Part shown: piece after piece, positions 1 through 64,000 of the stretch | Layout: the number at the start of each line of letters is the position of its first letter | Position numbering within the stretch: the first letter of the stretch is position 1 | Assembly (NCBI GenBank): GCA_003024785.1 | Contig: PUQB01000201.1 | Span: forward strand, 43,497 to 107,496 | Source: Selaginella tamariscina | Taxonomy: Eukaryota > Streptophyta > Lycopodiopsida > Selaginellales > Selaginellaceae | Direction: 5' to 3' | Length of the DNA: 64,000 nt | The notes under the pieces: generated by a model | The model's database searches: none | What the model saw: the letters and a program-made list of their open reading frames with translations, nothing else | Told to the model about the DNA's origin: nothing | Translations under genes and position numbers: made by a program

Positions 1-964
1 TATCCAAGATAAGGGCTAGAGCATATTCTGTTAATTTAACATTTTAAATGTTTTTTGAATTCTCGTGGTGGACCCCATTAGCATTATTGTAGGATATATG
101 AGTCGATTATATAAGTTATAACAAATATTAAGGTTTAAAATCTCAACATTAAACATATTATTAATAAGAAAATGTTATAGATATTAGTATGTATAATGTG
201 CATTACACAACTTGTATATGGGTGTGTATATGTTTGTGTACTTTCTAATGCTGAAAGCTAACTCTATTATATATATATATAATATATATATATACCCCCA
301 CATGGATATGTGTATATATACATATTAATATTGATGCACTACAGTGATGGATGGCTCTATAATGTGAATGAGGCACCGCCCACGGTGGAATAAAGCTGAT
401 AAGCATCTTCTTTACTTGATGACGACTGCATGGTAGAATATTCGTTATCTAATATTTAAGACAAAAGATGGAAAACAACAATGAAATTTTAGTATTGATA
501 CAAACTCTTCCATATACACCATATCACGTGGCATTAACACGTGGCTGCCACGTGATCGATACATATTACAGCTTCAACACTCGGATTTGTGTTTGAAGAT
601 AAAAATCTTAATGTTAAATTTTAATTTTAAAATTAGTAATATAATTTTAATGTAATTTTAATATAATTTATATTATGCTCATAACTAAACTATGTAACAT
701 AGTAAAAAAAATAAATACTAATATAATAATATCAACTTCATAATACACTTCAGTTTTTAATATAATCTTTACGAGTAGAGTTAACCCTTATGTTAGATGT
801 TATTATTGTTTAAATTATTTATGAAAAACTTATTATTATATTCTGGTGAGGCTTAATAATATGTATTATAAGAAGGTTATTATCAAACATAATCTTAATC
901 AAGATGCCAGATTAGTAAAGACATCATCTAAGTAGTGTAAGCCCTAGAGGTTTAGGGTTCTGCA
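1..964. other. Intergenic, upstream of the RMT2-type gene
   Basis: No coding region is visible. The stretch is strongly AT-rich with (TA)n runs near 270-295. The one informative block is the triple G-box listed separately. Just before the start codon at 965 is the telobox-like GGTTTAGGGTTCTG, the same type of leader seen before the TFIIE gene and the micro-protein genes. Confidence 0.6.
523..556. promoter_or_regulatory. Triple G-box palindrome
   Basis: Three CACGTG hexamers lie at 525-530, 538-543 and 549-554. The outer two sit in a perfect inverted repeat (ATCACGTGGC at 523-532, GCCACGTGAT at 547-556). G-boxes are bound by plant bZIP and bHLH factors. The block is about 410 bp upstream of the start codon at 965. 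That it controls this gene is inference. Confidence 0.6.
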
Positions 965-2608
965 ATGCTGCGGGAAGTTGTGGAGGCAGGCGATCTGAAG
1001 AAACTAGAGCAGCTCATTGCAGATGGAGCAGATGTGAGCGAGGCCGATTCTTCAACAGGAATTACGCCGCTTATGGTCGCGGCCAGAGAAGGCCATTCAC
1101 AGATTGTAAGTCTTCTATTGGAAGCAGGGGCTCCTTGGAATGCATTAGATCGATCTGGCGGCTGTGCAGGGGATTATGCCATGGAAAATGGCCACCAGCA
1201 AGCTTATGACATCCTCCTTGATGCAGGTATGCCCTGTTTAATGTGCATTTTGCAACACACACACGCATTTTTTATATATTGGTATTAGAAAAATGACATT
1301 AACATATAAATCAAACTCAGTGGTATTTGGATATGTTCGTAGTTCACACACACTAGTGGGATCTACATATATTCTACAGATATGTAGCAATTACATATAT
1401 TAATGGGCTTATATATGTGAACACAGACCAATATGCACTGTGTATCTATTCTATATTCTATTTTATATATGTACCTGTGTTCGATTACAGGAATCAAGGC
1501 GGAGCTGGTTCTAGGTGCAATTGCCAGGCAAGATAAGTCCTTGGAAGCTTCCAACAAAGACTACCTCGTAAGTTATATATTAAACTACATAAAATTAGTG
1601 TAAGTTCTCTATAACAAGTTTAATATCTTCATTGTAGTGTTTATAAATTAGAGTGCATATATTGTAGATATCCTAAACTTAAAACGTATAAACTGTCGTA
1701 TATACACATATGCTAAACTTGTTGTATTTTTAAATATTAATGTTATCCTAGGAGGCGAGGCTGAACTTTGGTGAGGGTAAATTGACAGATGAAGACAGTG
1801 CAGGTGTGATGATGGCATGGGAGAAGCCTCTAATGGAAGCACACGCCAAGGCCGTCTGCTGTGGGGGTGGAGACATTCTTAACATCGGTTTTGGAATGGT
1901 ATATATAATTTTGATATAATATAACATATTACTAGTTATATATATCATTAGTGAGTTTGAGTACAATATAGGGACTTGTGGACCGCTATACAAAGTTATA
2001 ATCCGACGTCTCACACGATTATTGAAGCACATCCTGATGTTTATTCACGAATGATTTCGAGTGGTTGGGGAAGAAGGCTAATGTTAGAATCCTGTTTGGT
2101 CGCTGGCAAGATGTCTTCCACAACTTGGTCAATACGATGGTACGTGTGCGTGTTTGTGTGTGTGTGAAGAGAGAGAGAGGAGAGAGAGCCATATTTGCAT
2201 ATTTAAGTTATGATCAATACTAAACAGGACATAAGGCATGTGTTATTGATATAAAGATAGTTACATGTGTATATCTCATTTGCTACATTGTTTATCAAAG
2301 GGATATTCTTCGACACTTATGGAGAATATTACGAAGACATGAGGGAATTCCATTCACACTTGCCAAAGTTAATGAAGTCTGGAGGTATATATTCATTCTT
2401 CAATGGTATGTGTGGGCACAACGCATTTTTTCACATGGTTTACTGCCAACTTGTTGCCTTGGAGCTCTCACGTTTTGGACTCACATCGCAGTTTGTACCC
2501 TTGCCTGTTAAGGAATGTTTAGATGACAAGACGTGGGAAGGTGTACGAGACAAGTATTGGCAGCTTGACACTTATTTTCTTCCTGTTTGTCAGTCGGAAG
2601 AGGAGTAA
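965..2608 (+). CDS. RMT2: Ankyrin-repeat protein arginine N-methyltransferase (RMT2 type), 5 exons, exon 4 frame-broken
   Basis: Predicted SAM-dependent arginine methyltransferase of the RMT2/GAMT-like family, probably cytosolic or nuclear. Exons: 965-1226, 1491-1567, 1752-1898, 1972-2140, 2301-2608. Residues 1-87 hold ankyrin repeats (TPLMVAAREGH). Exon 3 ends in the SAM-binding motif ILNIGFGM (about residues 155-162). Exon 4 carries IIEAHPDVY and LFGRWQDV. Exon 5 carries GIFFDTYGEYYED and the family ending YWQLDTYFLPVCQ. Exon 4 needs three frame changes to read as the family: two bases missing near 1983, one near 2075 and one near 2128. Amino-acid conservation on both sides is high, so consensus error is likelier than decay, but a recent pseudogene is possible. 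The start is the first in-frame ATG after the telobox leader. Confidence 0.85.
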
Positions 2609-4134
2609 ATTAGGTAATTGCGTTAACACACACACACACACATATATGCGTGTGTGTGTGTATTGCTATCCAGTTATACATTCCATTTACTGGTTATCCC
2701 ATTCATAGAATCTCGACATTTCAACACATATGAACTTTGATTGGAACACATGAACCAAAATGGTGGCGAGGGTCTAAACAAGAGTTAAAGCTCTCTCTCT
2801 CTCTCTCTTCTATTATATATATATATTGTGGAGAATTATAAGCATGAATGTGTTTAAGTTTAAGACAGGTAGTTTATCCAATGTTTAAACTGCAAAGACA
2901 AAAATACATATGAACTCCCTTATTCTATGTACAATCGCATATACTAAATGATTTAATTAAATTTACTTGGTCACAATGTACTGAGTTACTGGTTCAATTC
3001 AATTAACGAAATAATAATAGTTATTTAAATTATATTAAATTTGTGTAACAAATTAAAATAAATAAATAAATACGAAAGAGTTTGCTGCATCTCTATGCCT
3101 TTCTTTTATTTATTAGTTGTTTATAACTACCATATATGTGTTTTGTTTACAAATTCATATTATTCTTAAACAATATATTAGTACGTATATATAAATTTAA
3201 ACTGTACATTTTAAAGTTTTAATTATCATTGTGTCATAAAGTGACGTGGTCATTCCTACATGTGTATACAGTGTGTGTGCGTTAGTGGAGTAAGAATAGC
3301 TATGTAGTTTTAAAATAAGCGTACGTAATACATTACCTTTATTGTGTGTGTGTGTGTGTGTGTGTATTTTAGCGTTGTAGAATGTTAAGGCGAACTTATA
3401 AAATTAAATTTTATATACTAACTATATTGAGCTTCTGCTTTTTAGATATATATATAGAAGTATTTTAAAAGTAAATATTCCGCACATTAAAAAAAAAAAA
3501 TTTAGTAAATTGTGTGTGTGCGCTTGATTCAATATATATAATATAATTATATATTTTAAACAATAAATATTATGTACATGACTAAGATAAACAGCAATAC
3601 TTATATTGCATTCATAATTGACAATTAGAAGTTTTAAACCTACACATTTTGTAATACTATTGTTTAATTTATGCATGCATATACTAAACACAATAAAAGT
3701 CGTATGCATGATTTATTTTAATTAACTGAATAAATATTTAAACTATATAATATCTAATTGATAATTAAGAGCTTTAATATAGTTATATACATAATTATTA
3801 TAATTTATAATTTTTCTTACACATTTTGTATTTTTGGCTCTTTTTCATAATTTTAATAAAAAGATCTATTAAAAAAAAAAACTAATATTTAAATCTGCAG
3901 GTCTTTAAATTATAGTTTGTAATATATTTTACTTTTTTGATTTTACCTAATTAAAATTTATTATGAATTGTATATACTTAATCAAGGTTTATATGTTGTT
4001 ATTAATTGATGTTGCTGGAATATGCTGTATATTCGATGTACAATGGAATTGGAGCGAATGGAGGAAAGACACGTGGAGGATGATAGAGTTAAACAGGGGA
4101 TTTAGGGTTCTTTGTCTAAGCCCTAATTTCTGCA
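2609..4134. other. Intergenic, AT-rich
   Basis: Holds the 3' region of the RMT2-type gene and the promoter of the TFIIE gene. (CA)n/(TG)n runs lie at 2625-2660 and 3342-3365 and a (CT)n run near 2791-2808. No coding region is supported. The leader just before 4135 has TTTAGGGTTC and AAGCCCTAA, telobox-like in both orientations. Confidence 0.5.
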
Positions 4135-7111
4135 ATGGCAACTACGGAGCCCTTCAGGAGGTGAGCTGCGCCTAAAACACACATAACACACACACGCATA
4201 CGCGCGCCCACATACCGAGCACACACAAACACACACACACGCACGCACGCACAGATACATACAGACACGGCGCATACAGTGCTGATTTGTGTGAGACAGG
4301 CTTGTGAAGCTAGTGGCTAGGGCTTTCTATGACGATGAGATTCCCACAAGGGCGCAACCCTAGCAAATCCTCCAAATCCGATAATAAGGGCATCTCTGTT
4401 GTCGTCCTCGATGCCCTTACACGGTATCTATACACATGACACTCATATACATATATGTGTCATATATACACGGTATATAGATCTGTTTATCCTATTCAAG
4501 TTAGATATTATATTATATTATAATTCCTTTGTTTTGTCTTGTGTATACAAAGTCATATCGGTTATGTATGTTTATGAACTTCTTATTCATTGGGATATTG
4601 TACAATGTTCTGTTAATATAATACTTACTGCTTCATTTTGGTATATCTTTGTTTCTATATATGTATATATTATTTATGATAATCAGTTTCATATATAACC
4701 TGATTTACTCTTGTAAATAGGAGACCGAATGCATCTGTGTATACTTTCCTTACGTCGTGTTTATTATATATAGAAAATTGTATATGCTGTATAATTGCAG
4801 GAGGCAGTGGGTAAAAGAAGAAGAACTTGCAAAATGCCTTAAACTTCACCCTAAACAACTGCGGAGAGCTCTGCGTGTCTTAGAGGACGAGATGCTCGTC
4901 GTTCGTGAGGATCACAAAGAGGTGTGTGTCAGTGTGTCTCAAATGCATATATAGGTATATAAAACACACACACGTGTGTGTGTGTGTGTGTGTATATAAA
5001 ATGAATATATATTTATGTGTTTATTTTAGTATAACATATTTATATATGTACAGACTGTGAAAGCGGCAAAGGCATATAACACAGCAGTCGCAGTAACAAC
5101 AGATGGACAGCGCGAGGGTTCTCAACATGACAAGCAAAAGGTGCTTTTACACTCTTACTGCTGTCTGGATTACGCTCAGGTATGTATGGATACTTTTAGT
5201 ATTTAAACTTAGATTAATGTTGTATCATACAATATATCACACGGAATCAATTTAAATGTTTCAGATATGCGATGTTGTAAGGTACCGTATTCACCGTGCG
5301 AGGAAAATGATAAAGGACAGATTAGAAGAAAAAGCACCGTCCAAGAGTATGTTTGTCCGGATCCAAATTGCGGCAGAAGGTATGTATTAGCGTTTTGGAC
5401 GCGCGTGTGTTGTGAATTCCATGCGATATTCACTTATATTTACATATAGACACATAGTATTATTTATATAGGAAAATATTTTTTTTATTCTTTCAGTCAG
5501 TCATTTTATTGCTTTCACTGTTTGTGTGTTGTGTGCGTGTATATAATCTTCAACACAAGACGCACACACGCACATACTGTCTATATTTGATATGGAAGTT
5601 TATATTAAGCAGTGATAGGTTTACACAGCAAAGCCGATGGACAAAATGGTGTTTAATCTATATACATATTTAGAGAGAAGCAATATGGTTCTCTCTCCCT
5701 CTCTCTCTTACACACACACACACACACCGATTATTTTTGTTTATTGAAGGTATTCGGTTTGGATGCATCGAGGCTTATAAGCTTTGTGGACCAGAACTTC
5801 CACTGTGAGAGGTGCGATGCAGAGCTTGTTGCTGAGAATGATAAGCTTGCTCCAAAAGAAGTCATGGATGGTGATAATGAAGAAAATGCCCGAAGACGGC
5901 AACGTGAAAAGCTTAAGGATATGCTTGAACGTTTGGAGGTAAATCAATTAATAGGTTTCACTAAACGTGTATATACACATGCACACATGGTGTATATGTT
6001 TAACTACAAATGTGGTTTCTAATATTTTAGGAGCAACTAAAGCCATTAAACGACCAGCTTAACAAGTTAAAGGACTTAATACCTCCAGATTATGGTTCAT
6101 TTGCCACAATGGCAAGAAAGTAAATAGATTGGTCCAAATTCCCGATTCAAAAATATCCAACGGTGACCGTTCCGACTCTGCAATCCCATTGTTTGATCCG
6201 AAGGTACAGATACAGATGTGTACATAGATATACAGTCTCTCTCTCTCTCTATGTGTGTGTGTGTGTGTGTGTGTGTGCATAGACACACACACACGCACGC
6301 ACGCACGCACAAAGGGAGAGAGAGCATTATCATCGTACATACTCGTCTACTTAATGAACCGTTAAACTCTGAAAAATAGTACTAACCATATAGCTTATAT
6401 AGGTGGAAGTTGCTTTAGGTGGAAATGACCAAAAGCAATTAAAAGGGGAGGGAGAGACATCGCAACCACAAAAAGTGCTCCCACCGTGGATGATCAGGAG
6501 GGGAATGAACTTGACTGCACAACAGGTTTGTACTTCTATTTAACTTATAATATTTTTATTCTGTTTTGAGTATTTTATAAGTAAGCTTAACATTAAAGCT
6601 TCACATAGTAAGTATTATAACGAAATATAAGTTTAATTAAGTTGTTAACCCTGGCAGCGTGGGGAGGTGAAAAGGGAGGAAAATGGATTTGCAGAAGTAA
6701 AGCCTGATGTGAAAGTTGATCAGAAGGATGTCAAATCAGAAACAGCTAATATACATGTGCGTGTCTCTCTCTCACACGCACGCACTCATACATACTTGGT
6801 TTTCTGCTTCAATTGCATTTTGAATGATTTTATGCCACATTTAAACCTGCAGTATCTTGTGTGTGTGTGTGTGTGTGTGTGGAGAGAGAGAGAATATAAT
6901 ATACAAATTACTTATAGATATAATTGTTTACAGGACGAGTACTTGAAGGCGGTTTTTGCTGCGTATACACAGAAGGCAGCAGAACAAGCACAAGCAGCAA
7001 GCATAGTGGCTGAGGAGCGTCAAGTGGGTATGAAATCCAAGCGCGAGGAAGCTGATACTGGGGAAGAAGCTGATGATGTTGTATGGGAAGAAGACACCAC
7101 ACAAGGTATCC

Positions 7112-7147
<36 letters not shown>

Positions 7148-7285
7148 GACACACACACACACACAACATATATCTTATCCTGTGTATATGTATTCCAACC
7201 GTATTCTTGGTGCCAGGAAATGTTAAACAAGAAGCTGATACGGGCGAGGCAAGGAGCTTCTGATGACGAAATTGACTGGGAATAA
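4135..7285 (+). CDS. GTF2E1: Transcription initiation factor TFIIE, alpha (large) subunit, 11 exons, several frame breaks
   Basis: General RNA polymerase II initiation factor that recruits and stimulates TFIIH; nuclear. Exons: 4135-4160, 4300-4423, 4801-4921, 5054-5179, 5265-5379, 5750-5938, 6031-6203, 6403-6525, 6658-6756, 6934-7105, 7217-7285. Exons 2-3 give the winged helix (VVVLDALTRRQWVKEEELAK). Exon 4 has LLHSYCCLDYAQ. Exons 5-6 give a zinc ribbon (VCPDPNCGRRY then FHCERC); the first pair is C-x4-C, where I expect C-x2-C in plants. Exon 8 has KVLPPWMIRRGMNLT and exon 11 ends in acidic SDDEIDWE. Frame breaks, mostly single missing bases in A, T or G runs, lie in exons 2 (near 4354), 5 (A-run near 5330), 6 (T-run near 5758), 7 (three sites) and 11 (near 7250). 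Intact splice sites and strong conservation argue for consensus error. Confidence 0.87.
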
Positions 7286-8104
7286 TAATACCTGTTTTGT
7301 AGAGAAGGCAAAGTATACGTGTTTTGTAGAGAAGAATAAAAGTAAGTATAATGTTTTGTATGTTCCTGGTATGTGTGTGTGTATGTTCTAGTTACTGAGT
7401 TTACACTGTATATTCGTGGATTATACTCATGTGTGTGTGCCTGATAAACTATTATGTGTGTTTGGACAGGCACTAAGGCACGCACGCCATGGACATACGA
7501 TGAGTAGAACACTATTGTACTACATGAAGACTTATGTTCGAGTCTTAGTCTATTTATACGGATGATGAGGTGTCCACAGGTTTGACAAATATGTTAACTA
7601 GAGATTGTTCAGTACCCTTGTATAGGTTCGATATAAATATGTGTGTGTGTGCGCCTTAAATTTAAGTGTATGTAGCATTTAAGTAATATTGGAATTGTTT
7701 ATAAAATAACATTTTTATTAACTGAACACAAATTTAAAAATAAAATTTGTGTATATAACATATAATATAACACTTATGAAACAAGAAAATATAAATTTAA
7801 GATGTTATTATATATTATGAAATATATGTATTTATTTATATATATTGGAATTGAAAAAAAAATTTGCATTTTTTATATACCTATATTTCATACCAAATCA
7901 AGTTCACATATATGCATAGCAGTGATTTTTGGCCTCTTGTCTAAGTGTGTGAGGATGAAATACAAACATTTAAATCCAAGTATAATATTAATTACGTTCA
8001 TATTTACATACATTTGACATAAACATCGTAGATATGATTATTTATTTGTTTAATAGATTCAAAATCATGTACATCTTTATAAATTTTATATAATTGAAAT
8101 TAAA
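7286..8104. other. Intergenic, AT-rich
   Basis: The 3' flank of the TFIIE gene. It contains short (TG)n runs and long AT-only stretches. No coding region, RNA gene or repeat family member was recognised. Confidence 0.5.
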
Positions 8105-8315
8105 TCTCAGTGCTGAGGATAGGAATGTTATTGGGCAAGATAAAACACTATTCATTTATTTGTTAAATGAATCTTCAATGTTGAGGATTGATTTAATAAA
8201 CAAGCAAATAATGTTTTATCAGATAAACTTTGGTGAATATTGACAAAAAATGTGTAATTAAAATACTTGTTTATAAATAAAAATATTTAAATCAATTGTT
8301 TAATATGTTTTGAAG

Positions 8316-8462
8316 ATGACAATATTTACACTCAATGCATTTCTGTTGCTGGCTTTGGTTGTATGCTTGACTTTTGTATCCAAAGCAATGGATGGTGATT
8401 AAGATCCTAAAGTTAGTGACACAGAGGAGCACTTTAATGCTAAAATAAAAATAATTATATAA
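8316..8462 (+). pseudogene. Possible small secreted-protein remnant with an in-frame stop
   Basis: ATG at 8316 opens a 28-residue frame that looks like a classic signal peptide (FLLLALVVCLTFVSKA) and stops at TAA 8400-8402. The same frame continues with DPKVSDTEEHFNAK and stops at 8460-8462. It could be a broken small secreted protein, a first exon of something lost, or chance. It lies at the edge of the R repeat, so it may belong to that element. Confidence 0.25.
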
Positions 8463-11083
8463 CTTATATTTACATTACTGTTCAAATATACTCACAAAGA
8501 TAATTAATTTAATAAAATTAATTCTCAAATTGATAGGGCAAGTCTGCACAAGCTGTTGTATTCTATTGAATAACACTTATAAACTTTGAGCTAGTACACC
8601 CCGCAAGCCTGTAAGACAAATAGGTGTTCCACATGTTGAGTTTGATGTTAATACTAATGAAGGATTTATTATTAGTGTAGGTAAACCAAAACCTATGTAA
8701 CATTGTATTGCCAACTCTTTGTTGTGAACAATTTTGTCCTATATTGTCATTCATTTTGGGTTTGGAATTGGTTGAAACTTAATTTGGTTCTAGTAGAGAA
8801 ATGTTCATTTCCTTTATTATTGATTTGTTTTGGAATTGTGGTGTACTCGTACTTTATCCTATGAGAGTTGTTAGCCTTTATTGAACTAGACAAACTTCTT
8901 TTATGATGTTTTGTTTCATTTTAATCAGACTTCTAAGTGGGATCCCTAGAGATACTTCCTCGATCAAGTTGATTATGTTCGTCATAACTAGTTGATGTTA
9001 ATTCTTATTGAGTACTTAGCAATTATATCATTCTTTCATAGTCCCATCCCACTATGTGTCTGACAAATAATACAGATGTACAAAACTTATTTGTGGTCAT
9101 GGATGAATATGTCCATTGTATTCCAATCATAAACTTTATGTGGTGATCAAACACACATAAGCATCATGAAGAACTCCACATAATTGTTTATGAGATGAAC
9201 ACTTGAGTTTGTGCCTACTAAAGACATCTTAAATGCATATGGAATTTTTAGAGAACTATGTTGGAAAAGATGAATGACTCCAAAAAAGGCCATCACAAAC
9301 AATTCTCAAATGCAATAATTCATTTAAGACTTTATGATGCATTGGTTGTCTTTTCTTTGCTATATAGACAACATTTCTTATTCTGTAAAACTATCAACTA
9401 AATAATGGGTAAAAATTGTAACCACATAAGAAAATCTCAGCATCGAGGGTTGTCACTAAACACATCCTCGACGCAAGGTTGCCACTATGACACTGAGTGG
9501 TTCATCCTCAACATTGATGATGCAACTCCAACAAACCCTTGTAGAGGTATATGGAGGGTACATCCTTGGTGCTGAGGTTGTCAACATGCAAATGTATCAT
9601 TATAGTTATGTATGAGACAATAAAATAAGGGGAACACTTGTCAAATAGGAAAAAAACCTTGGCATTGAGGACAATATGCAAGGATTCATATACTCTATAT
9701 GGGGGTATATTTGACTTATTTACCTGCAATTGTTTGTCAATGGGATGAGTTCAGACAATGTCTAACACAACATCCCTTGTAATAGAACTTGCAAAAGCTT
9801 TAGGAGTAAGTGCAACTCATTCTTCTACTTCTTCAACAATAGCGATGCCAGAGACACCATGGGAAACTGGGTGTTCATGCATTGTAATATAAATCACTAA
9901 ATGCAACATTATTGTATTTGCCAAGACAATGATGTACTTTATCACATCGCATGTGGCCTTGCAATTAGGTTGCAAACCATAGTATTTGCAACATAGCTTC
10001 TTTCTCTTAAAGTAATCACACCACCCTAGGCCTTAATTATAAACCTCCAAAATTGTTCATTTGGTTCTTACTTTAAATTGTTGAAAGAAACATTTTGAGT
10101 TAATGCACGCAAGATGGCCTCCACAATAACTAATCAAATTGCACCGTTGAAATCCTTCCACATGGACTTGTTGTATTTTAAATGTGTCCATCATCTTTCT
10201 ATCTCATGCCATCAATTGTTTGTGTTTCTACAAGTGATAAAGGTGGAAGTTTAAATATCATGTTACCATTGTATATAGAAGGTACTTCCTTGCATACACA
10301 TTTGCAACACATATTGAGTAACTACCTTGTTGTTTGATTCCTCTGTAATAATTTGTCATATAACAAATTATTGTTGTATGAAATGTTACCTACAAACAAA
10401 GCATTTGATAGACTTTATGTAAAATTTGTTTGTGCATGGTTGACCTTTGGCAAATTGACTATGCATAGGTTGTTTTAAATCACCCAATGTGGTATCACAT
10501 CAATAACTTTGTTCCATGCTATAAGAAACTCGAGCCCAAGTGAGGGATTTACTATGTAAACGCCATTTTAATGGGGAAATCACCTTAGCAAGTTCATAAT
10601 TTACTTGTGAGTTAAATGCATAGTGCAATGGTTTGGAATGTTGAAGTCCGCATGGAAAGTAAAGCTAGTTGACTAGGGTTTTAGATCTAGGGTTTGTGAG
10701 GCCAAGGTTTGTGGCGGCTAAGGATACATGGCACTTCAACAATCTCTTTTATAATATTGTCCATCTTTAATCCAACTAGATTTCTTCAGTCCTTGTTTCC
10801 CATTGTTTCTCTTAATTAATTTCTAGTACATTTCTTCATTCTTATTCTTTTTCTTTAATTGTGGCATTTTTTTGTTTACGGTGTTTTTCATTCATTTTAT
10901 ATAGTCACAAGAATTCTTCGTTTCTTAGAATTTCTATTTATCTTTAGCTCTTCAGAGAATTGCTAGATTCATAATCATTAAGGATGGGCCTTTCATTCCT
11001 CGGTGCCAAAGATGGGGCTGAGGATGAGCAAATAGTCCTCGGTGTCGATTTGCTAAATGGTTTAGAGAGGACCACTAGTTTTA

Positions 11084-11272
11084 TTGAAGTCGAGTGAGCA
11101 AGTGCATGCATTATCAAGGAATATGAGCGATCTAAAAGACTTTTTTAGACAAAATGAATACATTAGCACAGCTCAAGCTTTTGTGGTGATCGTTGGCAAG
11201 GAACTTAATCCAGAAAAAAGAAAAAAAATAGAAAAGCACAAGTATTGGAAAGACATATGCAAGTCTTTTTAG
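11084..11272 (+). pseudogene. Coding fragment of repeat family R
   Basis: A 62-codon open frame with NMSDLKDFFRQNEY and QAFVVIVGKELNPEKRKKIE. A diverged version is readable in the inverted copy at 22380-22570 on the minus strand (NMSDLMDSFKQN, then KELSPEERKEIEEHK after one frame break). Conservation of the amino-acid pattern between copies suggests the ancestral element coded for a protein here. I do not recognise the family. Confidence 0.4.
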
Positions 11273-11900
11273 AAACAATGTTGAGAGGTGATCCTTATAG
11301 ACAAAACATTTGACATCTAGGATGGTAATCATCACCTATAGTGGATGAGCATCATCAAGGATGAGGACCCTTACTACTCCAACAAAATTTACCATGTGTT
11401 CGTTAAATGCCACTTGTTAAAGATAACATAAGGCTTCTTAAATTATGCTGCTCCTTTAGGCTATGCGGAGAACAAATGAGTAAGCACATGGTGAATTTTT
11501 TTTTCTATTTTAAATACTAAAGTTTGTTATGCAAAGTCTTGATAACACATCACATCTCAATGGAGTGGCCATGCGTTAGGGGTCCAAGAAATCAGCTCCT
11601 TTATTCATCAAAATCTCAACAACTCTAATAAAACCAGGCAACTACATCTTGGACTTGTTCATGGGTACTAAGAAATTACTTTTGTTAAAGTTGTAATGTG
11701 AAGGAATGTTTTGAGAGTGGTTATAAATCAAATAATTTACTTGCATGTAAAAGAGATAGTGTTAGCAAACCTACTAAAACCTTTACATTTTAAGCAAATG
11801 TTTGAACCAAAGAAAGAGCTTAGAGAAATTTTGAGTAATGACCTAGAATCTGAGGACGAGAGTTCAAACAATAATAATTCAACATTTTGTACTTTAATGA

Positions 11901-14900
11901 TTTAAAATTTAAAAATTCTATGAAAAAGTTTAAGTCAGTGAGCTAAGTAAGATATTATTTAAAAGAACTAAATTGAAACTTTAACTTGTGTATAATTGAA
12001 AGAGATAAAGATAAAGTTAATAACGATTAACATTAAAATAAACATCTACCAAAGAGGAGGTTTAAATAACACAAGGATAAGGAAGTTGAACAAGTACAAC
12101 AAATAGAAAAGTCACTTAACAAAAAGAAAGAAAAGAGGAAACATATAAAAACACAAAAGGGTCATAGCACACAACCTCCACTTTAGATGAAAATGTGCAC
12201 AAGAAGAAGAAGAAAAATGGTTCAAGGAGCTACTGGTGATGAACTATCAAAAAGAATATAATCATTTAACCTTCCATTGGATATTGTACACACAACAAAT
12301 ATAAAGAAGACTAAAAGTAATTTCCAAAGAAGGGTCCACACCTACAATATTATTTTTGTAAATGTCTTTTAACGAAATTAAAAAATCTAATTTAACTTTT
12401 TAAAATTAGTACATGTGCTTACAACGATTTGAATAATATTTTGCACATTGTTAATAGAATGGTTATTCAAACGTTTTTGCATACATCATTTAAGAATGTA
12501 ACACAAATATCTTTCGTGAGCTTCAAATCAATTAACATCCTTTAGTAACCCACTTAAACACATGATTTTATAAATTTCATAATTAGTTTTCATTGTTTTC
12601 ATAATAGGAGGTGCTAGAGTTACTCAAAACAATTCCTTAATTTTGAGGAAATTTTAAAATGTTAACATCAAGGAAAATTTAACAATTCTATTTATTCTAT
12701 GGCTATATGTGAAGGATCTATAGCAAGAATATTCCATGTGTCTATTGTACGAATGTGGATCCTGGTGCACAATACACATATGTCTGTCACACAAAATAGT
12801 CACCCTTCATCTATTTATTTATTATTTATTAAATAATATAGTGTTTATATTCTTCTCTTTTGAGTTGTTAAGAAATTACAAATAACTTTAATATGAAGAG
12901 TTAATAAATACATCTAAAATGTAAAGTTAATAAATTTAATATATATATAATAAGTTAAATATTTTAATAATTATTAATCTCTTCAAAATTGTGATATTTA
13001 ATTGTATTCTAATTAGTTGCATATGAGTCATTAATACTAAGATTTTAATTTTTGGTTTTATTTTAATTACTTATTAACATTTTATTTTGATAAGTTGAAT
13101 ACTTAGATAAAGATTATGCAATATATGAAAATAAAATATAATAAAAAATTAATTGAAGTGTTCCATCTTTTGATTTTTTTAATTAAATGGAGAAAAGGAC
13201 ATTCATAATCACCATTATAAAAATTGAGATTAAAAAATATATAATAGTTGTTTATATTAAATTAAGTTTAATTACAAAATTTTAATTCTTTTGATTTATT
13301 TTCTTTAATACTTTTATGGTTATTTTTAATATTTGGGAAACAATTTTTTTTAAGAAAAAGATTTTGACTTTAAAATTAATTGTTATTAGTCTCTTATGTA
13401 AAATAATTAATTTTTAAAAATAATCTTATTATTATTAGCGTTAATATTGTGATTTCATACTTTATTCAAATAATTTTACTAAATTTATGCCTTTCTATCT
13501 TAAAACATCATATTAAGGCCTAATTATACATATTAAAATTTTTAAGTATGAGAACTTAACTAGTAAAGAAATAAGATTGTAAGATAAATAATATTAATAT
13601 AATTTTATTAATAATTAAAATTTGCGTGATGGTATTAAAATTTTAAATGAAATTTTGATCAACTAAAGTGCCATAGCACCAATTATATATTAAGTCAAAT
13701 AAGACTTAATTAAAATGAGTAATAATATTAAAGATTTTTATTATGTATCTTTTATCTGTTGTTTGTTATTATAATTATTATTAATAATGATATGATTACA
13801 TTTAAAAATTTTTAATTGCATATTAAGAGTTGATAGTGCATGATTAATGAAATAGTGATGTTTACCAATATTAATATTATTTTTCTTTTTAGTGGCTCCC
13901 AAAAATATATTTTAAAATTCTTAAAAAATAATTATGTTGAATTTTTTAAATCTTAAGTTTAATGTATAATCATTTTAATATTATAATTATAATCCTGGTA
14001 GAATATAACGCCATCACGTAATTTTGAAAATCAGCAAGCTGGAGATAAATGGTCAATTTAAAGCAAAATAATCTTTAATATAAATTTTGACTTATTCATA
14101 ATCTATACCATGTTAATAATTAAGTAGTTCAATTTAGAATATTTTTTTTTATTAAAAAATAATTAAAGTTTATTATTATGAATTAAGAAGTGATATTAAC
14201 TAGGCTTCCAATGAAAAATAATTATTATGCATAAATAATTTTGTGTATTCTAATAATTATGTATTAATTTGTCATGTCCAAATTTTGATTTAAGCAAAAC
14301 AAAAATTTATTATTACACTTTATTAAAGTTCATAATATTATTCGTTTATTTCCAACATTTATAAATATTGAATATTTAGGTATTTGAAAATTTCAAAAGT
14401 TATACATTAATTTTGATAAGAATAATATTTAAATATATATCTTTAGGATTAGTCCATATTATAATGAAATGTCAATGCCATGGGCATTATAATTATTAAA
14501 GAAAAGTTTTGATTCTAAATAGTTTTGTATTTCAAAGTTTTATATTATTTTAAACTACAACGATATTGAAATGTATGTCTTTACGTTAATGATGTTAATT
14601 ATAAGGTTTTTTTTTTGAGTTTATATATAAATATTATCAGGTGTGAAAGTATTTTTATTTTTAATTTGTTTCATTTTCTTGGTTAAAATAAATTTAATTG
14701 AAAGTAATACACCCAAAGGAACTTATGATGTTTAAATTATTTATATGCCACATCAAGATTTGTAATGTTTATTTATTTATTAGAACTTATGTATATAACA
14801 CAGATTTTATTAATAAAGCTTTTAATTACTTTTTTTTTTTAATAAAAAAGCTTTATTATTTTTTTTAAAGAAAATGCCGTGCCAAACTTACGTACTTACT

Positions 14901-15233
14901 TTTTATAATATATTAAAATTAAATTTTATATCAGATTTAAAATATCAACCGCTTGTACACTAATAGAAAGAGCATGTACATCCCATACTATAACTATTTA
15001 ATTAAAACTATTATTTAATGATTTTAGTACTCTGTTTTAATTATAATAAATTAATATTATATAATACTAAATTATTAATCTAATAAGAAATCAAAAAACT
15101 ACTAGTAGATTAATTTTAATATTAAATATAAGTTCATAAAATTCCTCTGTTATTAGGTCAAGTTTAAGAAAAATAAATTAGGTCAAAACTCTGTTTTTAG
15201 GTCTTCTGTACGAGAAGGTAGAAGAAGAAGACG
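11901..15233. other. Long AT-rich intergenic stretch, LCB2 promoter side
   Basis: Roughly 3.3 kb that is almost entirely A and T, with no supported coding region, RNA gene or recognisable repeat. The last 80 bases before 15234 turn purine-rich (GAAGAAGAAGACG), probably the LCB2 leader. Confidence 0.5.
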
Positions 15234-18143
15234 ATGAGCACAGCTTCAGTATTCACAATCATCTCGACGTACCTGAGCTATGTAATCCTCTTCATATTCG
15301 GCCGTGTCCGAGATTGGTTGAGAGCGTGTCTCAATACCTTTTCTCTCACCGAAGATCCAATTCCTGCTGTAAGTTTACCTTAATCCTTCTCTTAATCTTG
15401 CTTAATCACACTTTAATCCGCAGGGATATGCCCCATTGTGTCGTAGCTACGAGGATTTCTACACTCGTCGCTTATATTTGAGAATACAGGTGTGTGTGTG
15501 TGTGTGTGTGCCATGTCTAATTGATATAATATATGTTAAATATATTTTGAAATTATTTAAAATTTATTTCTGTTTTAGTCTATTGGTTAATATAGTATGC
15601 ATAAGTTATACATTTACATGTCTCTGGACGTTTCTGTTTCTGTGTGTGTTAGACATAGCTTATTGATATAATATGTTAAAATACCACATAAACACAACAC
15701 ACGCATTACACAACTGTTTATTAAGTTTTTTTCTATTATCGTACTGTTTCTCATATGATAGTGCCATAACTGTGTATGTGTGTTTCTATCATGTGAAATG
15801 CTGTTTTTTTGTTAAACAGGAGCATTTTGTATATGCTTACGCTATGATTTAATCTTATGCTTCCTTGACACTCTCTCTCTCTCTCTCTACGCTTAACTAA
15901 TATATCAAATTTTTTTCACTAGCAATATTAATAGGAAAACGATACTTCTATCAAATTGATTATAATGTACTAATACGATACTATTGTTTTTGCAGGATTG
16001 CTTTAACAGGCCCATTGCTAGTGCTCCTGAGGCTTGGATTGATGTGATTGAGAGAGGATCGGACGACAATAACAGGACTATATAGTAGGTGATTGCTCTA
16101 TATAGTGTTCATTTTTCTACATATGTATTATGTGCATATACACACGTACACACTGTGAGACACGTAGTATAACGTATAATGTTTTTCGTAGTCTCACAGA
16201 TAGAACCAGGAGATGTCTTAACCTTGGATCTTATAATTATTTGGGGTTTGCTGCTGCCGATGAATATTGTACACCACATGTAATCGAATCATTGGAGAAA
16301 TATGGAGCTAGCGCATGTGCTAGTCGTGTTGACGGAGGTCCCCCTTCCCTCCCTCCGTTTCTCCCTCTCTCTCTCCCTCTCTCTCTCTATGTACGTGTAT
16401 GTGTATGCATGTGTATATACGTATTTGTTATTACAGGAACCACGCTTCTTCATGAGGAACTAGAAGCACTTGTTGCGAGGTTTGTTGGTAAACCTGCTGC
16501 TATGGTTTACGGCATGGGGTATGCCACCAATTCAACAACATTGCCTACTCTCATTGGCAAGGTGTGCATGCGTGCGTGTGCGTGTGTGTGAGAGAGAGAG
16601 ATTCGTAGACGATAACACGTGTTAATTGTCTCACAGTGTGTATTTAACGTGTTACAGTTGACACATCTATACACAAATACGTACACACAGTTGACACATC
16701 TATACATCAATATTTGTGTGTACGTAATGTGAATATTTACAGGGAGGATTAATCATTAGTGATTCACTCAATCACACATCAATTGTTTCTGGTGCTCGGG
16801 CATCTGGGTCAAAAATTCAAGTTTTTGCACACAATTGTAAGTTTGCCTTAGTATTCTATCTAAACACACGTAGAGACACATATATGTATATATTTATGCA
16901 TGGTGTTCTGTATATGTTTAGCTATTCAATAACTAAATGGATCGTAGCTGAGTGACTATATATCACTAACGCACAGGGGGGAGGGGGGAGTTGATTATGT
17001 AGAGATAGCATATGTGATGATAGTGCTGCGATATCTATATATATTCGATGTGTGTTTGCAACATACATACTATAATTTATATGCATACATGCACCACTGG
17101 ATCGGTAACATATATAATATAATATGCTCTTAACATTACTAATATATGGTTTATTTTTAGCACCTGAGCATTTAGAAAGTTTGCTAAGGGAAAACATTGC
17201 TGAAGGGCAGCCACGCACACATAGACCATGGAAGAAAATTATCGTAGTCGTTGAAGGCATATACAGCATGGAAGGTGAACTTTGCAGGCTTAAGGAGATT
17301 GTTAGAGTCGCTAAACAATACAAGGTACATGCACATGTATTCTTAATGCATGCGCGCGCGTGTGTCAGTCTTTGTTTTATGTACTATATAGCTGTGCCCT
17401 TACGTAACCTAATGTTACTATTTCGCTATTTATTAATTTTAGGCCTACATATATTTGGACGAAGCACACAGTATTGGTGCAATTGGTAAAACAGGGAGAG
17501 GGGTGTGTGAACATGTAGGTGTAGATCCTGCTGATATTGATGTTATGATGGGAACTTTTACTAAGTCCTTTGGTTCTTCTGGTGGATATATTGCTGGTTC
17601 CAAGGTATTAGTTTACATGTATATAACGTTTATATGTATATATGTGTGCACACGCACATGTGAGTTTAACGGTGTTTATTGCAGGAGCTTATTACTTATG
17701 TGAAGTATGTAAGTCCTGGACATATGTATGGTACTGCTATGTCTCCCCCTGTTGCACAGCAAATAATATCTGCCATGAAGGTTGTAACTGGTGAAGACGG
17801 CAGTGACCGAGGTAATTGTATTATTATTATTATATATGTAAACAATTAGAACCCCCTCTCTCTCCCTCACACACACACAGCTTCATGTTGCATTCTATAT
17901 AGGATACATACATACGTATTTAGACACAGACACATATGACGTGGTTTTACGATGTAGGAGCTCGGAAGCTTGCACAGATACGTGAAAACAGCAACTATTT
18001 CCGGGAGAAGCTTCGTAATATGGGATTTGAGGTGCTTGGAGATACAGACTCCCCAGTTATGCCCATCATGCTCTATCATCCTGCTAAAATCCCCGCTTTT
18101 AGCCGCGAATGCCTCAAACGAAATGTAAGCAACATGTATTTTA

Positions 18144-18174
<31 letters not shown>

Positions 18175-18530
18175 CATTCACTCAAGTCTAAGCTTAGCTT
18201 ATATTAAACAATAATATGTTATTATCTATATTATGTAGTTATTAAGTTGTATGTGAGTTACAGGTAGCAGTGGTGACTGTGGCATTCCCAGCGACACCAT
18301 TGTTGCTAGCGCGGGCTCGGATATGTATATCTGCTTCACATACGAGGGAAGATTTGGAAGAAGCCTTGAAGGTGTGTGTGTGTGTGTGTGTTTTATTTAT
18401 TTTGTGTCTATTTTATTATTTTTATTTTATTATATATTCATATTTAATATTTTTATTAAATTAAAATGGATTTCTACAGGTCATTAGTGAGGTTGGGGAC
18501 ATGGTTAACATCAAGTACTTTAAACGCTGA
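15234..18530 (+). CDS. LCB2: Serine palmitoyltransferase, long-chain base subunit 2 (LCB2), 12 exons
   Basis: PLP-dependent subunit that condenses serine with palmitoyl-CoA, the first committed step of sphingolipid synthesis; acts with LCB1 in the endoplasmic reticulum. Exons: 15234-15368, 15424-15489, 15996-16084, 16192-16337, 16437-16561, 16743-16836, 17161-17324, 17443-17604, 17685-17811, 17958-18124, 18264-18371, 18480-18530. They join without a frame break to 477 residues, close to the plant length of about 489. An N-terminal membrane segment spans about residues 6-23. [14 protein letters not shown]-type and [10 protein letters not shown] motifs precede GTFTKSFG, where Lys ~314 should bind [20 protein letters not shown] and [18 protein letters not shown] follow. 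Exon 3 must use the donor at 16085, because reading on meets TAG. Fragments of exons 10-12 recur at 26-51 kb. Confidence 0.96.
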
Positions 18531-19100
18531 GGTTCTCTTATTTATATAATTTGACTCTGTAATGGTTGTCTATGGTAACAAATCCCTATATATTTCTGTA
18601 TCTATATATTTGGGATAAGTTTTATTACTTAAAAAAAATATGTTATTTATAACATAATTTTAAGAAATTATTACATTATGTAAAAATAAGCAATATTCTA
18701 CTTTAAAACAGACGATTGATTACTAATTCTGATTGGTGAACTTGAATAATAGAAATATATTGTATATTTGTGTATATAAATTTAAAATTGCAAATTGAAT
18801 AATTTAATAATTTAATAATTTAAAATAGAAAATATGTAATATAATAGAGCAGCTCCTTAAAACAACAATAACATTAAAGTAAATTTAATGTTCAAATTGA
18901 ATATATATGTTCTTTGGACATTCACATTACACAGTCAATATACATTATATACTAATATTTATTGTAGGATAAAAAGATTTTATATGTATATTCTAGAGAA
19001 TCTTTATATGCTGCAGCTTTGTTTAAGATATTGAAAAACCAGTTTATGTGAATGTTTTAATATGTTCAAAACACAAAAAAATATTAATTTATGTAATGTT
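18531..19100. other. Intergenic, 3' flank of LCB2
   Basis: AT-rich with no coding region. The start holds the LCB2 3' untranslated region. Parts of this stretch (GATTCTCTTATTTAT and what follows) recur after the LCB2 fragments at 31.5, 35.3 and 38.7 kb, so the amplified segment extended past the stop codon. Confidence 0.5.
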
Positions 19101-20224
19101 GAAAAGTTTTTTTAATTAGGAAGAGCTGACATCCAAGGATCAAAAAGCAACATTGCTATGAATGTACAGGATTAAAAACTTACAAGAAATATAAACCTAC
19201 ACAAGGCTAGCTACTTACATGCATGTATTTAATATATACTAAAAACTACATTTTTTTAGGTATGTTTAAAGACCGAAGACTAAATTTACAAAAATAATAT
19301 TACACTTCATTAGTTCTTCTTTTGACCATTATTTTTAGTGTTTTTCATCTTTGTTGTGTGTACAATGTCCAGTGTTAGGTTAGATGATAACATTCTTCTT
19401 GGTAGTTCATCATCATTAACTCTTTATACCACTTTTTACTTCTTCTTTTTGTGTACATTTCCATCTTCGATCTCTATAAATTGAAGTAGAGGTTGTGTGT
19501 TGGAACCCTTTTGTACTTCTAAATGCTTATGTTTTTCTTTTTTTTTCTTAGGTGATTTTTTTTTTGTTATATTTCCTTAACTTTCTAGTCCTTGTGTTGT
19601 TTGAATTTTTTTCTCTTTGGTGGATGTTTATTTAAATGTTTAGGCTTCTCTTCTTGGTTGTCATTAACTTTATTTTATTGCTCTAATACTTTTCATCATC
19701 AAATTCTAGGTTACTACTTAGGGGTTCTTTCTTGGCTTAACCATTTGCTTGAAATGCAAGGGTTCTAATAGGTTTGCCTCTCTCACATACAAATAAATTA
19801 CTTAATCCATATTCACTCCCAAAACATTTCTTCCCCTTGCAGCTTTAATAAAAGCAATTTCACAATATGCATGAATAAGTCTCAAATGTAGTCACTCAAT
19901 TTAATTAGAATTGTCAAAATCTTGGTGAACAAAGGATCTGATTTCTCAAACCCTCAACACATGTAATAAAACTAAATAAATACTTTACATTGCCTATTCA
20001 ACATATCAATATTTTCCCTCTAATGACCTTTTATACTTAATCCACAAGGATGTTAACCCGTACATCTAGTGGATTCAAAATATCTTCGTGGTCTCCCCTT
20101 CGTACTATTAAGATCAATTGCACATCAATGCACTGCATTCACAAAGGTATCTAAGGTCAGTCATGTATAAATACTTAATTCACTAATAAATATATAACTA
20201 AATTTAAGCTTTAAAGACAACAAG

Positions 20225-20405
20225 GAGAAATTCTTGATGTCGAGGATCTCATTGCCATGTCTTTAGCATCAAGGATACCAATGACAAGTCCTTGACATCA
20301 AGGATTTGCATTCAATATCTTTAGTGCTAAGGACACTGCAAACAAATCCTCGGTGCCAAGGTTTCCTTGCAATTTCCTCAACATAGATTCTTCGGTGTCG
20401 AGGAT
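20225..20405. repeat. Cluster of TCCTCrryryyGAGGA palindromic motifs
   Basis: About six variants follow one another: TTGATGTCGAGGATC, CCTTGACATCAAGGA, TTTAGTGCTAAGGAC, TCCTCGGTGCCAAGG, TCCTCAACATAGA and TTCGGTGTCGAGGATC. Each keeps the TCCTy...rAGGA outer palindrome while the centre varies as purine/pyrimidine. Confidence 0.55.
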
Positions 20406-22379
20406 CTATAGTTGTTGTTCTTTGTTAATTGAATTTAATATAAACGACATACCTTAATGTCCTCGTAGTATCCCAAATCATGAAAATTAGAATTTTCTAA
20501 ATCAACTTTCTAGATTGTGATAAAGTGTTTTGAATGCATGTGCTAGATAATCTCACATGGCCTAATCAACACTACAAACCCTTATGTTTGAAGAAATTCC
20601 TCATAATATGTGAAAAATGATCTCTACAAAGAATGCAAATTGGTTAGTTTATTCTACTTCTTTGATAATTCACCTGCTTGTTGAGAAAGGCCAATTGGAA
20701 AGTCTCTGACTATCAAGTCATTCCTTAAACTCAGGCACATCAGGGGGTATATTATGTACCTCAAGAGCTTTACCCAATGATAAAATGTTGCAACAAAAAC
20801 CTATAAAGCACTTGGCTCATTCTCCAATGGCATCATGGAAAAACTGTACAATTCAACCTTCACATAAATTTTCTTCATTGTCCCCTTTCTCGATTCATTG
20901 CCATCGCTTGATTCACCCAACAACATCTTTCTCTTCTTGGAAGCTCGACCTCATTGAAAAACTACAACTTGTCGTCTGGCACAAAACAAAGCTATAGGTA
21001 TAAAGGAATATCTTTAATTTCTTCATTGATGATTTTTTGTGGAAATTTTTCATACAATTTTGAATTAAAGGCAAATTCCTTTGCTTACCTATCCACCCAC
21101 AACTTAATACATTTTGTTGCCAGATCAATAAATCTCTAGTTTCTCTGGCAAATTAGTCAATAGTATGGACTTATAGAGGATGTGAATAAACCAAAAAGAA
21201 AAACAACATATTGTAAAATCATATGATTTAAAACTTGTTTCACATGGTAATAAAAAGTCATATTTATTTTTCTTGGGAATGGCAAAGACTTTCGTTATGT
21301 ATGGGAACTAATCATCCATCTATGCCTTCTTTTTTATTCTCTTGAGAAAATTTTTCATTCTCTTGAACAAAGAAACCTTCTCATTTTTGTCCTTGAGGAT
21401 TTCCTTTAGCCTTTCGTTGCTAATCTATTTTATCTTTTAGTTCATTCACTTCACCATGACCCATTGCTTAAGATCTTTATCAGCCATGAGAATTACATTC
21501 TTCTTGAAGTTTGATGTGGCCTCCATGAAAAGTATGTTCATGACATTCAATTGGAAAATGCGTCCCTCGGCATTATCATCAAGGGTAATCTAGTAGGTAA
21601 GGTATATTTTTGTGTCCTACAGCTTTCTAGTCAAATCATGTCACTTTGTCAACGAACTCTACATCATTCACTCCTTTGTTAATAATTAAAAAGTATTTAG
21701 CCATAATTGTCATTTAGTTGTTCCTCACATTGACCTTGGCCTTGTGAATATTTGCTAGTGTCACAGCTCCTTAGACAACAATGTGTCAATCTTATCCTTT
21801 CGATATTTAGGTTGCACATGATGTAATTTAATGTGTAATTGAATTGAATAAAAAGAACTTTGGCATCAAGGATTCCTATCACAAAAAGCCAATAACATTT
21901 ATTCAACTTACCCAAATAGTATGAACATATGAACTGCCTCTAGTAATGTTCTAGATGGTTATTTTGACTTCTGCCTTTCTTTGTTAATTAGTTTCTTACC
22001 TTTAGTAGTCGAAGTTGCTATATTTTTTTGCATTGCCTCAGTGCATAAAGTCTTTGTGGCAACTCCATTGGGATGTGATGTATTGCAAGACTCTACATAA
22101 CAAACTTTAGTATTCAAAATAGAAAAGAATCTCACCATGTGCTTACTCATTCATTCTTCACAGAACTTGGATTAGCAGCACAATTTGAGAAGCATCCATT
22201 ATTCCAACAAGTGGCATTTAATAGACACATGGTAAGTTTTATCGGAGCAATAAGGTTCTTCATCCTTCATGATGCTCATCTATTGTAGGCAATGATTACC
22301 ATCCTAAATGTTAAATGTTTTGTCTACAATGACCCCAAGTCTGATACCTCTCAACACTATTTCCAAAAAGACTTGCATA

Positions 22380-22570
22380 TGTCTCCCTATCATTTGTGTT
22401 CTTCTATTTCTTTCCTTTCTTCTGGACTAAGTTCCTTACTAAATGGTCACCACAAAAGCTTGGTTGTATGAATGTATACATTTTGTTTAAAGGAGTCCAT
22501 TAGATCACTCATATTCTTTGATAGTGCACTCACTTGCTAATTTGACTTCAACAAAACTAATGGAATTCTT
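22380..22570 (-). pseudogene. Inverted, decayed copy of the R-family coding fragment
   Basis: Read on the minus strand, this gives NMSDLMDSFKQN and, after a frame break, KELSPEERKEIEEHK followed by a stop. It parallels the open frame at 11084-11272. The protein family is unknown. Confidence 0.4.
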
Positions 22571-22803
22571 GGTGAGTTTTCACTAGCCTTCCTCTCGAAA
22601 CCGTCTAGTAAATATGAAAATGGTGTTCTCACAAAATTTGCAGACAACAAAGCTTGATCATGTGCTTGACTTTCGTTGTCTTGTGGAATGGGTGGGTGAA
22701 GTGCTGCAATCTATAAAGCTAGTTGAGCGTATCTCTTCCCCATTTCGTCCTAAAAGCAATTGTAAGACATATGACAAACCTTGCCATTCTAATATATGAA
22801 AAA

Positions 22804-23056
22804 CCTCAACGCTGAGGATTCTCTACTCTAGCCTCGACATCGAGGAATCTGCATCCCATCCTCGACTTTGACCCATCCTCAACACTAAGGACTCTAGGCC
22901 CCATCCTCGGCACCAAGGACTATTGGCCCCAACCTCAATGCTGAGGACTCGTCCTTAGCCCCATCCTCGATGTCGAGGAACCCTTCCTTGGCACTAAGGA
23001 TTCTCGGCCATTTCCTCATCACAAAGGTATTTTGGCCCCATCCCTAGTGTCGAGGA
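22804..23056. repeat. Dense array of 16-bp palindromic motifs
   Basis: At least nine copies occur in about 250 bp: 22804-22820, 22832-22846, 22876-22891 (TCCTCAACACTAAGGA), 22904-22919 (TCCTCGGCACCAAGGA), 22933-22947, 22964-22979 (TCCTCGATGTCGAGGA), 22985-23000 (TCCTTGGCACTAAGGA), a weak one at 23013 and 23041-23056. Spacing is 14-44 bp, so this is not a simple tandem repeat. The spacer GGCCCCA also recurs. Confidence 0.7.
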
Positions 23057-23269
23057 TTACCATTTCATTCGAGCCACATACATAATGAAAGATAAACCTA
23101 AAAAATGCAACATGACTTACCCTTTAATTGACTTGCTTTTTCTCATTGTTAAAAGTTAGACAATTATGAATTTAACAACTCTTCGAACAACTAAAGATGG
23201 TATTTACATGAAACTCTAAATGAAGCTAGAACTTACCTTCTAGAAAACTCTCCTCCGGTTTGGCATTAG

Positions 23270-24480
23270 CTTTTCCAGTATAGTTTATCAAAAAGGGTTA
23301 GGGACACCCCTAGGGTTGACCTAACCCCACACCTTAATACCCCCTTAGGAAAACAGGGGGGGCAGGGGTGTTCATCACATAAATAAGGTAGAGTATGAGT
23401 AGTGAGGCTTCCTGGGTTCAAAAGAGAGTTCATTAACCTCCTACCAGTGCAAGCTAAGCTTGTGTCGTTAAGGTGTAACCCTCTATTGTGCTGCCCTAAC
23501 TTCTAGATGATAGGGGTACGTCCCACCATTGGGTTAGACTATCCTTAATGTTGGCAGAATCTCGCCTTTATGACCGGGTATGTCACTTCTAAGGAGTTAG
23601 TCAAATTCCTTGGTTTAAAAACCTGCTTGTAAGCTCAAAATCATTATTCGAGTTCATGTTCCACAGAACTAGTAGTTGAGGCCTTGCTCTGGCCGCCTCA
23701 ACCACGCCAAATTAAAAACGACACATATAGCTCGGCTAGTTCACATATCCTGATTCACAAAGTGAGCCTTGTTTCATGGACTTGGTCAGTTGGGGTTTAA
23801 GCTCCTAAGGGTTGGGTTCAGATTACTTTACTAGATTTCGTGGGGTTTCTAAAAGGGGATTCTAAGGTTAGCATCTGGCAATCCGCCTTTGTGGCACCAA
23901 GTAAAAACTCTGATAATGTTTTTAGAAAAGGTTGTTATCAATATGTTCAATCTTGTGCATGTGGGGGTGTTTTTGGTGAGTGTTTGAGAAAAAGAATTGG
24001 ACACCATATGAAAAGAGAAGCCCATTCCTGTCAGAAATTTGATCTTCTCTTATGTCAAATTTGTTCCTTCCATGATAGACCAACGATTAGGTAAATCTTT
24101 AAAAACTTTTTTCACATGTTTTCCAAAATGGTAAGCATGGATGATGTTATCTACAAAAAATTTAGCATTTATTAAAAATTTAAATCACCTAGAACAAATA
24201 TCACAAGAAGGAAAAGTGTGGAAAATATGAAGATTTAATACCACAACAAACATGTAGCTTAGTTAATTGTTTTCCCAATCTATAATAGTTAAGTCTTCAA
24301 CACTGAGGATTACTTTATATGTGGATTGCTTCAAACATTGCAAGCAAACGTTTCATAAGTATTGTCCTCAATGTTGAGGATAATACTTATGAAGCATTCT
24401 AAAATGTGCAATATGAATGATAATTGAAATTAAATCTTTAGCATCGAGGACAAATTAGAAACAAAGAACTTTTGTCTATA
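23270..24480 (+). repeat. Direct repeat X, partner of 43130-44330
   Basis: About 1.2 kb matches 43130-44330 closely by eye, including the AAAAGGGTTAGG start, a GGGTTCAAAA block and the final TTAGCATCGAGGACA motif. The GGTTCAAA block recalls a pol III B-box, so a tRNA-derived SINE is conceivable, but no A-box at the right distance was found. Confidence 0.6.
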
Positions 24481-24791
24481 TATCAAAATGAATGAAAAAT
24501 CACTGTGAACAAAAAAAAATGCCATAGTTAAAGAAAAAGAAGAAAAATGAAAAAATGTACTAAAAAACAAAAGAAATTAATTAAAAGAAAGAATGGGAAA
24601 CGAGTGACATGTAATATATTAGCCTAATGTAAATATATGTGACTATCAATGGTAGAATGTTATTTATTGGTCAATCAATACTAAATAAAGGCAATGTATT
24701 AAACATTGTTTGCATGTATAATATTTTTTGACATGGTATCTGAACATAATAATTCTTACATTGATGCCAAAGATGTACCCTTTGTATACCT

Positions 24792-25013
24792 ATGTGCCAA
24801 GAGTTGTTGGAGGTGCATCCTCAACGTAAGGATGCATCATCAGTTAAACTAGGTCATTCTGGTTTTATACATAATGCCGTACTTGGGGATAGGAAAGTGG
24901 ACATTATGGAGGCCACACGTTTAAACCTTGTCAATGCATTCTTACAATGTTTAAGAACTATGCATCATTTGTCGGACACCCTAGTGGGATGGGACCATCA
25001 AAGAATAATCTAA
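24792..25013 (+). pseudogene. R-family coding fragment, second block
   Basis: A 73-codon open frame with IMEATRLNLVNAFLQCLR and a tail LVGWDHQRII. The inverted copy at 44949-45131 shares IMEA-C-LNLVNAFLQCLR. Copy 1 (around 9020-9130, minus strand) keeps part of it. Protein-level similarity across copies suggests old coding sequence; the family is not recognised. Confidence 0.35.
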
Positions 25014-26404
25014 TTGCCAGGTATTGATAATAACTAACACTAAACTAATTATGACAGACATAATCAACTTGATAGAGGACGTATCTCCGTTGTAAGGATC
25101 TCACTTAGAAGCTAGGTGATTGAAAAGGAAATAAAATGCCATCAAAGAAGTTTGTTCAATACAATGAAGGCCAACTATTGTCATAGGCAGGAGTACGATT
25201 ACACCACAATTCTAAAACAAACCAAGGATACAAAAAAGGAAAATTTCTCCACCATAACCAAATTAAGTTTTAACCAATTTCAAAGCCAAGGGAATGGTGG
25301 TACAAGAGCGAGTTGTCCACAATAAAGATTGGATATGACGTTACATAGGTAGAGCGAAAGAAGAGTGCAAACCATTGCTTTTGTTGATGAGGGTATTAAC
25401 TCGATGTCAACAAAACATATGGAACACCAATTTGTCCTACAGACTTGCCAAGTGTGCCAGCTCAAGGTTTTATGAGTGTTCTTCAATATGATGAATACAA
25501 CAAGAATGCCTAGCTTGTGCAAGATATTTAATTACCCATTTTTTAAATTCAGTATTGAGCCAAGGTATATTTTACAACAATCCATAAAACTCTATTCATG
25601 TTTGTTAAATAAATCCTCAACGTTAAGGATTAATTTAATAAACAAATGAATGGTGTTTCTTTTACCTAATAACATCATGCTTGTGATTCACAAGGTAAAA
25701 GGACTCCTCGAGTAAATATTTCATTTGTATTATAATGAAAGGGATTTACATGGAACATGCAGTGTCACCATCTCTTAATATCCAAATTGTTAAAAAAAAT
25801 ACCCAAACCGCAATTACATGCCTTGCATTTATATGTATTTTGTTTGTCTGAATACTAACTAATAGACATATTCATCCAAGGTTGGCAATTTAAGCATGAT
25901 GTAAATGCACTTTTTTGTAGGGTAGTTATTAATGGTTAATTATCTACATTATTTATGATTTTTTAATGAAAATAATTAACGACTTTTAAATCAACCAAAA
26001 CTTCTTTTATACAAAATTTATATAAAAACTCTCTAACCTAGCTCATCTTTGTTTACTACGACAGAATTTTATAAAAATCAAAATACTCCAGACCACTGAA
26101 AACAGCCCCTTAGTAATTATAGTTATGTTTATAATATAAACATATTGATTTATCTCTTTTGGTAGTGTAGTATTCTAGATTCCTTCTTATTATTACATGG
26201 GGATTCATAACTATATTGGGATTTTTGTATTTGAATTGTCTGTGAACGAATTTAGCATCCTGTATTTCATGAATTTCTATGTATCTAAATTTGGTAGGTG
26301 ATGATCAAATTAGTAACAATGTATGTGTGCAGTGTGAGAAATTTTTGTATCACACAGCTACACATTGCATTATATATAAATATATATACATCTTTATACA
26401 CATA

Positions 26405-26650
26405 CATACACAGCAAGCTCATGAGCTCCTACACCGTAAAACGATGTCGTATGAGTTTGTTTCTAAATACACATGTAAGTATATATCAAAAATATTAATT
26501 AATTATTTAAATTTTGTATGAATCCATTTTCTGTAGGGAAAGCTGCATAATAGATTCGAGGTGCTTGGGGACAGACTCCCAGTTATGCCCATTATAAATT
26601 TGTGTGTACCGAGGTTGTCTTTTTATATAATTTAACTCTATAATGGTATA
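26405..26650. pseudogene. LCB2 exon 10 fragment, split into two halves on opposite strands
   Basis: 26408-26490 read on the minus strand matches the end of LCB2 intron 9 and the start of exon 10 (ACGGTGTAGGAGCTC). 26535-26600 on the plus strand matches the middle of the same exon (TTCGAGGTGCTTGGGGACAG, then CCCAGTTATGCCCAT). The two halves of one exon thus point towards each other. Downstream bases resemble the LCB2 3' flank. Confidence 0.7.
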
Positions 26651-27129
26651 TATCTCTATAGCTATATATTTGGATTATACTTATTTGATAAAAATACATT
26701 AATAATGCTTTATTAACCTAATTAGATCCGACTTTATTAATTTAAATAGTTAAATAAATTATATTATTACATTATAAAATTTACAAGATAAAAATGTAAA
26801 ATTAGGTTATGAAAGTGAGATGATTAAATATATGTAATATACACACATATATTTCAATATAGCTGTATTAGTTAGTATAGTATATCTATTATATATTTAA
26901 TTTTAACATATGACAAAAAAGGGAAAGAATATTATTGTTACAAGTATCTACGACACTAATAAACAATAAAATTTCTTTATTATTATTATTAAAAATATTA
27001 ATGTTAAAAAGGGAAAGAATATTATTTTTATTCATTACAGCATTAAAAAGGTTAATGCCCCTTATAAACGGAGGATATTCGTAATATTTATAAAGAATAT
27101 TAGCTACACGTGGAAAAGGTTAACTAGGG

Positions 27130-27165
27130 TATAAAAGGAGCGAGGGTGTCTTAGGGTTCAGTATT
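27130..27165 (+). promoter_or_regulatory. TATA box and telobox of micro-gene copy A
   Basis: TATAAAA at 27130-27136 lies 36 bp before the ATG, followed by GGAGCGAGGGTGTC and TTAGGGTTCAG. Upstream is AAAAGGTTAA. The block is nearly identical before all six gene copies. Confidence 0.7.
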
Positions 27166-27324
27166 ATGGTGATCCAGAGTATGTATTATGCAGCGGCAGC
27201 AGCGGTGGCAGCTGGAGCTCTTGTTTATGCACTCAAAGATGACAAGATCTACGCTCCACCAAGACACGATCAACCGCCATTCATTCCACCGCGAATGCCA
27301 CAACCAGTCCGTAACACTTCTTAA
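27166..27324 (+). CDS. Micro-protein gene, copy A (52 residues)
   Basis: Intronless frame: MVIQSMYYAAAAAV at the N-terminus, one likely membrane helix (about residues 7-24, Ala/Val/Leu rich, ending LVYAL), a charged turn KDDKIYAPPRH, then a proline-rich tail (QPPFIPPRMPQP). The function is unknown; a small single-pass membrane protein is the best structural guess. It lacks one Val of the run found in other copies (an in-frame loss). A poly(A)-type signal AATAAA lies in the conserved GAGACAAATAAAT about 55 bp after the stop. The start is chosen because the TATA box lies only 36 bp upstream. Confidence 0.6.
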   Translation: MVIQSMYYAAAAAVAAGALVYALKDDKIYAPPRHDQPPFIPPRMPQPVRNTS

Positions 27325-28945
27325 GCGATTTAATTTAGTAAAATTATGATGTTTTGACAATTTTTGGAAACATGAGACAAATAAATGTAGTTTGCTTTAA
27401 TAAAGGGATATTTTACAAATAATGCAATAGCTGGGTTAAATTTAAATGATAAATAAAACGTTATTAAAATTGATGTAAAAAAACTATATATAATCTATAT
27501 ACTTTGCTTTAGCGATAGTAATCTATGAAGACAAAACAAAAAAAGAATTAACGAGAGGGTTTTAAGATTCAACCAACAAAACCAATGTATCATTGAACAG
27601 ATTATATAGGCACACCACACACATAGTATACATGTGTGTCATTATTATTTTTATATTCTGTTTAATGTCTAGACATGTAATACATGAATATAAATATTTA
27701 ACCAAATATTTGCATCGGAGTTCAGCCGATCGGATGATATAGCAGGTCAAGTTGGTTATCAAGATGAGAACCCAAGGCTTAGATCTTAAGAAGATAAATG
27801 AGGAGCACAACGCCACTGTGGAGAACCTCACAAGCTAATAATAAAATTGTTAATTACTATGAAATAGGACTATATACATACCTATTTTAATTACAACATA
27901 CATATAATAAAATTGTTAATTACTATGAAATAGGACTATATACATACCCGTTTTAGTTATAACATACATATAATCTCATGTATAAATGCATATGTGTCAT
28001 ATAGACGAAAACTCATATAATAGTATATATGTATATATTATATCCGTCTCAACGTTCGGTAGCTGTAGAAAAACTCAAAATAAGTTTACATATTTATAAA
28101 ATAAAGATTTTAATAGCATACTATTTCTTTTTAATATATGCTGCAAAAATTCTTAAAATATCCAAAATCCTGTCAGGCATGCGTAGAACAGGCTAATTTA
28201 TTTTGATTAATAATTCAGATTCTATTTCTAAGGTATTTAGAATTAAAGAAAGTTCGGTACGTTTCATCTTTCACACTCTATACTATAAAATATTTATATT
28301 ATTATATACATTCATGAACTATACATTAAAAACTTAAGGTATTATTTATGAGAAATGGATAGATCACATAAATGATATTCTGCTTTGTATATTTAAATGT
28401 GTGTGTACCCACACAATATATCTTTATGTGTGTGTGTACATATGCAATATATATATTATTGTGTATATATAATGTAATGTATGTATGATATATATGTTGC
28501 AGTTTTGATTTCAGGTGCAAAATCTGCATAATTTCTAGGGTTTAGTGTTTAGGGTTTCACATCAAAATAAAATAATTATAAATTGTAATTGGAATATGAG
28601 TCAGTATATTGAAATTTTAAGATTGCAAGTTAAATCATTTCTTTTAAATAACATCTTTTAAAAATATTATTATTTGTGTCCGTTTGATATGGATAATTTT
28701 AGACCATTTGATGCATGCCTAGGAAGGGAATTATAATTTTGTGGTCATGTGGGATAGGCATTGACATGTTATCAAAGGATTTTAAGAATAATTTTAGTTT
28801 CTTTAATTCTTAAACTTAATTTAGTGCGTGATTACAGCCTGATATACACATATCACACATAGTATCAACTATTATATGAATTGTAATATCTATCTTTCAC
28901 ACACGACTATTTCACGAACATATTGATATAAATGATTTACATATC

Positions 28946-29046
28946 AGATATTTAGCTCAGTTGGTAGAGCGGAGGCATGAAGTAACGTGCACAGATATCC
29001 TTTAAGATATCCTTTAGGTCGCTGGTTCGATTCCGGCTTGGTTGGA
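28946..29046 (+). pseudogene. tRNA-Tyr-derived pseudogene
   Basis: D-arm TTAGCTCAGTTGGTAGAGC, the intron-like AACGTGCACAG and T-arm GGTTCGATTCC of plant tRNA-Tyr are present. The anticodon region reads CATGAAGT instead of ACTGTAGT, the acceptor ends do not pair, and AGATATCCTTTA is tandemly duplicated. Not expected to be functional. Confidence 0.7.
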
Positions 29047-29702
29047 TAATTAAATATTATTATATCGTGTTGATTTATATACAATTTATGTCATAATCAA
29101 AAGTAGTTTTGTATGTATTATTAATCATATATAATTCTTTAATTCATTCTTATAAATATGTAAATTTATTTTGACTTTTATGGATGATCGTTGAGAAGAA
29201 TATAATAGATACATAATATACTATTATATGAGTTTTAGTATCTATGCAGCATATGCGGTTATTCACAAATGGTTTGTTAGAGATATTATATTCATGTATT
29301 ACATATCTAGACATTAATAGAATATAAAAACAATGATGAACAATTTCCACACGCATACTGTGCTTATGTAATCTGTTCAATGATACATTGGTTTGGTGGA
29401 TTTCTCCTGTACTGAATCCTAAAACCCTCCCATTAACCTTCTTAATGCTGCATAAGGTTAATGCTCTAACAAAATATTCTTTATCTTTTATCTTTAAATG
29501 TAAACGTTCAAGTAAATGTTCTATACACGTATATATTAAACTTGAATTCAACTTATTTGGTAATATAAATTTTTTTAAATTGATTTAAAGAAACTATATA
29601 TATTATATTTAAAAGATATCCTTTTTATTAAACTAAGCTAATTTTGTTTGTCTCATGTTTCCAAAATAGTTAAAACATCAAAAGTTTACTAAATTAAATC
29701 AT

Positions 29703-29864
29703 TTAAGATGTACTTCCGACTTGCGGTGAAATTGGTGGTGGAATGAATGGCGGTTGATTGTGTCTCGGTGGGGCGTAGATCTTGTCATCTTTGAGTGCGT
29801 AAACAAGAGCTCCAGTTGCCACCACCGCTGCTGCCGCTGCATAATACATACTCTGGATCACCAT
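29703..29864 (-). CDS. Micro-protein gene, copy B (53 residues)
   Basis: Intact frame with the same plan as copy A: MVIQSMYY, an alanine/valine helix ending LVYALKDDKIY, then APPRHNQPPFIPPP and a tail ending GSTS. The start at 29864 is the ATG 36 bp downstream of the TATA box. A longer in-frame extension upstream runs through the TATA box and is not credible. Divergent partner of copy C. Function unknown. Confidence 0.6.
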   Translation of the reverse strand: MVIQSMYYAAAAAVVATGALVYALKDDKIYAPPRHNQPPFIPPPISPQVGSTS

Positions 29865-29900
29865 AATACTAAACCCTAAAACACCCTCGCTCCTTTTATA
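29865..29900 (-). promoter_or_regulatory. TATA box and telobox of micro-gene copy B
   Basis: On the minus strand TATAAAA (29894-29900) is followed by GGAGCGAGGGTG and TTTTAGGGTTTAG, ending directly at the start codon. Two AAAAGGTTAATG-type blocks lie upstream. Confidence 0.7.
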
Positions 29901-30447
29901 CCCTGCATTAACCTTTTCTATTAACCTTTTCCATGCTATAACGAATATTCCTTGCAAATATTACTAATTAGCAGTATTAATCTTTTCCTTTTTGTTTGAA
30001 ATGTTAACGCTCAAGGAGTTGTTATTCAATCTAAATTAACTTGTGAGTTGTTTTCAATCTAAATAAACACTTCAAACGAAAAGGGAAAGATATATTATTG
30101 TTAATTAGTAATATTCGTAAGGAATATACGTTATAGCATGGAAAAGTTTAAGGATATCGTTTGATGCTGTAACACACAGACGTATGCATCAACCTCAGGA
30201 CACTTAGACTTTAACTTCTAGCTGCAGAATAAACTGGACGTTCACATTCCACACATTATATTATATATAAAGAGAGAGAGGAGAGAATAAATAATATACA
30301 CACACTAGTTAATTTAGATTGAATAACAACTCCTTGAACGTTAACACTTCAAACGAAAGGGAAAGATTATTATTGTTTTATTAGTAATATTCGCAAGGAA
30401 TATACGTTATAGCATGGAAAAGGTTAATGGAAAAGGTTAATGCAGGG

Positions 30448-30486
30448 TATAAAAGGAGCGAGGGTGTCTTAGGGTTTAGTATTACG
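30448..30486 (+). promoter_or_regulatory. TATA box of micro-gene copy C
   Basis: TATAAAA at 30448-30454, then GGAGCGAGGGTGTC and TTAGGGTTTAG as in the intact copies. The original start codon has changed from ATG to ACG; a new ATG follows at the next codon. Confidence 0.6.
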
Positions 30487-30645
30487 ATGATCCAGAGTAT
30501 GTATTATGCAGCAGCAGCGCGGTGGCGGCAACTGGAGCTCTTGTTTACGCACTCAAAGATGACAAGATCTACGCTCCACCGAGACACGATCAACCGCCAT
30601 TCATTCCACCACCGATTCCACCACCAGTCGAGTACCTCTTAAATG
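30487..30645 (+). pseudogene. Micro-protein gene, copy C (frameshifted)
   Basis: Begins MIQSMYYAAAA, then a one-base loss in the GCAGCAGCGCGG region throws the frame before the membrane helix is complete. The later sequence still matches the other copies at DNA level (CTCAAAGATGACAAGATC). A second small loss lies near the stop (CCAGTCGAGTACC). The only one of six copies with a broken frame. Confidence 0.65.
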
Positions 30646-30942
30646 ATTTAATTTAGTAAAATTCTGATGTTTAACCGATTTTGGAAAACATGAGACAAAT
30701 AAATTATTTACTTTAATAAAAGGGATATTTTTTAAATATATGTATTAAATTTAAATGGTAAGTAAACGTGATGTAAAGAAACTATATATATATCTATAAC
30801 TTGCTTTCGTGATAGTAATTTATATTACCAAATTAAGTTGAATTCAAGTTTAATATATGTATATACATAGATTAGAACATTTACTTAACGTTCACATTTA
30901 AAAAAAAAAATAAAGAATATTATCACTTAATTAATTATTGGA

Positions 30943-30977
30943 GCATTAACCTTTTGCAGCATTAAGAAGGTTAATGC
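30943..30977. repeat. Short hairpin made from two micro-gene promoter ends
   Basis: GCATTAACCTT pairs with AAGGTTAATGC across a short loop. Sister copies lie at 29431-29464, 33133-33167, 40935-40969, 46769-46792, 52152-52186 and 53731-53764. AAGGTTAATGC also occurs just before the TATA box of the micro-genes, so the hairpin looks like two promoter ends joined head to head. Confidence 0.6.
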
Positions 30978-31317
30978 AATGGTTTTAGGATTCAGTACAG
31001 AGAATCCACCAAAACCAATGTATCATGGAAGAGATTACATAGGCATAGTATGCTTGTGTGTAAATTGTTCATCATTATTTTTATATTCTATTTAATGTCT
31101 AGATATGTAATACATGAATATAAATATTTATAACCAACCATTTGTAAATAAATGCATATGCTGCATATAGAGATAGATACTAAAACTCATATAATAGTAT
31201 ATTACGTCTCAACGAAAACATCTATAAAAGTCAAAATAAATTTACATATTTATAAGAATGAATTAAAATAAAAATTTTAATAGTATACTATTCCGCTTTA
31301 AATATATTATGTAAATA

Positions 31318-31540
31318 TCGAGGAAAGATTTGAAAGAAGTTTTGAAAGTGTGTGTATATATAGTGAGTGCCTATTCTTATTAATTCTGATTTTAATTATA
31401 TATATTTAATTAAGACTTTATTAAATGAAAATGGATTTGTACCGGCCATCTATGACATGTTTACATCAAGTACTTCAAATACTTGAGATTCTCTTATTTA
31501 TGTAATTTTACTTTGTAATGTCTTTATATATTTCTATATT
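31318..31540 (+). pseudogene. LCB2 3' fragment (end of exon 11, intron, exon 12)
   Basis: CGAGGAAAGATTTGAAAGAAG matches the end of LCB2 exon 11, including the GTGTGTG donor. ACATCAAGTACTTCAAATAC matches exon 12, followed by the LCB2 3' flank GATTCTCTTATTTATGTAAT. Frame is lost. Confidence 0.7.
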
Positions 31541-31990
31541 TATATATGTAATTTATATAGACATAACTAGCATGATAAGTTTATATCATTTTTATTCTTA
31601 TGGTAAATGAAATTTAATTTATTATTAATAAATTTTCTTACTGATAAAAGTATAGTACTAGTACTAATCATGTTTTGTAATTATATTTCTTATACAATTT
31701 AAATGTATTATTACATTATAAAATGTACAAGGTGAAAATGCAAAGTAAGTTATGAAAGTGCTTTCAGACAGGTGATTAAATAATCATTAAAATAAATTTA
31801 ATATTCAAATTGAATATATAATTATATTTATATTATATATATCAGATTAATAATACATACAAGAATACTTTTGATTATATTTTTATATATGTATATATAT
31901 CAGATTTAATACATACAAGAATACTTTTGATTATATATAATTATACCATTAACATTGTATATAATCAATATATATTTTGATTATATATAT

Positions 31991-32103
31991 CCGGCCTGTC
32001 CGAATCCAACCGGCGACCTAAGGATATCTGTTCACGTTACTAACCTAAGGATATCTGTTCACGTTACTACAGTCCTCCGCTCTACCAACTGAGCTAAGGT
32101 CGG
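31991..32103 (-). pseudogene. tRNA-Tyr-like gene with internal duplication
   Basis: The closest copy to a real tRNA-Tyr. CCGACCT pairs with AGGCCGG with one mismatch, the D-arm is perfect, and the anticodon GTA sits in GGACTGTAGT. However, about 27 bp covering the intron and the 3' anticodon arm (AGTAACGTGAACAGATATCC) is present twice, and the T-loop reads TTGGATT instead of TTCGAAT. Splicing and function are doubtful. Confidence 0.65.
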
Positions 32104-34160
32104 ATATGTCAAATGATTTGAAATATATCAATATGTTCTTGAATATTTTATTTTAAGTTTTCATAAATAACACACACACCAAACAACACAAACACAAATA
32201 GAATATGTACTATTACAATCAAAATGTCTTAATAAATCTTACGTTTATCTTATACTTCGATTGAGAAATATAATTATGGAGAGACCTTCTAAATTCACTA
32301 ACATACTGAAATAATTTAAAAAAAATACATTTATTGAAAGGAGAATTTTAGAACTTACATATGTTCTTTTTTAAAAAGAGAAGAATTCTAGGCTAATTCA
32401 AAAAATATATGTTTAAACTTTATTATATATTCTTATATAAATTAATGAGTTATATTAAAATATAAAATAGTGTGCATGAATATTTTAAACATGTTTCATA
32501 CATTTTGTAACGTTATGTAGTGGGTGGATATATTAATATGATCGAAATAAGTATAAATTATAAAAAGTAATCTTTTGATAATTTTATAATTTTATTAAAA
32601 TTTAATTCGTCACGAATATAAATATAAATTTTTAATGTTTCAATATATTACATTCTTATCCGTGTGTGAAAGATAGATATTACAATTCATATAATGGTCT
32701 TTATTAAATTTTCAAACTGATATTAATATATTCATCACACACACGTATGCATCGACATGTGCTTATAATTTATTTCATTATTTCTATATTAATTATTAAA
32801 TTATTATTCTGTAAAACTTCTTAAACAATTTAATTTAATAAATTCTGACAAATAAATTAATTTACTTTAATAAAAGGATACTTTATTTATACAACAATTC
32901 AAGTTTATTTAAACATCTGATATCAACAATTCAAGTTTAATATAGGCATGTATGTATTAAATTTAAATGATAAGTAAACGTAATTAAAACTGATGTAAAA
33001 GAAATTATGTATATAATCAAAATACTTTGCTTTCCTAATAATATCTATATTACCAAATTAAATTCAATTCAAATTTAACATATACGTGGATACATAAATC
33101 CTTGAACGTTTACAAAAAAAATAATGATTGCAGCATTAACCTTCTGCGGCATTAAGAAGGTTAATGCCAAGGTTTAGGATTATTGGTGATTCAAAGATGT
33201 ATTATACATAGTATACATGTGTGTAAATTGTCCATATTTCTATATTCTGTTTAATGTCTAGACATGTATACTTGAATAGAACTAACCATTTATGATAAAT
33301 GCATATGCTTATAAGTCATAATAGTATATGAATGTATGCAAAACTAAATTTATTTGCTTGAACATATTTATAAGAATGAAATAAATTAAAGATTTTAATA
33401 GTATATTTTCTCTTTAAATATATTCTTAAAATATTGTCAAAACATGTTAATTTTATTTTGATTAATAATTCCTTTAAGGTATATAGGAATTAAAGAAACT
33501 ACGTTTCATCTTCCACGCTATAATATAAATATATATATTATTGTACGCTATTTTAAAACATAATCTATTATTTATGAGAAATGGATATCACATAAATGGG
33601 ATTCTGCTTATGTATATATAAAGTGTGTTTGTATTTCTACAACACATATATATCTTTGTGTGTGTGTGCATATGTATGCATGTAATTAATATATAATTTA
33701 AATATTTTATTTGAATTAATAATTCAAGGTATTTAGGATTAAACAAACTTTGGTTACGTTCATCTTTCACGCTCTATACTATAAACATATTTATACTTAA
33801 GGTATTATTTATGAGAAATGGATAGATCACGTAAATGAGATTCTGCTTTTGTATGTTTAAATGCGTATGTGTGTACACAACATATATATCTTTGTGTGTG
33901 TGAGTGCATGTATGTACGTATGAATGAAATATATTATATATTATATATATATATATGTTGTCAAAGGATTTTAAGAATAATTTTAATTTCTTTAATGATT
34001 AAACTTGAAGATGCATGATTTAGTGTGTGAGTACAACCTGCTATACACATAATCACACATAGTATACATGTCTGTGTAAATTGTCCATTATTACTTTTAT
34101 ATTCTATTTAACATATTGAGCAACATATTTATAACCAACCATTTATCATATGCTGCATAT
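32104..34160. repeat. Large inverted repeat C, left arm
   Basis: Pairs inverted with 45620-47870. The two runs match in order over about 2 kb: the tRNA-Tyr end near 32100 with 47829, 33540-33690 with 46190-46320 and 33960-34150 with 45630-45850. No intact gene is inside. Confidence 0.75.
33168..33210 (+). pseudogene. Micro-gene start remnant
   Basis: TTTAGGATTATTGGTGATTC then AAAGATGTATTATACA resembles the telobox-ATG-MYY start of the micro-gene. The rest is lost. It lies next to a GGTTAATGC hairpin. Confidence 0.45.
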
Positions 34161-34624
34161 AGACGATATATACTAGAACTTACATTCGTATAGTTTCAAG
34201 TTGAATTAATGTATAGATTATAACATAATATGTGAATTTCTACATTCTAATACACCATTTGGTGTCGCAAAACGCACGCACACGATGTAGGCACCTATGT
34301 TTGTAATTTGTCTCAGGAACGCTCAGACTTTATCTTCTCCCGTTTGGCAGCTGCAAGAAACCCATAATAAGTTTATCATATATAAGAGTTAATTAAAATA
34401 AGAATCTAATTCACCTTTATATCTTCTTAAGTATGTTATTTTCCTTTAACTATTATGCAAATATTCTTAAATTATCCTGGCATATGATTTGATTGAATGA
34501 TTCGGGTTTAATCTAAACAGGGGATTAAAGAAACTTTGGTTACTATCTGTTATAAATATATTCATATATTGTATATTCATGAGCTATATATTTAAATATT
34601 AAGATATTATTTACTATGATGTGT

Positions 34625-34890
34625 GTTTAGATAGGACCAAAAAAACACTAATAGCACTGGTGACTGTGACATTCCCAATGACACCATTGTTATGTGCTTC
34701 ACATATGAGCAAAGATTTTTGAACAAGAATTCAAAATATATATGTATATTTATTATTGTTTTATATTTATTATGTCTTATATTTATATTTTTGTTTGATT
34801 CTTATTTATTTAGAATTGAGACTTTTATTAAATGAAAATGAACCTGTAAAGGTGATTGGTTGTAACAAATCTCTATGTGTCTAGTATTTA
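34625..34890 (+). pseudogene. LCB2 exon 11 fragment
   Basis: GCACTGGTGACTGTGACATT and CCCAATGACACCATTGTTAT follow LCB2 exon 11 order, then CACATATGAGCAAAGATTTT. The part between is deleted. The tail GTAACAAATCTCTAT resembles the LCB2 3' flank. Confidence 0.65.
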
Positions 34891-35084
34891 TATATTGGAG
34901 TTAAATACTTTCATTAATCTATGTATTTATAAATTTTGAGTTAAATATTTATTTAAACTAACTCTTACGAAAGAGAGAGTCACATTCACTAAAGTCTAAG
35001 TTTTACCTTATGTTAAATAATAATATGTTATTATCTATATTATTCATTTCACATTTAATGTTTTTATTAAGTTTTATGTGATTA

Positions 35085-35350
35085 CAGGTAGTAGTGGTGA
35101 CTTTGGCATTCCCAGACCACCATTGTTGCTAGTTTCGGGCTCATATATGTATGTCTGTTTCACATTGGACGAAAGTGTTTTAAAGGTGTGTGTGTGTGTG
35201 GTGTCTATTTTTTTAATTCTGATTTTAATTATATATTTATATTAATTAAAACTTTTTAGTCATCTGTGACTGTTTAACATCAAGTACTTCAAATACTTGA
35301 GATTCTCTTATTGATAAAATTTAACTCTGTAATGTCTCTATATATTTCTG
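35085..35350 (+). pseudogene. LCB2 exon 11-12 fragment with preserved acceptor
   Basis: ATTACAG then GTAGTAGTGGTGACTTTGGC keeps the exon 11 acceptor. A one-base loss near CCCAGACCACC breaks the frame. The GTGTGTG donor, intron and exon 12 (ACATCAAGTACTTC) follow, then the 3' flank. Confidence 0.7.
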
Positions 35351-35812
35351 TATATTATATATTTAAGTTATATATACACGTTAACTGGCATTATAAGTTT
35401 ATATCATTTTTATTCTTATGGTAAATGATAATTTAATTTGTTATTAATGAATTTTATTACTAATAAAAGTATATTAATAGTTGCTGATGAGGTTTTGTAG
35501 TTAAAATATATATTTCTAACATAATTTTAAATGTATTATTACATTATAAAGTGTACAAGATAAAAATATAAAAATAAGTTACTTTTAAACAGGTGATTAA
35601 ATAACATTAAAATAAATAAATTTAATGTTCAAAATGAATATATACGTTCAGTTCCTTGGACACGCATTGTGTGTGTGTGTGTCTATATATATATATATTA
35701 GATTTAAAATACACATAAGACTACTTTGATTATATATATTATATACCATTAATATTTGTATGGTTGACATAAATTGTATATAAGTCATCATGATATAATA
35801 ATGAATAATCAT

Positions 35813-35876
35813 CCGACCTGCCAGAATCGAACCAACGACTTAAGGACATCTGTACAGTCAACTGAGCTAATGTCGA
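35813..35876 (-). pseudogene. tRNA-Tyr-derived pseudogene, anticodon arm deleted
   Basis: The minus strand gives TCGACATTAGCTCAGTTGAC, then jumps to TGTACAGATGTCCTTAAG and an intact T-arm GGTTCGATTCTGGC with AGGTCGG. The rest of the D-arm and the anticodon are missing. Confidence 0.65.
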
Positions 35877-36300
35877 TACACAAAATCATTTGAAGTATAC
35901 TTGAAATATTAAATTATTTTAAGTTTTCATAAATCATTCACGCTGAAAACACACACCGCACAACACAGACACAAATAAAATATGTACTACAATAAATCTT
36001 ACATTATTTTATACTTCGATTGAGATATAAAATTATAGAGAGACCTTCTAAATTTACTGAAATACTTAAATAATTAAAAAAAACATTTATTAAAACGAGA
36101 ATTTCAGAACTTACATATGTTTTATTAAAAGGCTAATTCAGAAAATATTTTAAACTTTATTTATATATTGTTATATAAATTAATTGGTTATATATTAAAA
36201 TATAAAACAATGTGCATGAATATTTTAAACATGTTTCATACATTCTGTGACGTTATGTAGTGGTGGGTGGATGAATATATATTTATATTTATATTTTTCT

Positions 36301-37689
36301 GTTAAATGATTTTATTAATTTATTTAATTTATAATTCAAAAATTAAATCATTATATATAAAGAACGGTTACAATATATATACATGTAATATCAGTAAATA
36401 TAGTAATTAAAATTATAATAAATTAAAAATTAAAAATATTAGTTTTTATTAAAGACGTGACGAATACATGTAAGGAAATTTTTATTTTTCTTAAAATCCT
36501 TTGAATATATATATATATATATATAAATTACATACATACATATGCACACACACACAATATATATGTGTAGAAATACAAACACACTTTATATATACATAAG
36601 CAGAATCCCATTTATGTGATCTATTCATTTCTCATAAATAATAGATTAAGTTTTTAATATAGCTCATGAATGTGTACAATAATATATAAATATATTATAA
36701 TATATAAAAAATATATTTATAGTATAGAGCGTGGAAGATGAAACGTAACCAAAGTTTCTTTAATTCCTAAATACCTCAAAGGTGAATTATTAATCAAAAA
36801 AAATTAACCTGTTCTGACAATATTGAATATATTTAAAGAGAAATAATATACTATTAAAATATTTAATTTTTTTCATTCTTATAAATATGTACAAACAAAT
36901 AAATTTATTTTAGTTTACATTAATATACTATTATAACTTATAAGCATATGCATTTATTCAGGTTAGAAATAGTTCTATTCAAGTATTACATGTCTAGACA
37001 TTAAACAGAATATGACAATTTACACACATGTATACTATGTGTGTGGTGTGCCTATATAATCCGTTCAATGATACGACGCTGCATAATACATCTTTTGAAT
37101 CACCATAATCCAATGCTGCAATAAATATTCAGTGATAGTATTCTTTACTTCTTTTGTAAACGTTTAAGGATCTATGTATACACGTATATATTAAACTTAA
37201 ATTGAACTTAATTTGGTAATATAGATATTATCAAAGCAAAGTATACTATATAAATAGTTTTTTTTACATCAGTTTTAATTACGTTTTACTTATTATTTAA
37301 ATTTAATACATACATGCCTATATTAAACTTGAATTGTTGTATATATAAAGTATCCTTTTATTAAAGTAAACTAATTTATCTGTCTCATGTTTCCAAAATC
37401 GTTAAAACATCAGAATTGTACTAAATTAAATCGTTTAAGAAGTATTACGGAATAATAATCTAATATAGAAGTATTATGAAATGATTATAAGAACACGTGT
37501 GTCCGTATTGTGTTTATAATGAATACACTCGAAACTTTAATAAAGGCTATTATATGAATTGTTATATATATCTTTTACACACGGATAAAAATGTAATATA
37601 GTTGACACTTTCAATTTATATTTATATTGGTGGCAAACCAAATTTTAATAAAATTATAAAATTATCAAAAGATAAATTTTTTAATAATT
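36301..37689. other. Centre of inverted repeat B
   Basis: AT-rich sequence holding shuffled pieces of the same module in minus orientation (the 33.4-33.7 kb type at 36540-36800) and a micro-gene remnant. No coding region is supported. Confidence 0.45.
37075..37110 (-). pseudogene. Micro-gene start remnant
   Basis: The minus strand gives GGATTATGGTGATTC, AAAAGATGTATTATGC and AGC, the start of the micro-gene with two changes. No frame continues. Confidence 0.45.
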
Positions 37690-38114
37690 CACATTTATTT
37701 CGATCGTATTAACTACATAACGTCACAAAATGTATGAAACATGTTTAAAATATCCATGCACACTGTTTTATATTTTCAATATAAGTCACTAAATTATATA
37801 ACAATATATAAATAAAGTTTAAACATATATTTTCTGAATTAGCCTAGACTTCTTCTCTTTTTAAAAAAAACATATGTAAGTTCTGAAATTCTCATTGAAT
37901 ATATGTAATTTGTAATTATTTAAGTATTTTAATAAATTTAGAAGGTCTCTCTATAATTTTATATCTTAATCTAAGTAAAAGATAAATGTAAGATGTATTA
38001 AGACATATTTTATTGTAGTACATATTTAATTGTTTTTGTGTTGTGTGGTGTGTGTGTACTCAGTGTGAATAATTTATGAAAACTTAGAATAAGTTAATAT
38101 TTCAAGAACATAAT

Positions 38115-38301
38115 GAGATATCTGTGCACGTTACTACAGTTCTGCGCTCTACCAACTGAACTTATGTCGGATATGCAAAATGATATGAAATATACATTAA
38201 GGAGACTATGTCTCACGAAATACTCTGTGACAAATCTAAGGTATCGCCAATTACCCTTTTGAGGAATCCTTAGGTAGTTGGTTCGGTTTTGGTAGGTCAG
38301 A
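38115..38301. pseudogene. tRNA-Tyr pseudogene with halves on opposite strands
   Basis: 38115-38170 on the minus strand gives the 5' half (CCGACATAAGTTCAGTTGG, anticodon region AACTGTAGT, intron AACGTGCACAG). 38266-38301 on the plus strand gives the 3' half (ATCCTTAGGTAGTTGGTTCG, then AGGTCAGA). About 95 bp of unrelated sequence separates them. Confidence 0.6.
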
Positions 38302-38669
38302 TAATTATTTACTATTATATCACGATGATTTAGTAACTGAACATATATATTCATTTTGAACATTCAATTTATTTTAATGGTTATTTAATTACCTCTTTAA
38401 AGTAGAGTATTCACTTTCATAATTTACTTTTATATTTTCATTTTCTACATTTTATAATGTAATAATACAAAAATTATATTAGAAATATATATCTTTTAAT
38501 TACAAAACATGATCAGGTACTATTAATATACTTTTATCAGTAATAAAACTCACTAATAACAAATTAAATTATCATTTACCATAAGAATAAAAATGATATA
38601 AACTTATAATGCCAATTAACGTGTATATATAACGTAAATATATAAATATAGAAATACATAGAGACATTA

Positions 38670-38945
38670 CAGAGTTGAATTATATAAATCAAGTATTGAA
38701 GTACTTGATGTAAACATGTCACAGATGACCGGTACAAATTCATTTTTATTTAATAAAAGTCCAAATTAAATCTAAATATTTAATTAAAATTAAAATTAAT
38801 AGGAATAGACACTAGTATATATATACACACACCTTTAAAACTCTTTCCAAATCTTTCTTCAAATATGAAACACACATACATATATGAGCTCGAACTAGCA
38901 ACAATGGTGTCCCTGGGAGTGCCAAAGTCACCACTACTACCTGTT
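38670..38945 (-). pseudogene. LCB2 exon 11-12 fragment, mirrored
   Basis: The minus strand shows GTAGTAGTGGTGACTTTGGC, the GACACCATTGTTGCTAG block and AAAGATTTGGAAAGAG, then exon 12-like ACATCAAGTACTTCAATAC. It is the counterpart of 35085-35350 with different small changes. Confidence 0.65.
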
Positions 38946-39065
38946 AATCACATAAAACTTAATAAATACATTAAATGTGAAATGAAAATATAGATAATAA
39001 GATATTATTATTTAGCATAAGGTAAACTTAGACTTTAGTGAATGTGGCTCTCTCTTTTTCGTAAG

Positions 39066-39194
39066 CAGTGATTAAATCCGTAGTCTAAAAATGTTATGGA
39101 AATGTTTAATTATTAATTTAATTACTAATTTATTAATTATTAATTTAATTTAATTACTAATCCGTAACATTTTTTTCCTACCCATGTATCACTG
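39066..39194. mobile_element. hAT-type MITE, copy 1 (129 bp)
   Basis: Starts CAGTGATT and ends ATCACTG. The body is a near-palindrome of TAATTTAATTAC-type runs flanked by CCGTAG/CCGTAAC. Flanks TTCGTAAG (39058-39065) and TTTGTAAG (39195-39202) form an 8-bp target duplication with one change. The left arm of inverted repeat B (near 34970) has the empty site TTCGTAAGAG on the minus strand. CAGTG ends and 8-bp duplications are typical of hAT elements. Confidence 0.75.
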
Positions 39195-39339
39195 TTTGTA
39201 AGAGTTAGTTTAAATAAATATATTTAACTCAAAATTTATAAATATAGAGATTAAACAAATGTATTTAACTCCAAATATATAAATACTAAACACATATAAA
39301 GATTTGTTACAACAGAGAACAATCATCTCTACAGGTTCA

Positions 39340-39515
39340 TTTTTCATTTAATAAAATCTCAATTCTAAATATAAAAACATAAACAAAAATATAAATATAA
39401 AACAATAATAAATATACTTATAAACTTTTAATGCTTGTTCAAAATCTTTACTCATATCATATGTGAAACAGATTCACTGGGAATGCCACAGTCACCAGTG
39501 CTATTAGTGTTTATT
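39340..39515 (-). pseudogene. LCB2 exon 11 fragment, mirrored
   Basis: The minus strand reads GCACTGGTGACTGTGGCATT and CCCAGTGAATCTG, then CACATATGATATGAGTAAAG. Counterpart of 34625-34890. Confidence 0.6.
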
Positions 39516-41223
39516 TTCGTCCTGTCTAAACACAATCATAGCTATATGATCTATGCCCTTTATAAATAATATCTTAATATTCATGAATATATACAATATA
39601 TGAATATATTTATAACAGAGAGTGAACCAAAGTTATCCGAATCATTCAATCAAATCAAATGTCAGGATAATTTAAGAATATTTACATAATATAGCTAAGT
39701 TAAAATGAAAATAATATAATTAAGAAGCATATAAGGTGAATTAGATTCTTTGTTTTATCTAACTCTTGTAAACAAGATAAACTTATTATCGTTTTTATTA
39801 TCGCTGAACAGGAGAAGATAAAATCTGGAGGGATCCCTACAAATTACAAACATAGGTGCCTGCAACACCAAATGGTGTTCTAAACTGTAGAAACTCACAT
39901 ATTATGTTTATAATGTATACATTAATATCAGCTTAAAACTTTTAAACACTTATATAATGGTCTATATGCAGCATATGCATTTATTTATAATGGCTGGTTA
40001 TAAATATGTTGCTCAATAGGATTCTAAAAATATTAAACAGAATATAAAACAAACATATATATTATGTGTGACTAGTCTGCTATATACATGTATTCTATGT
40101 GTGATTATGTGTATGGTGTGTCTATATCAGGCTGTAATCACGCACTAAATCAAGTTTAAGAATTAAAGAAACTAAAATTATTCTTAAACCTCTGAACCCT
40201 AGACCCTAAACCCTAGAAATTATGCAGATTTTGCACCTGAAATAAACACTGCAACATATATATTGCATACATACATTACATTACATTATATATATATATA
40301 TTGCATACGTACACACACACACATAAAGTGTGGGTACACACACTTTAAATATACAAAAGCAGAATATCATTTATGTGATCTATCCATTTCTCATAAATAA
40401 TACCTTAAGTTTTTAATGTATAGTTCATGAATGTATATAATAATATATAAATATTTTATAGTATAGAGTGTGAAAGATGAAACGTACCGAACTTTCTTTA
40501 ATCCTAAATACCTTAGAAATTGAATCTGAATTATTAATCAAATAAATTAGCCTGTTCTACGCATGCCTGACAGGATTTTGGATATTTTAAGAATTTTTGC
40601 AGCATATATTTAAAAAGAAATAGTATGCTATTAAAATCTTTATTTTATAAATATGTAAACTTATTTTGAGTTTTACACATTTTTCTACAGCTACCGAACG
40701 TTGAGATGGATATAATATATACATATATACTATTATATGAGTTTTCGTCTATATGACACATATGCATTTATTCACAAATGTTTGGTTACAAATATTTATA
40801 TTCATGTATTACATGTCTAGACATTAAACAAAATATAAAAATAATAATGACACACATTTATACTATGTGTGTGGTGTGCCTGTATAATCTGTTCAATGAT
40901 ACAGTGGTTTTGTTGGTTGAATCTTAAAACCCTCTCGTTAACCTTCCTAACGCTGCAGAAGGTTAATGCTGCAATGAATATTTAGTGTTAATATTTTATT
41001 TTTTATTTTTTTTTTGTCTTCATAAATTACTATCGCTAAAGCAAAGTATATAGATTATATATAGTTTTTTTACATCAATTTTAATAACGTTTTATTTATC
41101 ATTTAAATTTAACTCAGCTATTGCATTATTTGTAAAATATCCCTTTATTAAAGCAAACTACATTTATTTGTCTCATGTTTCCAAAAATTGTCAAAACATC
41201 ATAATTTTACTAAATTAAATCGC

Positions 41224-41382
41224 TTAAGAAGTGTTACGGACTGGTTGTGGCATTCGCGGTGGAATGAATGGCGGTTGATCGTGTCTTGGTGGAGCGTAGA
41301 TCTTGTCATCTTTGAGTGCATAAACAAGAGCTCCAGCTGCCACCGCTGCTGCCGCTGCATAATACATACTCTGGATCACCAT
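41224..41382 (-). CDS. Micro-protein gene, copy D (52 residues)
   Basis: Identical in translation to copy A although on the opposite arm: MVIQSMYY, alanine-rich helix, KDDKIYAPPRH, proline tail ending VRNTS. It shares the in-frame loss of one Val codon with copy A, so the two arms derive from one template. The promoter differs by one missing G. Confidence 0.6.
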   Translation of the reverse strand: MVIQSMYYAAAAAVAAGALVYALKDDKIYAPPRHDQPPFIPPRMPQPVRNTS

Positions 41383-41417
41383 AATACTGAACCCTAAGAC
41401 ACCCTGCTCCTTTTATA
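41383..41417 (-). promoter_or_regulatory. TATA box of micro-gene copy D
   Basis: On the minus strand TATAAAA (41411-41417) is followed by GGAGCAGGGTGTC and TTAGGGTTCAG. The G-run block is one base shorter than in copy A, putting the TATA box 35 bp before the ATG. Confidence 0.65.
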
Positions 41418-42014
41418 CCCTACGTTAACCTTTTCCACGCTGTAGCTAATATTCTTTATAAATATTACGAATATCCTCCGTTTATAAGGGGCATTAACCT
41501 TTTTAACGCTGTAATGAATAAAAATAATATTCTTTCCCTTTTTAACATTAATACTTTTTAATAATAATAATAAAGAAATTTTATTGTTTATTAGTGTCGT
41601 AGATACTTGTAACAATAATATTCTTTCCCTTGTTTGTCATTTATGCATACAATGTCATTCAACTTAGAATTAAATAGTATAATAGATATACTATACTAGC
41701 TAATACAGCTATATTGAATTAATATGTGTGTATATTACATATATTTAATCATCTCACTTTCATAACTAATTTTACATTTTTATCTTGTAAATTTTATAAT
41801 GTAATAATATAATTTATTTAACTATTTAAATTAATGAAGTCGGATCTAATTAGGTTAATAAAGCATTATTAATGTATTTTTATCAAATAAGACTTACTAA
41901 TAAAAAAACTAAGATGTATATATATATATATATATAATCCAAATATATAGCTACAGAGATATATACCATTATAGAGTTAAATTATATAAAAAGACAACCT
42001 CGGTACACACAAAT

Positions 42015-42200
42015 TTATAATGGGCATAACTGGGAGTCTGTCCCCAAGCACCTCGAATCTATTATGCAGCTTTTCCCTACAGAAAATGGATTCATACAAA
42101 ATTTAAATAATTAATTAATATTTTTGATATATACTTACATGTGTATTTAGAAACAAACTCATACGACGTCGTTTTACGGTGTAGGAGCTCATGAGCTTGC
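42015..42200. pseudogene. Split LCB2 exon 10 fragment, mirrored
   Basis: 42019-42060 on the minus strand matches the middle of exon 10 (TTCGAGGTGCTTGGGGACAG). 42160-42195 on the plus strand matches the intron 9/exon 10 junction (ACGGTGTAGGAGCTC). It mirrors 26405-26650, so the split predates the duplication of the arms. Confidence 0.7.
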
Positions 42201-43182
42201 TGATAAAGATGTATATATATTTATATATAATGCAATGTGTAGCTGTGTGATGCAAAAATGTCTCACACATACATTGTTACTAATTTGATCATCACCTACC
42301 AAATTTACATACATAGAAATTCATGAAATACAATGGTAAGGGGTTAAGTACAAAGAATGCTAAATTCGTTCACACACAATTCAAATACAAAAAATCCCAA
42401 TATAGTTATGAATCCCCATGTAATAATAAGAAGGAATCTAGAATACTACACTACCAAAAGAGATAAATCAATATGTTTATATTATAAACATAACTATAGT
42501 TACTAAGGGGCTGTTTTCAGTGGTCTGGAGTACTTTAATTTTTATAAAATTGGGTCCTAATAAACAAAAATGAGTTAGGTTAGAGAGTTTTTATATAAAT
42601 GTTATAAAAGAAGTTTTGTTGATTTAAAAGTCGTCAATTATTTTCATTAAAAAATCATAAATAATGTAGATAATTAACCATTAATAACTACCCTACAAAA
42701 AAGTAAGTTTACATCATACTTAAATTGCCAACCTTGATGAATATGTCTACTAGTTAATATTCAGACGAAAACAAAATACATATAAATGCAAGGCATGTAA
42801 TTAAGGTTGGGATATGTTTTTTCAATTAAGAACCACAAGCTTGGTGATTAACAAACATTCTTGTTTGCTTTATATGACACTTTTTTCATGTTTCTAATTT
42901 GCTTATCCTTCTTCATTATTAGAATGTTTGTTATAGTTTTAACTACGACTTAACCATTTATTTTGGGGTTTGACTGTTGTTATCTACTGAGTGTGTGATG
43001 AACCTTAGATGTAGCAGAAAATCGGCTTGCTTAGTGCACTTGGAGTATTTGGTGATGGTCCAACTGGGTATTATTAGGTATTTGCAAGAAACCCTAAGCA
43101 AAGCCCTGGTTTGACATTAGATTTTCTGGTATAGCTTGTCAAAAAGGGTTAGGAACACCCTAAAGATTGCCCTACCCCTAGG

Positions 43183-43209
43183 GGTTAGGTTTAGGGTTAG
43201 GGTTTAGGC
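43183..43209. repeat. Interstitial telomere-like run
   Basis: About 27 bases of alternating GGTTTAGGGTTAGGGTTTAG, close to the plant telomere unit TTTAGGG, next to a degenerate upstream copy. It is inside repeat X and is too short to mark a chromosome end. Confidence 0.5.
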
Positions 43210-44948
43210 ATCTCATTTCATTAAGGGCTGGCATTTCCGTGCCAACCCACTTACTCACTTAAAAAAATAAGGGATGGCTCTGTCACATAAATAAGGTAAA
43301 GTATGAGTAGTGAAACTTCTTGTGTTCAAAACAGAGCTCGTTAACCTCCTACGGTGCAAGTTAAGCTTGTGTCGTTAAGGTACAACCCTTTATTGTGCCA
43401 CCCTAATTCCATACGACATGGGTACGTCCCACTTTTGGATTAAATTATCCTTATTATTGGCAGGATCTCACCTTTATGATCGGGTACGTCACTTCCAAGA
43501 AGTTAATCAAATTTCTTAGTTTAAAAACCTGCTCACAAGCTTAAAGGAATTGCCCAAGTTCACAGTTTATAAAACTAGTGGTTGAGGCTTTGCTTCGACT
43601 GCCTAAACCATGCCAAGCTAGGAACAACACCTATAACTCGACTAGTCCGCATATCCTGATTCACAAGGTGAGCCTTGTTCATGGACTTGATCAACTAAGC
43701 TCCTAAGGTTGGGTTTTTAATATGGGTTACTTTACTAGATTTCATGGGGTTTCCAAAGAGGGGATTCTAAGGTTGGCATCTGGCAAGTCGCCTTTGTGGC
43801 ACTAAGTAAAAATTCTAACAATGTTTCTAGAAAGAGATGGTTTGAGCAAAGGAATTGGACACCATATGAAAAGAGAAGCCTACTCTTTAAAAAATTTGAT
43901 CTCCTCTTATATCAAATTTGTTCCTTCCACAACAAACCAACAATCAGGTAAATCTTTAAAAAAAAAATTCCACATGTTTTTCAAAAGGATGATGTTATCT
44001 ATAAAAGAATTCAGCATTTATTAAAAATTTAAATCACCCAGAACAAATATCACAAGAAGGAAAAGTGTGGAACATATAAAGGATTCAGTACCACAACAAA
44101 CATGTAACTTAGTTAATTATTTTCCCCAATCTATAATAGTTAAGTCTTCAACACTAAGAATTACTCTATATGTGGATTGTTTCAAACATTGCAAGCAAAC
44201 ATTTCATAAGTATTGTCCTCAATGTTGAGAATAATACTTATGAAGCATTCAAAATGTGTAATATGAATGATAATTGAAATTAAATCTTTAGCATCGAGGA
44301 CATGACATTATTAGGCAAAATAAACACCATTTGTTTGTTTATTAAATTAATCCTTAGCGTTGAGGATTGATTTAACAAACACATGAATAGTGTTTTATCA
44401 GTTGTTGCAAAATATACCTTGGCACCAAGGATTCCCAATACTGATTAAAAAAATGGGTAATTAAATACCTAGACAAGTTTGCATAAGCTAGGTATTCTTG
44501 TTGTATTTATCATATTGAACAACATTAGAGCTGGCACACTTGGCAAACATGTAAGACAAATCAGTGTTCCACATGTTGAGTTTGACATCAAGTTAATACT
44601 CTAACATTTTCTCCTCACGACTTGTCTCCATTTTATCTAAGGGTAAAGATCTCATCAACAAAAGCAATGGTTTGCACTCTTTCTTTCGCTTTACCTATGT
44701 AACATCATATCAACCAATCTTTATTGTGGACAACTCGCTCTTGTACCACCATCGTTGGCTTTGAAATTGGTTAAAACTTAATTTGGTTATGATGGAGAAA
44801 TTTTCCTTTCTTGTATTTTTGGTTTGTTTTAGAATTGTGGTGTAATCATACTCCTACTTATGACAATAGTTGGCCTTCATTGGATTGAACAAACTTCTTT
44901 GATGACATTTTATTTCCTTTTCAATCACATGGCTTCTAAGTGAGATCC

Positions 44949-45131
44949 TTACTTCGGGAGATACATGTCTGTCATAGTTAGTTTAATGTTAGTTATTATC
45001 AAATACTTTGTAATTAGATCATTCTTTGATAGTCCCATCCCACTATGGTGTCCGACAGATGATGCATGATCTCTTAAACATTGTAAGAATGCATTTACAA
45101 GGTTTAAACATATGGCCTCCATAATGTTCAC
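44949..45131 (-). pseudogene. R-family coding fragment, mirrored block
   Basis: A short frame with IMEAICLNLVNAFLQCLR, matching 24792-25013 at protein level and then diverging. Unknown family. Confidence 0.35.
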
Positions 45132-45619
45132 TTTCTTATCTTCAATTACGACATTATGTCTAAAATTAAAATGACCTAGTTCAACAAAGTTTGTTATTGG
45201 GACTAAAGTTTTTTGCTTGTATGTACGCTATGAATATTGTCGTTTAGTGAAGTGAATATACAAAATGTATCTACATTATTTTAATGATTTTTTTGTTCTA
45301 TCCATTAAACAATCCAGGTGTGAGAAATGTCTTTGGCAATAATATCTTATGTGAGTGTGGTTGTTATTTTCATTTCAGTATGACCCTTCAACAACACATG
45401 AAAAAGTATAAATATCCTTCATCTATCACGAACATATGAAGTTGTATAAAATGTTTGTAGAGGGAAACACTAATGAGGACATGTTGAAAATTATTAACAT
45501 GATACATGTTTTCTTGGCTGCTGGAAACACGTTAGAAAATGAACCTGCAATAGCTTAATTTCCCATGAATCATTTGATTTGAAGTTCACCAAAACATGAT
45601 TGAACAACAAGGTTGTCTA

Positions 45620-47870
45620 GTTTTTTCTAGCACAGCATATGCGTTTATTCATAAATGGTTGGTTATAAATATGTTGCTCAATACATTAAACAGAATATAA
45701 AAGTAATAATGGACAATTTACACAAACATGTATACTATGTATGATTATGTGTATAGTGCCTATGTCAGGTTGTACTCACACACTAAATCATGCATCTTCA
45801 AGTTTAATCATTAAAGAAATTAAAATTATTCTTAAAATCCTTTGACAACATATATATTACATTACATATACATATATATATATATATATTACATAGGTAC
45901 ATACATGCACTCACACACACAAAGATATATATATGTGTGTACACACATACGCATTTAAACATACAAAAGCAGAATCTCATTTACGTGATCTATCCATTTC
46001 TCATAAATAATACCTTAAGTTTTAATATATAGTATACAATAATATATATATAAATACGTTTATAGTATAGAGCGTGAAAGATGAACGTAACCAAAGTTTC
46101 TTTAATCCTAAATACCTTAAAAATTGAATCTGAATTATTAATCCAAATAAAATATTTAAATTATATATATTAATTACATACATACATATGCACACACGAT
46201 ATATATGTGTGTAGAAATACAAACACACTTTATATATACATAAGCAGAATCCCATTTATGTGATCTATCCATTTCTCATAAATAATAGATTATGTTTTTA
46301 AATAGCGTACAATAATATATAAATATATTTATATTATAGGGCATGGAAGATGAAACGTAGTTTCTTTAATTCTTATGTACCTTAAAGGTGAATTATTAAT
46401 CAAAATAAAATTAAAATGTTTTGACAATATTTTAAGAATATATTTAAAGAGAAATAATATACTATTAAAATCTTTAATTTATTTCATTCTTATAAATATG
46501 TTCAAACAAATAAATTTAATTTTGTATACATTAATATACTATTATAACTTATAAGCATATGCATTTATTCATAAATGGTTGGTTAGAAATAGTTCTATTC
46601 AAGTATCACATGTCTAGACATTAAACAGAATATAGAAATAATGGACAATTTACACACATGTATACTATGTGTGTGGTGTGCCTATATAATCTGTTCAATG
46701 ATACATTGGTTTGGTGGTTGATAGTGTCTTAGCTGCAACACAGTCACTCCGCTGCATAATACATCTTTCATTAACCTTCTTAAGGTTAATGCTGCAATCA
46801 TTATTTAGTGATAATATTTTTTGTAAACGTTCAAGGATTTATGTATCCACGTATATGTTAAACAACTTAATTTGGTAATATAGATATTATTAGGAAAGCA
46901 AAGTATATTGATTATATACATAATTTCTTTTACATCAGTTTTAATTACGTTTTACTTATCATTTAAATTTAATACATACATGCCTATATGAAACTTGAAT
47001 TGTTGTATATCAGATGTTTAAATAAACTTGAATTGTTGTATAAATAAGTATCCTTTTATTAAAGTAAATTAATTTATTTGTCAGAATTTTACTAAATTAA
47101 ATTGTTTAAGAAGTTTTACAGAATAATAATTTAATAATTAATATGGAAGTATTATGAAATAGATTATAAGCACATGTCGATGCATACGTGTGTGTGTGTG
47201 TTACAGCATCAAACGATGTCCTCTGAATCACATATTGTGTTTATGATGAATATATTAATATCAGTTTGAAAATTTAATAAAGACCATTATATGAATTGTA
47301 ATATCTATCTATTTATATTATATTCCTGACGAATCAAATTTTAATAAAATTATAAAATTATCAAAAGATTACTTTTTTTAATAATTTATGCTTATTTAGA
47401 TCATATTAATATATCCACCCACTACATAACGTTACAAAATGTATGAAACATATTTAAAATATTCATGCACACTATTTTATATTTTAATATAACTCATTAA
47501 TTTATATAAGAATATATAAATAAAGTTTAAACATATATTTTTTGAATTAGCCTAGACTTCTTCTCTTTAAAAAAAAACATATATAAGTTCTAAAATTCTC
47601 CTTTCAATAAATGTAATTTTTTTAATTATTTAAGTATGTTAGTGAATTTAGAAGGTCTCTCCATAATTATATTTTTCAATCGAAGTATAAGATAAAAGTA
47701 AGATTTATTAAGACATTTTTATTGTAGTAGTACATATTTTATTTGTGTTTGTTTGTGTGTGCTCATTTATGAAAACTTAAAATAAAATATTTCAAGAACA
47801 TTGATATATTTCAAATCATTTTACATATCCGACTTTAGCTCATTGGTAGAGCGGAGGACTGTAGTAACGT
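45620..47870. repeat. Large inverted repeat C, right arm
   Basis: Mirror of 32104-34160, ending in the tRNA-Tyr copy at 47829. Includes a (TA)n run near 45870-45890 and a micro-gene remnant. Confidence 0.75.
46730..46770 (-). pseudogene. Micro-gene remnant
   Basis: The minus strand shows AAAGATGTATTATGCAGCGG, the MYYAA part of the micro-gene, joined to a GGTTAATG hairpin. Nothing downstream is kept. Confidence 0.45.
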
Positions 47871-47890
47871 GCACAGATATCCTTAGGTCG
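47829..47890 (+). pseudogene. tRNA-Tyr copy cut by a Gypsy insertion
   Basis: CCGACTTTAGCTCATTGGTA, then GGAGGACTGTAGT with anticodon GTA, intron AACGTGCACAG and ATCCTTAGGTCG. Retrotransposon sequence starts at 47891 where the T-arm should follow; the T-arm and 3' acceptor are missing on both sides of the element. One G is lost from the D-loop. Confidence 0.7.
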
Positions 47891-48043
47891 CAAATATCTG
47901 TAACAGTTGTTCGCATGGCTGATAACTCTTTTGGTGACCTGCGTCGAACCGGGACTTGAAAGGCTTTGCATTGCCTATGGGTATACAGTGTCGAGTCTTC
48001 ACATGTGCACCTTGGGACAGATCAAATTTGAACAAACTTGCTA

Positions 48044-48628
48044 CTACTGCTTAAGTTGTTCGATGCATTGTGCTCGATACTCCGGTGACGAATCCGACAG
48101 TTGAACCTGTTGAGATGAACACCACCCCAAAACTGGAATCAAAGGAGCTGTATGTGTGATACAAACAGTAACAAGCTTCTCTAGACGTAAAGGAACAGAC
48201 TGCAGAGACACAGACTCCAAGCATAATACAGGAGGAGAGAGTGAAAAATCACACATACCTTTCGACTGCTTCAACCAGTCACATCCCAGAATAATGTCAA
48301 AGACCTGGGAAGGGACAACCCTAAGAGACCCAGAGGGAAACTTACGATTGTCACCCAAAACCAGCGTAGTTGAAGTGGTGTACTGTGATACTGCACGAGA
48401 TTGCCCATTACCATATAAAATGTGCAAGACCTTATCTGCACGTCTTAAGGGTAATGAGCACCGATGCGCTAGAGAAGAAGTTATGGAAGACATACTGGAT
48501 CCTGTATCCACAAGCACTGTGACTGAAAGATCGTTCACTCGTGCAGAAAATGTGAAAACTGGATGGTTTGGTGGAACTTGCAAAACCTGATATGCATAGC
48601 AGAAAAAGCATGGAGGTGAAGTCTCCAT
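48044..48628 (-). CDS. Gypsy aspartic protease region
   Basis: An open frame of 194 codons. The protease core has LVDTGSS (catalytic Asp near residue 41), then QVFDIILGCDWL, the second half of a retropepsin fold, followed by a linker ending in EYRAQCIEQLKQ. Upstream on the same strand (48860-48780) a Cys/His-rich stretch CWACWAPRHTWRAC resembles a degenerate gag zinc knuckle, with a frame break before the protease. A fragment of a larger polyprotein. Confidence 0.8.
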   Translation of the reverse strand: METSPPCFFCYAYQVLQVPPNHPVFTFSARVNDLSVTVLVDTGSSMSSITSSLAHRCSLPLRRADKVLHILYGNGQSRAVSQYTTSTTLVLGDNRKFPSGSLRVVPSQVFDIILGCDWLKQSKGMCDFSLSPPVLCLESVSLQSVPLRLEKLVTVCITHTAPLIPVLGWCSSQQVQLSDSSPEYRAQCIEQLKQ

Positions 48629-48888
48629 CGCACGGGATCCCTCCGTCGCCCGTACGATTACTGGTTTTCCGCAACAGATCCATCTGCAAGAGAGGCTTCA
48701 TCATCTGGAAGCTCATCATCAGACATAATAGCCGCACAGGCACACCATCCGGAACATATGGGCCAGCCTGGATGTGGTGGACGCCAATCAGGATACACAT
48801 CGCATGCCCGCCAAGTATGTCTAGGCGCCCAACAGGCCCAACAATGAACTTGATTGGGTCGACCTGCATTGTTCCGATTCCTCCTGTA

Positions 48889-49232
48889 TTACGCTTGGAG
48901 TCTGTGTCTCTGCAGTCTGTTCCTTTACGTCCAGAGAAGCTTGTTGCTGTTTGTATCACACATACAGCTCCTTTGATTCCAGTCTTGGGGTGGTGTTCAT
49001 CTCAACAGGTTCAAATGTCGGATCCGTCACCGGAGTATCGAGCACAATGCATCGAACAACTTAAGCAGCAGTATGCAAGTTTGTTCAAATTTGATCTGTC
49101 CCAAGGTGCACGTGTGAAGACTCGACACTGTATACCCAGGCAATGCAAAGCCTTTCAAAGTCCCGGTTCGACGCAGGTCACCAAAAGAGTTATCAGCCAT
49201 GCGAACAGCTGTTACAGATATGATCGGTAAGG
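48889..49232 (+). pseudogene. Second copy of the protease-RT linker
   Basis: Starts in PPVLRLESVSLQSVPLR and continues through GWCSSQQVQ and EYRAQCIEQLKQQYASLFKF, parallel to the minus-strand copy. The two copies differ at about five of 63 residues. A frame break near 49225 separates it from the reverse transcriptase frame at 49233. Confidence 0.7.
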
Positions 49233-50663
49233 GTGTGTCGTCCATCACGGAGTCCATGGGCATGTGAACCTCATTTGGTTCCCAAGCCTGATGGATCTCT
49301 ACGATTTTGTGTGGATTACCGACCTCTCAACGATGTTACCATCAAAGATGTCTATCCACTTCCGAACTCTGCCGATCTATTAGATCGTTTGGGTCAGAGT
49401 CGATGGTTTACTAAGTTGGATTTGGCATCAGGATATTGGCAGGTTCCTATGGCTGAGGAGGATATTCCAAAAACGGCCTTCCGGACACCATTTGGTCTTT
49501 ACGAGTTTTTGGTCATGCCTTTTGGATTGACTTCAGCTCCTGCCACCTTTCAACGCATGATGGATGAGCTTCTTTCCGATATGCCTGATATCACTGCCGA
49601 TTTTATCGACGATGTGCTCATTCATGGGTCTGGTTCTTGGGAGGATCACATTCGTGATGTACGGCGCGTTCTTGATCGATTTCGAGAAGTTGGCCTGAAG
49701 TTGAAACTTGAAAAGTGTGTGTTTGGTTCGACCGACACCACTTACTTGGGTTACCGTATATCTCGAGAGGGTTTACAGGTGGATCCAATGAAGTTGCGAG
49801 CTGTTCGAGAGTTCCCTCGTCCCCGTACAGTACAGGAAGTCCAGCGTTTCTTGGGCAAGGTGCAGTACTTGGGTCGATTCATCGATCATCTCACTGATCG
49901 AACTGCCCCTCTTCGGGAGTTAGTTCATCCACAGGTATCTTTCAGGTGGACTCGCAGGTGTCAGCAGGCATTTGACCAGTTAAAAGAGTTCCTGACAACT
50001 CCACCATTGCTTCAATACCCAGATTTTACTCGTCCGTTCATTTTACGAGTAGATGCCTCAGATGTTGGTATTGGTGGTGTATTGATGCAAACTGATGCTG
50101 TGGATTCTTCAATTCGACACCCGGTGGCTTACATTAGTCGAGTACTCACGCCGGCTGAGCGGAATTATTCCACTACTGAAAAAGAATGCCTTGCTGCTGT
50201 TTGGGGTTTTGAACGACTTCATGCCTACTTACATGGGAGTGAAACACTTTTGGAGTGTGATCATGCTGCTGTCACTTCCTTATTAAAACGGAAGAATTTA
50301 GTGGGTCGCGTAGCCAGATGGGCATTACGTCTCCAGGTATATAACTTTAAGGTGGTGCACAGGCCTGGGCGAACAATGGTGGATGCGGATGCACTTTCTC
50401 GAGCACCCCTCTCCGATTCCACTTTGCCTGCTCATGCAGTAGTTGCAGCGTTCGGTTTGATACAAGCCCCTCAGGTATTCGATGCCGACTTACCATCCTT
50501 GGAACAGTGGCAGGATGCTCAAAAACATGAACCATGGACGAGGCAATTACGCGATGCGTTTGCAAATCCGTCTTCCGAACCTCGGTTTCGACAATATCAT
50601 GCTCAGTTTCGACTTCAGGATGGTTTATTGTATTATTTTATTGAAATCTTTCCTCGAATGTGA
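49233..50663 (+). CDS. Gypsy reverse transcriptase and RNase H (476 codons)
   Basis: A long open frame. Reverse transcriptase motifs are RFCVDYRPLND (about 24-34), WFTKLDLASGYWQV, YEFLVMPFGLTSAPATFQR and the active-site box FIDDVLI (124-130), where Gypsy elements usually have YxDD. An RNase H domain begins at LRVDASDVGIGGVLMQ (about 281-296) and HRPGRTMVDADALSRAP follows. It ends in the pre-integrase linker (FRLQDGLLYYF); the last seven codons come from the abutting repeat array. Integrase is absent. Confidence 0.93.
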   Translation: MCRPSRSPWACEPHLVPKPDGSLRFCVDYRPLNDVTIKDVYPLPNSADLLDRLGQSRWFTKLDLASGYWQVPMAEEDIPKTAFRTPFGLYEFLVMPFGLTSAPATFQRMMDELLSDMPDITADFIDDVLIHGSGSWEDHIRDVRRVLDRFREVGLKLKLEKCVFGSTDTTYLGYRISREGLQVDPMKLRAVREFPRPRTVQEVQRFLGKVQYLGRFIDHLTDRTAPLRELVHPQVSFRWTRRCQQAFDQLKEFLTTPPLLQYPDFTRPFILRVDASDVGIGGVLMQTDAVDSSIRHPVAYISRVLTPAERNYSTTEKECLAAVWGFERLHAYLHGSETLLECDHAAVTSLLKRKNLVGRVARWALRLQVYNFKVVHRPGRTMVDADALSRAPLSDSTLPAHAVVAAFGLIQAPQVFDADLPSLEQWQDAQKHEPWTRQLRDAFANPSSEPRFRQYHAQFRLQDGLLYYFIEIFPRM

Positions 50664-51300
50664 AACAGACATACACATATGAGCCCCAACTATAGCACAA
50701 CAATGGTGTCCCTGGGAATGTCAAAGTCACCACTACACATAGAAATCTTTCCTCGAATGTGAAACAGACATACACATATGAGCCCCAACTATAGCACAAC
50801 AATGGTGTCCCTGGAATGTCAAAGTCACCACTACACATAGAAATCTTTCCTCGAATGTGAAACAGACATACACATATGAGCCCCAACTATAGCACAACAA
50901 TGGTGGGAATGCCAAAGTCACCACTACACATAGAAATCTTCCTCTGTGAAACAGACATACACATATGAGCCCCAACTATAGCACAACAATGGTGTCCCTG
51001 GGAATGCCAAAGTCACCACTACACATATGAGCCCCAACTAGCACAACAATGGTGTCCCTGGGAATGCCAAAGTCACCACTACACATATGAGCCCCAACTA
51101 GCACAACAATGGTGTCCCTGGAAATGCCAAAGTCACCACTACACATATGAGCCCCAACTAGCACAACAATGGTGTCCCTGGGAATGCCAAAGTCACCACT
51201 ACACATATGAGCCCCAACTAGCACAACAATGGTGTCCCTGGAATGCCAAAGTCACCACTACACATATGAGCCCCAACTAGCAACAATGGTGTCCCTGGAA
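50640..51300 (-). repeat. Tandem array derived from LCB2 exon 11
   Basis: Four units of about 93 bp (from about 50640 to 51023), then five units of 60 bp (starts at 51021, 51081, 51141, 51201, 51260, the last one cut short). On the minus strand a unit reads GTAGTGGTGACTTTGGCATT, CCCAGGGACACCATTGTTG, GGGGCTCATATGTGTATGTC, then TGTTTCACATTCGAGGAAAG, which follows LCB2 exon 11 (18264-18371) base by base with scattered changes. The 60-bp units are the long unit with the last third deleted. Because 60 is divisible by three, the minus strand stays open by chance. Confidence 0.9.
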
Positions 51301-51425
51301 TAAATACATTAAATGTAATAACATATTATTATTTAACATAAGGTAACTTAAATCATAGGATATAGATTCTTTATTTTTTTATTCTAAAATTATTATTAAA
51401 ATCACTTGACAACATACATTACATT

Positions 51426-51430
<5 letters not shown>

Positions 51431-51500
<70 letters not shown>

Positions 51501-51513
51501 ATATATATTATAT
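51431..51513. repeat. (TA)n microsatellite
   Basis: About 80 bases of almost pure TA, interrupted twice by TTA. It lies at the border between the exon 11 array and the second micro-gene module. Confidence 0.9.
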
Positions 51514-52151
51514 ACGTATATGCATGCACATGCACACACGATATATATGTGTGGGTACACACACATTTAAATGCAAAAGCAGAATATCATTTATGTGATA
51601 AATCCATTTCTCATAACTAATACCTTAAGTTTTAATATACAGCTCATGAATGTATACAGTAATATATAATATATCTTAGTATAGTATAGAGCGTGAAAGA
51701 TGAAACGTAACCGAAGTTTCTTTAATTCTAAATACTTAAAGATTGAATCTGAATTATTAATCAAAATAAATTAACTTATTCCACGTATGCCTGACATGAT
51801 TTGGGATACTTTAAGAATATTTACATAATATATTTAAAGCAGAATAGTATACTATTAAAATCTTTATTTCAATTCATTCTTATAAATATGTAAATTTATT
51901 TTGACTTTGATATAATTGATACATAAATACTATTGTATGAGTTTTAGTATCTATCCTCTATATGCAGCATATGCATTTATTCACAAATGGTTTGTTAGAG
52001 ATATTATATTCATGTATTACATATCTAGACATTAAATAGAATATAAAAATAATGATGAACAATTTCCACACAAGCATACTGTGCTTATGTAATCTGTTCA
52101 ATGATACATTGGTTTTGGTGGACTTCTCCTGTACTGAATCCTAAAACCATC

Positions 52152-52186
52152 GCATTAACCTTCTTAATGCTGCAGAAGGTTAATGC
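52152..52186. repeat. Hairpin with 13-bp perfect arms
   Basis: GCATTAACCTTCT and AGAAGGTTAATGC form perfect arms around TAATGCTGC. It is the best-preserved member of the promoter-derived hairpins. Confidence 0.7.
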
Positions 52187-52484
52187 TCCAACAATTATTA
52201 AGTGATAATATTCTTTATTTTTTATCTTTAAATGTGAACGTTAAGTAAATGTTCTAATCTATGTATAGACGTATATATTTGAACAACTTAATTTGGTAAT
52301 ATAAATTACTATCACGAAAGCAAAGTATATAGATTATATATAGTTTCTTTTACATCATACTTTTACTTACCATTTAAATTTAATACATATATTTGAAAAA
52401 TATCCTTTTTATTAAAGTAAACTAATTTATTTGTCTCATGTTTCCAAAATCGGTTAAACATCAGAATTTACTAAATTAAATCAT

Positions 52485-52643
52485 TTAAGAGGTACTACGG
52501 ACTGGTGGAATCGGTGGTGGAATGAATGGCGGTTGATCGTGTCTCGGTGGAGCGTAGATCTTGTCATCTTTGAGTGCGTAAACAAGAGCTCCAGTTGCCA
52601 CCACCGCTGCTGCCGCTGCATAATACATACTCTGGATCACCAT
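52485..52643 (-). CDS. Micro-protein gene, copy E (52 residues)
   Basis: Intact frame: MVIQSMYY, AAAAAVVATGALVYAL, KDDKIYAPPRH, DQPPFIPPPIPPV, ending RSTS. Compared with copy B it has lost one codon in the proline tail while keeping the frame. TATAAAA lies 36 bp upstream on the minus strand. It is head to head with copy F, 676 bp between start codons including the MITE. Confidence 0.6.
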   Translation of the reverse strand: MVIQSMYYAAAAAVVATGALVYALKDDKIYAPPRHDQPPFIPPPIPPVRSTS

Positions 52644-52679
52644 AATACTAAACCTTAAGACACCCTCGCTCCTTTTATA
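52644..52679 (-). promoter_or_regulatory. TATA box of micro-gene copy E
   Basis: On the minus strand TATAAAA (52673-52679), GGAGCGAGGGTGTC, then TTAAGGTTTAG. The telobox has one change (AGGG to AAGG). Upstream blocks AAAAGGTTAAT occur twice. Confidence 0.65.
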
Positions 52680-52926
52680 CCCTGCATTAACCTTTTCTAT
52701 TAACCTTTTCTATGCTATAACGAATATTCCTTGCAATTAGCAATATTAATCTTTTCCTTTTTGTTTGAAATGTTAACGCTCTTCAATCTAAATTAACACT
52801 TCAAGCGAAAAGGGAAAGATTATTATTGTTAATTAGTAATATTCGCAAGGAATATACGTTATAGCATGGAAAAGGTTAAGGATATCGTTTCATCAACCTC
52901 AGGACGGTTAGACTTTAATTTTTAGC

Positions 52927-53057
52927 CAGTGATTAAATCTGTAGTTGAAAAATGCTACGGAAATGTTTAATTACTAATTTAATTATTAATTTATTAATTA
53001 TTAATTTAGTTTAATTACTAATCCGTAACATTTTTTTTATTACGGCATGTACCACTG
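52927..53057. mobile_element. hAT-type MITE, copy 2 (131 bp)
   Basis: CAGTGATTAAATCTGTAG at the start and ACCACTG at the end, with the same body as the copy at 39066. Flanks TTTTTAGC (52919-52926) and CTTCTAGC (53058-53065) are a decayed 8-bp duplication. The sister module has the empty site ACTTCTAGCTGCAG at about 30214-30227. Confidence 0.75.
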
Positions 53058-53283
53058 CTTCTAGCTGCAGAATAAACTGGACGTTCACATTCCACACATT
53101 TTATATATAGATAGATAGATAGAGAGAGAGAGAGAATAAATATACACACACTAGTTAATTTAGATTGAATAACAACTCAACACTTCAAACGAAAAGGGAA
53201 AGATTATTATTGTTAATTAGTAATATTCGCAAGGAATATACGTTATAGTATGGAAAAGGTTAATGGAAAAGGTTAATGCAGGG

Positions 53284-53319
53284 TATAAAAGGAGCGAGGG
53301 TGTCTTAGGGTTTAGTATT
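53284..53319 (+). promoter_or_regulatory. TATA box and telobox of micro-gene copy F
   Basis: TATAAAA at 53284-53290, GGAGCGAGGGTGTC, TTAGGGTTTAGTATT, then the ATG at 53320. Two AAAAGGTTAATG blocks lie directly upstream. Confidence 0.7.
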
Positions 53320-53481
53320 ATGGTGATCCAGAGTATGTATTATGCAGCGGCAGCAGCGGTGGTGGCAACTGGAGCTCTTGTTTACGCACTCAAAGATGAC
53401 AAGATCTACGCTCCACCGAGACACAATCAACTGCCATTCATTCCACCACCAATTTCACCGCCAGTCGGAAGTACCTCTTAA
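53320..53481 (+). CDS. Micro-protein gene, copy F (53 residues)
   Basis: Intact frame close to copy B, with one Pro-to-Leu change (NQLPFIPPP) and the tail PPVGSTS. A longer reading from 53263 would need transcription to start before the TATA box, so the start at 53320 is preferred. Followed by the conserved GAGACAAATAAAT, with a poly(A)-type signal. Confidence 0.6.
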   Translation: MVIQSMYYAAAAAVVATGALVYALKDDKIYAPPRHNQLPFIPPPISPPVGSTS

Positions 53482-54244
53482 ATGATTTAATTTAGTAAAC
53501 TTTTGATGTTTTAATGAGTTTGGAAACATGAGACAAATAAATTAGCTTACTTTAATAAAAAGGATATCTTTTAAATATATGTATTAAGTTGATGTAAAAG
53601 AAACTATATATATAACTTTCGTGTAGTAATTTATATTACCAAATTAAGTTGAATTCAAGTTTATATATGTATAGAACATTTACTTGAACGTTTACATTTA
53701 AAGATAAAAGATAAAGAATATTTTGTTGGAGCATTAACCTTATGCAGCATTAAGAAGGTTAATGGGAGGGTTTAGGATTCAGTACAGGAAAAATCCACCA
53801 AAACCAATGTATCATTGAACAGATTACATAAGCACAGTATGCGTGTAGAAATTGTTCATCATTATTTTTATATTCTATTTAATGTCTAGATATGTAATAC
53901 ATGAATATAATATCTCTAACAAACCATTTGTGAATAAATGCATATGCTGCATATAGAGGATAGATACTAAAACTCATATAATAGTATATTATGTATTCAT
54001 TATCAACGAAAAATCCATAAAAGTCAAAATAAATTTACATATTTATAAGAATCTAAAACGAACATTCATACGCACACTTTACATGAATTAAAATACAGAT
54101 TTTAATAGTATACTATTTCGCTTGAAATATATTATGCAAATAATACATAAAGACTACTTTTGATTATATATATATATACCATTAACATTGTATAGCTGAC
54201 ATAAATTGTATATAAATCAACACGATATGATAATATTTAATTAT

Positions 54245-54330
54245 CCAACCTGCCAGAATCGAACCAGCGACTTAAGAATATCTGTGCACGTTACTGCAGT
54301 CCTCCGCTCTACCAACTGAACTAATATCGG
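54245..54330 (-). pseudogene. tRNA-Tyr-derived gene with changed anticodon
   Basis: Nearly full length, with intron AACGTGCACAG and an intact T-arm GGTTCGATTCTGGC. The anticodon loop reads ACTGCAGT, changing the tyrosine anticodon GTA to GCA (a cysteine anticodon). The acceptor CCGATAT/AGGTTGG has wobble pairs and a mismatch. Probably a pseudogene. Confidence 0.6.
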
Positions 54331-54394
54331 ATATGTAAAATCATTTTGAAATATATCAATATGTTCGTGAAATAGTCGTGTGTGAAAGATAGAT

Positions 54395-55020
54395 ATTACA
54401 ATTCATATAATAGTCTTTATTAAAGTTTCAAGCTGATATTAATATATTCATTATAAACACAATAAGTGATTCATAGGACATCGTTTGATGCTGTAACACA
54501 CACACGTATGCATCGACATGTGCTTATAATCTATTTCATAATACTTTTATATTAATTATTATAATATTATTCTGTAATACTTCTTAAACTATTTAATTTA
54601 GTAAAATTCTGACAAATAAATTAATAAAAAGATACTTTATTTATACAACAATTCAAGTTTATTCAAACATATGACATACAACAATTCAAGTTTATTCAAA
54701 CATATGACATACAACAATTCAAGTTTAATATAGGCATGTATATATTAAATTTAAATGATAAGTAAAATGTAATTAAAACTGATGTAAAAAAATATTTATA
54801 TAATCAATATACTTCACTTTACTGATAATATCTATATTACCAAATTAAGTTCAATTCAAGTTTAACATATACGTAGATACATAAATCCTTGAATTACAAA
54901 AAATATTATCACTAAATAATGATTGTCTGCAGCATTAATGCCAGGGTTTTAGGATTATGGTGATTCTTATGCAGCGTAGCAGCTAAGACACTATCAACCA
55001 CCAAACCAATGTATCATTGA
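54395..55020 (+). repeat. Copy of the 32.7-33.2 kb segment
   Basis: TTTATTAAAGTTTCAAGCTG and the ACAACAATTCAAGTTTA runs follow 32690-33200 in the same orientation, with a tandem doubling of a 41-bp piece near 54645-54725. At its end (54931-54990) is a micro-gene start remnant, TTTAGGATTATGGTGATTC. Confidence 0.6.
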
Positions 55021-55504
55021 ACAGATACACGGGAACCCCAAATAACGGTTTATATGTGGTTTATAATATGTTTTTCTACCTTATACATACATGTTATTCA
55101 AAATGACAAGTTCTGGTCACAATAACATATGATTTTGTAATGGCTTTTTTAAGGATTGTTTTTGAAAGTTACTTGTAGTAGTTACTTCTTATTATGTTTT
55201 ATTGATATGTTTATAAAGTATAAATTTATATTGCTGTTACAATATAAAAACATAGCAACATCAATAATATTTTAGATTTCTTTATATGTAACTTCAAATT
55301 ATGTTTTTGTATTAATTTAGCTAAAAAATATACATATTAAACACGTGTTTTATATAGAAATTAACCGCTCAATTAATTTTACAAAATAAACACATATATC
55401 ATTGTTTTAAGTAAACATTTTTAGTTACATTTAGAAAATACATAATAGAACTACTTATAAGACGTTGTTGATTTTAGTAAAATACTTATATTTTATTAAT
55501 GTTA
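55021..55504. other. Intergenic, end of the amplified region
   Basis: Non-repetitive AT-rich DNA as far as can be seen by eye. The repeat modules stop at about 55020 and the minus-strand gene cluster begins at 55505. Confidence 0.5.
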
Positions 55505-56960
55505 TCAAAGGTTACACACATTGAGTTCAGTCCATTTAGCCTTCTTCCAGTCTTCATACTCAATACGCATATGTCCGAGACGGATGCTCTCTTCAACAAA
55601 AAAGGTGTAGAGCACTGGTGGTTCCAAATCTATCCAACCTATGTATGTCCACGGTTCAGTCTTTGTCATTATATTAAGATAGGTTCTTAGCTTTTTCCTT
55701 GTCAAGTTTGGGATGATCACGTTGCACATTGTCTCAATCTCTGCTTTTGTTCTCTTTCTCACAAGATCAACAAAGTCCAATGGAAGCTGCATGTAAAATT
55801 GTTAACCAAAATACCAATTAAACAACAAACTTACCTTCTGAAACGGCTCAACTGCCTTAATCTTACATCTTGGCCATCGGATGAACACTCCACGATAAGT
55901 TAAACACTTTCCCAAGTTGGAACAATCGGGATCCCTTGAATCAACCTTCATACGCTCATATCCTGGCAAGACACTATTACAGAAAGTGCAACATCATGAT
56001 CCCCCAGAGGCCTGCATGCAAAAGAGTGATATAAAGAACCTCAAAACTATAGAAAACTTACTTGTTGTGAAGCTTTGCCATTCTATTGGCTTCCTTGATG
56101 ATGCCTCTTCCAATGGTTTTTTTACCATTCAAGATGTTCACCACTTGTAGTGTCTCAAGCTAAGAACAGGTATGTTGTAATGAAATAAATATTATTACAA
56201 CTGAAAACAATACCTCTTCTTTATTCTCTTGATCTTCTCCCAAGTCGTCGTGAACGTCATCCAAGTCATGAATGTACTTTGGCTCATCATCATGTTCCAT
56301 TTCATTGTCTTGCGTAAGCTCTTGCTCCTGCTCCTCCTAGTAAAAAAATTATAAAACATAACAAAGAAAAATACTACTTTAAATCACCTCCAAGGCCGTG
56401 ACTGTTACTTCACTCTTTTTTTTGGCTCTTTCTCCGATCGTTTCTCTTCATTATCACCTTCATCATCCTGCTAAACAAGTGTGCACACATATAACTTTAA
56501 AGAGAACTATGCAATGCTACTTACATCCGGCACAATACGACGTCTGTCTTTAGCCTCTTTGATGCTGGCACTTCTTCATCGTCACAACAATCCGCTTTAA
56601 GAAAGTTGCTATCCATCTCACAATCAGTAAGACATTCAGCCAAGTAACAACTTCCTACAAATATATGTACACATTAGATATATCTAGAAAACACATGTAA
56701 AAGGTAAAACTTTACTTCCTCAGTGATCTGTGATGCTTTTGAGCGTGAGAGGTACAAACGCTCCAGAACTGAGGCCGCTAACTTTACTTACCTTCACCTT
56801 CAACATTATGATGTTGGATTCCACGTACCAGCTTTGAACAACTCCACGTCCCACAAGCACCTCACGCTTTATAAAGAATGGTTCCGCTTCCTCCTATTCC
56901 TGAAGAGTTGCTGGCAGAATTCTACGTGTTCCAAGATGCACGTTGTAACTAAAGTGGGCA
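55505..56960 (-). CDS. Multi-exon acidic protein, C-terminal domain like plant transposon-linked proteins
   Basis: Spliced minus-strand gene. Exons in reading order: about 56960-56716 (uncertain), 56654-56525, 56467-56388, 56336-56214, 56159-56062, 56011-55835, 55786-55505, all with GT..AG borders. The middle is very acidic (DDEGDNEEKRSEKE; HDLDDVHDDLGEDQENKEE). Then come TLQVVNILNGKKTIGRGII, HNKPLGDHDVAL, YRGVFIRWPRCKIKAVEP and a C-terminal LPLDFVDLVRKRTK stretch. The 'IGRGII...LG...V...WPR' order recalls the DUF8039-type domain of plant transposon-associated proteins, which is only a family impression. Single-base frame breaks are needed near 56545, 56425 (A-run) and 55985. Confidence 0.5.
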
Positions 56961-57223
56961 TGATACGTGAAAATGGGAATATAAAATAAATTACTAATTA
57001 ATACTTAAGTTTTAATTATTAATTAATCATTTAATTAATATGTAATTAAGCCTTAAATATTAATTAATTAATTAATTAATCCTTCAATAACCTTACTTAG
57101 TAAGGAATATTCCTAAAATATCTTAGAATATTCATATTATTCTAAAAATAGTTTACAATAATGAAGAAATACTATCAAACATAATTACAAATGAAATCAT
57201 TTTCTTATCAACATGTTAATTTT

Positions 57224-58392
57224 TTATAAATACTTTCTTCCTATCATACAAAGAAATCTTTTCATTTTGTCTAAATCATCACTCTCCGGATTAATCAAAT
57301 CATTTTGGTCAATATCTTGATGTTGTTGCCACCACTTAACACTCTCACGAATGCAATTGGGAGTTGCCATCCTTGTTAATACATAAGATGTGATAAGAGA
57401 AGGTCTGCATAAAGGCTCATCTAAAAACTGACGTTCCTTAAGAATAATATTATAAAGCGCCCGGTTGCTATCCTTCATTTTATAAAATTCAATATCACGA
57501 GAAAGAAAAGCTTCAGGAAATGTATGATACGGTGGATACTGCTCACAAAAATTTTCGAGATTCTTCTTTCTGAGGCACGTATCCAAGTAGTTCACTAGCT
57601 CATCCATGATATCGGTATCAGAATATGGATCGAAAGTGATTGGATGAATACAAGCAATGTTTTGGTTGAGCATAGCCTTCTGAGGAGAGTCGTCTACTAC
57701 TAACATCTGTGCGTTCTTCATTATCCTTAAGCGACTGATCTCCCCATGAGTCCCAATTATTCTTTCATTCTTGAAGAAGTATGGCTTGCTTTCCTTTCTT
57801 ATATTGTGAAATTCGAGAGGTTTATAACATATTCGCTGGTCAAAAATCCAATCTTTACGAATCACCTCTTCTGCAACACTACAATGTTTCTTAAGTAAAT
57901 TCAACAGCGGTGTTAAGTTATGAATCTGCATGCATGACCAAATCCCCACAAGCGCACCCATCTCCTTAAGCTTTTGAAAGAGACGATCCAACCCTGGACG
58001 AAAAATAATATCATATCGAAATTTACCATGACAAGGAATGAAATCTCCTTGTTTGATTTTTTTTTCCTATCCTCGGGCCTTTGTCGATGAAGCAGAACAC
58101 CATTGACATCCAACAACACAATATGGCCATGAGTAACATGAGATAGCGTTGCCTCTTGAATACTTTGCAAATCACTTGTTTGCTCCCTTTCACATTTATC
58201 CGTTGCCACTATCTCGTTGCCTATCCCTTCATCATTTAATTGTACATCATCCTTACAAGATTCAGATATTGCATGCGCTGAAGAAATTGATTTCGGAATT
58301 GAAGCCAATAAAAATGATGATGAAGTGGCCCCCATGGTAACGATGTTTTGAGCTGCATTATTATCCATTTCCTGCATGAACTCTGTCATTCT
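57224..58392 (-). CDS. HAD-superfamily phosphatase of the NLI-interacting-factor/FCP1-like type
   Basis: Likely protein phosphatase-like domain. The N-terminal ~70 residues are unstructured. Then HIVLLDVNGVLLHR (58100-58130) matches the catalytic DxDG[T/V] loop, with the second Asp replaced by Asn, as I recall for some plant members. RPGLDRLFQKLKEMGALVGIWSC and later MLVVDDSPQKA (motif with paired Asp) complete the fold, with KPLEFHNIRKESKPYFFKN between. The two open parts join in one frame only if the T9 run at 58057-58065 (A9 on the coding strand) is off in length; across it the protein reads KKIKQGDFIPCHGKFRYD. No intron is needed. The 5' end may lie further upstream. Confidence 0.7.
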
Positions 58393-58662
58393 GACATGTG
58401 GCACAAGAAATTGTCGCCAAACCCCTCTCTTACCTCATGCAATGCTGAAAATCCATGTTCTCAATTATTTCATTACATCTGCAAAATGATAATTAGCTGA
58501 CCTTAAAATTATCAAGGTATATTATTTACCTTGTTAATGTGTGACCCATGTTTGAACTAAAAGCTTCATTAATCCTTGAGAATTTATTTTTCTGTTACAA
58601 AATTAAAAAAAATATACAAAAATGCCTTATGTTACACTCATTTACAACTATTCATCACTCTA

Positions 58663-61600
58663 TCAATTCATTATCAATTCTTCTTCGCTATTACCTTCTG
58701 AGTGAGGCGAAGAAGGTCTAAGCCGCTTGTGAGATGGTTCAAGATCTTCTGCATCTTCTATTGATGTTTCCATGGGTCCTGGAGTGTGCGAATGTTCTGT
58801 ACTCCTCGAGATAACTTCCGGTCTAATATCTGATTGAAGTTCGTTCTCAGACTCCGAGATTGAACCAGATTCACCTTCAGAGCTATCGCACTTATCTGGA
58901 GGGAACTTTCTCAAATACGCCTTTATGGATCGTTGGGGTACTCAGTTGAGACCCAATCTATCCACTTGTTCAGGTCCTCAACCATGGTCTTATCCTTTTC
59001 AACGGCAAACACACATGTATGCCGAAGGTAACACTCCTTCAAGACGGACCCCCTAGTGCAGTAGTCAAAAACCCACGCATCACTGTGAGGACCCCTAATC
59101 AAGTTGACGATGCTCCGTGCCGCTTGACTTGTAATGTTTGGATAACGTACATTGCCGAATACGTCACTCATACCTATCGGTGTATCGGATGGAGGTTCAG
59201 GGCCGTTGGAGTGCAAACAGATGCCTGGCCAGTCATTTGGAAGCTTGAAATTGTTTGGCGCATTCCTAACAACCAAGTGAACAACGTATCAATGCACTTG
59301 GGATTAGCATCGTTCATATAAAATCCTGTCCAACGATGTCTATTCTTCTTGGCGAAGGCGAAGGCAAAAGTATCGGTGACATGAGCAAGAATCAAGAAAT
59401 AAATACCTGAAAAAGTAGGTATCAGTGAAGAGCGCAAGCATGAATTCAATAATAAATACCTTCTATGTATATGCTTGCACGGCTAAGTTTCTCCACCAGA
59501 TCCTCTAGTGCCCTATCTGTCGAAAGATTTTTTGACACCCGCCGATCCATCACGAACAATTGAAACGGTTTCCTACAAGCAGTGATGTTACCCCATAAAG
59601 TCTCCGAATCTAACAACAAACATCTGTAGGGCTTGTCGTGATTCGTAGCATCCTCCTTTATAAGGTTCAATTCGGTTCTCCGCTGCTGAAGGACTGCCAT
59701 AAGAGAAGGCGTCATCCCAATGTTCTCCTTTTTGGCGTTGGCGTGCAATAGATTCTTGCCTAGATCTTCCGATTGGTTCACCCATTCGACAAGCATATCA
59801 TCGTTCGTCACATGCAAATATTTGCTGACCTCTTCATATGTTGAAGTCGAGGTCCAACCCAGTTTGTGGCAGTGTATTCCCAACCACTCCTTGAAATGCC
59901 TGACCGTCTTCAACTCCATTGCCTTGAGATGAAAAGGAGAGGTTGGGCTGCTGTTATTAATTTGTAGTTTGCCATCGATCACCAAATCAGCCAAGACTTC
60001 CATCTCCTCCATCGTTGTTCCATTTAAAGGCTTCAACCATGTGAGCTTGAAATCGTTGTCTACATCCTTTGTAGATTGAACAGACTTAGCCTTCGGCGTC
60101 TTACTGGGTTTCTTTGCAGACTTTTCTGAGGGCTCCCCTTCACTTGTCTGCTTCTTCTTCAGTGTTCCTTTTGAAAAGGATTCCATAATCCCCAACCATT
60201 TGGCAAAGATCCTATCTTCGGGGCAAGAAATCAACATCATCAGAAAGGATGTTTCCTTCCCGCCCACCTGGGCAAAATCAACTGCTGCAATTTCTTCAAC
60301 TCTCTGAGGAAAAAGACAGATTAATATACCGGCGAGATAAATCCCGCCCAAACAATTTGCTTACCCGGTATTCCGCAGATTGTGTATTCCCTGCGGTAGC
60401 TCTTTGTGGTCGCTGAAGAGATTCCCACACGGCTCGCGTGTGTTTAAACTTCTCCCATATTTTGCTGTTGTAGTGGTTGGTGTCGGCAGCGTCCCATTCC
60501 GCCGATAACTTATGGTACTGCTCGATTGTGAGATTCGGCTTAGCTAAAAACGCCGATCTTTTTGTCAGCTTCTCACGGGTATGCTCGGAAAGTTTTGTTG
60601 CCATCGTTCCTTTGTTGTGTTCATCGAGAAGTCGTTGGGCTGCCGTTATTGTGTGCTGGCCACTAATGATGTAGTACTTGATAGATTTTTATTCTCCGTC
60701 TGAATCTTCATGAGTTGTTCTGGTGTTGTGATCCAGACTTTGTCAGCGCCCTTCCTTCTTTCATAGTATGGACACAAAACAGCATTATGTGGAACGGTAT
60801 AAGAATTGTCGTCCTTCATCTTCTCCATGAGCTCAGCTACACGTTCCTGGTTGAGTGGCCTGTAATTGAAGTTTGGGTTGACGCTGCAATATTTAACCCT
60901 ACAAGGATAAATCTTATCATCCAACATCATTTCCTTGTGACTTATTGCAGCATGAGATGCCACAGGTGCAGCTGACAAAACGATTGATGATTTTCTTTTG
61001 CGATCCGAATCAACATGTGTGATCCCCGACTGCAGCTGTTCTAGTGTTCTCGGCACACTCTTCCAGCTCCCAAAGCTTCCTAAGCAAATTGAACGTGATC
61101 TGTAGAGAACCTGAGACCGAGCCACCCTCTCAATCTCCATTATGATGTCGCTGTGTTCTTCTTCAATGTGAAGAGGGAAGATTGCTCCACTTGCTGATTT
61201 TCTGTATTGTGAAGCAATATCTCCTGACAATACACCTACTCGATGAGTCTGAAGATTTCGAAGTAGACATCCAGATGGATCCCCTCCATAGATGGGCTTT
61301 CGTTGAGTTGAAGAAGAACTCCAAGGTCAACATCATTAGTGAACACGTGAACGTCATTATCCACAAGTCGACAAAACCACCCGAAATTAATGTTGTAACT
61401 GACGACCTCTGGATCCGAGAACGTGACATTGGATGGAACAAGGCATATGTGTCGAGCATCGTCCAATCTGGGTTCGCAGCCTGCTTTCGGGTGCTTGACT
61501 AGCGAATCTACTTTCCATTGTTTTGCTTGTCCATGAGATGTGACAGAGGTTAATTTGACAGCAGCCATGGTTGCTCCAATGCGCTTCCCATTTATCTTAA

Positions 61601-61803
61601 AATATGGCCAAGTTGATTCCAGAATCCCCCTGCCCATCTCTTCTCCTGCTCTTGTCTTTAATGTCACCTCAATTCCACATCTGAATACAAAAATGATTAG
61701 TTCAAGTATCCGAGTATAACAGATTTTATTTTAATTCTTACCCAGAATTTGACGACGACTCCATACTAATGACTCGATCTCCTTGTTTGATCAAATCGTC
61801 CTT
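58663..61803 (-). CDS. Large protein with a ParB-like domain and a degenerate DNA-methylase-like domain
   Basis: Exons in reading order: 61803-61742, 61680-60365, 60303-59460, 59406-58663; more 5' exons are likely. After a ~150-residue N-terminal region (GIEVTLKTRAGEEMGRGI) comes KYCSVNPNFNYRP, RVAELMEKM and IISGQHTITAAQRLL, matching the ParB/sulfiredoxin pattern (NPxxxR, then GxHxxxAA). A Lys-rich linker follows. The C-terminal part runs FQLFVMDRR (where beta-class methylases have DPPY), FTW, YPNITSQAARSIVNLI and AWVFDYCTRGSVLKECYLRH then FAVEKD, the order of COG0863-type methylases (DPPY first, FxGxG last) with key residues changed. It ends in an acidic tail (KCDSSEGESGSISESENE). Frame breaks at about 61235, 60690 (A-run), 59278 and 58927 (C-run). 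Homology calls are inference. Confidence 0.55.
60331..60348. promoter_or_regulatory. GGCGAGATAAATCCCGCC palindrome inside an intron
   Basis: A one-change version of the upstream palindrome cluster, inside the 61-bp intron (60304-60364) of the ParB-like gene. The match inside the same gene makes a chance origin less likely. Confidence 0.55.
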
Positions 61804-61905
61804 CTGCAAAATAATACACTATGAATACAAATCATATAAAAACGCACACACACTTGTATAAACCCGAATATACAAAAATAATACACAGAGAGAAGTAGAC
61901 GTAAT

Positions 61906-61994
61906 TAACTGTCCGAAGCTCACATTTGTGTTAGTGCAAAAGAAAGATAACATTTCGTTTTAGAACCACCACAAATGTGAGCTCTGGACAGTTT
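61906..61994. repeat. Inverted repeat with 25-bp arms
   Basis: AACTGTCCGAAGCTCACATT (from 61907) and its counterpart ending GAGCTCTGGACAGTT (to 61994) pair over about 24 bases with two mismatches around a 39-base loop. It lies about 100 bp upstream of the first mapped exon of the ParB-like gene, so it may be in a leader or intron. A small-RNA precursor or a tiny MITE are alternatives. Confidence 0.65.
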
Positions 61995-62107
61995 TACATA
62001 GATTCCTAGCTTTTACTCGAAATATTATGATAAGATGATAAAAGTAAATAAAATGAGATATGCAACTTATATATACTAATACACATATATATTCACATGG
62101 AAGGTGC

Positions 62108-62340
62108 GGCGGGATTAATCTCGCCACCCCTTCAATGCCTCCTGAAAGAGTGGGCGGGATTAATCTCGCCACCTTTCTGGAGGCCTTGAACGGGAGTGCG
62201 GAATTAATCTTGCCACCCTTCTCGGTCTCAGAGAGAACTGGGCAGGATTTATTTCTCACACTCACCTTCATTCAGTGACTCCAGAAAGGAGGCGGGATTA
62301 ATCTCGCCCACCATGTAAGGGATGGTTAAATGAATCTCCC
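62108..62340. promoter_or_regulatory. Cluster of GGCGGGATTAATCTCGCC palindromes
   Basis: Copies at 62108-62125, 62153-62170 and 62291-62308 are identical. 62197-62214 and about 62241-62258 are degenerate, and 62322-62340 is weak. Spacing is about 45 bp, so this is also a degenerate 45-bp tandem repeat. Each copy is a near-perfect 18-bp dyad. It lies 300-540 bp upstream of the first mapped exon of the ParB-like gene. The GGCGGGA half resembles E2F-type sites; binding is inference. Confidence 0.7.
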
Positions 62341-62469
62341 ACCCTTCGCAGTCCTCCATTGGTATGTTGTAAACCTTCTATCGTCTTAGACAGAAAACGT
62401 TTGGGATTGGTCCGACTCACCAATATGCAAGTTGTAACTAAATGGGCATGGCTATAGTCCCATTTCCTA

Positions 62470-62970
62470 ATAATTAGCAATTTTAGCTATTTAATTAGCA
62501 TTTTCTAATATTAAAGGAATATTCTTTAGAATATATGTTTGAAAAGAGAATTTCTTTAGAATATTCTATTTTGTATTCTACCCTTTAATAATTATAGCAT
62601 TCATTGAACAAAATTAATACATTAAAAAAGTAGAATGTATTAAATTATATAATATATTGCCTAATATAACAATTAAGGAAGAGCATAAGAGGTAATTATA
62701 TAAATATTGATGTTGTTATTAAATATTAATATTTAAATATAACATTATTAATTAAAAATTTGTAGTAGTAATAATATATATATAAAATCCTATAATAATA
62801 TAGTCAATCTTCCATATCATTTTTTAAATTTATATAGTTAGTATACAATTTGTACTATTATTAAAGAGTTTATAATAATTATGAATATTAAATATATGAT
62901 ATTTTATAATTTTGTAATTGCTTTAAGCTTCAGAAAACATACATTCCCTTGCAGTTTTGTTAGTGACTTA
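62470..62970. other. Intergenic, AT-rich
   Basis: AT-rich spacer between the palindrome cluster and the last gene. Near its left border, AAGTTGTAACTAAATGGGCA (62428-62447) recurs as ACGTTGTAACTAAAGTGGGC (56941-56960) next to the start of another minus-strand gene, possibly a shared element end or leader. Confidence 0.45.
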
Positions 62971-64000
62971 TCAACGCTTCTTGACATCCCCCATATCGAA
63001 TGGATTTAACCATTTATAAAAATGCTGGGTCTTTTTGATTGGGAGACCATGTTTTCTAGGCACCATTATATCTTCGCTCTCCTTCTCTTGTCGCCTTTTT
63101 TGTGGTTTGAAACCATGCAACCTTAAAATACTATTTTTTGTGATTACTTCAGGTGTGTCGATAATTTGACCCATCCAAATAGGCTGATTATATGACGCAT
63201 CTGGAGTAATGAGAACCATCATTAGTTTTTGAAGATCCTTGCAGCAATCAAAGTATGCTTTAGGTTTTTGGTTCCTTTGTCCAACAAAGTGTGGGGTTTG
63301 CACTCCACATCACTACTGGCTTCTATGTCGTCTGTGCTCAGTGATGTCATTTAATCTCCCTCGCCACCTTGTTTTAGGCCAGAAAGGGTGTTGCAATTCT
63401 GTACTTGTGACAGTAGGCCCTTCCAACTCTCGAACAACAGTCTCCAATAGTTGACCACATGCTTATATAGTCTGAGTAACCAGTTGCCTTATCAGAATTC
63501 TTTGGGCATCGATTTTTGAACCCATGCCACATATTTTTTGATGCCATCAATAATAACCTCTTGTTCCTTGAGCTGGGCACTCAATGGAATAGGGTCTGGT
63601 TGTCCTTCTGGGAGAAGTGGCTTTCCATCCTCTCACTTTTGAAGAGCATTAAAGCCCTCTTTCGGTAACCACTTCCTGTCTAATGGCCGTAACTTGTACT
63701 GCATAATAGGTATACCATCTCGTATGGAGAAAAAGAATTGTAGCGGCACAAGGTGACCAACTAAAGAATCATCCCTTCTTTTATATACTCTTGAGAAATT
63801 TTTTGAAGTCTGGCACCTCAGTCACAAGCAAAGCACAACTTTTTTTGGAGATGCAATTTTCAAAAAGATTCATCATATGCGGTAAGGTAAGTGCACTTGT
63901 CCTTTTTGTAGAGTTGGAGACCTTGCTGAAGAACGCATCAATATCTTCATGAGTGTGACCAACCATAAGGAAACTGAGCGTGATTGTTTCAAACACACCT
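62971..64000 (-). CDS. Partial gene with GHTHEDID motif (DUF7869-like, mobile-element linked)
   Basis: Runs off the window at the 5' side. Reading order on the minus strand: LSFLMVGHTHEDIDAFFSKV (from about 63975), LVGHLVPLQFFFSIRDGIPI, KLRPLDRKWLPKEGF, EDGKPLLPEGQPDPIPLS, QHPFWPKTRWRGRLNDITEH, KPKAYFDCCKDLQKLM and YNQPIWMGQIIDTPEVI, ending in HFYKWLNPFDMGDVKKR. GHTHEDID with a following FS is the signature I associate with DUF7869 proteins, often next to transposons. At least five frame changes are needed, several at A or T runs (for example near 63795), so it is either a decayed copy or hit by consensus errors. Confidence 0.5.

Follow-up and report, generated by a model that had tools for sequence, protein, structure and literature searches.

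The window analysed here, a stretch of 64,000 nucleotides from the lycophyte Selaginella tamariscina, contains on its minus strand an intron-containing gene whose predicted protein shows a ParB-like pattern followed by segments placed like the motifs of a DNA methylase. The question raised by this locus is whether such a gene belongs to the plant itself, as supposed in an earlier note made from the window sequence, or to a mobile element, and what its product may do.

The gene is carried by a high-copy DNA transposon

The ParB/methylase-like gene is cargo of a DNA transposon of about 14.6 kb with terminal inverted repeats (TIRs), hereafter the F1 element, which is present in high copy number in the assembly searched (300.7 Mb, 1391 contigs). 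In the full copy on contig C402 (copy A) the unit extends from TTGCAAGTTGTAACTAAA to TTTAGTTACAACGTGCAT and has terminal inverted repeats; in left-to-right order it contains a DUF7869 gene pointing leftward, two palindrome arrays, the rightward ParB/methylase-like gene and a NIF gene. That the element would be larger and include a DUF7869 gene in divergent orientation had been predicted from an inverted match between two array ends, and the content of C402 then agreed with this. On contig C440 (copy B) the whole unit of 14,556 bp is nested within another copy, with the left flank matching copy A up to position 5976 and the right flank from 5978, so that here a unit bounded by terminal inverted repeats has inserted whole, as is characteristic of TIR DNA transposons. 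A possible target-site duplication reads TATAT/TATAT in C402 if the unit starts at TGCA and CTTAA/TTTAA in C440 if it starts at ATGCA, an uninterrupted copy having CTCAA, and none is evident at the third full-length copy (C462); two of the three full-length copies are compatible with a 5-bp duplication, under differing end definitions.

The abundance of the element was estimated in several ways. A genome pattern search with the right-end 21-mer CACTTTAGTTACAACGTGCAT found 576 + 592 exact copies, 1,168 in all, and none of the reversed control, and the 18-mer GGCGGGATTAATCTCGCC has 3,510 + 3,500 exact occurrences, again with 0 for the reversed control, while the 65-base right end gave no matches in a DNA search which skips very common words. 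At least 150 copies of the exon with the motif-I position are present, each with 100% identity across 118 or 119 residues (150 scored of 4,248 candidates), and 150 of 4,249 candidates were scored for the DUF7869 exon; the numbers of candidates were not taken as copy numbers, because 150 were scored in each case. A listed DUF7869 exon is located 8.9-11.5 kb from 16 of 29 ParB-half copies, strand and side being disregarded, these 29 having been picked by eye from the 150 listed ParB-half copies on contigs found in both lists. The suggestion of the earlier note that the protein may be domesticated, if taken to mean a host gene, is contradicted by the finding that an abundant transposon carries it.

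The window itself includes the ParB/methylase-plus-phosphatase half of one copy (56936..62424, minus strand), which matches copy A at 98.8% identity over 5.5 kb and copy B at 98.3%. Its phosphatase-side TIR, TGCACGTTGTAACTAAA (56937..56953, plus strand), was identified by TIR comparison and by the count of right-end copies. On the right side this half is cut inside the palindrome array and abuts the DUF7869-side end of a second copy, the TIR of which lies at 62426..62442 (plus strand; TIR comparison). On the minus strand, 62974..64000 belongs to the DUF7869 (transposase-like) gene of that copy, which runs past the window (PF25273, E 3.7e-20), the equivalent gene in copy A matching the same family with E 7.4e-27. 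DUF7869 is a domain of unknown function, and no paper on it was found in the open-licence full-text library searched; from its place in the unit and its copy number we infer that it is the transposase of the F1 element. The NIF-type (HAD, CTD-phosphatase-like) gene at 57227..58434, minus strand, contains one frame break and matches PF03031 with E 2.4e-9 on the window ORF, compared to E 7e-12 for the ORF of copy A, a stop-to-stop frame of 403 residues in C402; at the first HAD motif it reads DVNGV.

Elsewhere in the window, the frames at 48044-50663 are presumably retroelement-like, with protease-like and reverse-transcriptase-like parts recognized by eye, and a long inverted repeat at 52000-53914, consisting of several arm segments, the longest of 236 nt at 95%, resembles a foldback element or a large MITE.

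Structure and reading frames of the ParB/methylase-like gene

The intron-containing gene with four frame breaks described in the earlier note is indeed present on the minus strand (58666..61803) and was read in the window sequence as the pieces 61803-61742, 61680-61240, 61236-60694 and 60688-60365 in its first half and 60303-59460, 59406 to about 59285, 59282-58926 and 58938-58666 in its second half. Two GT-AG introns are located at 60364-60304 and 59459-59407, and the frame breaks are found near 61240, 60690, 59285 and 58940.

Thirty loci, selected by identity over the motif-I exon, were read for comparison. The break near 58940 occurs in 29 of them and the break near 60690 in 11, with 13 loci intact at the latter, one differing and five in which the place was not found; copies A and B have neither of the two. 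The possibility that the frame breaks are private to the window copy was rejected, since those near 58940 and 60690 recur in other loci and are therefore not errors of this copy alone. The break near 59285 was seen in none of the 30 loci, which represent the top of the copy list, and is probably an inherited feature of one group of them in the genome, as the 121-residue frame of the window is shared by 21 of the 150 scored copies (hand count, window included). With frame breaks common to so many copies, most of them may make no full protein, and copies unable to encode the whole protein have thus multiplied, perhaps aided by other copies. Between copy A and copy B2, which is about 91% identical, the linker and C-terminal exons have dN/dS values of 0.28 and 0.53, respectively, and the phosphatase has 0.43, all of them pushed up because B2 is a decayed fragment.

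ParB-like and methylase-like regions of the window protein

The ParB/Srx-like region (KIYPCRV...NPNFNYRPLNQERVAELMEKMKD...YIISGQHTITAAQRLLDEH) is encoded at 60617..60915, minus strand, and was assigned from its sequence and from global z-scores of 3.0 and 2.0 to the ParB-like regions of two related families of the same genome, F2 and F3 (see below), with no profile match. The ParB-like pattern noted earlier can be confirmed, as both blocks, NPNFNYRPLNQERVAELMEKMKD and YIISGQHTITAAQRLL, are present in the gene. Box II of the ParB_N domain (PF02195) has the form GxxR, a pattern that the window protein, with GQHT in this place, does not follow.

In the methylase-like half, the position of the catalytic DPPY-type motif IV is occupied by VMDRR (59539..59553, minus strand), which was found in 29 of the 30 read loci and not found in one, and the position of the FxGxG SAM motif I by FDYCTRGS (59046..59069, minus strand; FDYCTRGSVLKE read from 59069 on that strand). 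The latter is present in 30 of 30 loci, an agreement which is not independent because the loci were chosen by identity over this very exon. Both segments read as they had been given in the earlier note, and neither DPPY nor FxGxG is present in the window protein, so the observation that the catalytic residues are replaced stands as well; both positions are also changed in copy B2 (VMDRH and FDYYTRGS). The FTW block reported between them turned out to be an artefact of the frame break near 59285, all 30 read loci having CIDT-VVHLVVRN in that place.

None of the profile searches recovered the window protein. The matches to PF02195 and PF01555 that the earlier note had named as support are both absent: the joined ParB region matched no Pfam family, PF02195 included, the window protein had no PF01555 match, and a Pfam search with the ORFs of this gene gave only families below the threshold, IL31 and DUF6942 among them. 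No match was obtained at E up to 1 when the genome itself was searched with the PF02195 profile. The PHROGs database gave no usable match for the window protein (one family of unknown function, E 0.048), nor did IMG/VR, and the phage search gave E values of 2 or worse. Among the sequences of the PDB there was no match to the ParB half, and the methylase half matched two repetitive designed proteins over one stretch of 39 residues. An HMM built from 90 viral-contig ParB-methylases, kept for their length, motif position and lack of X out of 119 motif-bearing loci, showed a signal for the window protein not above that for shuffled sequences, and mean z-scores against 40 viral-contig proteins were 0.69 for the ParB region and 1.46 for motif I.

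Comparisons with the related families were graded by region. With hhalign against F2/F3, the score of the window was reached by 19 of 60 shuffles for the ParB region, 32 of 60 for the methylase, 40 of 60 for the middle and 41 of 60 for the whole protein; the best ParB alignment nevertheless placed the expected blocks against each other, at that score matched by 19 of 60 shuffles. Motif-wise HMMs ranked the motif-I stretch of the window 464th and 573rd with two models and the ParB stretch between 57th and 772nd. In pairwise alignment, the global score of the ParB-like region to F2 was reached by 4 of 500 shuffles and the local score by 5, the respective values being 16 and 33 against F3. For the motif-I region 8 of 500 shuffles reached the global and 196 the local score against F2, and 247 and 321 against F4, a fourth kind (see below), while for the whole methylase half against F2 the counts were 30 and 390 of 500. 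Single-sequence AlphaFold2 models were of low confidence, with a mean pLDDT of 48.9 for window positions 60649-60990 (114 aa, part of the ParB region, predicted order E-H-E-E-H) and 44.0 for 58926-59288 (121 aa, C-terminal part).

The assignment as a ParB domain joined to a degenerate beta-class methylase finds no profile match and weak pairwise support in the window protein and draws on its context, the ParB-like/PF01555 proteins that stand in the same position in F2 and F3; on this analysis we regard it as plausible.

Related families in the same genome

The genome contains at least 150 matches to PF01555, each over the cut-off (150 scored of 739 candidates), and the 20 loci fetched from among them fall into F2 and F3. 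Their proteins consist of a ParB-like N-terminal half with CWDGNHRL, the box II being GNHR, a long middle part and then the methylase half, in which the catalytic position reads DLPN in 19 of 20 loci (not found in one) and motif I reads WDIGSGTG in 20 of 20. The joined C-terminal half of F2 matches PF01555 with E 3.5e-9 (37.4 bits at a cut-off of 26.7), and the ParB-like part of F2, which is 58% identical to that of F3, has no Pfam match. Searches of IMG/VR with F2 pieces gave no match.

Both families also possess palindromes and a second gene. The central array of F2 is composed of CCCAGTCGGCATGCCGACTGGG at a spacing of about 40 bp, of which the copy that was read has 8 exact occurrences and the genome 1,092, and on 6 of 9 listed contigs (C10, C58, C69, C72, C90 and C112) a PF01555 match lies about 3.2 kb downstream of the palindromes on the expected strand; on C1, C13 and C132 no such match is among the PF01555 matches listed. 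The half-site, CAGTCGGCA, is common to F3, which arranges it differently. Across the array from the ParB/methylase gene, each of the two families has a transposase-like gene pointing leftward, and these genes are homologous, with 50-88% identity in matched stretches. A tblastn search with the F2 protein had no match within the F1 unit of C402, and two F2 pieces of the gene scanned against Pfam gave no family over cut-off. This gene was seen with GFMSDE..CLFH blocks on contigs C639 (loci L189 and L185) and C1293 (L187 and L193), and a CxC..CxH stretch in the F3 gene is presumably SWIM finger-like. F2 and F3 thus follow the layout of F1, with a ParB-like N-terminal half, a methylase and their own repeated half-sites, and it is this agreement in architecture that carries the case for the window protein.

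The window contains, in addition, a relic of F4, a decayed ParB/methylase gene at 10960-11880 on the plus strand with DGNHH near 11326, KPGNYILDLFMGT in 11580-11693 and KECFESGYKSNNLLACKRDS near 11700-11760. A query made from the relic has 52 genome matches at E up to 10; by hand count, 27 of these have an E of 0.001 or lower, and the window itself accounts for two of the 27. PF01555 is found in three of four F4 pieces at E 4e-4 to 0.03, below the Pfam cut-off, and was not found in the window relic. At one locus on another contig (C1085:47300-48600) the remnant of an F4-type methylase is separated by about 0.6 kb from remnants of DUF7869 exons very similar to those of F1, which means either that elements of the DUF7869 type have had more than one lineage of methylase or that the copy is nested or chimeric.

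Palindrome arrays and proposed role of the protein

The palindrome of F1 is GGCGGGATTAATCCCGCC and differs from those of F2/F3. In C402 two arrays, of 13 and 21 sites, flank the centre of the element in the interval that separates the divergent genes and are thousands of bases away from its terminal repeats, and one further site lies in an intron; the 35 sites of the unit were counted at up to 3 substitutions, 24 being exact, and 50 single-base shuffles gave none. The dyad cluster reported in front of the window gene is real, with five window sites at up to 3 mismatches against a mean of 0.00 in 100 shuffles. Four of these, at 62108, 62153, 62197 and 62291, are the rest of the central array (62108..62308, plus strand), which is longer in C402, and one lies within the intron 60364-60304 (60331..60348, plus strand), where it was found in 27 of the 30 read loci. 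Family-specific motif arrays in the non-coding DNA of an element are the arrangement known from the VANC system discussed below.

Our main reading, to which we give a probability of about one half, is that the transposon-encoded window protein would descend from a fusion of a ParB-like protein with a beta-class N6/N4 methylase, that its methylase part, having lost motif IV and motif I, would no longer methylate, and that the ParB-like part together with the dead methylase part would bind the palindromes that the element itself carries in its divergent promoter region and within one intron. Such binding would set the expression or silencing of the element, as VANC does on VANDAL elements. A DNA-binding protein rather than an enzyme is our best guess for the window protein.

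A less probable but serious alternative is that the palindromes belong to the DUF7869 protein, or in F2/F3 to the other transposase-like protein, and that the ParB/methylase-like protein has another task. A transposase-like gene also adjoins each array, and F2 and F3, with the common half-site CAGTCGGCA, have a homologous transposase-like gene besides the ParB/methylase gene, so that in these families either protein may own the half-site, because both genes are shared. The position of the arrays between divergent genes, thousands of bases away from the terminal repeats, and the site within an intron of the ParB/methylase gene itself speak against this assignment.

Somewhat more doubtful is the view that the window protein is an unrelated transposon protein with ParB and methylase patterns by chance resemblance. 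The lack of a fitting profile or solved-structure match and the low confidence of the structure models are in its favour, but the protein shares its position and plan with the F2 and F3 proteins, and its ParB-like blocks occur in the correct order with a score to F2 that was reached by 4 of 500 shuffles.

A bolder reading, which we consider improbable, is that a ParB-type protein with a decaying methylase loads on the central palindromes, spreads and prevents silencing, a parS/ParB-like module having been taken up on two transposase-like backbones; if true, bacterial partition machinery would be found in selfish eukaryotic use.

That an active methyltransferase with atypical motifs is encoded here and marks its own element, as the Ectocarpus authors suggest for their protein (PMC12477816), is more improbable still: F2 and F3 do retain WDIGSGTG, at all 20 loci read, and DLPN, found at 19 of them, but in F1 both motifs are replaced, by VMDRR and FDYCTRGS. 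The replaced catalytic motifs would also suit a host gene that had been domesticated for sensing or DNA binding, a reading made highly improbable by the 150 scored near-identical copies, the 1,168 exact element ends and the unit nested in its own kind.

Comparison with known systems

The closest known kind are the ParB/methylase transposon proteins described for brown, green and red algae, among them Sola1-1_Ec32 of Ectocarpus, where a ParB-like and DNA methyltransferase protein is an accessory protein of a DNA transposon (PMC12477816). F1 resembles Sola1-1_Ec32 in encoding a putative ParB-like/N4-N6 methylase fusion on the strand not used by the transposase gene and differs from it in the DUF7869 backbone (in F2 and F3, the other transposase-like gene), in the replaced catalytic motifs and in the phosphatase gene that follows; the central palindrome arrays of F1-F3 may likewise set them apart from the Ectocarpus element. 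No plant or moss report of such proteins was found in the open-licence full-text library searched. The fusions are thus already known from algal transposons, whereas the backbone, the arrays and the decay look new. ParB/methylase transposon proteins are now seen in a plant genome, in which a plastid D1 gene of plant type is also present, tied to specific palindrome arrays which are candidate binding sites, and F1 has coding exons at dN/dS below 1 between two copies even though the catalytic residues are gone.

The fusions of phages and bacteria share with the window protein the order of ParB-like half, motif IV and motif I; the window protein differs from them in a longer linker and in its signal to the viral-contig HMM, not above that of shuffles. 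parS/ParB partition systems combine a ParB-like domain with clustered palindromic sites in cis, and the F1 element likewise has a ParB-like domain with clustered cis palindromes, the box II to be compared with theirs being GQHT in F1 and GNHR in F2 and F3; no gene resembling ParA was noticed in the element.

The VANC family of anti-silencing proteins, which bind their motif and lead to a loss of cytosine methylation, is not known to be related to the protein of the window. The VANDAL elements of Arabidopsis carry family-specific short motifs in tandem repeats in their non-coding parts, including introns (PMC5735166), and F1 resembles this system in combining a transposon accessory gene with motif arrays in the element's non-coding DNA and introns. 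Unlike the VANC case, the F1 motif is palindromic; if the F1 protein does bind the arrays, F1 would stand next to VANC as a second kind of motif-array system, independent of it.
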